Assembly: GCA_964019415.1 (NCBI GenBank)
Contig: OZ025871.1
Coordinates: 4,680,129 to 4,744,128 of the forward strand
Source: Ianthella basta
Taxonomy: Eukaryota; Porifera; Demospongiae; Verongiida; Ianthellidae
DNA: 64,000 nt
Direction of reading: 5' to 3'
The notes beneath the pieces were generated by a model. The model searched no databases, was not told the origin of the DNA, and saw only the letters and a program-made list of their open reading frames with translations. Of the stretch, positions 1-64,000 are shown piece by piece; within the stretch, counting starts at the first letter, position 1, and each line of letters starts with the position of its first letter. The position numbers were made by a program, and so were the translations under genes.

Positions 1-230
1 CAGTAGTGTGTTGCCATGGCAACTGGTAGTCCATACAGCTTGATCTTTGCAACAAATATATAATTGCCTCAACCTACTCCATGCCTGTGCACGCAAGTCA
101 TGTTCTGTCAAATCTGCATGATGTGCTTCCATGTGGATGACCCAGAGGGTCCTTAAATCCTTCCAGTCATTGGGCTCACTTGGAGATGTCCCATTTTGAG
201 TACTTGTACTAGTCTGTAAATTTAATGTCA
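1..230 (+). repeat. Segment repeated at the 3' flank of each NLR unit
   Basis: This stretch closely matches 12890-13120 and more loosely 57975-58150, sharing for example GTGTTGCCATGGCAACTGG and the run ending in GTACTTGTACTAGTCTGTAAA. It lies just upstream of the last exon in the first unit. In the 12.9 kb copy the last exon is missing after it. It therefore marks partial tandem duplications of the 3' part of these genes. I see no coding potential in it. Confidence 0.8.
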
Positions 231-248
231 TCTTCCCTCTCCTTTCAG

Positions 249-632
249 AAGGACGTACCTCCTTTTGTCTGCTACTGTTCCATGTCCTTCAGGATCACTA
301 CTCCTCCCCCACCCCCTACTACACCCCCTGCCCCACCCTCTGTCCTACCTTCTGCTTCATCCCCTGCCCAGCCACTGCCACGCCCACATAGCCAGGTGAG
401 AGGCCTAAGCTGTACCACCAATGACAACACAGTACCATCCCTGCGTGTATCCAAGGAGGTGTACACCGCTTCCAGGAGGGTCGATCACACTCTTCTCTCT
501 AGCATTACAGGAGGAGCACCTCATCCTTTGCCTCCTCCTCATGTGAACTGCTCCCTCCAAACATTTACATGTCATGTGTTCCAAGTGAGTCCCTATAGCA
601 GTGAGGCCTGGAGCTCTGGACCCAGTCAATAG
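249..632 (+). CDS. Last exon of an upstream NLR-type paralogue (Pro/Ser-rich tail)
   Basis: A pyrimidine-rich tract ending in CTTTCAG precedes this exon. The reading frame gives a Pro-rich stretch (MSFRITTPPPPP) followed by a Ser/Pro-rich tail, ending in a stop at 630-632. Positions 11848-12329 contain a close copy with the same frame open, which supports a coding role. The start phase differs from that copy, so the exact junction is uncertain. A strong internal donor (CAG then GTGAGA, near 395) and an acceptor near 508 could remove an internal intron of about 113 bases. The rest of this gene lies outside the window. Function is unknown; by position it is the C-terminal tail of a receptor. 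Confidence 0.5.
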   Translation, partial: KDVPPFVCYCSMSFRITTPPPPPTTPPAPPSVLPSASSPAQPLPRPHSQVRGLSCTTNDNTVPSLRVSKEVYTASRRVDHTLLSSITGGAPHPLPPPHVNCSLQTFTCHVFQVSPYSSEAWSSGPSQ

Positions 633-984
633 AACACTCAGTATACACCTCCTCCTCCTCCTCCAGATCTCCTTTGAGCAGTACTAGTGACCTGCTCCTC
701 CACAGACTGAAGAGGGCAGTGTCCTGGTTGGGACTGAACAGAAGGCACATAGTCTGTGTGTAGGGAAGTGCTTTATGACTCGCGTCACCTTTTGTCCTAA
801 TTAGTTCTTGTTTTATCTCAACTGATGCTTGAAACACTATCTCCCATCGCTCCACACAAAGTCATGCAGTGCCTGCAGTTTAGGACATTAAAATTAATTC
901 ATTTGCCTCAATTTATATTATTATTATTATTATTGAAAAACACACCAGTGAAGGTGCAAAAGAGCAGACACAGCACAAGTTAAG

Positions 985-3942
985 TTACATGGTGGAGGCT
1001 GAGGATACAATAAAGTCTAATTCTGACTGAGCAAAATGGGGAATTACAGAGTGAGTATCTCGGATCTCTCTAATTAGATGACCCACAGCAACATGATCGG
1101 TGGAATAAGATTTACAATGAGAAGGACCAAACATACAGTTGTACCCTATAAAACCTGAATTACATACTAAAGAACTTTCATGAAAAACAGAACGAATGAA
1201 ACTAGATGAGTGAGATAATGCAGTGGAAAGTAGTCTGATAAATCTGAAATAAATGATGTTGTAAATGCTTTTAGTAAATCCAACAGCATGGGCAATAGAC
1301 GTATGGCAATTGTGTGGGAGATTCCAAATTCGTCTGATAACATTGTTAAACGACACATGAAGAGATCGGATGTCTGGGGCATCGAGCCTCCACAATGCGC
1401 ACCCATACAGTGAAAGACAGTATGCATTGAATAGTTTCATCTTTGTCTCCGGATTACACCCCTTGAATCGAAACAGGACAGAGTTAGCCTGGCGGATAAA
1501 TGCCATTGATTTTAAATGAATATCCAGCTTATCAGACAAGTCATACTGCAAAGTATTCCCAAGGTGAACGACTGAATCAACCATAGGCAGGCAGTGGCCA
1601 CAGAGTGAGAAGCGGGTATGATCAGAACCTGCAGTACGTCTAAAACATATAAGTTGAGTCTTATCAGCATTGAATTGAATCCCATGAGCCTGAGCATATT
1701 GTTCACATAGGGCAAGCATCTTTCTAAGGGCATCTGGGGATGGAGCAAGAATGGTTAGATCATCGGCATAGCAAAAAGCCCCGGAGAAGTGATCCTCCCA
1801 GTAACAGCCACGACCACTAGTACGAAGTGAATCTAGCAGGCCATCAAGATAAATTGTGAACAATATTGGGCTAAGGACACCGCCTTGGCGAACCCCATTG
1901 GAGACCTCAAAGTGGTCAGAGGATTTACCCAACCATCGAACACACAATTTCTGAGACTTGTACCACTGCAATAACAGACGTACAATAGGCTTGGGCATTC
2001 TTCTTTCAAGCAATTTCGAAAACAGGATGCCGTGGTCAACTGTGTCAAAGGCTTTTGAGGCATCAATCAAGCAAGCATACACTTTAGAACCTTTATTCAA
2101 GTAGCGATTGATAACAGATTTCATGACACCAGTACAAAGGGTAGTAGAAAAGCCAGATTTGAAGCCAAATTGTAAATCACTCGTGATAAAGAATTCATTC
2201 CAGGTAATCAGAATGGACCACTCTAGGACTTTGCTTAGGGAGGAAGCAAGGGCTATTCCACGATAGTTTGCAGAGTGGGAAGGATCTTTAGAGCCCTTTG
2301 GAATAGGCTGAATGGTGGCATCTCGCAGTGCAGTTGGCATGAAGCCATGTCTCAGTAGTGTTGTAAACAGACGAGCCAGAAACTGATGTAATGAGGCAGG
2401 TGCGTTCAGAATATGGTCTGAAGCCAATGTGTCACCACCAATCTTACCATGCCTAAGCTTCCCAATGGCCTCATGGATTGTATCAGGTGATATAGAAATG
2501 TGCTCAATCTCTGCTGAAGTTAGAGCTGAATTAAGATTATCCAGCAGTTCCTCAGCGGCGGAAGAGTCTGTGGAGTTGTACAGTTGTTTAAAACTATTGG
2601 CAAACAGATTGGCAATATTGTCAGACCCAGTAACACTATCAACAACTGGAGATGGAGTAGCTTTGCTGTTACCAAAGTGTCGATGCACTTCAGACCAGAA
2701 ACCACGATTGGGATCTTTGAGCAACGACTCAGCCAATTTTGTACGTTTGATCTGATCTTGTCTTCTCCTGACACGTCGTACAGCGTATTTGTATCTGCGG
2801 TGGTAATGCTTTTTAAGCTGAAACAGAACACCAGCAGAAGGGGAACCGGCCTCAAGCCACAGCTTATGCCACCACTGGCTAGCCTGTAGTTCAGGTTTGA
2901 CAAACTGTGACCACCCAGCAATGCGAGGTCGTTTGCCAGGGCCTTTGCCTGGGATTGAGCAGTTCCCAGCAACTTTAAGGCACTTAACAAGCTGATCACA
3001 CACCTGCTCAAGCTGTTGTTGATGAGCTGTGCAGGCTGGGTCACAACAGGTGATAATGGCATCATCCAACATCATGTTCAGAGACTCAAGCATGTGCTCA
3101 ACTGTAGTCTGGTACTTGTCAATGTGATCAATAGTGGCTCTGTACCAGGCCCTCGTGGTTGGTTCAGGGACTGTAGAAGATGTATGGTCAGCTACAGTGC
3201 ATGGCAAGTCCAGATAGAAGACTAAAGGATTATGATCAGATAAATTCCTGCCATCCTTGATTGCATGAACATTGCTGACTAATGGGAGAAAACAGCTAGA
3301 GACAGCTACATGATCAATCCATGATTTGGACCCATTATGACCCATATATGTAAAACTAACCTCATTTGCATAATTCAGATCTGCAAGAGAGAGGTCCAAC
3401 TCCGTAAGAAAAGATTGTACAATGTCCGTAAAGCTGCATGGTCGCCGAGTGTCCATGTTCCAGTCTCCAGCAATCACTAGAACATCATGTGATACTGTAG
3501 AGATAAGACCACACAGTTCCCCAAGTGTGTCTTTGAGTTGTTCATTGGCAGCATCAGAGCGATAGTCAGTTGGCAGGTAGACATTTACTAAAAGACAGTT
3601 GCAATTGCGGAGGCCAATCTTGATAGCACAATATCGGTAAGATGACGTTTTAACTTGCTTAATAGAGTTAATTAAGCATTGACGATAAAGAATAGCGCAG
3701 CCTCCAGAAGGACGCCCATGTTGCAGTACAGAGTTGTCAAAACCAGATATAGCATGAGTGACAAAACCATCAAAACAGAGTTTATCAAGCTCAGAATCTG
3801 AGAGCCAGTGTTCTTGTAACAGGACAATATCGGAAGAATCAAGAAGAACAGGTAGGTATGAGAGACCGTTATTATATCCATGGCAGTTAAATGACACTAT
3901 TGAGAGTTTCTTTTGTACAAACATCGCACAGTCATCAGTCAT
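985..3942 (-). CDS. LINE ORF2: AP endonuclease plus reverse transcriptase
   Basis: The 985-residue protein has an N-terminal apurinic-type endonuclease, with SIVSFNCHG near residue 14, QEHW at 43-46, GDWN at 159-162 and SDHNPL at 235-240. A reverse transcriptase follows, with NYRGIAL at 559, DASKAFDTVDH at 627, NGVRQGG at 682 and the catalytic YADD at 725-728. These are the standard parts for target-primed reverse transcription: nicking of the target, then cDNA synthesis from the nick. All key residues are present and there is no internal stop. Its start codon overlaps the ORF1 stop in an ATGA arrangement at 3939-3942, which suggests coupled termination and reinitiation. Confidence 0.93.
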   Translation of the reverse strand: MTDDCAMFVQKKLSIVSFNCHGYNNGLSYLPVLLDSSDIVLLQEHWLSDSELDKLCFDGFVTHAISGFDNSVLQHGRPSGGCAILYRQCLINSIKQVKTSSYRYCAIKIGLRNCNCLLVNVYLPTDYRSDAANEQLKDTLGELCGLISTVSHDVLVIAGDWNMDTRRPCSFTDIVQSFLTELDLSLADLNYANEVSFTYMGHNGSKSWIDHVAVSSCFLPLVSNVHAIKDGRNLSDHNPLVFYLDLPCTVADHTSSTVPEPTTRAWYRATIDHIDKYQTTVEHMLESLNMMLDDAIITCCDPACTAHQQQLEQVCDQLVKCLKVAGNCSIPGKGPGKRPRIAGWSQFVKPELQASQWWHKLWLEAGSPSAGVLFQLKKHYHRRYKYAVRRVRRRQDQIKRTKLAESLLKDPNRGFWSEVHRHFGNSKATPSPVVDSVTGSDNIANLFANSFKQLYNSTDSSAAEELLDNLNSALTSAEIEHISISPDTIHEAIGKLRHGKIGGDTLASDHILNAPASLHQFLARLFTTLLRHGFMPTALRDATIQPIPKGSKDPSHSANYRGIALASSLSKVLEWSILITWNEFFITSDLQFGFKSGFSTTLCTGVMKSVINRYLNKGSKVYACLIDASKAFDTVDHGILFSKLLERRMPKPIVRLLLQWYKSQKLCVRWLGKSSDHFEVSNGVRQGGVLSPILFTIYLDGLLDSLRTSGRGCYWEDHFSGAFCYADDLTILAPSPDALRKMLALCEQYAQAHGIQFNADKTQLICFRRTAGSDHTRFSLCGHCLPMVDSVVHLGNTLQYDLSDKLDIHLKSMAFIRQANSVLFRFKGCNPETKMKLFNAYCLSLYGCALWRLDAPDIRSLHVSFNNVIRRIWNLPHNCHTSIAHAVGFTKSIYNIIYFRFIRLLSTALSHSSSFIRSVFHESSLVCNSGFIGYNCMFGPSHCKSYSTDHVAVGHLIREIRDTHSVIPHFAQSELDFIVSSASTM

Positions 3943-4877
3943 TGCGAATCGGACAAAGGGCTACTAGCTGGTGTTTTCCGTGCCAAATATGCGTCTCTGC
4001 GTTTTTTGCGTTCATCTATTGAAAGGTCTGGCTGCAAAAAATACCTTTCCATTCCATTGATGCTCGACAGCCGCTTTTTGCCAGCGAGGATAAGTCGCCT
4101 GTCCCACGGACAGTTGAGCTTGATGAGAATAGGTCTGGGTTGGGATGGTTCAGATGTGCACGAAGAATGAGTGCTTGGCGCTGAGCGGTTCTTTTCAGAG
4201 ACCTTGTTGGACTGTTGTTTTCCTGTCTGCTGGGGTCTCTTTAACTGTTTGCCCAGTCTGAATGTGTCCTTGACAGCAATGTGGCTACCAGCGACAGCCT
4301 GCAGAACATCCGAGACAACTGAAAGATCTTTGTCTTCAGGAATGCCAAAGAGAATAACATTGCTTCTGCGATCGTAGGTGTCAGGAGCTTGCCTTGGGGC
4401 CGAATTACTACGCGAATTTGTATTGGGCCCATTCTCAGACACAGAGGGAGCAGGGAAGGGGAGTTGAAGACGCTTGTCAATACCCTCGAGACGAGAGCAG
4501 ACATCTGCGCGTAAGGCGCGAATATCCTCAGCCACTTGCTCAGTGCCACGCAGTGGGAGAAGCTGTGGCATCTGGAGGAGGTCCTCCGCAGAACAAACGA
4601 CCTCCGGTAGACTAGCATCGCTGTCTAGCGCATCAAAAGCCTCGATGATATCATCAAGGTCAGCCAGTTCCTGAGAGCGCGTGGACGAGCTTCGCCTTAC
4701 TTTCTTCTCCAGCTGTAATCTCGCCAGATCAGTGCTACAATCTCTCCACAGAATGTCCTTTGCAGCCCGAATTGAGCTACCATCATACTTACTCAGGATC
4801 TGGTTCCGCATTGACTCATAGTCAGCGCGTTGGCGAAAAGCTTTGAGATAGGCCAACAATCCATTGGCGACCGCCAT
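3939..4877 (-). CDS. LINE ORF1: RNA-binding nucleic-acid chaperone-type protein
   Basis: This 312-residue protein has an acidic N-terminal half and a helical stretch with coiled-coil potential at about 112-138. It then has an RRM-like block with SNVILFGIPEDK at 172-183 and DTFRLGK at 204-210, and a C-terminal block with RPILIKL at 248-254. This is the usual ORF1 layout in CR1/L2-type LINEs, where the protein binds the element RNA. No CCHC zinc knuckle is visible. The start codon lies inside an AAGATGGCGG word only about 13 bases from the 5' end of the element. Confidence 0.85.
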   Translation of the reverse strand: MAVANGLLAYLKAFRQRADYESMRNQILSKYDGSSIRAAKDILWRDCSTDLARLQLEKKVRRSSSTRSQELADLDDIIEAFDALDSDASLPEVVCSAEDLLQMPQLLPLRGTEQVAEDIRALRADVCSRLEGIDKRLQLPFPAPSVSENGPNTNSRSNSAPRQAPDTYDRRSNVILFGIPEDKDLSVVSDVLQAVAGSHIAVKDTFRLGKQLKRPQQTGKQQSNKVSEKNRSAPSTHSSCTSEPSQPRPILIKLNCPWDRRLILAGKKRLSSINGMERYFLQPDLSIDERKKRRDAYLARKTPASSPLSDSQ

Positions 4878-4894
4878 CTTGTTGCGCGCCCATT

Positions 4895-5340
4895 GTATTA
4901 TTGTGGATATGTATGGCTGTGAAGAAATGAAAGTACCTTATCAGAGGCAATGTTAGTGGTACTGCTGGTTTGAGGTATGGAACTGTCATGCAATGTCTCA
5001 ATCGGCCAATAGCACAAGTCATACATACGCAATGTCATAGCACAACATAACAAGTGTATAAGAATTCCTTAAGAATCAAAAGGGTTTTAGGAATGGCCAG
5101 CAGAAAAAGCATAGAAACAAGCAACAGTAACTCAACACCATGATGAACCATGGAAAGACCCATGAAATAACAGCTATAGCTAGCTACATGCCTTTTAGCT
5201 ATTATAGCGACGTAGCTATTATGGTACTAACTATCTTATTAAGACTGCATAAAGTCGGCGAATGTATATAATCTATATATGCTGGCACCAGTTGTATAGC
5301 AATAAATGAGAGTATGTGCAAGGTATTTATAATTATGTGC
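4895..5340 (+). other. Intergenic stretch between the upstream paralogue and locus A
   Basis: The first 200 bases match 12550-12620 and 13150-13270 (GAAGTACCTTAT, CTGCTGGTTTGAGG), continuing the duplicated flank broken by the LINE. The rest is AT-rich with GCTAGCTA words. No coding region was seen. Confidence 0.6.
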
Positions 5341-5354
5341 AGAAAAACTGGTGC

Positions 5355-5380
5355 AGACGTCATATAGCCGCCATCTTGGG
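5355..5380 (+). promoter_or_regulatory. Promoter module of locus A: CRE-like site plus YY1-like site
   Basis: GACGTCAT (CRE core) at 5356-5363 is followed by GCCGCCATCTTGGG at 5367-5380, which fits the YY1 consensus in reverse orientation. The same pair in the same order precedes locus B at 14716-14739. Conservation of both motifs and of their close spacing, while surrounding bases differ, points to selection on a core promoter. The noncoding first exon begins shortly after. That sponge CREB/ATF and YY1 proteins bind here is inference. Confidence 0.6.
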
Positions 5381-5384
5381 AGAT

Positions 5385-5508
5385 CCCCTTACGTTGGTTT
5401 CAGACTGAGCGAAATCTGTGCTAGCCATGTTGTGAAACGGCAATTACAAGAAGACCAAATTAAGTCCTTCGTGGAACTGCCAACTGGGCATAGATCACGA
5501 TCACTGAG
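5385..5508 (+). other. Noncoding first exon of locus A
   Basis: This stretch aligns with 14740-14875 of locus B up to an identical donor, ATCACTGAG followed by GTGAGTATTTCGTTAATA. No start codon used by the downstream exon lies here. The transcription start is not visible and is placed after the CRE/YY1 module by inference. The intron that follows (5509-5960) holds the intact target site of the RTE element found in locus B. Confidence 0.55.
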
Positions 5509-5960
5509 GTGAGTATTTCGTTAATACCGTACATAGCTAGCTAGCTAGCCAGGTAAATCGACCCTTCAATCCTAGAGTGAACTGCCCGTTATTGAAGAGT
5601 ACCGACTCTAGTCCCACTCCACTCTAGTGACATCCCTACCACTCGTGGTTGAATTGTGTGATTTCTCACTTATTTCGTGACCTGCGTCACCAGTGCGTTT
5701 GCCGTTGTGTAGACAATATCCAAGTCCACTTCAGCAAACGTTGGCCTTGTCGATTTCTCTACTGCTTCCCATTTCTTTGAGCTAGTCAGAGTGTGAGTCC
5801 ATGTCTGTTTCCTTCATCTGACGTTTAACTATTGACGAGGGGTTTTGTACGCGTGTGATTAATGGTGTTAATATCATTGCAAGTCAATAGCAAAATGGTA
5901 TATTTTTACTATGTATGTGTAGTGTATAATTATGATCTGCCTTCCCTCAATCTGTCATAG

Positions 5961-6229
5961 ATCCTCCAGTTCAGGCCGTATGCCCATCTCTGCCCAGCAG
6001 TGGTGCGTGTCTGTTGGGCTGTTCAACTGCAGTCGAATGAGGTGGCTGTTGAAAGGAGGAGGAGCGAAGATGACAGCTCCTCCCTCGTCCTCCAGGCCCA
6101 ACACGCATGCGGTGAAGACAGGGCTCCTTCCACTTCTTTACCTGCTCATGTTAGCCTGTGCAATGCTTCCCCGACTCCTCCTCATTCAGAGTGGGGACGT
6201 GGAGCTCAACCCTGGACCAGTTGAGACAG
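5961..6229 (+). CDS. Locus A first coding exon: signal-like leader ending in a 2A-type recoding motif
   Basis: The acceptor CTGTCATAG is followed by the start ATG at 5980, chosen because locus B has the same MPIS...QW.V.VGL beginning. Residues 49-69 are strongly hydrophobic (signal or membrane type). They run straight into SGDVELNPGP, with DVELNPGP at residues 73-80 (6196-6219). The D(V/I)ExNPGP consensus causes ribosomes to skip the Gly-Pro bond, releasing the upstream peptide while translation continues. In such leaders, failure to skip leaves the signal attached, which gives two fates for one mRNA. The exon ends in phase 1 at CAG before GTGAAT. No CARD or NACHT exon is seen downstream in this locus. 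Confidence 0.82.
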
Positions 6230-6687
6230 GTGAATATGAAGGGATGTATTCAATGTGCCGTACAGTTAATGTGGCACCCCAGTTACGTATCTAGTATGCT
6301 ATTGCTATGGAAATTCATATAGTTTATTGTGGTGTGTTATTATCCCTAGTGATAAATTCCTGTATGTTTCCAGTCTGATGTAGACCAGTACCCCATACTG
6401 CCTCCACTGGTATATATGTGTCGTGTGCTCACTTGCGGACTGACCCAGTCTTCCTCCTAGCATAAACAGTTTTCCTCTAAGTTGCACAGCATACTAACAA
6501 CTGTTCACTCAATTACAGCATGCAAGAGGTATCCAGTATATCCCTGTCATCTCTGCTGTGCAGCTCACAGTAACTGCATTCATTCATTAGTATTTTGTTC
6601 GTATTTATCCTTTGACTTATTAGTCCATGAATACACTGCATGATTGGTGTATTGTTAAATTAAGGAATATAACAGTACTATGGTATT

Positions 6688-6757
6688 AAGGACAACCTCT
6701 TGCATAGGAGAAACTGTCCATTGATTGACTGGTTGATTGATTGATTGATTGATTGAT
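6688..6757 (+). repeat. 3' terminus of a LINE/SINE family with (TTGA)n tail, copy 1
   Basis: AGGACAACCTCTTGCATAGG followed by a (TTGA)n run matches 33382-33441 and, in reverse, about 62030-62095. A shared end followed by a short tandem tail is typical of non-LTR retroposon 3' ends. Only the terminus is recognisable here. Confidence 0.6.
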
Positions 6758-6914
6758 GATTGTATCAGTACTGTGCACCTGTATGTTGTGTACAAGAATA
6801 TATCTGTATTGAGTATGTACTGTATGCTGTGTTGGGTGTTGTTTCATGTACGTGTATTTGCCGCTACACCATATCCTATTCCAGTGCATGTGTTTGTACC
6901 TGGTTGCTCTGTAG

Positions 6915-7024
6915 GTGCTATAACGCCCGATACCGTAGAAAAAGCCAGTGGTGCCCATTTACTCATGGAGCGTTTCCAAAAAAATGGCAGCAGAGAACAC
7001 CTCCAATTTTGCAAGAGACCATAA
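6915..7024 (+). CDS. Possible short terminal exon of locus A
   Basis: An acceptor-like CTCTGTAG precedes an open stretch that joins the 2A exon in frame (phase 1). It encodes GAITPDTVEKASG and then LLMERFQKNGSREHLQFC, before a stop at 7022-7024. If used, locus A would make a short protein in which the 2A motif releases a peptide of only about 38 residues. I do not recognise this domain. The alternative is splicing onward to the Gln-rich exon. The pyrimidine tract is weak, so this is tentative. Confidence 0.3.
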
Positions 7025-7664
7025 TTATTGCAAGAAGCAAACGACAAAGAATATATTTCCTCCAAAACTTCGAAAAGTTGAAATGAAAAGTCTAAAATGT
7101 TTATGAATTTTAGAAGATTTACAGTAGTCCTCTGTCCTACTTTCAGCCTATGCACTGTAGCCAGTCCTTGCGCAATGAATATCAGTACCGTGCAGTCTAT
7201 GTAGGATGGTGGTTGTTTGCTTGCTGTAAAACAAGAAAAAAGTAGCACTACTACCGTATAGGGTTGAAAACTGGTAATAAAGGCTACCCATGAGGAAGTG
7301 TCGATTGTACATTACACTGGACCAACCTTACTTCCAAGAGAACGTGTGTGCTCCCACAGAAAACGACCTCGACACTTTCTGTGTTTTGTCTTCTTATTCT
7401 TCTTCTCTAACAGCAGTAGTTCTCCTTGTAAGGTGGCACACATTCAACAGCTGACATGTGTCAGATTGGGTCAGAGTGCATGGCTGGTTTAGTTGTATCT
7501 CAAACATTATTCCACACTCTTCACTCGTCAATTCCTCATTCATTAATTCATTTAGTGTGACTTGGTTGTTTGTATCAGTTCCTGATGCTTTAATAGTGTC
7601 AGTTAAGCTAAATGGATGTGCACAGCTTTATGTACCTCTCTTTCTACTGCCTTGTATTAAACAG

Positions 7665-8451
7665 GGCACCAGTCTAGTCCCAACCACACCCACTGCTGCC
7701 CACCTAAGCACTGGACAGTTGTCAACAACATTTCCAGCCATCTTGTTTGCCCAACACTCACTCCTATCCCAACCTGTCTTCTCCATGGCGATGACCAGTC
7801 AAGCACTGCCAACTGTTTACACCACTACTCGTGCTACTGTTGCTCCTGAGATGCACAGTCAAGGCAGACTAGGACACCACAGCATGCACCATCCCGAGGT
7901 GGTGTGGGGACAGCATCAAATGCAGCAGTTAGCAGCCACACAGTATCAACAGCAGCAGCAGATGTCTACCAATGAGGCGGGGCCTACTGGCTCCTCCCCC
8001 TCCAATCCCAGTCCCTACTGCAGCTCCTACAGAATTGATTGTCCAGTGACTGGCATGCCATGGCCACAGGGTGTGCCATCAGCCCCTTCTTTGGCACAGG
8101 CACATACACAAGTACAATATGCCAACCTACTTCAGCCACAGCAGATGTTGTTCAACCAATGGTATGGCATGATGCTGCAGGGAGCCATGCTGGGTCTTCA
8201 CCCTTCTACCATGATGACCTTGGAGCAGTACCGGGCCTACCAGACTGCACTGCAGGGCACTCAGGTGCAGCAGTTGAGGCAGATGGAGCAGACGGCACAG
8301 CAGCCCACCACTCCTGAGGTGGGTGTAGCGCAGCAGGCAATGGCACACCCGACACCTCCCCACCTCACGTCACTACATGACTCCTCTGTGAGACAGACCC
8401 CCTGCCAGTCAGAGAGGAGCCAATTGTCTGCAGTGGACCCTCCCTTACAAG
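7665..8451 (+). CDS. Locus A Gln/Pro-rich tail exon
   Basis: A strong acceptor (TCTTTCTACTGCC...AAACAG) opens 262 codons rich in Gln, Pro, Thr, Met and His, including a QYQQQQQM tract. The last third (PPHLTSLHDSSVRQTPCQS to DPPLQ) matches the locus B exon at 52413-52524. It ends at a phase-1 donor, CAAG before GTGCAG, exactly as in locus B. It therefore seems to be a longer version of the same tail exon. The frame stays open upstream to 7458, so an earlier phase-1 acceptor (for example after 7578) cannot be excluded. Low-complexity composition suggests a flexible or adaptor-binding tail; function is unknown. Confidence 0.6.
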
Positions 8452-9304
8452 GTGCAGTGCAGTGGTTGGGCATATGTGTTGAGGCTTTGAACTACTGAGG
8501 GCACCACTGAAGCAAAGTGCATGTCTTTGTGGACATTGCTTCAGTGACACTGTCTCTAACACACCAACCAGTTACACATACAACACTACAGGACAGTCAT
8601 TTGTATAGCAACAAAATGTTGTTTATTGGAAATGATGTGTTTACAGTATGAGCTTCTTCAAACTGACCAACAGGTGTTCTCACTGTTGTGGCACATGTTG
8701 TGTTGATATAGTGAACTGCATGGGTACAACTACTATAGACTGGACAGGCAGTAGTGGAGCAGTTTGTCTAACCATGAGCCCTCTGTACTTGGATGTGATT
8801 GACATATTTACTCATCAATGGATGGTCTGCCGTGGTGATGATCAGTTTTCAGAAAATTCACATAATTTGTTGAACAAAATGTACTGTACATAGTAATCTA
8901 CTGTGTTAAGTTTCATTTCAGCTGTCAGTGGACAATAGCTACATTTTAATGGTAAATTTCAGAATGTTCTAGTATAATGCTCTACATGTGTAGAGTGCTG
9001 TATGCTGTAATGGGGAGTGCCATCTTCTATGCACAAGAGAGTGGTGGGAGGCTCTGTCATCCAGGACCTACCCAGGCCTGCCACCATTGTGTCATGTGTC
9101 ATGTTTGCTGTATGTTCCCCCCCCCCTGCATGCAGGCAGCAAAAAGCCAAACGGTGTGCTACAGAAGGTACTCCTTTTTTGGCAAAGAAGGGGAGAGACA
9201 ACTCCTAATCTGAGATTTGTAAATGGATGCACACACATATATAAGTATGCTGCTCCTGCTTGAGTGAACACGCACGTGCACACACACGCACGCACACACA
9301 CGCA

Positions 9305-9335
<31 letters not shown>

Positions 9336-9349
9336 CACACATGCACACA

Positions 9350-9385
<36 letters not shown>

Positions 9386-9445
9386 ACACTAAACATATGT
9401 ACACACACACATGTCCATGTACTGTACTGTCTTCGATTCTCTCAG
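8452..9445 (+). other. Intron of locus A, with a (CA)n tract near its end
   Basis: There is no exon with good splice sites in this kilobase. A compound (CA)n microsatellite fills about 9273-9410, immediately before the next exon acceptor. Apparent long frames made only of Thr-His or Cys-Val across the repeat are not genes. Confidence 0.5.
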
Positions 9446-9810
9446 CACTTCAGACACCACAGGACCACTCCTCTCACTCCTATGTGCACCTTCCCTCAGC
9501 AGCCTTTCCCACCACTGATGTAGCCTCACCCACATCCAATGTAGCCCCACCCACATTCAATGTAGCCCCACCCACATCCAATGTAGCCCCACCCACATTC
9601 AATGTAGCCCCACCCACATCCAATGTAGCCCCACCCACATCCAATGTAGCCCCACCCACATCCAATGTAGCCTCACCCACATCCAATGTAGCCTCACCCA
9701 CATCCAATGTAGCCCCACCCACATCCAATGTAGCCCCACCCACATCCAATGTAGCCCCACCCACATCCAATGTCGCCCCATCCCTCAACAGAGTCAACAG
9801 CAGAAACTAA
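9446..9810 (+). CDS. Locus A exon with a coding minisatellite
   Basis: The acceptor TTCTCTCAG opens a frame in phase 1, which agrees with the phase-1 end of the previous tail exon. After a short Thr/Ser/Pro lead-in come twelve 21-base units coding V-A-(P/S)-P-T-(S/F)-N, then a partial unit and a stop at 9808-9810. Changes between units keep the frame and are limited to Pro/Ser and Ser/Phe. A weak donor at about 9794 (phase 0) would join the next small exon. The product is a low-complexity Pro/Thr/Asn-rich linker. Confidence 0.5.
9520..9771 (+). repeat. Minisatellite, 12 units of 21 bases
   Basis: The unit GTAGCCCCACCCACATCCAA plus T repeats head to tail with single-base variants (TCA for CCA, TTC for TCC). 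Two variant subsets (units 2 and 4 with TTC; units 1, 8 and 9 with TCA) suggest local gene conversion or slippage. The unit length is divisible by three and the repeat lies in an open frame. Confidence 0.9.
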
Positions 9811-10219
9811 CAGCTGTGTGTGTTGTTATGGCAACTGGTTGTTATAGTTGCTATAGCAACGAGAAGGCCACACCTCACCACCTACCTACCTACCCACTCC
9901 TCACACCAACTACATGTCTGAAGGACACTCATGAAATAGGAGGCCACACCTCAGTGGACTACTAATACCAATGTCATTGTACCCTTCCAACATGCACATG
10001 TACACACACACACACACACACACCTCATGTGAATCCGTAGTCCACACTTTGTACCAAGTCTGATTATGACCAGACCACCTTCTAGACAACCCTCTTGTCT
10101 CCTTGTGGCATCCACTCAACTCTGTCATTAATGCTAGTATTGAACACTCTCCCCCTCTCTCTCTCCCACTCCCAATCACCAGGAGGTGTAAGCACACACA
10201 CACACACCATTGCCTGCAG

Positions 10220-10303
10220 TACTTCTCCCTGTACAATATGGATTGCCCTTCTACCTCTGCCCCCACCTCCTCTTCCCCGGACCACTCCCCCAGCATCAGT
10301 CAG
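10220..10303 (+). CDS. Small Ser/Pro-rich exon of locus A
   Basis: An acceptor (CATTGCCTGCAG) and a donor (CAGTCAG then GTAGTC) bound 28 codons in phase 0-0, including YFSLYNMDCPSTSAPT. Composition matches the rest of the tail. Placement depends on the weak donor of the preceding minisatellite exon. Confidence 0.35.
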
Positions 10304-10669
10304 GTAGTCCACTGCAGAGTGTGCACACCTCACTCACTGCATGCTCCATTACTTGTGCTCCGGCTAGCAGGCTATCCCGCTAGACCAACCCAGGGTAGAA
10401 TGGTGCTCATTGACCTGTTGTTACACAGTGCACAGATACAGTGCAACCTGCCCAGATGGAGCCTGTCACTCACTGCAATACTTAATGGGCCAAGGCAGTG
10501 AAGCCTGTTCATTCACTTCTGTTGCATTTCATCTCACTTATGTACATGTACATGTATGTATTCCTTCCTCTATCTTCCCTCTCCTCTCCCTCTCCACTCC
10601 CCAGTCACTTCCTTGAGTTTCCTCCTCCTTTACCTCACTCTCCCCTTCCCTTTACTCACCTTGTCTCAG

Positions 10670-10714
10670 TCCTCTAGTAGTGGACCCAACCAAGGAGTGA
10701 TCCCCACTCTGTAG
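10670..10714 (+). CDS. Possible short terminal exon of locus A
   Basis: A long pyrimidine tract ending in GTCTCAG precedes 14 codons (SSSSGPNQGVIPTL) and a stop, in phase 0, which would join the preceding 84-base exon. If used, it is one of two alternative ends of locus A; the other is the 11.2-12.3 kb exon pair. Very short, so tentative. Confidence 0.25.
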   Translation, partial: SSSSGPNQGVIPTL

Positions 10715-11219
10715 AACTACCCTACACTCCACCTCCAAGACACACAAGGTATGGCAGTTTGTGGACAGCTTAATTACATGATGCTGACTTGCCGAGTGTC
10801 AGTAACATGGTGGTCTGTGCTTGCACACACATTGACTATGACCAACCACATAGCACTGATGGGACAGTGGGAACTCTCTTAGTTTAATTCCTTGAGCTAT
10901 TCCTTGTGCTGTTCATAGCACTCTACAGTGGACAGCAGCGGATGATGTGGCTAGTCCATAGGGAATTGCTAACTCCCTATGGACTGACCATGTGCTGTGT
11001 GTACTAGTCTGTGGCTCATGAAGTATTATATCATAGTCATGTAAGTGTTTGTGATACTACCAACTACCTTGGGCATGCAGTGAGTTGTACATATTCAGTG
11101 CCATGTGTGTTGTCTTGTTCATCCCCTGTGTGATGTCATGTCTGCATGATGGATGCAGTGAGTCCCTCCACTGACCTCTGTGTGCACCCTCTCTCCATGT
11201 GACCTTGCACACTATACAG

Positions 11220-11294
11220 CTATGATGAACTACCTCATCATGATGCAGCCCACCCTGATGGTCCTACCATGGCAGTGGCCACAGGCACCTCCAG
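11220..11294 (+). CDS. Small Met/Pro-rich exon of locus A
   Basis: An acceptor ACTATACAG and a donor CCAG before GTGGGT bound 75 bases in phase 1-1, coding for MMNYLIMMQPTLMV and then PWQWPQAPP. The phases fit both the Gln-rich exon (ends in phase 1) and the final exon at 11848 (starts in phase 1). This symmetric phase-1 rule also governs the locus B tail. Confidence 0.4.
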
Positions 11295-11847
11295 GTGGGT
11301 GGGGCCAGGGCGGGGCAAGTGGTGAAGTAGTCCATGTAATACTACCAACTACCTCGGGCATGCAGTGAGTTGTACATATTCAGTGCCATGTGTAGTTCAG
11401 TGAGAGTCAATGAGGGTCCATCCAACCATCCTCCTATAGAAGGGGCTCACCCCCACCCTCTCCTCCCTTCCAACCCACCCCAGTGCATTGTAGCATGCTA
11501 TACCAAATGTTGAGTACAATTCGCTGCCACAGTTACTTTATGTATGAGCGTGACAAATTGGACATGCATGGCTCTGCCCAAGTGAACTGGTATCTTTCCC
11601 CTTAGCTTCTTGACACATTGCCAACTGAATGCACCTCAACAAAATGACCTCCTCATGCTATAGTAAACTGTATGATTATGCTAACATGTGTACTGTACAG
11701 TCATGTATTACCAGCTCTGCAAACAGCTATCCCTCTCGAGCTCCTCTCACAAGCATACAGCTTCATTGGACTCATTTTCAGACATCCCTTTTTGAGTACT
11801 CGTACTAATCTGTAGATTTTTATGTCATCTTCCTTCTCCTTTCACAG

Positions 11848-12329
11848 TGATACACTTCCATTTATCTGCAACTGCTCCTGGGACCATGTCCTTCAGGATC
11901 ACTACTCCTCCCCCACCCCCTACTACACCCCCTGCCCCACCCCCTGTCCCATCTTCTGCTTCATCCCCTGCCCAGCCACTGCCCCGCCCACATAGCCAGG
12001 TGAGAGGCCTAAGCTGTACCACCAATGACGACACAGTACCATCCCTGCATGTATCCAAGGAGGTGCACACGGCTTCCAGGAGGGTTGATCACACTCTTCT
12101 CTCTAGCATTACAGGAGGAGCATCTCATCCTTTGCCTCCTCCTCATGTGAACTGCTTCCTCCAAACATTTTGCATTTCATTTGCATGTCATGTGTTCCAA
12201 GCGAGTCCCTACAGCTGTGAGGCCTGGAGCTCTGGATCCCAGTCAGTAGACCAGTCAGTACACACCTCCTCCTCCTCCTCCTCTTCCAGATCTTCTTTGA
12301 GCAGTGTGACCTGCTCCTCCACAGACTAA
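11848..12329 (+). CDS. Last exon of locus A (Pro/Ser-rich tail)
   Basis: The acceptor CTTTCACAG is followed in phase 1 by IHFHLSATAPGTMSFRITT, then a Pro-rich run and a Ser-rich end, with a stop at 12327-12329. It is a near copy of 249-632. As in that copy, a strong internal donor at about 12001 and an acceptor at about 12113 could remove about 113 bases, although the frame is open through. This may be intron retention or a true single exon. The 3' UTR follows; no canonical AATAAA was seen nearby. Confidence 0.5.
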
Positions 12330-12720
12330 AGAGGGCAGTGACCTGGTTGGAACTGAACAGAAGGCACATAGTCTGTGTGTAGCAAAGTGCTTTATGACTC
12401 ACTTCACCTTTGTCCTAATCAGTTCTTATTTTATCTCAACCGATGCTTGAAACACTGTGTCCCACCAGTACACACTTTGCTCTATTGTCTATAATTTGGG
12501 ACAGTAAATTTTATTTGCCACAATCATTGTGTTCTTGTGGATATATTTGTGTAAGCAATGAAGTACCTTATCGGAGGCCATGAGAGTGGAACTGCTGGTT
12601 TGAGGTGTGGAGCAGTCATGTAATGCTGGAATGGAATGGAAAACTCTGATTACATGCAGGTACTCATGATGTGTATAGCATATCACTATTTGCAATGGAA
12701 AAGGCTATATTGTGTGCATG

Positions 12721-12900
12721 CACTACTGTGCTGCAGAATAATATGGAGCCACACATATGTGGCACCATGGGACCACACCACAGTACACACGTGCACCCTC
12801 CACAGCATTAGCTATATATCTCCTCAATCCCACCACAACGGACTCGGCCAGCCCCACCAACCTCTGGTGTGGCTCCATACTATTCTGCAGCACAGTAGTG
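12721..12900. repeat. Inverted repeat (34-base arms), fold-back element
   Basis: The arm CACTACTGTGCTGCAGAATA... (12721-12754) returns inverted at 12867-12900 with one mismatch. The related segments at 1 and at 57.8 kb keep only the right part or a diverged left arm. This suggests either an old small inverted-repeat element or a local inverted duplication kept by conversion here. Confidence 0.7.
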
Positions 12901-12904
12901 TGTT

Positions 12905-13270
12905 GCCATGGCAACTGGCAGTCCATACAGCTTGATCTTTGCAACAAATATATGATTGCTTTAGCCTACTCCATGCCTGTGCATGCAAGTCATGTTCTGT
13001 CCAATCTGCATGATGTGCTTCCATGTGGATGACCCAGAGGGTCCTTAAATCCTTCCAGTCATTGGGCTCACTTGGAGATATCCCGTTTTGAGTACTTGTA
13101 CTAGTCTGTAAATTTTATGTCAAATCATAATTTCTGTGCATATGTTTGTGTAAGCAATGAAGTACCTTATTGGAGGCCATGAGAGTGGAACTGCTGGTTT
13201 GAGGTGTGGAGTTGTCACGTAATGTCTCGGTCAATTATATAACACAATGTCATAGCACAATTAATATACC
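12905..13270 (+). repeat. Second copy of the 3' flank lacking the last exon
   Basis: This matches 1-230 and then jumps to the sequence found at 4905-5050, skipping the terminal exon. It is a partial duplication with an internal deletion and carries no coding frame of note. Confidence 0.65.
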
Positions 13271-14700
13271 CGGTACCATATCACATATAGTATCTCTATA
13301 ATACAGATAATATAGACTAAGTCTTTATAATAAATATAGCTAGCTAATGTCCCATGCAACACGTACTTTCCTTGAGCTCCATTTCTGCTGTTGTGTGCAC
13401 AGCTGTGCACTATATATGGACCGAGATATATTGAACAGAATTATACAGCTGAGAAGAGCTGGCTATGCCAGACAGCTGCGCAGAATAGATTGATGCTGTT
13501 ATAACTGTATACCTAAGCTTATTGCATGAAGGATTCTGCATGGAGTAGAATTAGCTAGTGATCTCTAACTATATCTGAGCGGTTTTGCGCAAAATGTAAA
13601 CAAAATGTAAACAAGAGCTATGGGACAAAACAGACATGTGGTGTTATTTCACCGAAAAACTGAGTATGGCATCATTCATATCTTTGGTACAGTCTCTATC
13701 TTGTGGCCAAGTTTGAAGGCTATATTCCTTCTCTGAAGCTCAAACGAAGACTGCGAATATACACGGTGGCCGTCGGGCGCAACCTATACGAACTATACCT
13801 ATACCAACAAGTCACGTACGCGTAAAAAGCTATGCACGTTATTTACGGCAACCAGGTCTTGCTCGAAATCGACGTACGTACACTAATCCAGCATTAATAT
13901 TCTCGCCAAGCGTGAAGACCTTCCCTTGCCGAGGACGAGGCATGCAGATATGCATCCCACGACGACCAACTTAAAAAATGCGCGCATGCATTGAGTTATA
14001 GTGACTAATAAAATGTGTATTGCTAGTGCGTACTATTATTGTTTCCTTATTGCATCCCTCCAAGCAGCTGATACAGCGGAACCCCTATAATGCGGACACC
14101 CTTCAGAACAAAAGAAGTGCCTTGATTATAGGGGTGTCTGCATTTCAGAGGTATGGCTTATATGCCCATATGGTAAAACAAGATGGGGTTCCACTGTAAT
14201 TATTACCAATCTAGTCTTTCACGTCATGGTCAAACTGTTGGAGGGACATGTGCAAATCATTACACATCCCTGTTCATACGTGTTCTAGCTTGGTCATGCA
14301 TTCATCACCTGCAGGGGCCATGTAGCTGGTTGTAATTGAGGGTGACATATTGTGTACGAAACCCTGCATGGAAAGAAAGATGACATAACTATAGCTACCT
14401 AAAGTATTAGTTAGCTATAACATCTCCTGTAGGTGTACGTTAGAATTGATTTATGTTACCAGTTGCTAGATTGAATTTTGACTTTTCAAACTGATTACTA
14501 ACTACCAACAGCTATGTCTACATCCTCACACCTCTAGCTAGCTAGAAGTGGTTTAGAACATTTATGAGCGCATAATGAACCTAGCAAGCATCTAGCAACG
14601 GGAAATAAGACTACCTAAAGTCGGCGAATATCCATGCTGGCATCAGCAGTATGGCCTGTATGTAGCATCGTACAATGCCAAAATACGTGCACGTACATTT
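13271..14700 (+). other. Intergenic stretch between loci A and B
   Basis: This is mostly AT-rich unique-looking sequence with short GCTAGCTA words. It contains one mariner-type MITE (14074-14196). I saw no coding region or RNA gene. Confidence 0.5.
14074..14196. mobile_element. Tc1/mariner-like MITE (123 bases)
   Basis: Termini CAGCGGAACCCC and GGGGTTCCACTG are inverted repeats, flanked on both sides by TA, the target duplication of the Tc1/mariner superfamily. There is no coding capacity, so it is a non-autonomous copy. Confidence 0.8.
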
Positions 14701-14715
14701 GTTGCAACTGGTGCA

Positions 14716-14739
14716 TGACGTCATAGTCGCCATCTTGGG
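14716..14739 (+). promoter_or_regulatory. Promoter module of locus B: CRE plus YY1-like site
   Basis: A perfect CRE, TGACGTCA (14716-14723), is followed six bases later by GCCATCTTGGG at 14729-14739. This is the same order as in locus A. It lies just upstream of the noncoding first exon shared by both loci. A proximal promoter role is inferred from position and conservation. Confidence 0.62.
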
Positions 14740-14741
14740 AT

Positions 14742-14875
14742 ATCCCCTTCCTATCACGAGTTGGAGAGTTTCAGGTACTGAGTGGAATCTGTGTAGCCAC
14801 GTTAAGAGACGGCAAGAAATCCCAATTTAAGTTCTTCTTAGAATTGCCAACTGTGCACAGATCACGATCACTGAG
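14742..14875 (+). other. Noncoding first exon of locus B
   Basis: Homologous to the locus A exon ending at 5508, with the same CACTGAG donor before GTGAGTATTTCG. An RTE-type LINE has inserted into the intron about 50 bases after this donor, so transcription must pass through 3.4 kb of sense-oriented element. Confidence 0.55.
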
Positions 14876-14925
14876 GTGAGTATTTCGTTAATACTGTACA
14901 TAGCTAGCTAGCTAGCTAGGTAAAT

Positions 14926-17900
14926 AGGGGGGGGGGGGGCGGGGCGGAAAAATGGCTGCCCTCCCCAAGTAAGTATCTCCTGAATTTCCCCTGGCTATTG
15001 GCGAACCGCGCGGTGCATCCTTGATGGCACCAGCTGCGGAGGCTACGTATAGGCAGCGGAGACACTGTGGCAGAGGGAAGCGCTCGATGGACGCAGTTGT
15101 ACGAAGAAAGGCCAGCCGGGCAGCCTGGAGGGCGGCAGCTGGTAGCTGGAATAGGCCGCGGTCCTGGAGCGAGAAGCGTGCACACCTTCAAACGTGTACC
15201 ACAGCGAAGGAGATCCTGGCTCAGGTGGGTGACGTCCCTGAGCGTCGCGCAATTCCAACAGCGCCGGTCGAGAGTGGTTATGGAAGAAAGCCTAAAGTGT
15301 TTTGTCCAAGAATCGTCACCCACATCGCGACTTACAACGTTCGCACTCTAAAGGCCAAGTGGAGACAGCAAGAGCTAGTTGGATTTCTAGAGAAGAAGAG
15401 AATTGTTGTGTGTGCTATCCAAGAACACAGGATTTGTCATTCTAACAGCAGTAGTCCAAGCTCCTACACTAGAGTTTTGCATTTACCAGGCGGATGGAGG
15501 TTAATTACTCACACTGCGGATGATAGTGGTTCAGGAGGTATAGGGTTTATGGTGTCTCCAATAGCCTTCAAATGTCTTGATAGAGTAGAATACAAGTCAG
15601 ATAGAGTCATGCGACTCCAGTTTTCTGGCCACACTAAAGGAGCTCCTAGGACTCATCTGGTTTGTGCCTATGCCCCTACCAATGTAGCTGACTCGGCTAC
15701 TAAAGATCTCTTCTACTCACAGCTACATCAGACCCTAGATCCCTTACCTAAGAGAGACCGTCTCTTTGTTCTTGGTGATATGAATGCACGACTAGACTCC
15801 CGTTTCTGTAAGTTCCCAATACACTCAAGTGCCTCCGACAATGAATAACGAATGGCTGAGTTTATGGAGGAGCAGGGTCTATTCTCTGCCCAGTGTGCCA
15901 AGGATAAACCTCGCAGACAGTGGTACACCCATTGTGGACCACAAGGATTTTAATCCAGAATCGACCATTCCCTCACAAGACGTAAGTTTGCTAGCTCTGT
16001 ACTTGACTGCCAACTATACCGTGTGGTTGCTCCAGCATCAGACCATCGACTAATGAAAATTAGAGTGACCATGAAGTTAGCTACTCCAAAGAAGACCAAC
16101 AGGGTGCCCTCCTTAGATTATGCAAGGTTGAAGGAGGCCCCCATTGCTGAGTTAGTGGAGTCCGATGTTTGTGCTGCCACTGGGGATACACCATCTTATG
16201 AGCTATTTGTTGCTGCTGCCAAAACTGCATGTGAAACTCATCTTTCAGTCAAACCACAATTTGTACGCTCCAAGCCTTGGTTAGACACTGACATCATCAC
16301 AGCGCGTGATCTGGTAGCGGAGGCTCAAAGAACATACAAGGAGGTGAGAAGTGATGACTCAAGGCAAAAGATGGCTGATGCAACAAAATCTCTAGCACAA
16401 CTGTATGTAGACAAAGAGGAGGTGTTCTACGCAAGTATGGCCAGTGAGGTGGAGCAGGCTAGCAAGGATGGAAAGCATAGTGCTGCATGGAAAGTGATTG
16501 ATCGAATGACAGGGAGGAAGTGTAGACAAGTTTGTAGCATTGCAGCAGACTCTCAGCAGGACAGATTGACTCTGTGGCGTGACCACTTCATGCAGCTTTT
16601 AGCATCTAAACCACCAGATGTTGCTCTGCCAGTGCTGCAAGTGCATGAGGGTATGCTGCCTATTGATGAGGGTTCCATCTCACTAAATGAAATAGCGACT
16701 GCCGCCTCACAGTTGAAGACAGGAAAGGCCTGTGGCATGGACTCTATTCCACCTGAGCTGCTTAAGCTCACTGGCATACACGAGATCCTGTTGCCAGTAC
16801 TGAATCAAGCATTTGAGACTGGAGTGGTGCCTGATGAATGGAAGGTGTCTGGCATCATTCCCATCTTCAAGAAGGGGGATGCCTCAGTGTGTGCAAACTA
16901 TCGGGGTATTGCACTCATGTCACTTGCTGCTAAACTGTACAACAGGATATTGCTCAACCGTATCCAACCACATGTTGAACCCTTGCTGCGACCCAATCAG
17001 AATGGGTTTCGTGTAGGCAGATCTACTGTCCAACATATCCTAGCCCTACGGCGAATCATTGAAGAGTGTACGGTGAGGCAGGAATGCCAGTGTGTGGTTA
17101 CATTCATTGACTTTTCAAAAGCATTTGACTCCATCTCGAGAACCAGAATGGAAGAAGTCCTGTACAACTACGGTCTCCCCACCAAGATAGTAACTGCAGT
17201 AATGTCGATGTACTCAGGAACAGCCGCACGAGTGGTGACTGCAGATGGTTGCAGTGCAGACTTTCAGGTGGAAGCAGGTGTCCTACAAGGTGATACACTG
17301 GCCCCCTACCTGTTTGTCATTGTTGTGGACTATGTCCTCAGAGCTGCTATTCCAGATGACAGTGTTGGATTCATGATCCAAAAGCGCCTATCGCGACGAC
17401 ACCCAGCCAAATATGTGACAGATTTGGACTTCGCAGATGACATCGCCCTCCTGTCTGGCACCATGGCCAACGCACAGACCCTACTCACAGCAGTTGAGGA
17501 GAATGCGGCTGCTGTTGGCTTGCACATCAACATGAAGAAGACTGAGTACATCAGAATAGGTGACTTTTCTGGCGACACTCACCCTACACTGAGAGTGAGT
17601 GATGGGGAAATTGCTGAGGTAGCTGATTTCAGGTACCTTGGCAGCTGGATTATGTCATCAAACAAGGACTTTGTGGTACGCCGTGCATGTGCATACGAAG
17701 CAGCAAACAAATTGTGGAGGGTGTGGAAGTCTGGGTGCAGCCGTAACACTAAGATCAGAGTATTCAAAGCCACAGTAGAGAGTGTTCTGCTTTATGGAGC
17801 AGAAACCTGGACCTTGACTGAGCAGCTGACATCGAGAATCTGTGGCACCTACTCTAACTTGCTGCGCAAAGCCCTGAATGTGCACTGGAGAGATCGCATC

Positions 17901-18306
17901 ACTAATGCAGAGCTGTACGGAGACCTACCACGAGCAGATGACATCATACGAGACCGGCGCCTACATTTTGTTGGGCATGCTGCTCGCTGCATCAAAGACA
18001 GGTACCAACCAGTGGCAGACCTAGTATTCTGGCAGGGCTCAGGTCCTATGCGAAGGGGGCAGGGAAACAGAAGGACATTCCTCAAAACAATCATTAGTGA
18101 TCTGGGAGGACATATGACTGCTGCAGAAATCTCAAGATGTGCTGCTGGCAGAGACGAATGGAGGAAGCGAATCAACTAGCTACATAGGCCATGCAACTAC
18201 CAACTTACTGATATTGCACAACTTTCATTGGACATGTGTACACTATAGCTTCTTGTATGTAGCCCCGGTGCTGTAATAGGCCGACGTATGTATGTATGTA
18301 TGTATG
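14926..18306 (+). mobile_element. RTE-type LINE inserted in intron 1 of locus B
   Basis: The element starts with a G-run and AAAAATGGCTGCC and ends with a (TATG)n tail. It is flanked by the 9-base duplication TAGGTAAAT (14917-14925 and 18307-18315). The uninterrupted site is present in locus A near 5556 (CCAGGTAAATCGACC). Its length of 3.4 kb is normal for RTE elements. The coding region has two in-frame stop codons (15846 and 15951) but no frameshift that I could find, so it is a young, inactive copy. Confidence 0.9.
15021..18179 (+). pseudogene. RTE LINE polyprotein: endonuclease plus reverse transcriptase, two stops
   Basis: A single frame runs from about 15021 to 18179, broken by TAA at 15846-15848 and TAA at 15951-15953. 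The endonuclease part has ATYNVRTL, IQEHRIC, GDMNAR and, after the stops, SDHRLM. The reverse transcriptase has NYRGIALMS, FSKAFDS, AGVLQGDTLAPYLF and the catalytic FADD. The C-terminal part has LLYGAETWTLT and VGHAAR, as in RTE proteins. A tiny upstream frame (MAALPK, from 14952) precedes it. Confidence 0.9.
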
Positions 18307-18309
18307 TAG

Positions 18310-19198
18310 GTAAATCGACCCTTCAATCCTAGAGTGAATTGCCCGTTATTGAAGAGAACCGACTCTAGTCCCACTCTGCTGTAGTGACATCCTTGCCACT
18401 CGTGGTTGAATTGTGTGAATCCTCACTTTCTTCGTTACCTGCCCGTCACCAGTGTGTTTGCGGTGTGCGAGACTGCGGTAGCTAGCTACCTAATATATTA
18501 TAGCTAGCTAATTAGCCATTTAGGTAGTGACTATAATCGACTCCATTGAGTTAACACTGAGCAGAATGGTGTGTTTTACAATCTACCCACTTATTTCCGA
18601 TGGCTTTCAAAGGCAAATGGTGTGACGTCAGTATCTTAATCAACGTTGCTTCTCTTTGCTTCATGTCTATTGCCATGTAGGTATGTATTGCTTTTTGCTA
18701 CCTTTGTCACTGTGGTCACATCCTTATTGTGTTCCATTGATAGCTGGGACTAAATGGGAGCTATCAAGCTAACTATTTGTGTATGATTAGGGATGCACCA
18801 TGACAAGTACCTTCTAAAATGTTGCCAGTCTGAGAGATTGATTGCTATTATTAAATGATGGAGTTCATGCTCTATCTCAATCAATGAAGCCTGTGATCAC
18901 CCTGGACTATCTGAGCCCTGTCATGATTGTGTCAAGTGTCTCGGCTAGACTTCTGTCTAGTCAATATTTGCTACTAGTAGATCCCACACTGGTGTACTGT
19001 TCCCACTCTTATATACTGCCTGTGCCCTGTACGTAAGGGGTGGTTAATGTCTGCCAGTTAAGGGAAGGTACACAAATGAACAGCTAATACAAATAGACTT
19101 GGCCCATGTGGATGTTGATCAGGTGACTAAGATTGTGTGTAATGTATTGAATGGGTAACTGTATGGGTATCCAGTTTATCACTTTTCTTTCTGTGCAG
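18310..19198 (+). other. Remainder of intron 1 of locus B
   Basis: The first 160 bases match 5560-5720 of locus A (CGACCCTTCAATCCTAGAG), confirming homologous introns. Beyond this the two loci diverge. No exon was seen. Confidence 0.6.
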
Positions 19199-19618
19199 GT
19201 GTCATGCCTATTTCAAATGAGCAGTGGCGTGTGGCTGTAGGACTGTGGGTTGCCCGCATCCAGCGGACACTCATCATTAGGAGAGGAGTGAAGCGAGCAT
19301 CATCCAGTCAGGAAGGTGCATCTTCTCCATCAGGTCAATCACACAGTGGGGAAAAGAAGTCCATGCTAAAGAGTAAAGGAAGAAAGAAACACAAAGAAGA
19401 GTCTTTGGGCAATCAGGTTATCACAGCTGATGACTTGTACAGTGGCTTGTGTGATCTTACACAAAACAGCAAGTGCAGAGACAGCACAGACAGGAGTCGG
19501 TTAAGTCCTTTGCTGGAGCTGTTAGAGTGCACCAAATGGACTTCACTTCTTGTTGTCATAATGATCCTCCTATTCCTGAGTGGTGACATAGAAACTAATC
19601 CTGGACCCACGGAGAGAG
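19199..19618 (+). CDS. Locus B first coding exon: leader ending in a 2A-type recoding motif
   Basis: The acceptor CTTTCTGTGCAG is followed by ATG at 19204, whose MPIS.EQWRVAVGLW start matches locus A. A long basic, Ser/Lys-rich stretch follows (KSKGRKKHKEES). Residues 112-125 are hydrophobic (WTSLLVVIMILLFL) and lead into SGDIETNPGP, with DIETNPGP at residues 128-135 (19585-19608). This is a full 2A-like consensus. The exon ends in phase 1 at GAGAG before GTAGGT and joins the CARD exon in frame. The expected outcome is skipping at Gly-Pro, releasing the leader from the receptor, or read-through that keeps it attached and redirects the protein. Related 2A leaders are known on sea-urchin and some other invertebrate NLR proteins. 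Confidence 0.88.
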
Positions 19619-19955
19619 GTAGGTAGTTGTGGTTCAATGAAGCATTGTGTCCTAGTACAGGTCATGTCAGCAGTCACTGGTTGTGCTTCTTATTTGACTG
19701 TAATCTTGGGCAGGACTCGCTGCTAGATGGAGATTTGTTTATTGTTAATGGACAGTTTACACAAGTCATGAGGCAGTTATTGCGCAGCAGTAATACAGGT
19801 CACGTTAGCAGTCACTGTGCTGCTTGCTTGACTGTAATGTTAGCTGGAGTCCAGACTAGCTGTTAGTTGCTGCTTTGTGACATAGAGCTACTGAGGATGA
19901 CAGGGTTGAGGACTTTGTTTGTCATCTTTTATAATTATTATGTGCTATTGGCATA

Positions 19956-20583
19956 GCGTAAGCTGCCAATTATTGACCACTTTTCATACCTTGGAGCGTA
20001 ACTTGGGCGCCGAAGGTTGCAGAAGCTTGATTCTTGCGGTGAAAGATAGCTGAACAACAGGTTGTCCTGTCCAGCCATTTCAACTATAACTACATTCATT
20101 GCCTAAGTGCTCGCCATTTCCGTGGACCCGGTGATAGACCAATTATCGACCAAGCGTACAATTATTGACCGCACATACAAATGCCTATACCAATTATTGA
20201 CTGATACACAGAAATCGTTTAGTAACTTTGCTTCACAATAACTCAGCAATCTAGGATTGACCAGGAATGCAGAGCAAGGTGTGCCACGTTGTAAAGCAGA
20301 TTTCGAGAGGAAGGCTGGTACCGTTCGCAAGTTATAATGCGTTCAGACAAGATGCGTACACGTTTACTCTTTGCACTGCTACGATTTTCTTGTAAATAAA
20401 TATTTCCCTCTCTTAATTAAAGACGACGGCTAATGTTTACCAGAGTCTTCAGGAAGCCTTCTATCAATGCGCAAAGGTCCCTCACTCTGTTTACAGTTCC
20501 GTAAAAGTCTATTAACTATTCGTGCATGTTTCAGGATACTACCGGTCGATAATAGGTACTGGTCGATAATTGGCAGGTTACGC
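19956..20583. mobile_element. TIR element with TA target duplication and internal 13-mer repeats
   Basis: Inverted ends GCGTAAGCTGCCAATTATTG and CGATAATTGGCAGGTTACGC are flanked by TA. Inside, the word CCAATTATYGACC or close variants occurs about six times in both orientations, clustered towards the ends. There is no long frame. It is probably a non-autonomous Tc1/mariner-like element with repeated transposase-binding sites. Confidence 0.7.
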
Positions 20584-20589
20584 TACTCT

Positions 20590-21930
20590 CACACAGAGGT
20601 GAGAATAACAGATGTGTCCTGGCTATTTATTGAAGTATGCCAATTGCGGGCATGTGGTACTGTCCTATAAATGATATGTAAACAGCTAATTCAGTAACAG
20701 TGAATCAGTCTCAGGTGACCAGACCGTACTGACAACAGGATACTATTTGCTGTTTGCTATAGGGTACTATTAGCCATTGTCTGTTGTGAGCACTGAAGGT
20801 GAATGTTCAGTGCTGTCTTGATCGGGTTATCTCCCATGTACCCCCCTTAGTGTGGGGTGTGTCCAAAGTCACATGGCAATGTGCTAAACCATAGTAGCTA
20901 CAATGCATACGTGCTAACTATCCTGATTTAGGCAGAAAATGCCTTACATCAGGCAGATGTCCTTCTGTCAGTTCTCTGTGTGTTGCCTTTGAAGAGTTCT
21001 GTGCTCAGCTTTTTTGGCCAAAGTCCCACAGGATACTGACTGGTTGGGATTTATGTACCATAGCGGATCCAAACTTTAGAGAAATGTGTTTGAATGCTCA
21101 TTTAATTTAGCCTACTCAGTTGGACCGTGTAATTGGCAGAATAGGTAGTCGATTGTAAAGCATTCATGTGACTGTAGACATTGAAAAATTTAATATCTAC
21201 AATTCTACGTAATAACTACCCACTGTTATGTATATATGACATCATGAAAATTTTTGTGAATATAAGCTGATGTGAATTTGTCTGCACCAATAGTACCACA
21301 TCTTAATTAAAAGGCATACACAGTATGTGTGGTTGTTAATCACTGAGTATTGAGCCTAGATAGGGCAGAGAAGATCAAGATGATAACACTGATTTACTAT
21401 AAGCTTCACAAAGTGCATTTGTTGGATCCTACTACACTTCAGTGATCTAGCCAGAATATTCTTAGTGGGTTTCTGGCTTGGGCTTGTGTGCTAGTTTGGA
21501 GTAATGACGTATGTTGCATCACCAAACCACCTAGCACATACATGCAAGGTGAACATTTGGGAAGTTGAATTTGTGAGAAAGTGATGTAAAGGTGGATGGA
21601 TGCTGTCCTCTATAGTGTATCACCATCAGAAATGCTTGTAATAGTACAAAACCATTCTCTAGTATGACTTTGCAGTACTTCTCTATACGTACTAGTTGTT
21701 GCCATTGTAGCAATTTGATAGAGGTTTTCTACACCGCTGTACTTTGTTGTTGCATGTACTTGATCAGTGCATTAGTTGTCCCATAACTAGGTCAGTGTAA
21801 TACTTGATACTGTAGAGGCTTATTGTTGTAGGCATGTCGGATTAGGTTCACATAATATTTTAGTAGTTATTGCCCAGTGTAAGTGTTGTGAAAATTGAAA
21901 CACACATCCCCCTTCCCCCTGTCCTGCACT
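20590..21930 (+). other. Intron 2 of locus B
   Basis: AT-rich sequence without a convincing exon or repeat. Confidence 0.4.
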
Positions 21931-21934
21931 ACAG

Positions 21935-22261
21935 ACGGCAGAAGCCATCCCATGAGTCATTGGAATGATGCTGCCTTAGTTTCTTTAAGAGACAAGCTCA
22001 AATTGAATGTGCAATTGAGCATGGGTCTCAGTGATAAACTGGAAAAGCCAGCAGGTGGCTTTATGAGTCGCCATGAAGCTCAGACGATAATGCAACTCCC
22101 TAACAGCAGGGAACAGATTAACGGAGTCATTGAGACCCTACGTGGTAAAGGAGATGAAGACTTTCAGACATTCTGTGTGATGCTGCGAGAATGCAATTAT
22201 GCTGTATGGGCAGATGAGCTGGAGAAGGAGGCAGAGCGCTTCAAGGCAGGAGGAGGAAAAG
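21935..22261 (+). CDS. Locus B CARD exon
   Basis: A pyrimidine-rich acceptor (CCTGTCCTGCACTACAG) opens this exon in phase 1, directly continuing the 2A exon. The product has MSHWNDAALVSLRDKLKLN near its start, followed by a helical block with SREQINGVIETLRGKG, FQTFCVMLRECNYA and WADELEKEAERF. The pattern matches a caspase-recruitment domain of the death-fold superfamily. Such domains make homotypic contacts that pass NLR activation to downstream signalling proteins. It ends in phase 1 before GTATTT. The call rests on the motif pattern; a profile search would separate CARD from other death-fold members. Confidence 0.75.
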
Positions 22262-22949
22262 GTATTTGTGTGTGCTAACCACACTGTGGCCTTGCATCTA
22301 ATTCAGTGGCCATTTGACGGTCCCATTTGTACTTCAAACCTTACCCACTAAGAACTCATCTATCTGCATGGACTACTAGTGTGAAGTACATGGCTGAGAG
22401 TGTTAGCTTAAAATGTGGTCACCGTGGAAACCATTTCAAAAACAACATCTTACAGCCCATACTGGAGCCATGTCAAAAACAGCTTTACTAACCAGTGCAA
22501 TTGTGTGATTGTGTTGTAAGTAGTTGGGGCGAGCCTGAGCGAGCCCCACACTGACGAGTTGTACGCGCCGTTGTCTCTGTGTATATATATAATTATATCG
22601 GCCGTACATCTTACCGTATATTCCCTTTTGCCACACAATAAATTGGCTGACGGCCCCGAAATGACCGCACGCATTACAAACTACTTGGCAGCCAAATGGC
22701 CATTCGCTCCTAACGGAAACGCCAGCGACAAGATCTGTCAGCAACACAGTCCATTCCGAAGAGTCGCCGCGGTTCATTCGCAAATGCATATATACACATA
22801 CACAAGCGCGAAGCGATAACCCATCACAATTGGTTGCCTCATTTAACAACTCGGTAACTATAGTAGCAACTCACTGCACTTCCTTCAGAGCTACAGAGAT
22901 GTGCAACAGCGCTAGTGTGCTTGATTGTCCAGCAGACACCTGCAGTCAT

Positions 22950-23258
22950 GGATACACCAAGAAGTACAAGACTAGAATCGAAGGAGCACAAAGAGGAACG
23001 CCTATGCCGTAAGAGAGAACGGGAGAGGGCCCAGCGTGCTTCTGAGACACAGGAGATCGAGAGAATAGATTGGCAAAACGGAGAGCTCAAGACAGAGCTA
23101 GGCGTGCTTCAGAAACACCTACAGAAAGGAGTCCCGATTGCAAGGGATAAGTGCTAACCATCGTAACAGACTGGCTATAGAAACAGATGAAGAAAGAGAG
23201 GCCCGGCTGCATAGGATGAGTGCTAACCAACCTGACAGACTGCACACACGATGACACG
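22950..23258 (+). pseudogene. Decayed Arg-rich repeat-protein fragment
   Basis: Spread over more than one frame are units such as KRERERAQRASETQ, RAQDRARRASETPT and ETDEEREARLHRMSANQ. Proteins with such R-x-R-x-R-A-x-E-T units often accompany Helitron-like or other DNA transposons in invertebrates. The frame changes within 300 bases, so this is a relic. The family assignment is tentative. Confidence 0.4.
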
Positions 23259-23499
23259 TGGTACTCATCTCTCGCATTCTTTCCAGCTCCTACCTACGTA
23301 TTGCGCGGACATTGTGCAGCCACCTTCTCAGCTACAAAATTTACTTCTCCGAACTTTGCAATGTAATACATGGGGGGGAGGGGGGGGGGACCTCATCATT
23401 ATTAAAACAGGGGTATACAATTAGTAATAATGGTGTGATAGAAAAGGGTTAGAATTTCGGACACAGGGTTACAGGTTGCTAAGCAGTAGAAACTGCATT

Positions 23500-24305
23500 G
23501 TTAGGGAATGTTCTAGCAAGGTAAGGGTGAGAAAAAGCTAGAGGGAACAAAGTGGGGAAAACATAACTTTGGGGAACAAAAGGACTGTATGGGGGTACAA
23601 TTTGGGGGATATACAGGCAAGTAATACATGGATTTGTAAGGGGACGGTGGTGCTACATGTGAACAATACACTAAACATAACATTAAAAAGCCCAGAGATT
23701 GATGGGCATATTTGGCGGTCAATTGGGGCTCAGTCTCCATTTGGGCAACTGGCACCCAGGTTCCAGGGTAATTTGTGGGCTGAAAAGATAATGTAGCTCC
23801 CAGAGATGGCTGCTTTAGCTGCATCGGTCAGAGCTTTACGTCTGTCAGAGGGTTTGCTCTGGGGGGCAGCAAGCCTTAGATCTGTATAGGCCTCATGTGT
23901 GTAGTGGCCTAGGCTGCCAATCTCAATTGTCAGCAGTTGAACTTGGTAACCCTGGGCAGATAGGTTCGAAGCCAAAAGCTGGTAGTTGGTCTTCCCCTGC
24001 TTCCGGGCTCTAGCATTCTTGATGCTGGTGAGGTTGTTCCAGGGCACAGTGAGTTCCAACATGGTAGCACGCTTACCATCCACAATAAAGAAATCCGGCC
24101 GAGCGGTGGTCCCAATGATGGTAAGGGGAATGGTTGCTGGAGGAGATTTGCATGCTCTGTGATCCGGCAGGTCTGCAAAGACGGAGGCTTCTGAATTAAA
24201 CCTCTGCAAGAATGGGAGTAGGGCGGTGAGCACCATGCCATGGCGCCATGTGTACCTGCCATCAGTCAGGGCTGTTGGGCAGCAATTCAACACGTGTTGC
24301 ACGTT
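23500..24305 (-). mobile_element. 5'-truncated LINE fragment with a restriction-like endonuclease domain
   Basis: The open frame (24302 to 23730) begins inside a conserved block, QHVLNCCPTAL, GRYTWRHGMVL. It continues with ARPDFFIVDGKRATMLELT, which fits the PD...(D/E) pattern of the restriction-like endonuclease at the C-terminus of R2/NeSL-type LINEs. In the family the first block is usually RHD, here RHG. No reverse transcriptase remains, so the copy is truncated at its 5' end as LINEs often are. Confidence 0.6.
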
Positions 24306-24435
24306 GCACCATCACGTTGCCTAACTAGCTAGCCAGACATCTTCACGGTTCTCTGCTATTGCACGGCATGTGCTTCACACCACGCTTCCACTTGCTCAGG
24401 CTCGCCCCCACGATGTTGAACATCTGTCTAGTAGT

Positions 24436-24528
24436 TACTACACACCTTCGATGGCGTATGGCATTTACTGCACTCGCCCTCGAGTCTCGTGCAGTAAATA
24501 TGCCGTACGCCATCGAAGGTGTGTAGTA
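24436..24528. repeat. Long hairpin (38-40 base arms)
   Basis: TACTACACACCTTCGATGGC... at 24436-24473 returns inverted at 24489-24528 with one two-base difference and one substitution, around a 15-base loop. The flanking sequence does not resemble any exon. It could be a fold-back element or a small-RNA precursor. Confidence 0.8.
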
Positions 24529-25317
24529 AGGGATTTACCAAAAATAAGCGCCCGCAATTTGAATTTCAGTGCGTCTTGCTGGGGAGCTGCGTTGGAACTG
24601 GTGGTAATCTCGCCGTAGGACAAGGCTGAAGTCGCTTCGTATCCTCTCCGCGCCGCTTCAGTAGTACTTTCGAGTGCTGTGCATGGTGTCGCCGACTTCT
24701 GTTCCTGCGCACTCTCAGACCAGGAACATTCAGTGCGCGCGCAGATCTGTGGCCGCAGTACCCAACGAAATGAGTGATGCACGAATACGCGGAGACGTCA
24801 CGAAGGTTTTGACGCTTTGCTTTGGCTCAGCTGGATTGCACATGCTCAGAAAGCTTGGCTCAGCTCACAACAGAAGCAAAGCGGTGAGCAATGGATGCGA
24901 TGTATTGGCGCCGATTGCGTGTCGACTCATTTCCCAGGAGTAAATGCATCCTGGGGGAAAGCGTGTACATGTGCGCGCTCCTCTTTCATGAGCTATCCAA
25001 TTCTCCAGAAGTTGGTACATAAAACTTCGTGGCTAAATTGATTCTCGTGACCTTTCCGCTCTTTGTTTACTTTACGGAGGTGTTGGTTGACCACAATATA
25101 GGTGTTAAGGGGCGCTAAAAGGTGTTAGTGGCTTTCGCACAATTTACTGCACTGCAGTATTCTGCTACTGCATCAGCAGTGCCTTTGAAGTATGAGGTCA
25201 TCATTTGGTAAGGAATGCTTAATCAGGCAATGTGCTAACAGTTCAACATGTTAGCCACTCTTCTATGACGGCTGTCCTGCAATCATTAATTTTAGCTCAC
25301 TACAGGTTACAATATCC

Positions 25318-25361
25318 CAACTTGTACAACTTGTACAACTTGTACAACTTGTACAGCTTGT
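25318..25361. repeat. Short tandem repeat of ACTTGTACA
   Basis: Five units of ACTTGTACA occur in a row. TTGTACAA is itself a palindrome. It lies 150 bases before the linker exon. Confidence 0.85.
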
Positions 25362-25511
25362 GTGTGTATGTCACTTGCTATTCTAAGGATGAGTAGTGGC
25401 AAACATAAATTTGATGATGGTGAGCAAGTTTGTCTAGGGGTTACATGTCATTGTTATAATAGTATCTTGTTGAGTTGAGTGTGACCGTCCTTCAACCATT
25501 GCATTCTGCAG

Positions 25512-25570
25512 TAGGAACTGGAGAACCTGATGCAGAGTCAACCCCATCACAGAGTGAGAATAGCAAGGAG
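25512..25570 (+). CDS. Locus B linker exon between CARD and NACHT
   Basis: The acceptor GCATTCTGCAG and the donor GAG before GTTGGT bound 59 bases. Phase 1 in and phase 0 out are exactly what joins the CARD exon to the NACHT exon. The product is an acidic linker, VGTGEPDAESTPSQSENSKE. The donor is weak, but phase agreement on both sides supports the exon. Confidence 0.55.
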
Positions 25571-25579
25571 GTTGGTTGT

Positions 25580-25583
<4 letters not shown>

Positions 25584-25636
<53 letters not shown>

Positions 25637-25645
25637 TGTGCGTGT

Positions 25646-25728
<83 letters not shown>

Positions 25729-25750
25729 CGTGCCTGAGTGTGTGTGTGTT
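25584..25750. repeat. (GT)n microsatellite
   Basis: About 165 bases of GT with few interruptions begin 13 bases after the linker exon donor. Confidence 0.98.
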
Positions 25751-25759
25751 AGTGAGATA

Positions 25760-27133
25760 GTTAAGGTGGCAGTAAGTAGGCCACACTGTTGCTTGTGGAG
25801 ACATCAAGCCTAAGCTTTCGCACTGAGGTGCCATATGCTTCTCTGATACTTTAAGTACCATAGCTGAATTAAAGATTTGTTATCCTAATATTCTGGCGTA
25901 AGCATATGAAATAAATATAGTATGGTAGGAAGGTCCATAGCCAAATTATACGACCAAGGTGCTTATATTTATCGAGGTGCAAAGAGCCAAGGTAAATATG
26001 AGCGCTAAGGCCGTATATTGAGGCTATACATGTACCAGCCTACCGTACAATACATAATGTATATAGAATGGCATTTGTACTTCTATGGCAATCGAGTGCA
26101 AGAAAGCCAAAAGTCGGCTTTCAAAGTGATGCCTTGTCCTGTGTTATGCTGCCTATTGTTCATCTGTGAACTTGGTGCACGATTCCCTCTTTGACTTCAG
26201 TAGATTGCTGTTTGATCTGCGTGCACCTCACCTCCGTGTTTGTTGCAGAGATTTCTCATGACGGCATGTATCTAGTGACCTCTCCTTGGGGGCCTGATGG
26301 CTTCTGATCTGCTCTGACTGTGTTGAAATAGTGGAGGATAGGCATGGTACCTGAATGATTGCTCTAAATGTATATACTCAATCCAAAAGACATAAATTCT
26401 GCCAGTTTGTGGAGTGCAATTTCTGCGGTTGCAAGCTCATCTGCAAAATCTGCAAAAATTGTGCTCCTTAAAGAACTGTCAGAGCAAAGTACAGGCATGC
26501 AAATGAAAACTCTCCAGCACCTTAACTACAGCAAAGGTTAGCTATCTGGCAGAGGATACAGCTATATCTTGGTTTGTCGCAATCCTTCTTGGTTGCCAAT
26601 GTTGGGGCTGAAGGGTGGTGGTAGTCCTGGTAGGCCAAGCTCTATGTCTGCCTCGGATCCTCTGTGGGCTCTCTGGGACACCTTCCTGGTTGGCTGACAT
26701 GGCTGCACCTATCCTAAAGTTATGGCCATTGAAAAACTCCCCATTTATCCTGCCTTGGCTGGGTGCATTCTAAACCCTGTTCCCGAATTTTAGTTTGTAC
26801 AGTGGTGTCCCTTCACTGTTAGTAAACTGTGGCTCCACCTGTAGCTGCTGTAGAATTACACCTATCAAGCCCTATAGCAAGTGGCATCTCACTCTATGTA
26901 GTTACTCGTTACGCATTAGTCTTGTGTAGCTGACTGCTTTCTCCTCGATCAATGACATCATCAATTAAAAGTGGAAAGGAGAATGGGGTCAACTTTACGA
27001 GACTAGTCATGCATGGCAATAGGAGCATTATTTAGTGGGTAATGTCAGGCACAGGTTTTGGTCACTTTGCACATTTTGTGCAGATATTATATATAGTTTC
27101 AGTTTGTCTGTTCTCTGTTTTCTTCATTCATAG
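25760..27133 (+). other. Intron before the NACHT exon
   Basis: There is no exon-like stretch with good splice sites. The acceptor region TGTTTTCTTCATTCATAG closes it. Confidence 0.5.
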
Positions 27134-28800
27134 CTGCAGCAGTTCTCTAAGAGAATGCAAGCTCATTATGCAAGGATGAAAGTTGTAGATGACAAGTGGC
27201 GTAAAAGTCAGTCAATGGAGTTTGTCAAATTGGCCCTGTCTCGCTTTAAACTGGATTTTGAAGATGAACACAAGAAGTTTGTTGAAGCCATTTCTGACCC
27301 AGAAGGAGTTGACAAAGTGTATACAGTAGTCAATAACGTTAAGATTAAATATGAAGACATACCAGCCATGGTAAAGAGGTTGAAGCTTGTTGTCATCAGT
27401 GGTGCTCCCGGTGTGGGTAAGAGCACACTGGCCAAGAAACTATGCCAAGATATATGCAATGACATGAGCAAATATGGATATGATTTGTTGTTATTGGTTG
27501 AACTGAGAGACTTGATTAAATTTGCGGGCCTTGTTGAACCTTTTGAGCTTGACCACATGTTACAGTTGTTCACTAAAACTGTGCACGAGGCAGTTCAGCT
27601 TGCTAGGGGGGTGCAGGCAAGTGGAGGTAAAGGTGTTCTCCTCCTTCTTGACGGTTATGATGAGCTACTACAGAAACTGCGTGAGGCTCCTTTCTTCCTT
27701 GACCTTCTCACACACTCCCCAAAATCCTCACTTCCAGAGTGCGATATTGTGCTCACATCTCGCTCTATCCTCACTAGTCAGATATATCACCTTTTCCACA
27801 AGTCTACTACAGCTGGTGGTATCACTAATATTGAAGTACTTGGATTTACTACGGCACAGATTAAGCACTATGCTCAACGATATTTTGACGAAGAAGGCAA
27901 ACCACAACTTTGTTCCCCATTTTTGGCAAAGATAGAGAAGCGGTGCCTCAGATAAAGAGCCTGTGCAGCATCCCCATGGTATTATCAATTATTTGTCGTG
28001 TATACCTTTCAGAAGAAGACTTACCTCCAACATTGACTGAAGCCTATCATGACTTTGTGCTTAAGAAAGTACTTCTGAATTCAAATTTATTGGGTGTTGA
28101 ATCACTCTTAAAGCTTCCTCCAAGCCATGATTTCTACCGACTATGTGAAATTGCATTTGCATGCATCGTGGAGCAGAAAGTTATCTTTACATCAGCTGAA
28201 CTGAATGATCTTTCAACAAGATATTGGTATATTGATATAGGTGTGGTTTATTAACAGCTCGTCCTGTGGATAAGTTAGAATGCATAGTGGCAGCAGTGGA
28301 AAGCTTCTTCTTTATTCATTTAACAGTCCAAGAGCTGCTCAGTGCTGTCCACACAGCGAGGCAGGATATTGCAGTTCAGAAGGAAATCTGGGAAAAGTAC
28401 CTTGGACAGCCCCACATGGCCCAAGTGTGGAAATTCTTTTGTGGAATAGCCAAACTGCATAACTTTGAAGCTCTTGAACTGGCTTCTAAACTTGAAGATG
28501 AAGAACTGCTGGTGCAGTCTCTTTTTGAGTCACAGAACAGCAATTTGATGGAGCATGTCATTCCTACACGTTTCGGTCCTATTCCAGTGGTCAAGATTGT
28601 GTCAGTCTCCAGCTCCATTGCTCATGGTTACTGTTTTCAGCATCATAGTAATTTAAAAGGTTTTGAAATTGTAGGACGACTGAATGTTAATATTCAAATC
28701 AGCAATTTCCTACGGCCAGTGATGAGTGCCAATGGTGCTGTCTTGGAGCACTTGGCAATCAGAAATGTTCGTTCAAAATATAAATTGAAAATTCAGTTAG
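27134..28800 (+). CDS. Locus B NACHT ATPase exon (frame broken twice)
   Basis: This large exon carries the nucleotide-binding oligomerisation domain of an NLR receptor. A helical N-terminal part (LQQFSKRMQAHYARMK) leads to Walker A, GAPGVGKST (27401), about residue 90 of the exon. Walker B, LLLLDGYDEL, follows (Asp at 27650, about residue 173), then a sensor-type CDIVLTSRS. After the ATPase come NLR winged-helix and superhelical blocks (SLCSIPMVLSIICRVY, and FFFIHLTVQELLSA at about 28308). The frame changes at about 27905-27935 and again at about 28220-28245, and both shifts occur within conserved family blocks. The gene is therefore either recently disabled or affected by sequence errors. 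The 3' end of the exon was not resolved. Confidence 0.85.
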
Positions 28801-28863
28801 TGTGCAGTTGTTGCTATAGTCTAGTCTAATTGCTAGTGTGGTGTTCTTGCACTTGTATGTTAG

Positions 28864-28944
28864 ATTGGAGGGAAGCAGCTGAGGTTCTCAAGAAGTACTG
28901 GCACAACAGTCCACAAGTAGATGATGGACACAGTGCAGAGGAAG
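28864..28944 (+). CDS. Locus B small exon after the NACHT region
   Basis: The acceptor TTGTATGTTAG and the donor GAAG before GTACTA bound 81 bases in phase 1-1, coding for WREAAEVLKKYWHNSPQVDD and then GHSAEE. The phases fit the following type-A repeat exon. It links the NACHT superhelix to the repeats. Confidence 0.55.
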
Positions 28945-29549
28945 GTACTACGGGTTTGATCAACATTAATACAGAGAACGTGTTCATTGTGTGTCTTAGT
29001 GTTGGATTGTGTGCAGGAGTTGAATTGTTAAATGCTCAAATGTTTTTAGTAGATTCACACTTGAATTGGCATTAATTTTGTAAGATGTTGAATTAGTACC
29101 TCACATTGTTTGATGTTAGAAAAGTAATATCTTTACTTAGTGCTGCTACAACACCTCCCCTCTAGCCACACACACTGGGCATGTGTAGTGTACTAGTCTA
29201 CTATGCAAGGTGTCAGCTATCACTAACCAAATTTATATCAAGTTGTAAAGTTGGTGCTTGAGATGTTTTTGCACATAAAGTAAAATGAAACTTGTCTGTA
29301 GTCCACATACTAATGTGGTCTAACAGTATGGCCACTATCTAAGGCACCCATCTGCCTGAGTGCAGCTACTCTTGGTCTCTACTGGTATCAATGCACTGTA
29401 ATTCACCTCTAAAGCTGCTCCCTGTTGATAATCTTCAGGTTTGGAGGTCGAACAGTTAGCTAGATTAGACAAGTTCTATTGTACTTAATACGTATGTAGA
29501 ATCCATCTGATTTAGCATCACAAGAACTACATTTTACTGCTCTGTGTAG

Positions 29550-29680
29550 GTTGTACAGTGCATGGAGTGCCTCCCCAGATTACCCTGGAGAAAATCCCAC
29601 TTGATGTTCTTTGTGAGACGTGGGAAGTCTTTGACCATACGGAACATCTTAACTGTGAAAGGGTGTCGGACCCACAACAG
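29550..29680 (+). CDS. Leucine-rich-type repeat exon A1
   Basis: 131 bases, phase 1 in and 0 out. The product contains ITLEKIPLDVLCETWEVFDH followed by TEHLNCERVSDPQQ. Exons A2 and A3 have exactly the same length and the same pattern (P-L-D-(V/I/L)-(L/V)-C, then (H)-V/T-x-x-L-x-C). The donor is CAG before GCATGT, a GC donor, whereas A2 and A3 have GTATGT. Confidence 0.75.
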
Positions 29681-29910
29681 GCATGTTTTATATGAATGTT
29701 AAGTGTGTGACTTGACTAGTTGTGTCATTTGAAATCATATTATTTGTTTGCTGTACATGTGTTTCGACAGCAGCTTTCATGTTCTTCCCATCTCACTACA
29801 TCTCCTCTCCTGCATGAGTCCCGGTCTATTCAATGTGCAGTGTGTTACCCTCTAATCGAGTACATGCATATTCTCAGCCTGCGTAATGTGCTGATTCATT
29901 TTTATCGTAG

Positions 29911-30172
29911 GCACTAAACACTGGGTTTCTGGACAAGTTGGCCTCAGCATTGGCACAGAACAAGACAATGAAAGTGCTGAAACTGACTGGTGCTGATGAG
30001 CGTGATTTTCGTTTACAGTCAAAGATAAAGGAAGGACAAGCTAAAGGAGACCTCACTCAGTGTACGGTTATGAAGCATTTTATTGAGCATCTCCTACTGG
30101 GAGTCTCTCTGAATACGACCTTGGAGAGGGTGGAGCTGGACTTTCCTCCTTGGTTGTCAGGTCACATCAAGT
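29911..30172 (+). CDS. Leucine-rich-type repeat exon B1
   Basis: Phase 0 in and 1 out, 87 codons. The product starts ALNTGFLDKLASALAQNKTM and ends in GVSLNTTLERVELDFPPW. The pattern L..L...LAQN.TM..L.L then N.TL..(V/L).L.FPP is that of leucine-rich repeats and matches B2 and B3. It has an extra charged insert of about 15 residues in the middle. Donor GTGAGT. Confidence 0.72.
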
Positions 30173-31879
30173 GTGAGTTATTGTTGCAGTGTTGGACCTC
30201 TTCTATATCTGCTGTTGCTAATGGCAGCTATTTGGCTATTGTGCTGTTGTACTTTGATGGCAATGCACTGCTTGCTGCACAGAACTTTAGTTTTCAGAAT
30301 CTTCTGTACCCTTTACTTCGAGATAGAGAAGAGTCATTGACTTTCTATGCCTTTGGTACACAGCATGCTTGAACAGCACCCTTTACTGAGAATCGATATG
30401 CCTCAAGCATGGTATAGATCTAGGTGTCATGCATGGTTGCATCACAGCCATCGCTGTTTCTAAATCTGTTGATCACGCCAGTTGCCTCACACCATGGTCT
30501 ATTTCGTTGAGCTTTGCCCTAAATTGGATTTATGCCTGGGTTCTAAGTCCAACTGGGCTCTAACTAAGGCATGGCATTTGTGCTCTGGTATAGCCAGGCT
30601 GGACTATTTATAAGTGAAACACTATTAGTAAATAATGGTACAGTGAAACCTGTTGAAGATGGTCACTCTCTAAACCCCGAATAGCACTAATACATTACAA
30701 TCTACCTCTGTCCAGCAGCCACCAATATATATAGGTTAAATTTGATCTGGCCCATAGGTGGCTGTTGTAGGTTTCCTTGTATATACATATGCCATGCTCA
30801 GTTCCACTGCACATATCTCACCTGTCACTGTGCATGGCTATATGTATACAATGCACGGGGTGCCCAGCTTACTTGTTCCATTGCCGATTAGAGTGGAGCA
30901 ACAAATTGACTGCGAGCCCTGGCAGAGAACTAGCCAGCTTTCGATGACCCTGCACATAAAATTGGTGTAGTAAAGTTGTCTGCCAGTGAGTAGCTGACTT
31001 GCTGCATCTGCTGCTGACCTGTAGAAACCTGCTTATGGGGTAGCAAGCTGTACTGATGCCCATTTTGACAAACAGCCACACACTGTTCAGAGACAGATAC
31101 GTACTAATGTCTTAGTCAGACAGTGCAGACCGCTTCCAATAATGATTGGACATGTTCTGACACTAATTTTTCAGCCTGATCAGCAATTAAATGTTCAGTT
31201 ACACTTACCTTTTGGTTTTAAGCATTGACAAATTTTCCAAGTGTCAGATTAATGATTGTAGCTATGTAATTGAACATTTGATTTAAAGCAAAAGTACAAC
31301 CAACTTCTGTTAATCTGTCTTGGATTCAGACTTGTAATTATAGGTATAATTGTTCACGAAACAACTCTTGCTTTAAATTGGTACTCCTTGCAGGCTGGAT
31401 ACCATGGGAGAACCATGAGATACCTGTCCTGTTTGTTCTTGTCACACCTCAGCAATGTCACATGACTGGTGTTTTCAATAATAGTTCTGCTGCTATTTTC
31501 TCGAATGTCAAAATAGTGTCTTGATGCTTCAAGGGTGGATCCAGGGGTGTTTCCAAGGTTTCCAGAAACTGGTCAGATTATCTTTGGCTAGGATTTTCAA
31601 CTATCAGTCATATAGCTAACTAGCTAACCAATGGTAGACCCACTCACTCTCCTTACCTCTGACTACAATTCACAGAATATAACCAACCAAGATAGCCACT
31701 CACTCTCTTTACCTTTGACTAGTAGTTTCAACCATCTACAGAACTAAACAACTGCATTGAAGCCATGTATTCATTGCCTATATTAAACGATCCTCCATTT
31801 TGAAATGATGACATCATCATTTCTGTAATGTCATATGCAATTGTGAAAGTAACTAATAACAGTTTCCTGTAGGGCTTGT

Positions 31880-31966
31880 TGCTTTGCCATGTGAGGATCA
31901 CATGGGATTTCTGTTATGTCAACATATGACACTGCAATTCTCATGTGATCCCCTCATGGCAAAGCA
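31880..31966. repeat. Hairpin (33-base arms)
   Basis: TGCTTTGCCATGTGAGGATC... at 31880-31912 returns inverted at 31934-31966 with a few mismatches and a loop of about 21 bases. It is intronic, with no coding frame. Confidence 0.75.
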
Positions 31967-32694
31967 GTTAACCTTTTAGGAAGCCTTGAAAACTATGCAA
32001 ATGAACTGCCATCCCTGCACACTCTCGATTTGAACTAGTGCATCTTAGCTGTAAGCTGACAATTGGGATGAGCAGTGGAAGGTACTAAAACAGCAGCACC
32101 TTGAAAACACTGGTAGCAAGCACTTAATCATAACACCATCTAACTAAAAAAAATGTCGCATTGCCAAACACCAATGCTTCCACCCTGATGGTAACAGAGC
32201 CAGAAATTTTCCCAAACATCTACCATCTTCCCAGCATTTTAGCAGACAACAACATGTGAAGTAAAACACTGTTTTCTTCATTTATGACATGTTAAACCAT
32301 ACCTATGTATATAGCACAAAAGGGAGGACAGACTTAAAGGACTAGTACTTGTGCGCATTCACCAACACATCACTATAGAAAATCACATTAATGCAGTAGC
32401 GAAAGACTTTGCTACCATGCATCCATGTCGAATGAGGTTAGCTAACATTTCTAAAAAAAATTAAATTATTTGCATAATTGCAAAACTACATTTTAATGTT
32501 TCCCTTAAATTATACTTGTTGATATGCTATAACTTGCACCTTATACGTAGTAGTGATATTATATGGTATATACTCTATTTAGAAACTAGTCACAACACTT
32601 TCTAAATCTGCCCTTGTGCTCGACCTTCTTTCAATCACGTGTTGTATCGCTAAATCTCATGGCAGCATCAGACACTGTATTACCATAGTCTCAC

Positions 32695-32755
32695 GTAGCC
32701 AGACCGCCATTTTGGTCACGCGCAGACTCCACCCTCCCAAAAAGACGGTCTGGGG
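32695..32755. repeat. Short inverted repeat around a YY1-like word, possibly a MITE relic
   Basis: CCAGACCG near 32700 pairs with CGGTCTGG near 32745, enclosing GCCATTTTGGTCACGCGCAG. The start, AGTCTCACGTAGCCAGACCG, resembles ends of small elements common in marine invertebrates. There is not enough to name a family. Confidence 0.3.
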
Positions 32756-33099
32756 ACATTAGGCCTTCGGTTTAGTGCAGGAAGTCAGCGAAAAGTCAGA
32801 CCGTCGCTAATTAATAAGCCCGTATACAGCGAAGAGGTCAGCTTGTCACCTCACGGCTGTGGTTGCAGCCACAGAGGTGTCAGGGCCACACGTGACTCAA
32901 AGGAATGCAGTAATTCAATTAAGCACACAAACACATATAGAAGGAGTGCAGTCAGTACTCCACTCTTTCTCTCTGTAGTTACGCGCAGCAACAAGATGAG
33001 CAGGACCTGGGCAGAGGAATATACAGGCACCACATCAGAGGCACTCACGCAGTGCTGCAGAGTAAAGACTTGAAAAGTCTGCCACATACAGTATACACA

Positions 33100-33441
33100 A
33101 ACCATCACACAACGACAGTAACAATTGCAATTGGAATGTGGTGATTAGAGAAGGCAAAAAGGTGTGTTTGAGAAAGTATAAAGGAGCCATAGGAAATGGA
33201 GCGAAGCCTTAGCAGTGATGGGTCCAGAGAGGCCTGTAAAGAGAGTATATGAAGTTGAGATGGAAGGAGGAAGAGGAAAAGGGCAGCCAAGAAAATATGG
33301 GATGATAATCTTTAATCGATGACATACCAATGATATTACATAACTGTACGTAGCAATTCGTCTTTTTATGGTTACTATATATAAGGACAACCTCCTGCAT
33401 AGGAGAAATTGCCCATTGGCTGATTGATTGATTGATTGAAA
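33100..33441 (+). mobile_element. 5'-truncated LINE 3' end with (ATTG)n tail
   Basis: The frame reads RKWSEALAVMGPERPVKRVY and then EGGRGKGQPRKIWDD. This is the kind of C-terminal tail seen in LINE reverse transcriptases (G-R-x-x-x-G-x-P-x-K-x-W-x-D). It is followed by a 3' UTR ending in CTCCTGCATAGG and a (ATTG)n tail. The tail end matches 6688-6757 and, in reverse, about 62030-62095, so at least three copies of one family are present. Confidence 0.6.
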
Positions 33442-34395
33442 TAGTCTAGACTATTGTCTAGGCCTTGCCAATTCAGTGAAACAGCAACTTCTGAGTGCAG
33501 GGCATACCAATGCAGTGGCAGATGGACAATGGCAATTTGTGAAATGGCAAACAATTATTGCATCATATTTGACTGAAATTTGGTTCCTGGAGTTCTTGGA
33601 ATTGGGCTGAGTAGTAGCATCACTGCAGAGCAATAGACATGAAGCCATGCCTCTGAAGTGAAGCAAATGGTAAAGAATGATAGTGATGCAGTGTGATAGG
33701 AGCATTTAGGTTTTAGTCTGAACTTAGTGAGTCACCACATAATTGTCACACAGGCTGTTAGATTGCCTCAGGGGACACAGAAATGTGGTTTTATTTCCAC
33801 GGATATGAGAGCGGAATCACGATTGTCTAGTGGATCTACAGTGTAGAGCTGTCAGCTATTGTGTATAATTGCTTGAAAATTCAACCAGTGCTTGAGTGTG
33901 ACGCAATGGAATCCTTTTTTACTGTAGATTTCCCGTTACGTTCACTTAGCCATTATACACTTTTCCATTATACACATTGTGTGAGAACACTGTGTATTCT
34001 GTCATGTGTCCTGTCTGGTCACTCCGTGGTCCTATCTGGTCAATCTACTGTTCATGATGGAAGAAGAGTAAGGAGAAACTGCTAGCTGTTCAGAAGGTTA
34101 GCCAGAATTCACAGAAAAGGAGGGGCCACTCCTCCAACTATCTCACATGCAACTGCCTGTCAATCACTGCGGACAGTGCGCACATATGTACTTTGAGCAA
34201 CACCCATGGGAACTATGGGTATACTCAATGGACCTCTATGGACTTATTAGAGACTTCCCATTAGAGAGCAATGAATCGAAGACAGACCACATTAATGATT
34301 ACTTTAATTAATGCATGTGTGTCCATACAGTTACAGTTACATGAAAATGCTCATGCATTGTCAGTGAGTGTTGATAACTTCAATTATCTTAACAC

Positions 34396-34432
34396 TAGCA
34401 GGGAAGCCCGTTTTTGGCGGGCTTCCCTGCTA
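34396..34432. repeat. Small perfect hairpin (15-base stem)
   Basis: TAGCAGGGAAGCCCG at 34396-34410 pairs perfectly with 34418-34432 around a seven-base T/G loop. It is intronic. Confidence 0.85.
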
Positions 34433-35192
34433 TGGCACACTGATGAAGGCTACCTGGTGCCAGCACAATGATGATGGCTACTCAGGGACCAGCACGTTGA
34501 CAACAGCTGTGTGGGTCCCAGTATGTCATCTCTGACGCCTTTTGTATGTCAAAGCCAGTGCATTGTACTTCAGTGCGCCATGCAGACTGACAATAATTGG
34601 TGTATTCAAACAGGGAAAATGAACATTATTGTTAAAGCCCAGAAAAGGAGAAAAAACAGATGCACTGTAATTGTTGTGTTTCTCTGTTATACACTTAGTA
34701 ACTGGAATAGGCACCTCAGATTGGGCAACACAATTTCCATAGTGACAATTAGCACAACAATGGTGGCAGCCATTTTCTATCATACTACATGTGCATTTCT
34801 ATCATACTACGCACTAGGTGGGGCTTGCTTGGGCTCACCCCAATAAAATGTCGGTCCGCTGTCACTGAGAACTGGAAATTGAAGGATATCTACCTAAGAA
34901 CAGTAAGAGGACGATTTCGACCAGTGGAGCATACTTTCCTTCCTTTCTTAATAATCCCTGCAAGTATGGTGGCGTTCTGTTCATTAGTTTTTGCCTGAAA
35001 GCAAAAGAACAAATGAACGAACTGAATTATATAGATTTCGGTTATCCAAACACCCTGCAGTCCCAACAGGTTCTGATAAGTGACTTCCTACTGTATTATG
35101 AAATGCATTCAGCTGAGCTGTACACTCTATTATCTTTCATGCATATGGTGTATGCTATTTCCAGTTTTGTGTCATATCCATTTCTTCTGTAG

Positions 35193-35323
35193 GTGATAAT
35201 GCACAAGAATTCAGGGAGAGCATCTCTTTTGAGGGTTTCCCACTTGATATTGTGTGCAATGTAGTGGAGATCGTTGAGCATGTGAAAACTCTTCAGTGCG
35301 TGGGCATTACCAATCCATTGGAG
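35193..35323 (+). CDS. Leucine-rich-type repeat exon A2
   Basis: 131 bases, phase 1-0, as in A1 and A3. The product includes SISFEGFPLDIVCNVVEIVE, then HVKTLQCVGITNPLE. The acceptor TTTCTTCTGTAG and donor GAG before GTATGT are both good. Confidence 0.75.
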
Positions 35324-38080
35324 GTATGTCAACTGTATGCATCTCTATGTGCACTCTCTCTTCTGCATCCTTGTCACACCTACACCTAGCTGGACTATAT
35401 TGAAATAAGCAAGGACCATTTATGCTTTTCTTTAACTTTGGCTTCAAATACTAAACTTGTCAAAGTCTTTCTTCCATTGAATGTAACCAGTTGCGTAAGA
35501 GCATATCTTGCCACAAGAGGTATGGCTTCTGTTTCATGTCTTCATTTCGATGATCAGTGATGCAGCTATCAGAGTACTGTCTATTATACCCGATATATAT
35601 GATACACCCATAATTATTATGTATAAAATGTAAGTAGCCCAAACACATTGTATATTGGTCAAGTGGCAAAAGCACTACTGCTTAGGAAGTTAGCATGCTG
35701 CAATGTTCTCGCTCTTTCACTATTACTGCATGTAATTGTTCAAAGCCAGGCACTAGTAGTCAGGTGGGTGTGGTCCACTCTTTGTGTTGAAGCACTTGGT
35801 TATTTGCAGCCTAGGAGTTGATGGCCCTTCATGTAGTGCATGTTGGTTGCCACTGTAAGCACATCTATTGTCAGTGTGATGTTCACTCCAACCATGCAGT
35901 GCAAGAGACTGCATGGTTGTACACACATACCATTTATTGGCATTGTTTGTAAGAGACTAAGCAATTTACAGTACATTTTACTGCAAATTTGGTACTCTAC
36001 TTTGAGGATTTGCATGGTACGTATGTAGTACACAACATACCACCTAGTGGGATTGTTTGTGCATGCATGGGTGGTACATTAAACTTGCTTTAGTTGGAGG
36101 AGGTCCTCCCACTGTACGCAACATGCTGCTAGGCTACACTGTGCCCAGGGTAGCTGTGGACTTTGCTCTTATCCTTGTGTGGATGAAGTTCTTCTCCTAA
36201 CTGATCAGAAATGATGTGACCGGCAGTGTGAATACTGATGTCAGTGTGAACGTCATAGTAAACAAGTAGGCTGAGCACTGATTGGTGTGGAGGTCACTCT
36301 GTATTTTTAACAGTGACTTGCAGTCAGCTCTAGTTACATGTATACTTCCAATGAGTGCAGTGTCTGATAATGATGGTTTTGTCCAGAAAGTTCGGATATA
36401 GATGTGTGATATTGTAAATGATAAGAACTGTTTGTAATGGTGTTAATTACAGTAGCTATAGTAATGGTGCACCAAGTAGGGGGAAGCACTAGTTGTCAGT
36501 GACACATGAGTGCAATACAGTGTGTTTACCATGACACACTACTGCAGTGTCTATCTTGTGTTATTTACAGTAACTTTATGTATGTACACTGCTGTACAGG
36601 TTGTTCTGCACATTGGTATGCATCTCAGACGTAACTTATTGTAAAGTGCAATGTGTATGAATGTGGAAGGATTTCAGGTAATCAACACATGTAGCATGCT
36701 TGGAAGGTGAAGAAGAATTAACGTCACAATTTGCTTGTTATCTCTGTATTTGGTATGTCTGGTATTCACTGTAACATAATTAGATACATAAGACATGGCA
36801 CATTACTTGTGCATGGCCACTTTGCTAGCTTCTGATCGAGTGGATCCATGTGTGCACCTTTTGCTAAACATTCACAGTACACATTTGACCACTTGTGCAT
36901 AGACTACCTTGCTGTGTTCAGTCCAGCACTCTATTTAGAATGTGAACAGCATGCTTCACTGAAACCAACACACAGTGGACATACTGAAGCCATGTGTGCA
37001 CTTGTGGCCTACAGACTGATTTACCCAATGGTGGCAGCTGGTGTGTAATTATATAATGGGCCTGCACTAATCTTCACAGCAAGCAATATTTGCAGTGTCT
37101 AGTACAACTCTCAAGACTCTCATTTGGAGTGTGCTCCCTGGGAACAGCATGGACCTCTACTGCCAGTCAGTGCAATTTTGCCTGCCTTGTTGCAGAATTA
37201 AGATGGCTTTTGTTTTGAGTGTACATTCATGTGACTTTCTGAGTCCTTCGAAGTTAGGAGCAGCAATGTATTGGTCTAGTGGTAGTACAGTCAATTGTTA
37301 GCATAGGCGTTGGAACATGCACTATTAAAGTGGATGGATAAGAGTAAACTATTTTGCTTGTGTATACATTTAAGTCAGCTGCTAAGTGTTTTCCTCACTT
37401 ATACCTAGGTATCTAGCTTTATTGGATTACTTAAGTCAGCTGCTAAGTCGGAATGATAAAGAAAGGTCTCTGCGAAGTGTACTATTAACAATTGCAAAGT
37501 TTGTAGTACAGTAGTCAAAATAAGGTGGGCAAATTGGCTAGAACTGTGCCAACTTTAGGCTGTAAGCTGACTTCTTCCTCTAAACCTGCTTAGCCTGCTG
37601 CTGCATCTCCATTCTGCACTTAAATCATCCACTAGCACTTGGCTTGTGACGATGTAAGGCTGTAGTATGTAACAGTGGACACAACAGAGAAGCAGTGCAT
37701 GGAATGGCTTCCTACTGTCACCAGTTTGGTACAACAGCCATGTTCATCACTATGATGCAATGTACAGTAGCTGTAGGTGGCAAGTATCAAAATGTGACTG
37801 TCTGATACATTTAGCTGGCATGTGAGGAAATCACTATACGCAATCGAACTTACTACACACGGTGTTAGTGCATGACCATAAACAAAGAGTGGGAAGTGAG
37901 GTGAGCCCCATGATCTTGCCTAGGTATTTTGTAATTGAAAGAACATTGAGTAAAAGCAGCACTTTGAAAGATCTGTACCAGTTGGGGCTCTCCAAATCAG
38001 TACCAGGACTGTGAGGTGTGAGAAGACTGAGGGGGCCTGTCCCCTTCTGAGGAAACTGGGGGGAGAGAGGGGGAGGGGGA
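35324..38080 (+). other. Intron between repeat exons A2 and B2, upstream part
   Basis: I see no exon, transposon end or RNA gene here. A short inverted pair around CATGGTTG...CAACCATG lies near 35895-35917. Confidence 0.45.
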
Positions 38081-38302
38081 CCTCTGAAATCAGAGGTACC
38101 GGGACATGACAGCTCCAGCTGTCACTCATTCACCTTGTCCACATCCTTCAATCTAGTCATGTCTAGCACAGGCATCTTGTAACTTTCTCTTCAATGTGTG
38201 CGGCATGCTATGGTGTTTTGTGTCTGCTTAAATAAGTGAATGTAGTGTGTTTTAGATATGCCATTTTATTGCCCTGTGTGACGCTGAACGTTGTCCACTG
38301 AT

Positions 38303-38672
38303 TGTGACGTCATTAAAATGGCGGGAGGCCACGCGCGGTTGCGGGGACAAGCTTAAGAGGAATCGTACTACACAAAGCTCTCACGCTGTATCTCATAGAA
38401 ATATACCACAATCCACCAAGTGTTGAGGTCTCGACAGCGTTTCGGTTTCTTGTCATTAGTCAGTGCCACTTCCCACGGTGACTTACGGAAGTTCGCAGCG
38501 AATGAAGTTGGATCGCCCTTTATTGCAGCGTGTCGTTTCAATTGGTTGAATTGCTGCCCTACGCCCTATAATTGTGCAAGGACTACTGAAGATCAACACA
38601 ACAGCTAACCTCACTGCATGCATCATTAGCATTTGGAGAACGAGAGATACGAAGCATTAGAGGCAGTGTGTG
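38303..38672 (+). promoter_or_regulatory. Promoter-like island with CRE and YY1-like motifs, and possible alternative first exon
   Basis: TGACGTCATTAAAATGGCGG begins near 38304 and combines a perfect CRE with a YY1-like AAAATGGCGG, followed by a GC-rich, CpG-containing stretch unusual for this window. About 330 bases later, TGTGTG before GTAAGT is a strong donor. The parts resemble the promoters of loci A and B, with the YY1 word inverted. In copy 2 (about 42570) the CRE reads TGACTTCA and the YY1 word AATGGTGGG, so the signal there has decayed. It could drive a transcript containing only the later repeat and tail exons, or it may be the 5' end of an old element. Confidence 0.35.
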
Positions 38673-39500
38673 GTAAGTTTTAATTCCACTCCATTGCTAC
38701 GTGTCTTGTCCTCCCTCTGGACCTCCTTACTTCCGTTTGCCCTCTCATCACTCCATGGCATTTCTCACACACCTCACAATTGTTCTTTCTCTCAAGCCTC
38801 TTCATCAGTCCTACTGCCAGTGCCTACTTCCATCTCTTGCCTGTTTTCATTCCTCACACAGTCCAAGCTAGTCACTTTCAAGCACTAACAGCTTTCAACT
38901 CTGTAGGCCTTCAATGACAAATACCTGCTTTCTAGTTTGAAATGATTCCTCACCACACCCACTGCTGTCAGTGCCTGGTTGATTCCCATCTCAGTATGGC
39001 CCAACTACTCTAATCATTCCAATTGGGACTCTGGCCCCACCACTCCACTGACATTTCACTGCTTCACAATGCCAACAACTGGTACCTAACCTTTGACTGA
39101 GGTTTACTTGTTGGTGTACTATATTATTTAGATGTGGCTAACACTTCTGACACTGCTGACCACTGTCTAATCATTAAATGGCTAAGCACCATGCATGTCA
39201 ATCCACAAGCTGTGAATTGGATCCAATCTTGCATTCCTGCACCAAAGCTGTCTCTGTGGGTGATACTGTATCTGCCCATTAGAATTGTATTGTGAGGTGT
39301 TCTGCAGGGATCTCCATCTATCATGTCAGTAATGTGTTAACAGTAAGTGTTCTTTGGGACACTAGCTGGGGCACTCCTACCAACCTTGGCAGCTGATGAC
39401 TGTTGACTTCATGCAATGCTAATAGTGTCAATATTTCACTGTATACAGTTGTGGTGTATGCAATGCTCATCTTGAGTCATGCCTTGCCTTCAGGTACATA
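38665..39500 (+). mobile_element. LINE fossil (reverse transcriptase), in duplication copy 1
   Basis: Degenerate frames read LWPHHSTDISLLHNANNWYL, then VGVLYYLDVANTSDTADHCL and VNPQAVNWIQSCI, then GVLQGSPSI. This is the fingers-to-palm part of a LINE reverse transcriptase (family pattern F(R)PHHST...D..AFDT.DH...GV.QGS). It has several stops and frame changes. The same fossil lies in copy 2, so it inserted before the tandem duplication. Confidence 0.6.
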
Positions 39501-39830
39501 GACTGGTTTTGAATGTACAGTACCAGAAATCATTCTTCCCTGTCATTGTTGAAATGCAGTTTGATATTTCTGCCAAAGTTCTTGTTAATATTTGCTATGA
39601 TCACTGATTTGGTTGAAACGGCATCTTAAGTTCCTTCAATTGGCCAGTTCTCAAAGGGAATGATCTCCAAATAAGGAGAGATGTACTATAGGTTCTAAGT
39701 CACATGTAAGAATGACACAATTTGATGGTAATGTATTGGAATTGTACTGTAATCTAGCCATTGCAGCTACATAATTCCATGTACTGCTAAGTGGTACTGC
39801 ACCACCATCTCCACACTCTTATTAGTTACT

Positions 39831-39841
39831 GTGTGTGTGTA

Positions 39842-39939
<98 letters not shown>

Positions 39940-39941
39940 CA
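39831..39941. repeat. (GT)n microsatellite
   Basis: About 110 bases of nearly pure GT. The counterpart in copy 2 is at 45266-45392. Confidence 0.98.
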
Positions 39942-40516
39942 TGTCCAGATCACAAAATCCAGATCACAAAAGTGTAGGTGGGACAGCCAGGAGCCCAGAA
40001 CAGATACTCTGATGCCGTCACTCAAGGCTGTACCCCACCTCTCTCATCTCATGGGTCTTACAAGCCCATAGATGAGTATCCCTACAGCACTAAGGGGGCC
40101 ATGGGGCATGCCTTTTGGTGTAACTAGAACAAATTGAGAGAGAGCACTGCTTTAAGTCTTCTGATTTGCTCATGTTCTGTGAAGAACTGTCCATATTTTC
40201 CTCCTTGTGTCATGGCTGGTGTGTTGCTCAAGCTGCACCTTCCAGACTTGTACTGTTCTAATTGCATTTGCACACCTTGCTTCCTACACTCAGTCTACAT
40301 ATTTCTCCTGCTTATACCCTATTTGTTCCCCTATCTCAAGTCTTCACCAGCCCACCTCCCTACAATGGGTGACTTATTAGCATAGCTGCTTAGCCTTCAC
40401 TCCTTCCTCTGTCTCATTGTAAGCCATCCCTCCTTTCACCACCTCCTGCTCTCACAGACTACATATTCTAGATAATTCATATGCTCATGTGTACTTCACC
40501 TCCTTGCTCACTGCAG

Positions 40517-40745
40517 AGCCTGAGCCGTGACCTTCTGGACAAGATGGCTACATCACTAGCTCAGAACAAGACAATGACAAAGCTGGAATTGACTAGTTTT
40601 GATGTCTTTGGGTGCACCAGCCTAACAGCTAGTGAAGATGTCAAGCTATTCACCCACCACCTCCTGTTTGGCCTCAGCAACAACACTACATTGACAGATT
40701 TGTCACTGAGTCTACCACCACAGTGCTGGGACTGGCCTTGTGATG
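40517..40745 (+). CDS. Leucine-rich-type repeat exon B2
   Basis: Phase 0 in and 1 out, 76 codons plus one base. The product starts SLSRDLLDKMATSLAQNKTM and continues with LLFGLSNNTTLTDLSLSLPP. It is the type-B half of the repeat cassette, closest to B3, from which it differs by six in-frame codons and a few changes. Good acceptor (CTCACTGCAG) and donor (GTGAGT). Confidence 0.78.
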
Positions 40746-41205
40746 GTGAGTTGAATGACAGTGTTTGATATGTCACACTGACCTTGTAAGCTGTGATCAT
40801 TGTCTGTAAACTGTAATGTGTACAGCTTGTCATACATTGCCTTTAGTGGTCCAGGCTCTCTGCAACTAGTGCTGGTAATGATAATGACCAGTGCAGATAC
40901 TGACTTGAAGGGTCTCACAGCTGCTCTCCTTACAACCTGCACTGTGTGCTACCTGGGTCCTAGTGTTTCATATTGTTGTAGCTTTCTAGTTGTTAGTGAG
41001 AGCTTGATATCATCCAATCTGTGGTTTGATGTACTAATCACTCACGCACCTTTCATTTCACTAGGATACTTACATATATAGAATTAATGCATTGCGAAGT
41101 AGACTCACTTGTTGTTGATGTAATAGTAATGGTAGTAGGTAATTGTACTTGACTGCCAACCATGGCACAACCCATGCAGTTCTAACTGTGTTGTGGAAGG
41201 CTTAA

Positions 41206-41836
41206 CCCATTAGGACCCAATTTAAAAATTCACGCTCGTTTACTGTGAGCCCAACTTAAAAATGGCGGCTACGTACAACCCCCGTACGTTTGCTTTTTCG
41301 TGGCTTTCCTGGCTTTCCTCACGCAGAATGTTGACATTGGGTGTTGCATTCCATGGTGCTGTTTCTTAGAAAGGCTATGGGGTGTTTGTGGCCCAGCTCT
41401 AGATTCTTTGTAAGCGTGTGCTGCCGAAGAAGACGAGAACGGTAAGCGTACGCTTGTATTTTATTTGCTGGCACTTCTGTGACCCAGAAAAGAACCTAGA
41501 AGCCGCTCTAGCTACGGGACTATTTGTTCAACAGCCGTCTGCATTCGTTCTTGTCGCTACGTGGTACGTAGTAGCTTTCTGGTCACACACCAAAATAAAC
41601 GTAACTTCGCAAAATGTTCGGCGCTTGATTGCGTGGCGTGAGTACGACCAGAAGAGACGGCAAGAGTCCGAAATGATGGCCAAATGACTACTAGGCGTGC
41701 TGTGAAATGTTTGTACCATTCCTCCATTCTTGGCAGCCAAACGAAGGGAAAGTTCGTCTTGACGCAAATCTGCGTCATTGGGCCTTAAGCGCATACAAAT
41801 ATTTGACGCAAATTTGCGTCTCTGGGCCCTAATGTG
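41206..41836. mobile_element. piggyBac-like MITE (631 bases), TTAA target
   Basis: The element lies between two TTAA copies (41202-41205 and 41837-41840). Its ends CCCATTAGGACCCA and TGGGCCCTAATGTG are imperfect inverted repeats. The second tandem copy has the empty site, GGATTAATTGTCAATGG, near 46683. Near the right end the palindrome GACGCAAATTTGCGTC and a variant occur twice, and the left end also has a repeated GACCCAATTTAAAAATTCACG-like word. No transposase is present, so it is non-autonomous. Confidence 0.88.
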
Positions 41837-41918
41837 TTAATTGTCAATGGTGTGTAAACTTTATAATGGACCACACTCACACTTGTAGCAGCTCATTTAC
41901 AAACCTTTCTCTCTGCAG

Positions 41919-42049
41919 GCAATGTGGTGCAGAGGAGCATGAGAAGGGTCACCTTAGAGTGGGTCCCACTTGATTTGGTGTGTGGTGTTGTGGATTACTT
42001 TGAACATGTGGAAGAGCTCAAGTGTGAGGAAATCAGGGCCCCACAGCAG
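41919..42049 (+). CDS. Leucine-rich-type repeat exon A3
   Basis: 131 bases, phase 1-0. The product contains RRVTLEWVPLDLVCGVVDYF and then EHVEELKCEEIRAPQQ. Acceptor CTCTCTGCAG and donor CAG before GTATGT. It is the intact counterpart of the damaged A4. Confidence 0.78.
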
Positions 42050-43109
42050 GTATGTTTGTATGTATTTTGGCATTGTGCATTATTCTAAGAAAACTGGAGG
42101 GGGGGGGGTGCACTGACTTGGACACTTGGACTTGGACACTAACGATACTACCCTAGCACTTCACTGTGTAAGGGTCTATTAAACTGCGTTGGTTGAAAGT
42201 AAGTATGCAATTCTGTTATGTCCTTTCTCACCACCTTCTAATGAGTGCATTTGCGTACATAAGATTATCTGTAGTTGTCTCCTCTATGTATAGTGCTGCT
42301 GAAGGTAAAAGCTAATTGTACTGCATTTGGAAGTTGTTGAAGTTGAGACTTCTGTAGTGCCTCTAAAATCAGAGGTACTGGGACATGATAGCTCGGAGGC
42401 TATCACTCAGTCACCTTGTCCACATCCTCCAATCTAATCATGTTTAGATCTTGTAACTTTCCCTTCGATGTGTGCAGCATGCTATGGTGTTTTGTGTCTG
42501 CTTAATAAGTGAGTGTAGTGTGTTTTTGATATGCCATCTTATGGTCTGAATGACGCTGTACGTTAGCCACTGTTTGTGACTTCATTAAAATGGTGGGTGG
42601 CCACACGTGGTCGTAGGGGACAAGACATATCATGCCACACAGAGCTCGCATGTTGTCTGTCATTGAATACTACAATACACCCAGTGAAGAGTTATCGACA
42701 ATGTTTTGGTTTCTTGTCATTAGTCAGTGCCACTTCTCATGATGACTTACGAAAGTTCGCAGCGAATGAAGTTGGATCGCCCTCTGTTGCAGCATGTCAT
42801 TTCCTCCTGCTGCCAGCAACCATCCTACAGCATATTTCTGGGCCTGTGAGGATTGTAAACAGGACTTGCCACACCTCTGGCCCAGGGAAGGCCTGCTTGA
42901 GGCTAGCCGCCTCAATCTTTTGTTGGACTGCGTCGCACTGGCACCTTTCAATTGGTTGAATTACTGCCCTACACACTATAATTGTACAAGGACTACTGAA
43001 GAGCAACACAACAGCTAACTACACTGCATTCCTCAGCATTCAGAGAACCAGAGATACTGGGCATTAGCATAGACATGGCATTAGAGGCAGTGTGTAGTAA
43101 GTTTTAAAT

Positions 43110-43930
43110 TAATCACTTCATTGCTACGTACATATTTTCTCCTCCCTCTGGACCTCCTTCCTTTCGTTTGCCCTCTCATCACTCCATGGCATTTCTCACA
43201 CACCTCACAATTGTTCTTTCTCTCAAGCCTCTTCCTCATCACTCCTACTGCCAGTGCCTGCTTCCATCTCTTGCCTGTTTTAATTCCTCACACAGTCCAA
43301 GCTAGTCACTTTCAAGTACTAACAGCTTTCAACTCTGTAGGCCTTCAATAATGAATAACTGCTTTCTAGTTTTGAAATGATTCCTCACCACACCCACTGC
43401 TGTCAGTGCCTGGTTGATTCACACCTCAGTATGGCCCAACTACCATTCCAATTGGGATTCTGGCCCCACCACTCCACTGACATTTCACTGCTTCACAATG
43501 CCGACAACTGGTACCTAACCTTTGACTGAGGTTTACTTGTTGGTGTACTATATTATTTAGATGTGGCTAACACTTCTGACACTGCCGACCACTGTCTAAT
43601 CATTAAAAGGCTAAGCACCATGCATGTCAATCCACAAGCTGTGAATTGGATCCAATCTTGCATTCCTGCACCAAAGCTGTCTCTGTGGGTGATACTGTAT
43701 CTGCCCATTAGAACTGTATTATGAGGTGTTCTGCAGGGATCTCCATCTATCATGTCAGTAATGTGTTAACAGAAAGACTTAGTGTTATTTGGGAAGTTTG
43801 CTGGGGCACTCCTATCAACCTTGGCAGCTGATGACTGTTGACTTGATGCAATGCTAATAGTGTCAATATTTCACTGTATACAGTTGTGGTGTATGCAATG
43901 CTCGTCTTGAGTCATGCCTTGCCTTCAGGT
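43110..43930 (+). mobile_element. LINE fossil (reverse transcriptase), in duplication copy 2
   Basis: Counterpart of 38665-39500, with the same HHSTDISLLH, DTADHC and GVLQGSPS words. Its decay pattern is nearly the same, showing that it was already degenerate when the unit duplicated. Confidence 0.6.
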
Positions 43931-44014
43931 ACATAGACTGGTTTTGAATGTACAATACCAGAAATCATTCTTCATTGTCCTTGTTGAAATGTAGTTTGAT
44001 ATTCCTGCCAATGT

Positions 44015-45045
44015 TCTCAATTCAAATTTGATTTGTTTTAATTATTGATTTAAGTATAAGAATGGGACCACTTAGCCAATGCAGGCTAATTTACATGGTT
44101 GCCATAAGAAAAAGACAATTTAGAAAGCCTGAATGATATGGCAGATTTGCCAAAATTAGAGCGAACTTTGTTCATGTACAGACGATTACTAGAGGATGCC
44201 CTTGTTGAGTAATTGTGACAGTTAGCAATAGGACTCACCAGGGCACAGATGTAGGTGTGGCACTTCCATTCTCTACAGAGCGAAGTAGGCGTCAGAGGTA
44301 GACACTCCTAACTTCCTCAAGAGACAGCCATCCGAATTGGGTTCGTGCTTCAGATGCTGAAGTAAACTTTGGGCACTTTAAGATGACTCTAGCCGCAAAG
44401 TTCTGGGCTAGTTGAGTTGGTTGGCATCTGCAGCTGTACAGTTGCTCCAAACTAGGGAACAATAATTTTACTTCCAGACAGTTATGACACATTCAGGACT
44501 TCACTGCAGTCAAGGCCGAGTTCATCTGACTTTCAATTGAAGCTACATCGTTACCTGGAGTGGAGAATGTTGAGTCATCAGCAAACAAGGCGGTAGTAAC
44601 AGATGAATTAACAGCAGCTGGTAGATCGTTGATAAACATAGAAAAGAAGATAGATACGAAGATCATTGGTAATCCATGGGAGACACACTTTCGTTGCATC
44701 TTCTTTACCAAAGGAGCACATTTGTCGACAACATCTTTTAGGAGAAGATTGAAAACATTCAGCTTATCATCAAGGTCATCGAATACTTTAAGAAGAGACC
44801 AGGGAACAGCATCCAGGTCACTTTGAAATTGTGATGGGCTGACGCTCTTATACGAACGACTTACTACAAAGGTCTTTAGTGGGGTGGAATTGATTTCCAG
44901 TTAAATACAGAGTAACAAATGAGTTGATCACTAAAGCCAAAACCGAGAGTACCAGCACTCACAACAGGGATTCATTGTCAACTATGCAAACATAAATCAA
45001 GGACTCCGAGGTACATGCTACTCTGGTGGGCTCTGAGTTTGCTAT
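44015..45045 (-). mobile_element. Internally deleted LINE in copy 2
   Basis: On the minus strand, parts of an endonuclease end come first, then a linker (LLKVFDDLDDKLNVFNLLLK). Next is the reverse-transcriptase centre FINDLPAAV...ALFADDSTFS, and last QNFAARVILK...FGWLSLEEVR. The region between linker and FINDLP is missing. Copy 1 of the tandem unit has no such insert. It is a dead copy, from a different family than the + strand fossils. Confidence 0.65.
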
Positions 45046-45262
45046 CACTGATTTGGTTGAAAACTGTATCTTAAATACTTTTAATGGACCAGATCTTAAA
45101 TGGCTTGAACTCCAAAGAAGGAGATATGTACTGTTAATAGATACTAAATCACTCATAAAATGACATAATATTTGACGATGCGATGTGATGGAAATTTACT
45201 GTAAATTGGTCATTGCAGCTACGTACTGCACCACCATCTCTTAGTCCATACTCTTCTATCAG

Positions 45263-45265
<3 letters not shown>

Positions 45266-45361
<96 letters not shown>

Positions 45362-45392
45362 ATGCGTGTGTGTGTGTGTGTGTGTGTGTGTC
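45266..45392. repeat. (GT)n microsatellite
   Basis: About 125 bases of GT interrupted only by CATGC, homologous in position to 39831-39941. Confidence 0.98.
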
Positions 45393-46018
45393 TAATGGCC
45401 TGTATCACTCCCTCGGGAGTGCTAACAGCATGGTGTGTCATGCTGTGCATACCTTCACAGTTGCTTTGCTATAATGACCTTCTTTCTGCTATGACTATCT
45501 GTTGAACTTAATGTTAAACTATTGTACAACTATGTGCATTGCCCATTGTTTGACTCTTCCTTGCTTTGGCCTTTAAACGTGTTGCTCATTGTCAGTGCAG
45601 CTGTCTGTGGTTGTGTGTATGCCTTTTGGTATAACTAGAACAAGCTGAGAGAGGGCACATCTTTAAGTCTTCTGATGTACTCATGTTCTGTGCAGAACTG
45701 GCCATATTTTCAGGCTTCTTTGTGTGACTGCTGGTGTGTTGCTGCAGATTTGTACTGTTCTAATTGCATTTGCACACCCTGCTACCTACACTCAGTCTAT
45801 GTATTTCTCCTCCTTATACCACGTTTGTTCCCCTATCTCAAGTCTTCACCAGTCCACTTCCCTGCAATGGGTGACCTATTAGCATAGCTGCTTAGCCTTT
45901 ACTCCTTCCTCTGTCTCATTGCAAGCCATCTCTCCTTTCACCACCTCCTGCTCTCACAGACTACATATTCTAGATAATTCATATGCTCATGTGTACTTCA
46001 CCTCCTTGCTCACTGCAG

Positions 46019-46229
46019 AGCCTGAGCCGTGACCTTCTGGACAAGATGGCTACATCACTAGCTCAGAACAAGACAATGACAAAGCTGACGTTGGAGGGCT
46101 ATCACTTAACACCTAATGAAGATGTCAAGCTATTCACCCACCACCTCTCATTGGGCCTCAGCAACAACACTACATTGACAGATTTGTCACTGCATCTACC
46201 ACCACAGTGCTGGGACTGGCTTTGTGATG
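46019..46229 (+). CDS. Leucine-rich-type repeat exon B3 (duplicate of B2)
   Basis: Phase 0 in and 1 out, 70 codons plus one base. It starts SLSRDLLDKMATSLAQNKTM as in B2, has LTLEGYHLTPNEDVKLFTHH in the middle and SNNTTLTDLSLHLPP near its end. The donor is GTGAAT, weaker than the GTGAGT of B2. Confidence 0.7.
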
Positions 46230-46761
46230 GTGAATTGAATGACAGTGTTTGATGTGTCACACTGACCTTGTAAGCTGTGATCATTGTCTGTAAACTGTAA
46301 TGTGTACAGCTTGTCATACATTGCCTTTAGTGGTCCAGGCTCTCTGCAACTAGTGCTGGTAGTGATAATGACCAATGCAGATACTGACTTGAAGGGTCTC
46401 ACAGCTGTCCTCCTTACAACCTGCACTGTGTGCTACCTGGGTCCTAGTGTTTCATATTGTTGTAGCTTTCTAGTTGTTAGTGACTGCTTGATATTGTCCA
46501 CTTGTGGTTTGATGTACTAATCACTCACACACCTGTCATTTCACTGGGATACTCTCATACATGGGATTAATGCAAGTACAGATTCACTCACTTGTTGTTG
46601 ATGTAATAGTAATGGTAGTAGGTAATTGTACTTGACTGCCAACCATGGCACAACCCATGCAGTTCTAACTGTGTTGTGGAAGGATTAATTGTCAATGGTG
46701 TGTAAACCTTATAATGGACCACACTCACACTTGCAGCAGCTCATTTACAAACCTTTCTCTC

Positions 46762-46890
46762 AATGTGGTGCAGAGGAGTGTGAAAAGGGTCACCTTACGG
46801 AATATCCCACTTGATTTGGTTTGTGGTGTTGTGGATTACTTTGAACATGTGGAAGAGCTGAAGTGTGAGAACATCAGTGCCCCACAGCAG
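46762..46890 (+). pseudogene. Leucine-rich-type repeat exon A4, splice acceptor lost
   Basis: Nearly identical to A3 (KRVTLRNIPLDLVCGVVDYF, then EHVEELKCENISAPQQ). A seven-base deletion has removed TGCAGGC, that is, the acceptor and the first two bases of the exon. Other AGs nearby would join out of frame with B3. The donor (CAG before GTATGT) is intact. The exon probably cannot be used in frame any more. Confidence 0.75.
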
Positions 46891-49314
46891 GTATGTGTTT
46901 GTTTCCTTTGTGTGCATTATGTATGCAGATTAGGCAGCTTAGCCGCTAACTCATAAGAGGAATACAGATAACAAACACCAGAAAACATTTATGTGCTATA
47001 CAGTAAGATTGCATGGGTTAGTCCCTACCTGGTCAGACAGTTGAACTCAAATAGTTTGTTCTTTGTTCTTGGTTCCCACTTGAATGGCCCCATAGTAACT
47101 AGATAGTAACAATGTAATTATTCATTCCCGTCAGCTGTCTGTGCACCAAAAACCTCCAAACTAATCTCTCTTCCTCTCCTGACCTCCCTTCCTCGGGTGA
47201 GAAAGACATGCTCTCAACTCCCTCTCAACCCATGCACACTGCTCTCCTGTACTTGCCAGATGATATGTCATGGGCTCTTCATTAACCTGGCAACATCACT
47301 TGATTGCTTCCCTGCCTCCATCTGTAAGACCTTCTTCATCCTACTTGATGTCTCATGGTGACCTTTATCTTGTGACCATTTTTAAATTGATGCATTGTTC
47401 TATTCATTCCTCCTTGCATCTTCCCCTCATGTTCATACCTCACACAGTGAAGTGTAGTTATATTTTTCGCAAGCCTTTGCTATCTGTAGCCTGTTTACCT
47501 TTCTGACCTGTGGATCACTCAACTGGAATGCCGTTCTGACACTAAGTGGCAGACATGGCTGCAGTCCAGTCACTCTGTCACAATCCAGTCCTGAGCTAGG
47601 CATGTTCCCTGCTACATGGGTGAGCAAGAAAGCTCATTGTTGGGTTGTGGTGTACGGAACAAACTGAGCAGCTGCCTTGCTTCTAGTGCACTAAATGTTG
47701 CTAGGTTACCACCAAGGAGATGTGCAAGTTGTCCATGGAGGGTAGAGATAATGGAGGTCGGGCAGAAGGTGCTGAGTTGTACCCTAGGCTCACAATCCCC
47801 CATTTGATGCACTTGATGGATGGTGTTTGTGGTAGGAGCTCACATAGACTTGTTCACGTATGTAGCCACAATAGCAGGTACGTGACAATATCGGTGAGAC
47901 TCTGACTGTTGGCTATGTACATAGAACTTTATTCATTCTGATTCCCTAGGATTGTAGGATGGCAATGTAATTTTCTATAATCTAAGTCACTTTATCGCCC
48001 TCTAGTTGTCATTATAGTGCTGTGTTAACTTCACACCTTTTTCGCTACCTCACTTAGGCCTCCTGTCCTGTGTTATGTATGTGTTGTCTAGTCCCTTGTG
48101 GGGTCAGTTTGCTGAGCTGTAATGACTCACGTTTGACCTCGGTACCCCACTTCAGTGGTCCCATGACTGGAGAGTAGCAATGTATGCGTCCACATCAGCT
48201 GTGTCAGTGTACAGCAATCAGTTGTGGTTCCTCCAAAATAGTCTCTCTGTATATGCCTCTGCAGACTTTCCTTTAACTGTTGTCAACAACTGTGTATGAA
48301 CAACTAGCACTCTATTGCTTCTTGTCTTCCCTGGCAATCCTACCCTACACTTGATGTCACATCACACTCTACGTGGACTTCAACTCTGTCACTTTTCACC
48401 AAGTCAATCTCTTCATTTGCACTGCTACTGCCATACTCCTTGCTTCCACCACTTTACAATGGTTTTATTTACGTGATGGCTCATCTATGTACCACCCTTT
48501 TCAAACCTTTCATCTCCACCTCTAACAATCTCTCCGTATGCCGTTCTGCAAATACCCAACTCCCACAGCCATATCTTATAGGGTGACACTACCATTGCAT
48601 TATTACCATCATCTCTTTTGTATGGACACTCTTTGTCTCCCAACAGTCCTTCACTGCATCAACTGTTGTCATTGAATGACTGTTTCTGTCTCTCCATTAA
48701 TTCAACCTCACTTAAACTCCTGCAGGTAGACAATCTTCCTCACTTGTTCTTTACATCTCCCATTTCCACAGTACACTTGGTAGGCTCTCTGCCAATCACC
48801 ACAGATTTATCTTCACTCAATTTATACCAGTTAACCTGTGCTTCATCACTAATTCATAACCTTTTAACTCCAGCTCAAGTGGTCTTCTGCCTGTGTGATC
48901 AACACTGAGTGTGCCATTACCACCTGCACCAGGCAGCTATCTAGTCTAACTCCTCCCTCATAGCATGCCCTAAATCTTCTCCCACTATCATGTCAGGAAT
49001 GATGCCAAAGAGCCTGTATATTGAAGGTTGCATGAGCCACTCCTACCTCAGACCCACAGTTGACAACAGAGACATCATGTAATGTTAAGTGTTTTGTTGG
49101 TCAGTGTGGTCATGGTTTATACAATGTTCAGTCATTTGGTGTTTGCCAGAATGATCCTTCCATTTGTAGCATATTGTGTCTTTCATAGGCTTGCTGACTG
49201 TGATTCAGTTTGGATAGTGGATAGGTTTCTACCTGTCCTGTTACCTTACATACACTGTGTAGACTGCAGAGAGTGTGTGGAATGCTTACTAGATCTAATC
49301 ATGTCATTCTTTAG
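46891..49314 (+). other. Intron with an older, more diverged LINE-like stretch
   Basis: Words such as TTCATACCTCACACAGT (47430) and CACTATCATGTCAGGAATG (48985), in the same order and rough spacing, recall the LINE fossil at 38.7-39.4 kb. This suggests a third, older copy. No splice-ready exon was seen. Confidence 0.35.
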
Positions 49315-49407
49315 AGTGGAGTAGCAGAGGATGGCCTTAAGCTGGAGGAGCTTGAAGGAAAGCTGGCTGGACATGGGAGGCTGAAGAAGTTGAGATTTGA
49401 CTTTTAT
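49315..49407 (+). CDS. Repeat exon, first half of a split type-B module
   Basis: 93 bases, phase 0-0, acceptor CATTCTTTAG and donor TAT before GTAAGT. The product includes GLKLEELEGKLAGHGRLKKL and then RFDFY. With the next exon it reproduces the type-B pattern (L..L...LA....L.KL.F, then N..IT...L), but split by an intron. Confidence 0.65.
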
Positions 49408-49689
49408 GTAAGTTCCATCTCTTCAGCAGTTGTACACTGTATATTGACTCCAAATCACTCTGGTCCCACAAGGGTACCGTAGTGAACATTGTACCAGTAT
49501 TGGATTAGTGGGCCTCAGTTGCTTGTCAAGAGGTGCACTTTGTTGTAGCTGCTTCCCTGAAATGTCTTGTATGCACTGTTTGGTGCACTGGTAGTGTTAT
49601 GTGTTCTTACTATTGAGCAGAGCATAAGACAATTTATCTGAGCAGATCACATGCATGAAGTGAGGGCTTCTCAGCTGGCTCAGGCATCA

Positions 49690-49818
49690 GAAAGGGTTGA
49701 TTCTCTAATACCAGCTTCACAACAGGGTTGAAAACCTTGCTGACGTTTCGACCAGATGCTCTGGTCTTCTTCAGGGCAAACCCTGTTGTGAAGCTGGTAT
49801 TAGAGAACCAACCCTTTC
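49690..49818. repeat. Fold-back element (about 40-base arms)
   Basis: GAAAGGGTTGATTCTCTAAT... at 49690-49730 returns inverted at 49779-49818 with one or two mismatches. The spacer of about 48 bases contains GACGTTTCGACCAGATGCTC and then TCTTCTTCAGGGC, a word combination often seen in dispersed repeats of marine invertebrates. The element type is not identified. Confidence 0.8.
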
Positions 49819-50359
49819 AGATCACATGCAGTAACACGCACTCATTGCTGTCAGACAGAAGATGGAACAGTCTTGTGTGTCACAGTCCACTCATGCAATG
49901 TGACTTCGTTGCAGTATGACATTGTGTTGTTGTTACTACTAATGGGCCATGTGTGGTGGGAAGTAATATACTTGAGATTCTGTCACTCTGTGGCTGTCCC
50001 ACTAAGTTGTTGCTACAGCATGGCTCATTTGTCTGTGCAGTGACATCTGACACAGAGAGTTTTAGATCAACATATACAGTGAAGGTTGACATCACAATAT
50101 CACAGCATCATCAACAATACATCATTAATGAGTCACGTGATAAGCCTAAACCGCATGTACACGGTGAAATTCCAGTGAAGTACATTCCGGCGTAAAATTA
50201 CCATTTGTACCGTAAACGTTGTGACATCACGATTCGTCGCATAACGCGGATCTAAAACTCTTTATTCTGAACTTTTCACTTTGTGTACACATTATTATTG
50301 TTATAGCACAATAAGTTGTTGTGTTCTGTACTGCAGCTGTTTACTGTTCACTCCTGCAG

Positions 50360-50573
50360 TCATCACCACAAACACTTATACACAAGTTTGGAGTGGCAGT
50401 CGTGAGAGGAGTTGTCAGGAACAAGAACATTACAGAGTTCCAACTGGAGCCTTGGATAGAGGACCAACAGGTAGTGGATAGTATACTAGCACAACTCACA
50501 GCAGATGAGAGGAAGAAGTTCAAAGTTGGACAAGATGAATATAGACGTCCCTCCATTGAGCTCTGTCCAGTTG
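50360..50573 (+). CDS. Repeat exon, second half of the split type-B module
   Basis: Phase 0 in and 1 out, 71 codons plus one base, acceptor TCACTCCTGCAG and donor GTGAGT. The product has FGVAVVRGVVRNKNITEFQL, then acidic DSILAQLTADERKKFK. It is the last leucine-rich-type segment before the Pro-rich tail. Confidence 0.7.
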
Positions 50574-51211
50574 GTGAGTGGTGCATAGTCAGTCTCCTCA
50601 TGCAGTGTCTGTGCTGTGTCTGTCAAGTCCTCAGTCAGTTGTATCAGAGAAGCAGCACCTCATTCCCCAGCTGGCTGTGCTGGGTTGGGTGGGGCTAGCT
50701 CTCTCTTGTGTGTGAACCCTGTATCACCTGTAGGTGGTGAAGTGAGCTTCTTGTGTGACTGCCTTGAACTGCAGTGCTGTCATTACTACATGAGTGGGCA
50801 TGTGTAGCACCCAATGTACATGTATCAGGAGCTATATTGCTGCCTGAGTGCTGTAGTGCAGTCAGTTGAGGTGTAGTAGAGTGCAGATATGCTACTAGAT
50901 ATCTACTAGATGTGGTGGTATTGTCCTAACACTTGAGCACTAGTTTATGGATCCAAATAAGAGATTTATCCCTCGTGTGTGTAAGGTATGCAAGTACATT
51001 ACTGTGTGTGGTTAGACTTTGGAATACATTCCCATTGTGTGCAAGGAGATCTCCTTATTCATCCCAGTCACTCAAGCACACCACCTTCCCCTCTTGCCCT
51101 GTGTGTCTGTCTGTTCACATGCTGTGGTGTTTGGTCACCTCCTGTAGAGTGAGCCTCATGTAGTGAGATGTCCACTTTCTCTGTCCTTGTCTGTTTCACT
51201 CACACACACAG

Positions 51212-51297
51212 GTGACACCTCATCAGGTGATGCTCCTCACTCAACAGGTTCCCAGCCAACTAATGAGGACACAATGATGGACCTGGACAGGACTGAG
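51212..51297 (+). CDS. Small acidic/Ser-rich exon
   Basis: Phase 1 in and 0 out, coding for GDTSSGDAPHSTGSQPTNED and then TMMDLDRTE. Acceptor CACACACAG and donor GAG before GTCAGT. It starts the disordered tail. Confidence 0.55.
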
Positions 51298-51989
51298 GTC
51301 AGTAACATTTCAGAGAGCAGTCTACATTGTACCATTTCCAACACAATGCCACAGTTGTCCAGTAGAGCCTGCCCTGTCCTTTGCCCTCCTTGTCCTGTCC
51401 TGCATGGTGTCTGCAATGTGACTGTTTACCTGTACATTGTCTAACTTGTCCTGTGAGTCCCTATACTGGACAGACAACGGACATACTCAGGACATCACTC
51501 ATACATACATACACTTTAATCAGTTGCTAACTAGTTGAGCTGCAATTCTCAGTTCTCAATTATTATTCATCAGCTACTGTACCTTTGTTTATGGTTCATA
51601 CTTCAGCACCAGTTGTCACTGGTTATGTAATGCCAGCCCTCACATGATCCTTCACATGGCAAGTAGGCTAACAAGATGGACAAAGAGATTGGTACTCTCT
51701 CAAACTGTTTTGTTAGTGATTTTACGTGTGTACTATGTTTTGTTTCATGAGATACTGCACATGTATAGTGATCACTGATCTTCCCAATGATTGGACCCAT
51801 TCCCATTCCAACTGTTCACTGACCAGTTGTCAGGTTTACTGCCAGTTATTACAGTACCAGTTACCAGTTATGGTCCACTGAGTTCACAGCTCTACATACT
51901 GTTTGTCTCCATTGGATGTGGACATCCTCTGTGTGTCCCCTCACAAGCACCTCCACCCGTAGCCCTGTCTCTGTCTGTCTAGACATTAC

Positions 51990-52225
51990 CAAGACATGTG
52001 GTACTCTATGCATGGACTCTACTGGATCCTTCTCCTAGGTCAAGTGCTCTTTGAGAGGTGGCGACAGTCATTTTAGTACTCTTTCTGGCCACACACATAA
52101 AATTTGACTTCTTCCAATTGAACATTAGGTACCATCTGATCAGAGCCTCCGGCATTGCCTTCACACTGTGCTGCAGTGCCTCTTTCTCTGCCGTGCTACA
52201 ACTTAACAACAAATTTACCAAAATA
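51990..52225 (-). mobile_element. Decayed LINE reverse-transcriptase fragment
   Basis: The minus-strand frame includes KEALQHSVKAMPEALIRWYL, then MFNWKKSNFMCVARKSTK. This resembles the region after the RT active site in which N-x-x-K-(S/T)-x-x-M-x is conserved. It is short and isolated, so the call is cautious. Confidence 0.4.
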
Positions 52226-52412
52226 TAACAATGTAATAATTGTCTGCCACTCCATTATACGTATTACATAGCAGTGGTGTTGAGTGATAAGGTGCTGCAG
52301 TGACATCTGCAGACAACATGTTTGTGTTGATGTTGTGTGCTGAAGGGTGGATACACCTATAGCCTCAGTGAGCATGCAGTGTTGTCTCCATCCACACCTC
52401 ACATCACTACAG

Positions 52413-52524
52413 GGCTCCTCTGTGAGACAGACCCCCTGCCAGTCAGTGAGGAGCCAAGTGGGAGCCTTCCCCACTGGAGCTGCAGTGGGAGGTGATGGGG
52501 GAGCAGTGGACCCGCCCACACAAG
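52413..52524 (+). CDS. Tail exon with SSVRQTPCQS block
   Basis: Phase 0 in and 1 out, 37 codons plus one base. GSSVRQTPCQSVRSQVGAFP and then AVDPPTQ match the end of the Gln-rich exon of locus A, including the CAAG donor. This is the clearest link between the tails of the two loci. Confidence 0.65.
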
Positions 52525-52725
52525 GTACTGAAGAATGTTGAGATTTGACTTACACCTGTTATTATACAACAGACACCTCCCTTTGAATGTGACACTTATA
52601 ATTACCTACACTGTGTTCCTGCTACTTGTTACTTGATATGGTGTACACCATATTCTGTGGGTTAGCTACTAAAGTCAGTCCCACTGCTCCTGTACACACA
52701 CACACTGTGTGTCTGCCCTGTGCAG

Positions 52726-52878
52726 GAGAGGCTCACCCATTGCCACAACCAACAGTTCCCATTGGACCACGCCCACTCACAGCACAGGAATGCAATTTCC
52801 CTCCACCTGCTGCTACCCCACACGTCAGGAGAGATTCCCCATCTGTGATGGGACATCCCCCAGGAGACATGCAATATG
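52726..52878 (+). CDS. Pro-rich tail exon
   Basis: Phase 1-1, 50 full codons: EAHPLPQPTVPIGPRPLTAQ, then NFPPPAATPHVRRDSPSVMG. Good acceptor and donor. Confidence 0.6.
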
Positions 52879-52969
52879 GTACACTGTACAGTGTGTGTGC
52901 ATGTGGTCCATGTGTGTGGGGTGTAGTCTGCTAGGTTACTGACTGTCCTCTCCTTTGTTACTCACTCAG

Positions 52970-53086
52970 GTCCTCCTCCACAAAGAAGGGGTCCATTCCC
53001 TCACCCCCAGGTCTTTGCTCAAAGACCAATGTTCACTGACCCTTCTGTTATAGGGTATCCATCACACATTGCCGGACAGTATCAAG
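52970..53086 (+). CDS. Pro-rich repeat exon, unit 1
   Basis: Phase 1-1, 38 full codons: GPPPQRRGPFPHPQVFAQRP, then MFTDPSVIGYPSHIAGQYQ. It is the same exon type as those at 53921 and 54839 (PQ.FA.R.M.TDP...GY..H..GQ.Q). Confidence 0.65.
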
Positions 53087-53366
53087 GTGTGTATGCGTGC
53101 ACATGCAGGTGGTGTAGTGTGTGGTTTGAGGAAGTATTTTATGCGTGTCTTTGTGTGCATTCACTGTCTGTAGCAGTAGTGTTTGAGTTGTTCATGGCAT
53201 GTGTATACTGTATAAATGTGAGAGTGCACTGCATTCTACACTTGGTACAGACACTGTAGTGTTTGTTGTGTGCTGTGCATTGTGAGTTGGCATGGTGAGT
53301 GCTAACTGCAAGTTCTTTCCAGCTAGTGTGTTCATTGAATTGCATGTCACTGTCTTCCCGTCTCAG

Positions 53367-53462
53367 TCCCCCCTCCAATGAGCTGTAGACAGACTCCCTT
53401 CCCTCAACCACATGATTCAATACAGACATTCCCTAACCCGTCTGGTGTGGGACAACTCCAAG
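53367..53462 (+). CDS. Pro-rich tail exon (shortened repeat type)
   Basis: Phase 1-1, 31 full codons: PPPMSCRQTPFPQPHDSIQT, then FPNPSGVGQLQ. It shares the VPPP start and GQ.QG end with the repeat exons. Confidence 0.58.
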
Positions 53463-53661
53463 GTACTGTAGTGGTGGGTGTGTAGTATAATTGTGGTGGG
53501 TGTAGTGGGCGTGGTGGGTGTGGTGGGTGTGGTGGGTGTGGTGGGTGTGCTTGTGTATATGTACAGGTGTTAAGTGTGTGATTGCTTGGTTGTTACAACA
53601 TGATGTGCAGCTATCATTTCAATTCACATCTTATCATTACCATTCCCATTGTACTTCACAG

Positions 53662-53736
53662 TTGGACCTGTTCATACTCCTTATGGTAGTAGTAATTACA
53701 TTCATAGTCCTCAAGGCTGGCCTCCGTCAAACCAAG
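53662..53736 (+). CDS. Short Pro/Gly/Ser-rich tail exon
   Basis: Phase 1-1, 24 full codons: GPVHTPYGSSNYIHSPQGWP, then PSNQ. Acceptor TACTTCACAG and donor CAAG before GTGAGG. Confidence 0.58.
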
Positions 53737-53920
53737 GTGAGGTGTGCTGTCAGTGGGAACCATGAAGTGAAATTTGTGCTAAGTCTGTTTCCACATACAC
53801 TGTATGAACTGAGTGTATTTCAGTAGTTGTTGTGTGTTGTCAAAGTAGATTCTTGATTGTGTGCATTCCTGACTGCATGGAGTGCTCACTGATGTCTTCC
53901 TCTCTTTCTCCCTCCCTCAG

Positions 53921-54037
53921 TTCCCTCTCTTCCGAGATGGCCTCCACTTCCTCACCCACAGCCATTTGCTCCAAGACAGATGGTCACTGACCCGTTTGCT
54001 ACAGGGTACCACCCACACAATGGGGGCCAGCGACAAG
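53921..54037 (+). CDS. Pro-rich repeat exon, unit 2
   Basis: Phase 1-1, 38 full codons: PSLPRWPPLPHPQPFAPRQM, then VTDPFATGYHPHNGGQRQ. The acceptor, the donor GTGAGC and the following (GT)n are shared with unit 3, so exon and introns were duplicated together. Confidence 0.7.
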
Positions 54038-54049
54038 GTGAGCATATAA

Positions 54050-54053
<4 letters not shown>

Positions 54054-54135
<82 letters not shown>
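54054..54135. repeat. (GT)n microsatellite after tail unit 2
   Basis: The run begins about 17 bases after a splice donor. It is paired with the equivalent tract at 55000-55076, in line with a segmental duplication. Confidence 0.95.
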
Positions 54136-54137
<2 letters not shown>

Positions 54138-54484
54138 TCTCTCCATTGACTGTAGGCTAGGTGTGTGTTTCCACTGAAGCATGTTATGCTACAGCATGTG
54201 GCCTATCCACTACAACTCTACTATACTGTCACTTGGCATGCACTGACCAGTACTTACGCACAATATATCCCCATCATCAAGCAATGTCAGCTGACATAAA
54301 GTACAAACAACATTCTGGGTACTCCAGCTCCTTTAAGAAACTCCACTGCTCCCCAGTGAACATGCCTTATAGTGAGTACACACTGTGACATAAGGCTGAG
54401 AATTGGTGTGAATAGTTAGTTTCTCAGCAGTGTAGTTCACATAATTCACTGCAGTTTGCCTCCTCCTTTCCATTTGCTGTCCAG

Positions 54485-54649
54485 GGGCCAGGAATCTCAC
54501 CTCTTATGGCTTCCCAGATCTCTCAAGGAGTGCCATCGCCCCTCCCCCTTCTGCCCCACCCATCTCTGTTGAGGCAGCCCCCACTCCTCCCCATCATCCT
54601 TATGGACCAGACCAAATATCATGGAGGAGACCTCCTGGACCACTGACCA
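54485..54649 (+). CDS. Pro-rich tail exon
   Basis: Phase 1-1, 54 full codons, including RNLTSYGFPDLSRSAIAPPP and HHPYGPDQISWRRPPGPLT. Donor GTGAGC. Confidence 0.6.
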
Positions 54650-54838
54650 GTGAGCATTGCAGTTCTAAGAGGGTTAAAAGTGACAAATTGTGTCTGATTC
54701 TGCTCCACGTACACTGTATGAAAAATTGTTGTATTTGGTATTTGGTGTGTGTTGTCTAAGCAGAGTTTTGATTTGTGCAGTTCTTCCTGACTACATGGAT
54801 TGCTTACTGATGTTCATTCCTCTTTCTTCCTCACTCAG

Positions 54839-54958
54839 TTCCCCCTCCGCTGAGACGTGCTCCCCTCCCTCAACCACAGCCCTGTGCTCCAAGACAGATG
54901 TACACTGACCCGTCTGCTACAGGGTACCACCCACACAATGTGGGACAGCGACACCAAG
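54839..54958 (+). CDS. Pro-rich repeat exon, unit 3
   Basis: Phase 1-1, 39 full codons: PPPLRRAPLPQPQPCAPRQM, then YTDPSATGYHPHNVGQRHQ. Almost the same as unit 2 at protein level. Confidence 0.7.
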
Positions 54959-54992
54959 GTGAGTTTGTGATATGTGATGTACAGTGTGTGGG

Positions 54993-54999
<7 letters not shown>

Positions 55000-55064
<65 letters not shown>

Positions 55065-55076
55065 TGTGTGTGTGTG
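55000..55076. repeat. (GT)n microsatellite after tail unit 3
   Basis: Same position relative to the exon as the tract after unit 2. Confidence 0.95.
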
Positions 55077-55138
55077 GAGGGTCATGTACAGTACGTAAGT
55101 TGCTTATGTTGTATGGGATGTGATAAAGTATTATCGTA

Positions 55139-55313
55139 CAGTGAAGCCTGGCTAAGACAGCCACCTGTGGACCAGTTTGAACTGACCTGTATAGAAAGGT
55201 GGATGCTCTCTGAGGTAGGTTGCAATGTTTTAGTGCTATTTGTTGCCAGGGAGGCTGGCCGCTTTAGAGAGGGGGCTGCTTAACACAGTGACCATCTTAG
55301 ACAGGAACCACTG
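55139..55313. mobile_element. Tc1/mariner-like MITE (175 bases)
   Basis: Inverted ends CAGTGAAGCCTGGCTAAGAC and TCTTAGACAGGAACCACTG are flanked by TA. There is no coding capacity. A related left end lies near 30640. Confidence 0.75.
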
Positions 55314-55893
55314 TATTGCAGCTCTAATGAAGTTTGAATTTTGTGCATCATGCATTATACCACAATGCAGTTTTCATTCTGAATTGCCACCACCAACACC
55401 ACATGCTGTATTGGTGGCTGTCTGTAGCATGTAGATTGAGATATACGTACATATAAAGTATAAACACATTCGGTTGAGGTGTGTTCCATCGCACTCCAGT
55501 GGAGTTAGTTGGATAAGCACATAGAATGCACTTTATTTATCATGGTATGTACTAACCAGCACTACAGAGATCTGGTGTTAAGCTATGTGCGTAGGTGGGA
55601 GCCCTGTTCAGTTGGCTGTGTTGTACTGTGTGAGACATAGTGCCTACATGTCCAAGACACTGTATAGTGTGTGCTGTGTGGATGACTCTTCATACGAGTG
55701 CACCACGAGACTGTAGCCCTCTGATATATGCCTTATTGTACAAATGACAGCTAAAGAAAGTGACTCTCATCTGAATACTGCACTGCATGGCTTCTGTTCC
55801 TGTACTTGTCATGAACAATTGACAAGATTGCCTTGTTGGCACTGTCTGTCAATTACACCATGCACATCCCATCTCGTGTTACTGTCTCTGCAG

Positions 55894-56079
55894 TGGCCAT
55901 CCCTCCAACTGCTGATGTACCAGGACCCTCAGGCTTGACATATGCTTCCAGCATGGTCTCTGGTGACTACAGAACACTTGGGAAGAGACAAGACAACCCA
56001 AATGCTGCAGAAAATACTGCAGAAAAGCGACATGAAGGTGTCAGTCCTGACAGAGGACATCCACACCGACATTGAAAGT
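55894..56079 (+). CDS. Penultimate exon of locus B
   Basis: The acceptor CTGTCTCTGCAG opens in phase 1: AIPPTADVPGPSGLTYASSM, and then ENTAEKRHEG to a stop at 56073-56075 if not spliced. A donor GAAG before GTGTCA (about 56038) would join the last exon in phase 1. Another reading starts after GACTACAG (about 55970). It gives RDKTTQMLQKILQKSDMKVS and then VLTEDIHTDIE to a donor at 56079, also phase 1. This second reading is amphipathic and looks coding. I cannot decide between them. Confidence 0.45.
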
Positions 56080-56409
56080 GAGCTCATTCACTCTTTGTCA
56101 TCTGTCTGCTGGTAGCAGCTACTCTTGTGCCTAGTAAAGATGTTTGTGACACACTGTTGTAGTATGGTGGTACTGTACATGTGTATACACCATGCTCACA
56201 ATGCAGCCAAGTACAACAATGTTGGGTAACTGCAGATTCATGTACATTGTACTTCACAGTTCACATTACCCTTCACATTCGAAAGCACACATACCCATAA
56301 ATACCCGCCCATATGCATATTTTGAAGTGATATTAAATTGTGTGCGTACACATGTAATCATGGCGTTAGTACATGTGCAATTGTATATTGTGTGTGTCTG
56401 GTAGCACTG

Positions 56410-56411
56410 TG

Positions 56412-56478
<67 letters not shown>

Positions 56479-56494
56479 ATGCGTGTGATATGTC

Positions 56495-56556
<62 letters not shown>

Positions 56557-56580
56557 AGTGTGTGTGTGTGTGTGTGTGTG
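56410..56580. repeat. (GT)n microsatellite, compound
   Basis: Two long GT runs are separated by GCGCGCATGCATGCG, an alternating purine-pyrimidine stretch. Confidence 0.97.
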
Positions 56581-56650
56581 ATGAGTGTACACATTTTGTT
56601 TGGGTTTGTACCTTTCATTCACCTGCTGACCTCTCACGTTCTCTGTACAG

Positions 56651-56790
56651 TTCGCTCAGTGCAGGAGAACTAATGACAGGATTGACCTGTGAAGGAGAAG
56701 ATCTTGCAATTGACTTTTAGTGTACACCAAACTTAGCTGGACCTAAGTTTGTAGTACTCCATAATTATTATAATTTTATTTTACTATTTT
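56651..56790 (+). CDS. Last exon of locus B and 3' UTR
   Basis: The acceptor CTCTGTACAG is followed in phase 1 by RSVQEN and a stop at 56671-56673. The rest is 3' UTR, matched by 63866-64000 at the window end. It includes a conserved hairpin at 56729-56750. The poly(A) signal is unclear; a T/A-rich ATTTTATTTTA stretch follows. Confidence 0.5.
56729..56750 (+). promoter_or_regulatory. 3' UTR hairpin shared with the window-end paralogue
   Basis: AAACTTAG and CTAAGTTT form an 8-base-pair stem around CTGGAC. At 63942-63961 the same loop sits on GACTTAG/CTAAGTC. The A-T pair next to the core is a G-C pair there, which is a compensatory change. Confidence 0.45.
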
Positions 56791-56985
56791 AGCAGTTGTT
56801 TGCATGACTTGTAGGGAAGTGCATGATTTCTGTGACAAAGTGACACCAGTAATGTTTCCTTGTATTAGCTATATAATGTGGTAATTGTACGCTACATCTT
56901 GCAGTGTGTAGAATGGCTAGTGTGTAGGTGTGTGTGAGTGAGCATTGCATTGCATGTGTCACTTCCCTGCAAGCCAATATATAAT

Positions 56986-57085
56986 CTGACGTAGCCCAGA
57001 CCCACTTCCAGCCATTATACGTATATTGTGCAAAGGACCCTTTGCACAATATGAAATGGCTGGAAGTGGGTCTGGGCTATGTCAG
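56986..57085. repeat. Long near-perfect hairpin (about 50-base arms)
   Basis: CTGACGTAGCCCAGACCCAC... (56986-57037) returns inverted at 57038-57085, with a small bulge and a loop of only about two bases (GTGCAAAGG AC CCTTTGCAC). It lies about 200 bases beyond the end of locus B. Confidence 0.85.
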
Positions 57086-57689
57086 GCCACATCTGTGTTG
57101 TGTGGCATTTGTAGGCATGTTTGGTGAATATAATTGCATGGCTGCTGGTTATCTGCTTGAGTTGGCTATATAGCAACTGGCTACATCGATCCCCTGTCAT
57201 GTTCATCATGCAGTCTATGTTAATGCATGCAGTTTGCCTTCTTCAATGTATAATGTATTATTGATTTGAATGCACATGGACCTCAGACTACATGTAAACG
57301 TTAGTGTCTTGTGCATGAACATGGCACATGTGCAAGTATGCTTGCCAAATTGTGTTCTTTTGCATAGTATTATTCATGCCAATTGCAAGTCTATAACCCA
57401 TTCAAGGTTAATATCTTTGCCATGTCCTATAGCTCAGCTGGTTTCCAAACATGAACAGCTGTGCATGATCTTTCAATTGCCCAAAGGAAGGTGTCATTAA
57501 TGTTAAGCTTGTCCTTAATTGCCACCATTTTTAGAGACTACTTAGAATAATTGTATGCAAATAAGATCATGAATATAATACATATAGCAAACATTTTATC
57601 ATCGCATATAAAAGTTGAAACTGAATAAGACCATGCCATTAAAATTTGGCCCACTGATATACATCAATACTGAGAGAATATAAGAACAG

Positions 57690-58320
57690 AAAACTCTGTT
57701 TACAGGCACTCATGGTGTGTGTAGTATATCTCTATTTGCAATGGAAAAGGCCATATTGTGTGAACACATACACTGAGCACTGTTCATGCATGTACTCCAC
57801 CTTTCATAATTCCTAATCTTCCCCTTGTACAGTGCTGCTAGCACCTCAGAGCAACATGCACCATGGGACCACACCACATTATATAAACCCCTTCCACTGC
57901 ATCAGCTAGCTCCTCCCACCACAACGGACATGGCCCCCACCAACCTCTGGTGTGGCTCCTTGTTTTACTACAACAAAGTAGTGTGTTGCCATATGCAACT
58001 GGTAGTCCATGTAGCTCATAGCAACAAATATACTATAGTTGTCTCAACCTACCGCATGCCTGTGCATGCAAGTCATGTTCTGTCGAATCTGATGTGTTTC
58101 CAAGTGGATTACCAAGAGGGTTCTCAAACCCATCTGGATCCAGTCCCAGTCCCAATTTGATGCATGTACCTGAAGGTCAATGTGGATGTGGAGTGGGGAC
58201 TGGTATGCTGTGACCTTATTAGGAAAGACCTCATTTTGCTCTGCCAAGATGCAAGCTCAGATAATAATAGCAGTAATCCCAGTAGTAGACACAATACAGT
58301 TATTGTGTCAGCAGCACTAC
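57690..58320 (+). repeat. Third, diverged copy of the NLR-unit 3' flank
   Basis: TTTGCAATGGAAAAGGCCAT, ACCTCTGGTGTGGCTCC and GCATGCAAGTCATGTTCTGT match 12650-13010 in order. It is more diverged than the 1-230 copy. No exon survives. Confidence 0.65.
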
Positions 58321-58329
58321 AAAGTGGAT

Positions 58330-59535
58330 GGAACCCAACTCTTTAATTTTTATTGATACACGTGCACGTTAATTATTTACTAATATGCCACATTAGAGTT
58401 TCTCATGCAACCATGCAATCTCATGGTCATTCAATCAAGCTCATTTCTGTAATTTCCATAAGACATAGTTATGAAAATATGAGTGCCCCCCCTCCCCCCA
58501 GTAAGAAATGACCAGCAATTCTGAGGATGTAACACACAGTGTACAGGAGTTTGTTTTGGCTATGATGTCAAGTCTTTCGCTGTGTTCTTACTAATTAGCA
58601 GGCAACGGCAGAGAGAAATGCAGATCAAGGGACAGTGCTCCTTCTACAGCAAGGAAGGGGAATGGTAACTGCTAACAAGTGATGATGGTGTGGTGTTCTT
58701 TGAGTGAGTCTTCAGTTGATTGAATATAATTATGCACAAGATACGTGCCTCCTAAGAGATGGGTTCACCCTAGGAATCAAGTTCCTCCTGTTGGGTTTGA
58801 CGGTTAGGACCGTGGTTCCACCTGCTAGGATACCAGTTCCCCCATATTGGGCGCTGCTAGGGGAGTCATTGTGTACTTCTGTTGAAGACTTTGGAATTCA
58901 AGTGCCTTGCGTAGTACTAGTAGGCTCTCTAGTATGACTACGGTTTCATATCTTACAGGAATTTGCTTTGATCCCCCCTTCTAATATGAGCACTTCACAT
59001 GCGAACGGGCTTCCCAGATATTCATGACATCGCGATTCTGCTCATCACAAGACAATACAGGTAAGTAATAGATGGTAACACATGCTGTATGTAAGTTTGC
59101 TAAACGTTTGTGAAAGGTAGTAAGTTGGTTAAAATGTTGCTAATAGCTAGCTAGCTAACTGCTGTGAAGTACCAGTTGCATTAATGGAAATTTAATTACT
59201 GTTCAAAGTACAGCCTACGGGATAGCTGTGCGATGTGAAATTACTCTTTGCTGTTTTTGCATGTTCTGCATTTCCATTTCTTTGCTTCGTTGTTACTGAA
59301 AGACTTCAGGAACCTCACACTGCTCATGGTACAACTCTTGACAGGCAGAGCATTGTAACATGGGACACTCAGGCTGAGTGTGACAATGGCACACAACTTC
59401 TACGATCTGGCAAGGCTGAACAGTGTCTAAAGGGATGTGTGCCTGGTGTGAGTTCTCCCGATAGTAAGCAGCATCTCAGATGGTCTCTCATCTTCCTTCC
59501 TTTGTACTGTGTTGTCACTGGGTTGACCCCATATG
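58330..59535 (+). other. Intergenic stretch
   Basis: Nothing recognisable. Open frames here are short and without family motifs. Confidence 0.4.
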
Positions 59536-59539
59536 GCAG

Positions 59540-59900
59540 AGGCTAGTGGCATATGTATAAAATAGCTTCTCTTCCGAACATAGGGTAGAATGGGGTACAC
59601 CGCGTGGAAGCATGTACAAAGGTCTGATAGGAGAATAGAAATTCCTCCAGATGTTCATCCCAGTCAGTCTCCTGTTCATTTATCCACTTCACCAGTTGCT
59701 TTGTTACGGTTTGGTTCATTCTTTCATCAAGGCCATTTGTCTGTGGATGAAAGGCACTGCTTATTCTGTGTTGAGTACCTGACAGCATGAACAGCCTTCT
59801 GTTTGAGGCATTCACAAATTCCTTGCCCTGATCGGTTATGCAGGTGACAAAGCAGTCCTGACGCAAGTGAACTTCTTTAGTGATTGAAGTGATCACACAC
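59540..59900 (-). mobile_element. Ty3/gypsy-type integrase fossil
   Basis: The minus-strand frame matches the core of a retroviral-type integrase (DQGKEFVN, then SAFHPQTNGLDERMN), as in Ty3/gypsy LTR retrotransposons. Only this part is seen. No LTRs, protease or reverse transcriptase were found nearby, so the element is a broken remnant of modest age. Confidence 0.75.
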
Positions 59901-59904
59901 TAAA

Positions 59905-62240
59905 TGTACTTCATTGTAAATGCAATTAAGTCATTATATCCAACATGTAATTGGTGTTGTCCTCCAATGATTGGCCATGCATGCTGTGTATGTGGAGCCA
60001 TTTCCACATTATGCACAATGTGGTGTTCATTACTTTGTGTAAGTGTGATTATATAGACTGTGTGAATGGGGTGAATTAGCATTGCAGCAATGGTAATACC
60101 TCATACAAAGCTGTGGCAGCTTTGGCTACTGCTTATCCTGCTCTATGCAGGCGTGCTTGGTATTCTGAAGGTATGTACCCAGACAGCGTCACGAAATACC
60201 TGCACTCCTGCACTCTGATTGTGTATGTAATTTGGTGCTCTCATATGAGTAATCTTACTTGTGAAGGTGCATGTGTGGATGCAGTAGCATGCAGGTATGT
60301 TTGTAATCCCTGTGCCAATGAGGGCCACGTAGCCTGGAGCAAGTGTTCTGCCCAGTGGTACATACCAGCCTGGAATTTCTGTCTTGGTAACACCATGTCA
60401 ATATAGTGATAAGGAATATGCGCAATTCACGCAGGCAATTCACAATAACTGTGCACTATGTAACTGACCTCTCCTCCCTCCTTCTTCCCACTCCCATCCC
60501 CCATCCTTTCCTCTCTCCATCTCTATCTCATGTGCACATCTCATTACAGTGGATTACATACATACATGAACTCCTACTTAATATGCATCTGTAACCAGGT
60601 TCATGAATGTGTACACCCAAAGCTTTAAGTTTTGACTCTCCTGAACATATTTCTAGTATCTGCCATAATTTTGTATGTTTTCTACACTTTGTATAATTTA
60701 TAGTGCACTGTATATTCTGTGCTCTGGGCCCTTGGCTGTAATTTAGGAGTTCATTATTCAACCTCATCATCCGACTGTCGTTGTGGATGCAATTGAACTG
60801 GGTGATCGATGGCTGTGCCCCCTTCTGCCATTAGCATGCCCTGGGCCACGGGAGACAAGTAATACATAATTATTGCAGCGTTGGCCATGGCTTACAGGGA
60901 TTGGCTTTCTTGGCCTTTTCCATGATAGCTCATGATCAATTATACAGTCATACACACCTAGCCTGCATGCATATGTATGCATGGGATAATCCATCATAGA
61001 AACACGCCTGCATGCCCACAATGTACGCCACTGCTGTATAAGAGCCATCTTACCTAATATATACACAATTTGGTTTTGTAATGATATATACTGCATGCCG
61101 GATGGATTAAATTACATCTGTACTTACGTATAATGGTATAGCTAATACATGGTTCTATGGTTACTATTAATATTCATACATATTTACACGAATGAAGAGG
61201 GAGGAACTCTAGATCTGGGTATCCAATTGTAACACAGAATGATGTAATAATATAACTGGCCACACTCCCTGGAGGTGTGACCAGGAAATAAAAGTGGGTT
61301 GGGGGGCATGTTCAGACTGCCATTATGGATAAGTCCCATTTATAAGCATGACAAAGTCAAAATGATGTAACAATTTGAAGTCACAGCCAGTCATGATCAT
61401 GACATCATTTATCAGTTGCATGCAAGATATGTCTGACAAAGCACAAAGGATGGGTAATATAAGTGGCATTAGCATGCAGCTGCCTACATTAGATGGCTGC
61501 TGATACTCTATGCAGCTGGAGGTTTCTCTACTAGCTATAATCTCTCTTATTTCTTCACTTTACTGTAGCTAAATTTGTAGCTAGCTAGACCTTTGACATA
61601 TTCATAAATTGCTAGTCATAAGCTATACAGCTAGCTATATATAGCTACATACGTAGCTATTGCTATTATTTACCCAACCATGCATGCACTTGAGCTGTTA
61701 GGCCATTTAGATCTCTGGTATATAGGTTCATCACGGGATGAACATGCCTGGATTGTGCCTTGAGTGTGCTAAGACGTGCCAGTGAAATATCAGCTGTCTA
61801 GTGAAAGTTGATTGTTCAGCTAATTCACTTCAGACCTTCTGGGATGCACTACTATCTGCTCCAAGCTATGTACGTCACACTTTACTTTTATCCCTTCTGC
61901 ATGCATGGCTTAGTCACACTTAATTGCTCAGGTACATCAGGATACTTTGTTTATGCAGGACCCCATTTCCAAAAAAGTTAAGCATGCATTCAGCCAGTCT
62001 ATGATTAGGAAGGAAGCCAACACCAAACTCAACCAATCAATCAATCAGTCAATCAATAACCATAGCTTATCTCCTATGCAGGAAGTCGCTACTATCTTTA
62101 CAGTATTTAAATATCAATGTCAATTACTAAGTTCAGTATAACATCTATACATAGTCTAGTCATATAGTATTATTCGAATTTGTAGCTAGAAACTGTCTAT
62201 CCATTTCTTCCTACTGTAGGTATTCCTGTTGGCTTTTTCC
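59905..62240 (+). other. Intergenic stretch with a retroposon tail
   Basis: AT-rich sequence with a (CAAT)n/(TTGA)n retroposon end, minus orientation, near 62030-62095. No gene seen. Confidence 0.4.
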
Positions 62241-62410
62241 CTGCAATTTCCTTAGTGTGCACCTTCTTCACTAATCGGCTGTCTTCCATCTGCTCCAACT
62301 TCTCCTTCCATGCTCTTTGTTTCCTTTTTTATTTTCTCCATCACCTTGAGCCTCTTGTCTCACTGCCTCTCAAGCATCTCCAACACCAAACTCAACGACT
62401 ATATCTCATA

Positions 62411-62533
62411 ATGGAAGGCGAGGATGTGCATACTGTGACGAAAACATCTGAAGTTGTTTCTGATGAGTCTGGCTACGGGAAAATGAAAATATTCGCTAAG
62501 GACATGCTGGAGAAACTGTCAGCAGTACAATGA
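62411..62533 (+). CDS. Unassigned small open frame or exon
   Basis: ATG to TGA gives 40 codons, MEGEDVHTVTKTSEVVSDES and then KMKIFAKDMLEKLSAVQ. The composition looks protein-like (acidic start, amphipathic end). I do not recognise it. It could be a 5' exon of a further gene or a relic. Confidence 0.25.
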   Translation: MEGEDVHTVTKTSEVVSDESGYGKMKIFAKDMLEKLSAVQ

Positions 62534-63059
62534 GGTATAAGTATTGGCGTGAACATTATTACCATGCCATCAATTTGCTGTTAGCTTTCTACAACTCTAT
62601 ACCTTCATGATCACGATATCATGTACAACTTGTGAAATCCCATAGCTATGAATATGGCAATACAAATTATATATAATTGTAGATGATTAAAATGAACGAC
62701 TGGGTGTTCTTCTAAATGTACATGTACAGATAAAATACCAAAACATTTCATTGCAGTGCACTGTTACTGGTATTGAGATTTTGTGAATACTTACTCACTA
62801 GTCAACAACCTACAGTATCATACCATACCAACACTGGTTGTTCATGGCTCATATGAAGTTTAGCTGCGCATAAACACATCTGCAGGTTGCTATATAGTGC
62901 ATCTGTTATGTATAATTATGTACATCCTATCTTTAGCGAATATTTCATTGCTGCCTCCAGCCTTATTTGCTGCTAGCAGTTGCCTATATTATATAGAGCT
63001 CCCTTGTTAGGCATCTGTAGCCTTACCTATGTGACAGCCAGTGTATCCATCCAATCTCT

Positions 63060-63210
63060 TACCATCTCGTTGCTGAAAGTGGCCCCACTGCTCCTCAAAC
63101 GACCCTTCACCTCCCCTTCTTGAGGTGGGGGAGACAAATGGTGCTGGGACAGTACCAGATACTGAAGTAGTGGAAGTAGCAGCAGCTAAGTGAAGTGCAC
63201 TGTTGAGGAG
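63060..63210 (-). CDS. Candidate minus-strand exon
   Basis: On the minus strand an acceptor-like CAACTCCTCAACAG is followed by LAAATSTTSVSGTVPAPFVS and then GGEGSFEEQWGHFQQRDG, ending at a strong donor (GATG before GTAAGA). It lacks a start codon, and no companion exon was found. It may belong to another gene or to a transposon. Confidence 0.25.
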
Positions 63211-63865
63211 TTGGAGGGTGGACTTAATTCATGTATGCTTGCTATTGTAGTATTCACTAACACCACTGTATGTATGGGGTGCCATCTGGGTCAAAACTAT
63301 AGCCAGCTCATTTCCACTTGACTTATTTATAAGGCACAGATACTGATCAGCCTTTTCTATTGTAGTTTTAACCCAAATGACCTATGGGGAGCCACTTGGA
63401 TGAAAACTGTTAAATTTGGCTATGTGTAACATGTGAATGTCACATGATCCCAACACGTGAGACAGCCACACTTATGACCATTGTACACTGTACATATCGA
63501 CAGGTTTTACAGAAGCGTAACTGAAGTAGGTACGTATATGCATGTACAGAGTGCCCTCCAGACTAATTCTCACAAGTGTTGCTTACAAAAGGAGAGAGGG
63601 TGTGTGTGGGGGTAGTACAATAATAACAGTTGTGTTTGTAGAACATCTTTTCTGTTAGTAGTGATAACAAGCTGAGGTCATGTGTATTCTTGGAGGGATG
63701 GGAAATTGTTTGTGTGTGCATGTCTGCGATCATGGTGTTTGTGCAACTGTGCATATTACTGGTAGCGTATGTGTTCATGTGTGCGCATGCGTGTGTGGTC
63801 TGTGTCAACCTCTCCATACAGTCTGCTTGTAATACAGCTCAAGCCTATGTGGATCACAAGACCTG

Positions 63866-64000
63866 GGCTGCCTCAGTGTAGGAGAGCTAAACAACAAGAT
63901 TGCTCTGTAAAGGAGATCTTCTTGCCTGATACCATACACCGGACTTAGCTGGACCTAAGTCGGCAATACTCTATGTCGACATTTTATTTTACCTTTTTGG
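63866..64000 (+). repeat. Copy of the locus B 3' end at the window edge
   Basis: The region matches 56655-56790: CTCAGTGTAGGAGAGCTAA, GGACTTAGCTGGACCTAAGT and a T/A-rich end. It marks the 3' terminus of another, mostly lost or out-of-window unit. Confidence 0.65.

Follow-up and report, generated by a model that had tools for sequence, protein, structure and literature searches.

The window, i.e., the whole stretch of 64,000 nucleotides of Ianthella basta DNA analyzed here (4680129-4744128 of contig C4), very probably carries a leader exon with a 2A (StopGo) signal that belongs to a family of CARD-NACHT receptors, in which predicted ribosomal skipping would split the leader from the receptor. 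The DNA itself shows the chain of exons, the motif, the constraint on this motif and, across the family, its position 5' of the CARD and NACHT exons; the splicing, the skipping and the destination of the products are predicted. The features of the window are collected in Table 1.

Table 1. Position of the leader, CARD, linker and NACHT features within the window.
Feature	Position	Strand	Remarks and evidence
Type-C 2A leader exon	5975..6229	+	ATG 5980; SGDVELNPGP 6190-6219; phase-1 donor GTGAAT; 5' end a guess from AG
Type-A 2A leader exon	19199..19618	+	acceptor CAG before 19199; ATG 19204; donor GTAGGT at 19619
Conserved N-terminal block MPISNEQWRVAVGLWVARIQR of the leader	19204..19266	+	dN/dS, similarity search
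Hydrophobic segment, leader residues 107-125	19522..19578	+	KD19 maximum 1.94; abuts the 2A core
2A/StopGo core SGDIETNPG/P	19579..19608	+	motif definition as given in PMC4981915
CARD exon, phase 1 to phase 1	21935..22261	+	acceptor CTACAG; donor AAG/GTATTT; profile, model, fold search
Linker exon, phase 1 to phase 0	25512..25570	+	GT microsatellite in the intron after it
NACHT exon, open part	27134..27955	+	P-loop GAPGVGKS at 27401; entry in phase 0

The type-A leader of the window (MPISNEQW...LLVVIMILLFLSGDIETNPGP) extends over 135 codons (19204-19608) and closes in the 2A motif. The D(V/I)ExNPGP core is present at its C-terminal end as SGDIETNPGP, immediately preceded by the run LLVVIMILLFL (KD19 1.94); the complete consensus behind a hydrophobic segment, as described in the first-pass annotation of this DNA, is thus found. 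The skipped bond is predicted to lie between codons 19603-19605 and 19606-19608. The exon leaves in phase 1 at its donor, AG/GTAGGT (19618/19619), and would also be entered in phase 1 if it is internal. A CAG is placed exactly 5 nt 5' of the ATG in all 34 type-A exons obtained from 46 scanned sequences, and the one of the window sits 3' of a pyrimidine-rich run. Since this acceptor precedes the ATG by 5 nt in 34 of 34 cases, an upstream exon is probable, and the 2A exon of the window is probably not the first of its gene. The earlier description of a first exon ending in 2A hence stands as far as the end of the exon is concerned, and probably not for its rank.

Three leader types are distinguished in this genome. 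In type A, represented by the window leader, 134 residues precede the skip; the hydrophobic maximum ends nine residues from the C terminus, and the part N-terminal to it has a net charge of +8. In type C, the maximum falls at residues 51-69, 10 residues from the end, and the KD19 maxima of both types are between 1.9 and 2.1. Type-B leaders, seen on contig C2, count about 30 codons from the likely ATG. Given its location at residues 107-125 of 134, the hydrophobic segment would be a C-terminal (tail-type) or an internal signal-anchor, unlike the N-terminal signal peptide of classical secretory proteins. After release, leaders of types A and C would resemble tail-anchored proteins, and an unskipped receptor would resemble a protein with an internal signal-anchor. 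The window contains a second leader, of type C (MPISAQQW...SGDVELNPGP, 80 residues, 5980-6219), located 13 kb upstream of the type-A leader. A Q-rich ORF (7455-8498) was considered as the partner of this C leader and is not supported: it is partly missing in the matching region of the paralogue L090, which keeps both leaders.

Downstream of the type-A leader, the CARD exon (327 bases) and the linker exon (59 bases) lead to the NACHT exon. With the exons as read from the DNA, the chain leader-2A-CARD-linker-NACHT is free of stops into the NACHT exon, up to 27955, and the predicted splicing joins the 2A exon in phase to the CARD and then to the NACHT, in agreement with the first-pass annotation. 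The NACHT domain (PF05729) is recognized in Pfam with an E-value of 2.9e-17 and a score of 63.4 bits, against a cut-off of 26.7. The frame of the window NACHT runs into a stop at 27953-27955, giving an open length of 273 aa in the window copy and in the copy on a second contig (C51) with the same exons, vs. 564-565 aa in close paralogues such as L055-L056. Another paralogue, L057, repeats the leader-to-NACHT chain of exons, phases included; its NACHT frame stays open over 565 codons, and it is 97.7% identical to the window copy apart from two length differences. These two differences, at about 27.94 and 28.24 kb, break the frame of the window copy, in which sequence homologous to L057 reaches 28826 in broken frames. 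A base-calling slip is less likely because C51 shares the 273-codon limit, even if this contig may be an assembly duplicate. In all probability the family is intact and the window copy is one of its members that was broken recently. Of the full exon chain noted earlier, the matching phases are visible in the window itself, and an open chain is found only in paralogues such as L057.

The exons downstream of the NACHT are short. Neither Pfam, applied to the ORF 29911-30369, nor a simple repeat pattern, applied to the window beyond 24 kb, revealed an LRR; the label NLR therefore rests on the CARD and the NACHT. The 42 proteins obtained in a first search of public sequences have the length and coverage expected of one NACHT exon each, and for this reason the search provided no independent evidence of splicing.

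The exon at 21935-22261 encodes a CARD. Searches with single CARD sequences were weak, with troponin C among the matches in one of them, and a profile, a structural model and a fold search were applied because of this weakness. The window CARD alone reaches a Pfam E-value of 0.0018, under the cut-off. Among 43 aligned CARD-exon sequences, 42 match PF00619 at an E-value of up to 0.1, the best one at 7.7e-7. When the CARD profile was compared with the PDB, only Apaf-1 entries were returned (seven; best E-value 0.006). The AlphaFold2 model of the CARD has a mean pLDDT of 80.4 and fits the Apaf-1 CARD with a TM-score of 0.75 and an rmsd of 1.7 Å. The CARDs of Apaf-1 and NOD1 rank among the best PDB matches of this model, none of which has an E-value below 0.001.

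Within the leader, constraint is strongest on the 2A core. For 33 distinct type-A leaders, a set selected for NPGP, the whole leader has a dN/dS of 0.48; the value is 0.24 for the first 20 codons and 0.18 for the last 18, and it falls to 0.08 in the eight-codon core, vs. 0.36 in the last 36 residues. In these NPGP-selected leaders, S, G, D, E, N, P, G and P are invariant, the second position is I, V or T and x is free, and the codons of the core vary synonymously. The strict motif is kept in 29 of 30 loci chosen by leader similarity (L009-L038; the exception, L032, reads DTE), or in 27 of 28 without the window copy and its C51 duplicate. It is also found in six of seven type-A loci from other clusters, the exception being L071 with NPDP. 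In public homologues down to ~50% identity, 49 of 58 have the strict motif, the core is degraded in six, and this part is absent in three. Because the family is spread genome-wide and its 2A core is constrained, the skip signal is likely functional.

The other end of the leader is conserved as well. A 42-residue query with the N-terminal block (MPIS..QW.V.VGL) has 108 matches listed, all of them in type-A or, weakly, type-C leaders. The conservation of this block, together with its restriction to these leaders among the matches listed, suggests a separate function for the leader peptide. Synonymous differences among the type-A leaders amount to 0.09 in the first 20 codons vs. 0.20 overall; as they are low there, gene conversion or a constraint at the DNA level may add to the N-terminal conservation.

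The strict 26-base 2A pattern occurs at 355 sites in the 209-Mb genome, and the reversed pattern at none. The type-A leader has at least 108 matches, fragments and internal exons included. Of these, 86 were entered as type A, some of them fragments. A listed NACHT follows 78 of the 86 on their own strand at a distance of up to 60 kb; for the other eight, none is listed downstream. Type C has at least 37 matches, 33 of them strong, with one of the 33 being partial. For the CARD, 80 of at least 150 matches were used, including every listed one on C4 above 3.9 Mb; for the NACHT, 145 of at least 148 were used, three on contig C95 being left out.

The association of 2A with receptors is not due to chance. 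For 49 of the 51 NACHT exons listed on C2, the first feature met upstream on their strand is a 2A motif, compared with a mean of 26.7 and a maximum of 36 in 10,000 label shuffles. The distance from 2A to NACHT, among those listed, has a median of 7.0 kb and is always within 15.2 kb. This count used 56 of the 67 2A sites listed for C2, which come from the first 100 listed of the 355 sites; the 11 left out lie beyond 4.3 Mb (eight on the plus and three on the minus strand). On C4, which is the window's own contig, NACHT-terminated units were taken above 3.9 Mb, with the features within 60 kb of the NACHT. At least one leader is present in 56 of the 84 listed units and at least two in 23, and 28 of the 84 have no leader of the searched types. 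In none of the 46 CARD-bearing units does a leader stand 3' of the CARD. In the C8 cluster, no 2A was seen in the 2.6 kb upstream of one CARD (L091), which is a short stretch, nor in the C8 and C5 clusters around eight NACHT exons (L001-L008), up to a distance of about 1.5 kb. Considering these short stretches, it may be that only some clades of receptors have 2A leaders. A search of a plasmid collection gave no match.

The same motif has another cellular home, as 2A sequences are said to have been described in 2013, by Odon et al., in APE-type non-LTR retrotransposons, and similar-looking elements exist in this genome. Five of seven 2A loci read on contig C1 (L039-L041, L043 and L047) resemble, by eye, non-LTR ORFs of the PHD/endonuclease type, so the genome seems to hold both kinds of 2A. 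Furthermore, a reverse-transcriptase element separates the type-C from the type-A leader exon in the window. That the 2A exons are relics of such elements, foreign to the receptor genes, is nevertheless highly improbable. In L090, both leaders and parts of the intervening sequence are kept, but the matching region lacks the insert of the window. Within any one receptor cluster of C4 or C2, all type-A, CARD and NACHT matches that were listed lie on a single strand, the phase-1 donors of the type-A leaders are conserved, and the listed matches of the N-terminal block all fall in leaders, as described above. The receptor leaders, whose place and strand follow the receptor genes, were not seen attached to a reverse transcriptase or an endonuclease. 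A retrotransposon origin of the leader exon was rejected on account of L090, the N-terminal-block matches and the strand agreement. The KD19 maxima of the type-A and type-C leaders could also point to an ordinary membrane anchor or signal segment, with an NPGP that does not skip and a receptor that is always membrane-bound. This is unlikely: an anchor leaves unexplained the constant DxExNPGP with its free x, which is the pattern required for skipping, as well as a core dN/dS below the value for the last 36 residues. Moreover, for a comparable leader of the sea urchin, recoding was estimated at about 80% (PMC4981915).

With predicted skipping as the preferred reading, the ribosome would first make the leader, with its conserved N-terminal block, basic middle and hydrophobic segment. 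At NPG/P, the Gly-Pro bond would not be formed in most passes, and two products would result. One would be the free leader, probably inserted in a membrane like a tail-anchored protein by the hydrophobic segment near its C terminus; the other would be a cytosolic CARD-NACHT receptor beginning with proline. If the skip failed, the receptor would stay fused to the hydrophobic segment and be drawn to the ER or another membrane. The leaders could form a natural series relating the skipping efficiency to the split between cytosolic and membrane-bound receptor. More than 100 2A leader exons on immune receptors, fragments and internal exons included, would make skipping routine in receptor production.

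The N-terminal 2A leaders of NLRs in the sea urchin Strongylocentrotus purpuratus (SpNLR2A) undergo skipping and serve as signals in cells (PMC4981915, Roulston et al. 2016). They share with the leaders described here the D(V/I)ExNPGP core after a hydrophobic run, the N-terminal or nearly N-terminal location in NACHT receptors and the membership of a large family, so that the parallel drawn in the first-pass annotation is supported. The urchin leaders, with 26 residues, are close in length to the type-B leaders (30 codons). The window leader, on the contrary, has 135 codons instead of 26 residues, a conserved N-terminal block and a C-terminal hydrophobic segment, and in this genome the leaders come in three types and phase 1-1 2A exons recur before one receptor, some without a usable start. 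Skipping was tested in the urchin leaders and is predicted for those described here. The same article reports both kinds of 2A, NLR and non-LTR, in the sea urchin genome (PMC4981915). The leaders of Ianthella basta represent a real 2A system, probably a functional one, and a variant of the sea urchin kind; apparently new are the long leaders with a conserved N-terminal block, the three leader types and the repeated phase 1-1 2A cassettes.

Large CARD/DEATH-NACHT families with species-specific expansion, like the one found here, have been reported for the NLR repertoires of Dysidea avara and 10 other sponge genomes (PMC12909245). The words skipping, StopGo and signal peptide are absent from the main text of that survey, and no 2A leaders are described in the sections consulted. 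According to a review, NLRs are one of the cellular settings in which 2A occurs (PMC11512398), and a structural paper from 2026 presents 2A as a viral device, the cellular use of which has been seen never or only rarely (PMC12846837). PMC5890393, considered as a report of 2A on sponge NLRs, is unrelated, judging from the sections consulted. Among the openly licensed papers listed, no description of 2A leaders on NLRs outside the sea urchin was found, and an earlier report elsewhere is possible.

The number of leaders carried by one mRNA is a question of leader combination and not of skipping. In the unit ending at the NACHT C4:8912223 (minus strand), the CARD is preceded by a type-A leader and by four more exons of the 2A type. 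Three of the four are intact, with the acceptor CCTCAG, a length of 342-348 bases, phase 1-1 and the ending SGDVETNPGPVER; the core of the remaining one is degraded. Methionine is absent in two of the three intact exons, and the third has a single one, placed late. The Met-less exons would consequently need a coding exon ahead of them in order to be translated, and the leader that this unit has upstream is a 2A exon too. Since 2A cassettes are repeated, some of them without a start codon, multi-2A NLR precursors are predicted. Here, the phase 1-1 cassettes would be serial and interchangeable, and one mRNA would release two to five leaders before the cytosolic CARD-NACHT receptor, some of the peptides having a death-fold-like start; this is proposed tentatively, as a possibility somewhat short of an even chance.

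Alternative first exons, with separate promoters or 5'UTR exons and exactly one 2A leader per mRNA, form the other possible arrangement, which we credit with a little under half of our confidence. In its favour, type-A and type-C leaders have their own ATG, with G at -3 in type A (A in one copy), and compact C-CARD-NACHT units, served by C alone, exist. For all 11 type-C leaders listed on C4 between 3.9 and 9 Mb (one partial), the next listed feature other than type C is a type-A leader, 6-25 kb downstream. On the other hand, the 34 type-A acceptors located 5 nt before the ATG are in frame with the phase-1 donors, and the Met-less exons, like the one with a late methionine, offer no sensible start. 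The Met-less exons favour serial use; leaders of types C and A together may be serial or alternative, the sequence being indecisive on this point. Serial 2A exons, if real, would represent a cellular gene yielding several proteins from one frame, i.e., a cellular multi-2A polyprotein of a kind so far known from viruses. For the window, the predicted serial order would be the C leader (5980), 2A, the A leader (19204), 2A and CARD-NACHT.

Dense receptor arrays lie on contig C2 of the host genome, at 1.05-2.2 Mb and 3.55-3.95 Mb. Type-A leaders (23 rows) are intermixed there with other 2A sites. Because the six non-A sites read from this contig (L062-L067) carry short type-B or type-B-like leaders, neighbouring receptors seem to use different leader types.

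The internal 2A exons of L088 and L089 on contig C4 look like chimeric exons in which the phase was retained. Further frames on both C2 and C4, many of them longer, open with the stretch that starts these exons (SSKPTLAELDEFIV..IADGWEQVVLHLQ). Its description as death-domain-like is an interpretation, and no Pfam match was obtained.

Two non-LTR elements were recognized in the window (see table). The plus-strand one, of retrotransposon type, separates the two 2A leader exons; the matching stretch of L090, a paralogous locus with both leaders, lacks it. Part of the Q-rich frame is also not present in this paralogue. GT microsatellite tracts start about 20 bases or less from the donor of the linker exon.

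Features in the window and on contig C4
Feature	Position	Strand	Remarks
Second non-LTR element	window 985-4937	minus	991-aa endonuclease-reverse transcriptase ORF with a 332-aa ORF upstream of it
Q-rich open frame	window 7455-8498		between the two 2A leader exons
Non-LTR retrotransposon-type insert	window 14925-18308	+	endonuclease-like and reverse transcriptase ORFs
Endonuclease-like ORF of this insert	window 14973-15848	+	weak Pfam match
Reverse transcriptase ORF of this insert	window 15954-18179	+	
GT microsatellite tracts	window 25586-25723		
Internal 2A exons of L088/L089	C4:8918731-8926444		death-domain-like start

A minus-strand copy of the gene region of the window is found on C51, a 58 kb contig of the same assembly. 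The leader, CARD and NACHT query stretches are 100% identical between the two, and the short NACHT frame is common to both copies; C51 is a haplotype that was left unplaced, or else a duplicate within the assembly. A leader exon of the window's 2A leader family was also encountered as a public protein (P0049) filed under a metagenome-assembled genome of an alphaproteobacterium; host DNA was apparently sorted into a bacterial bin.
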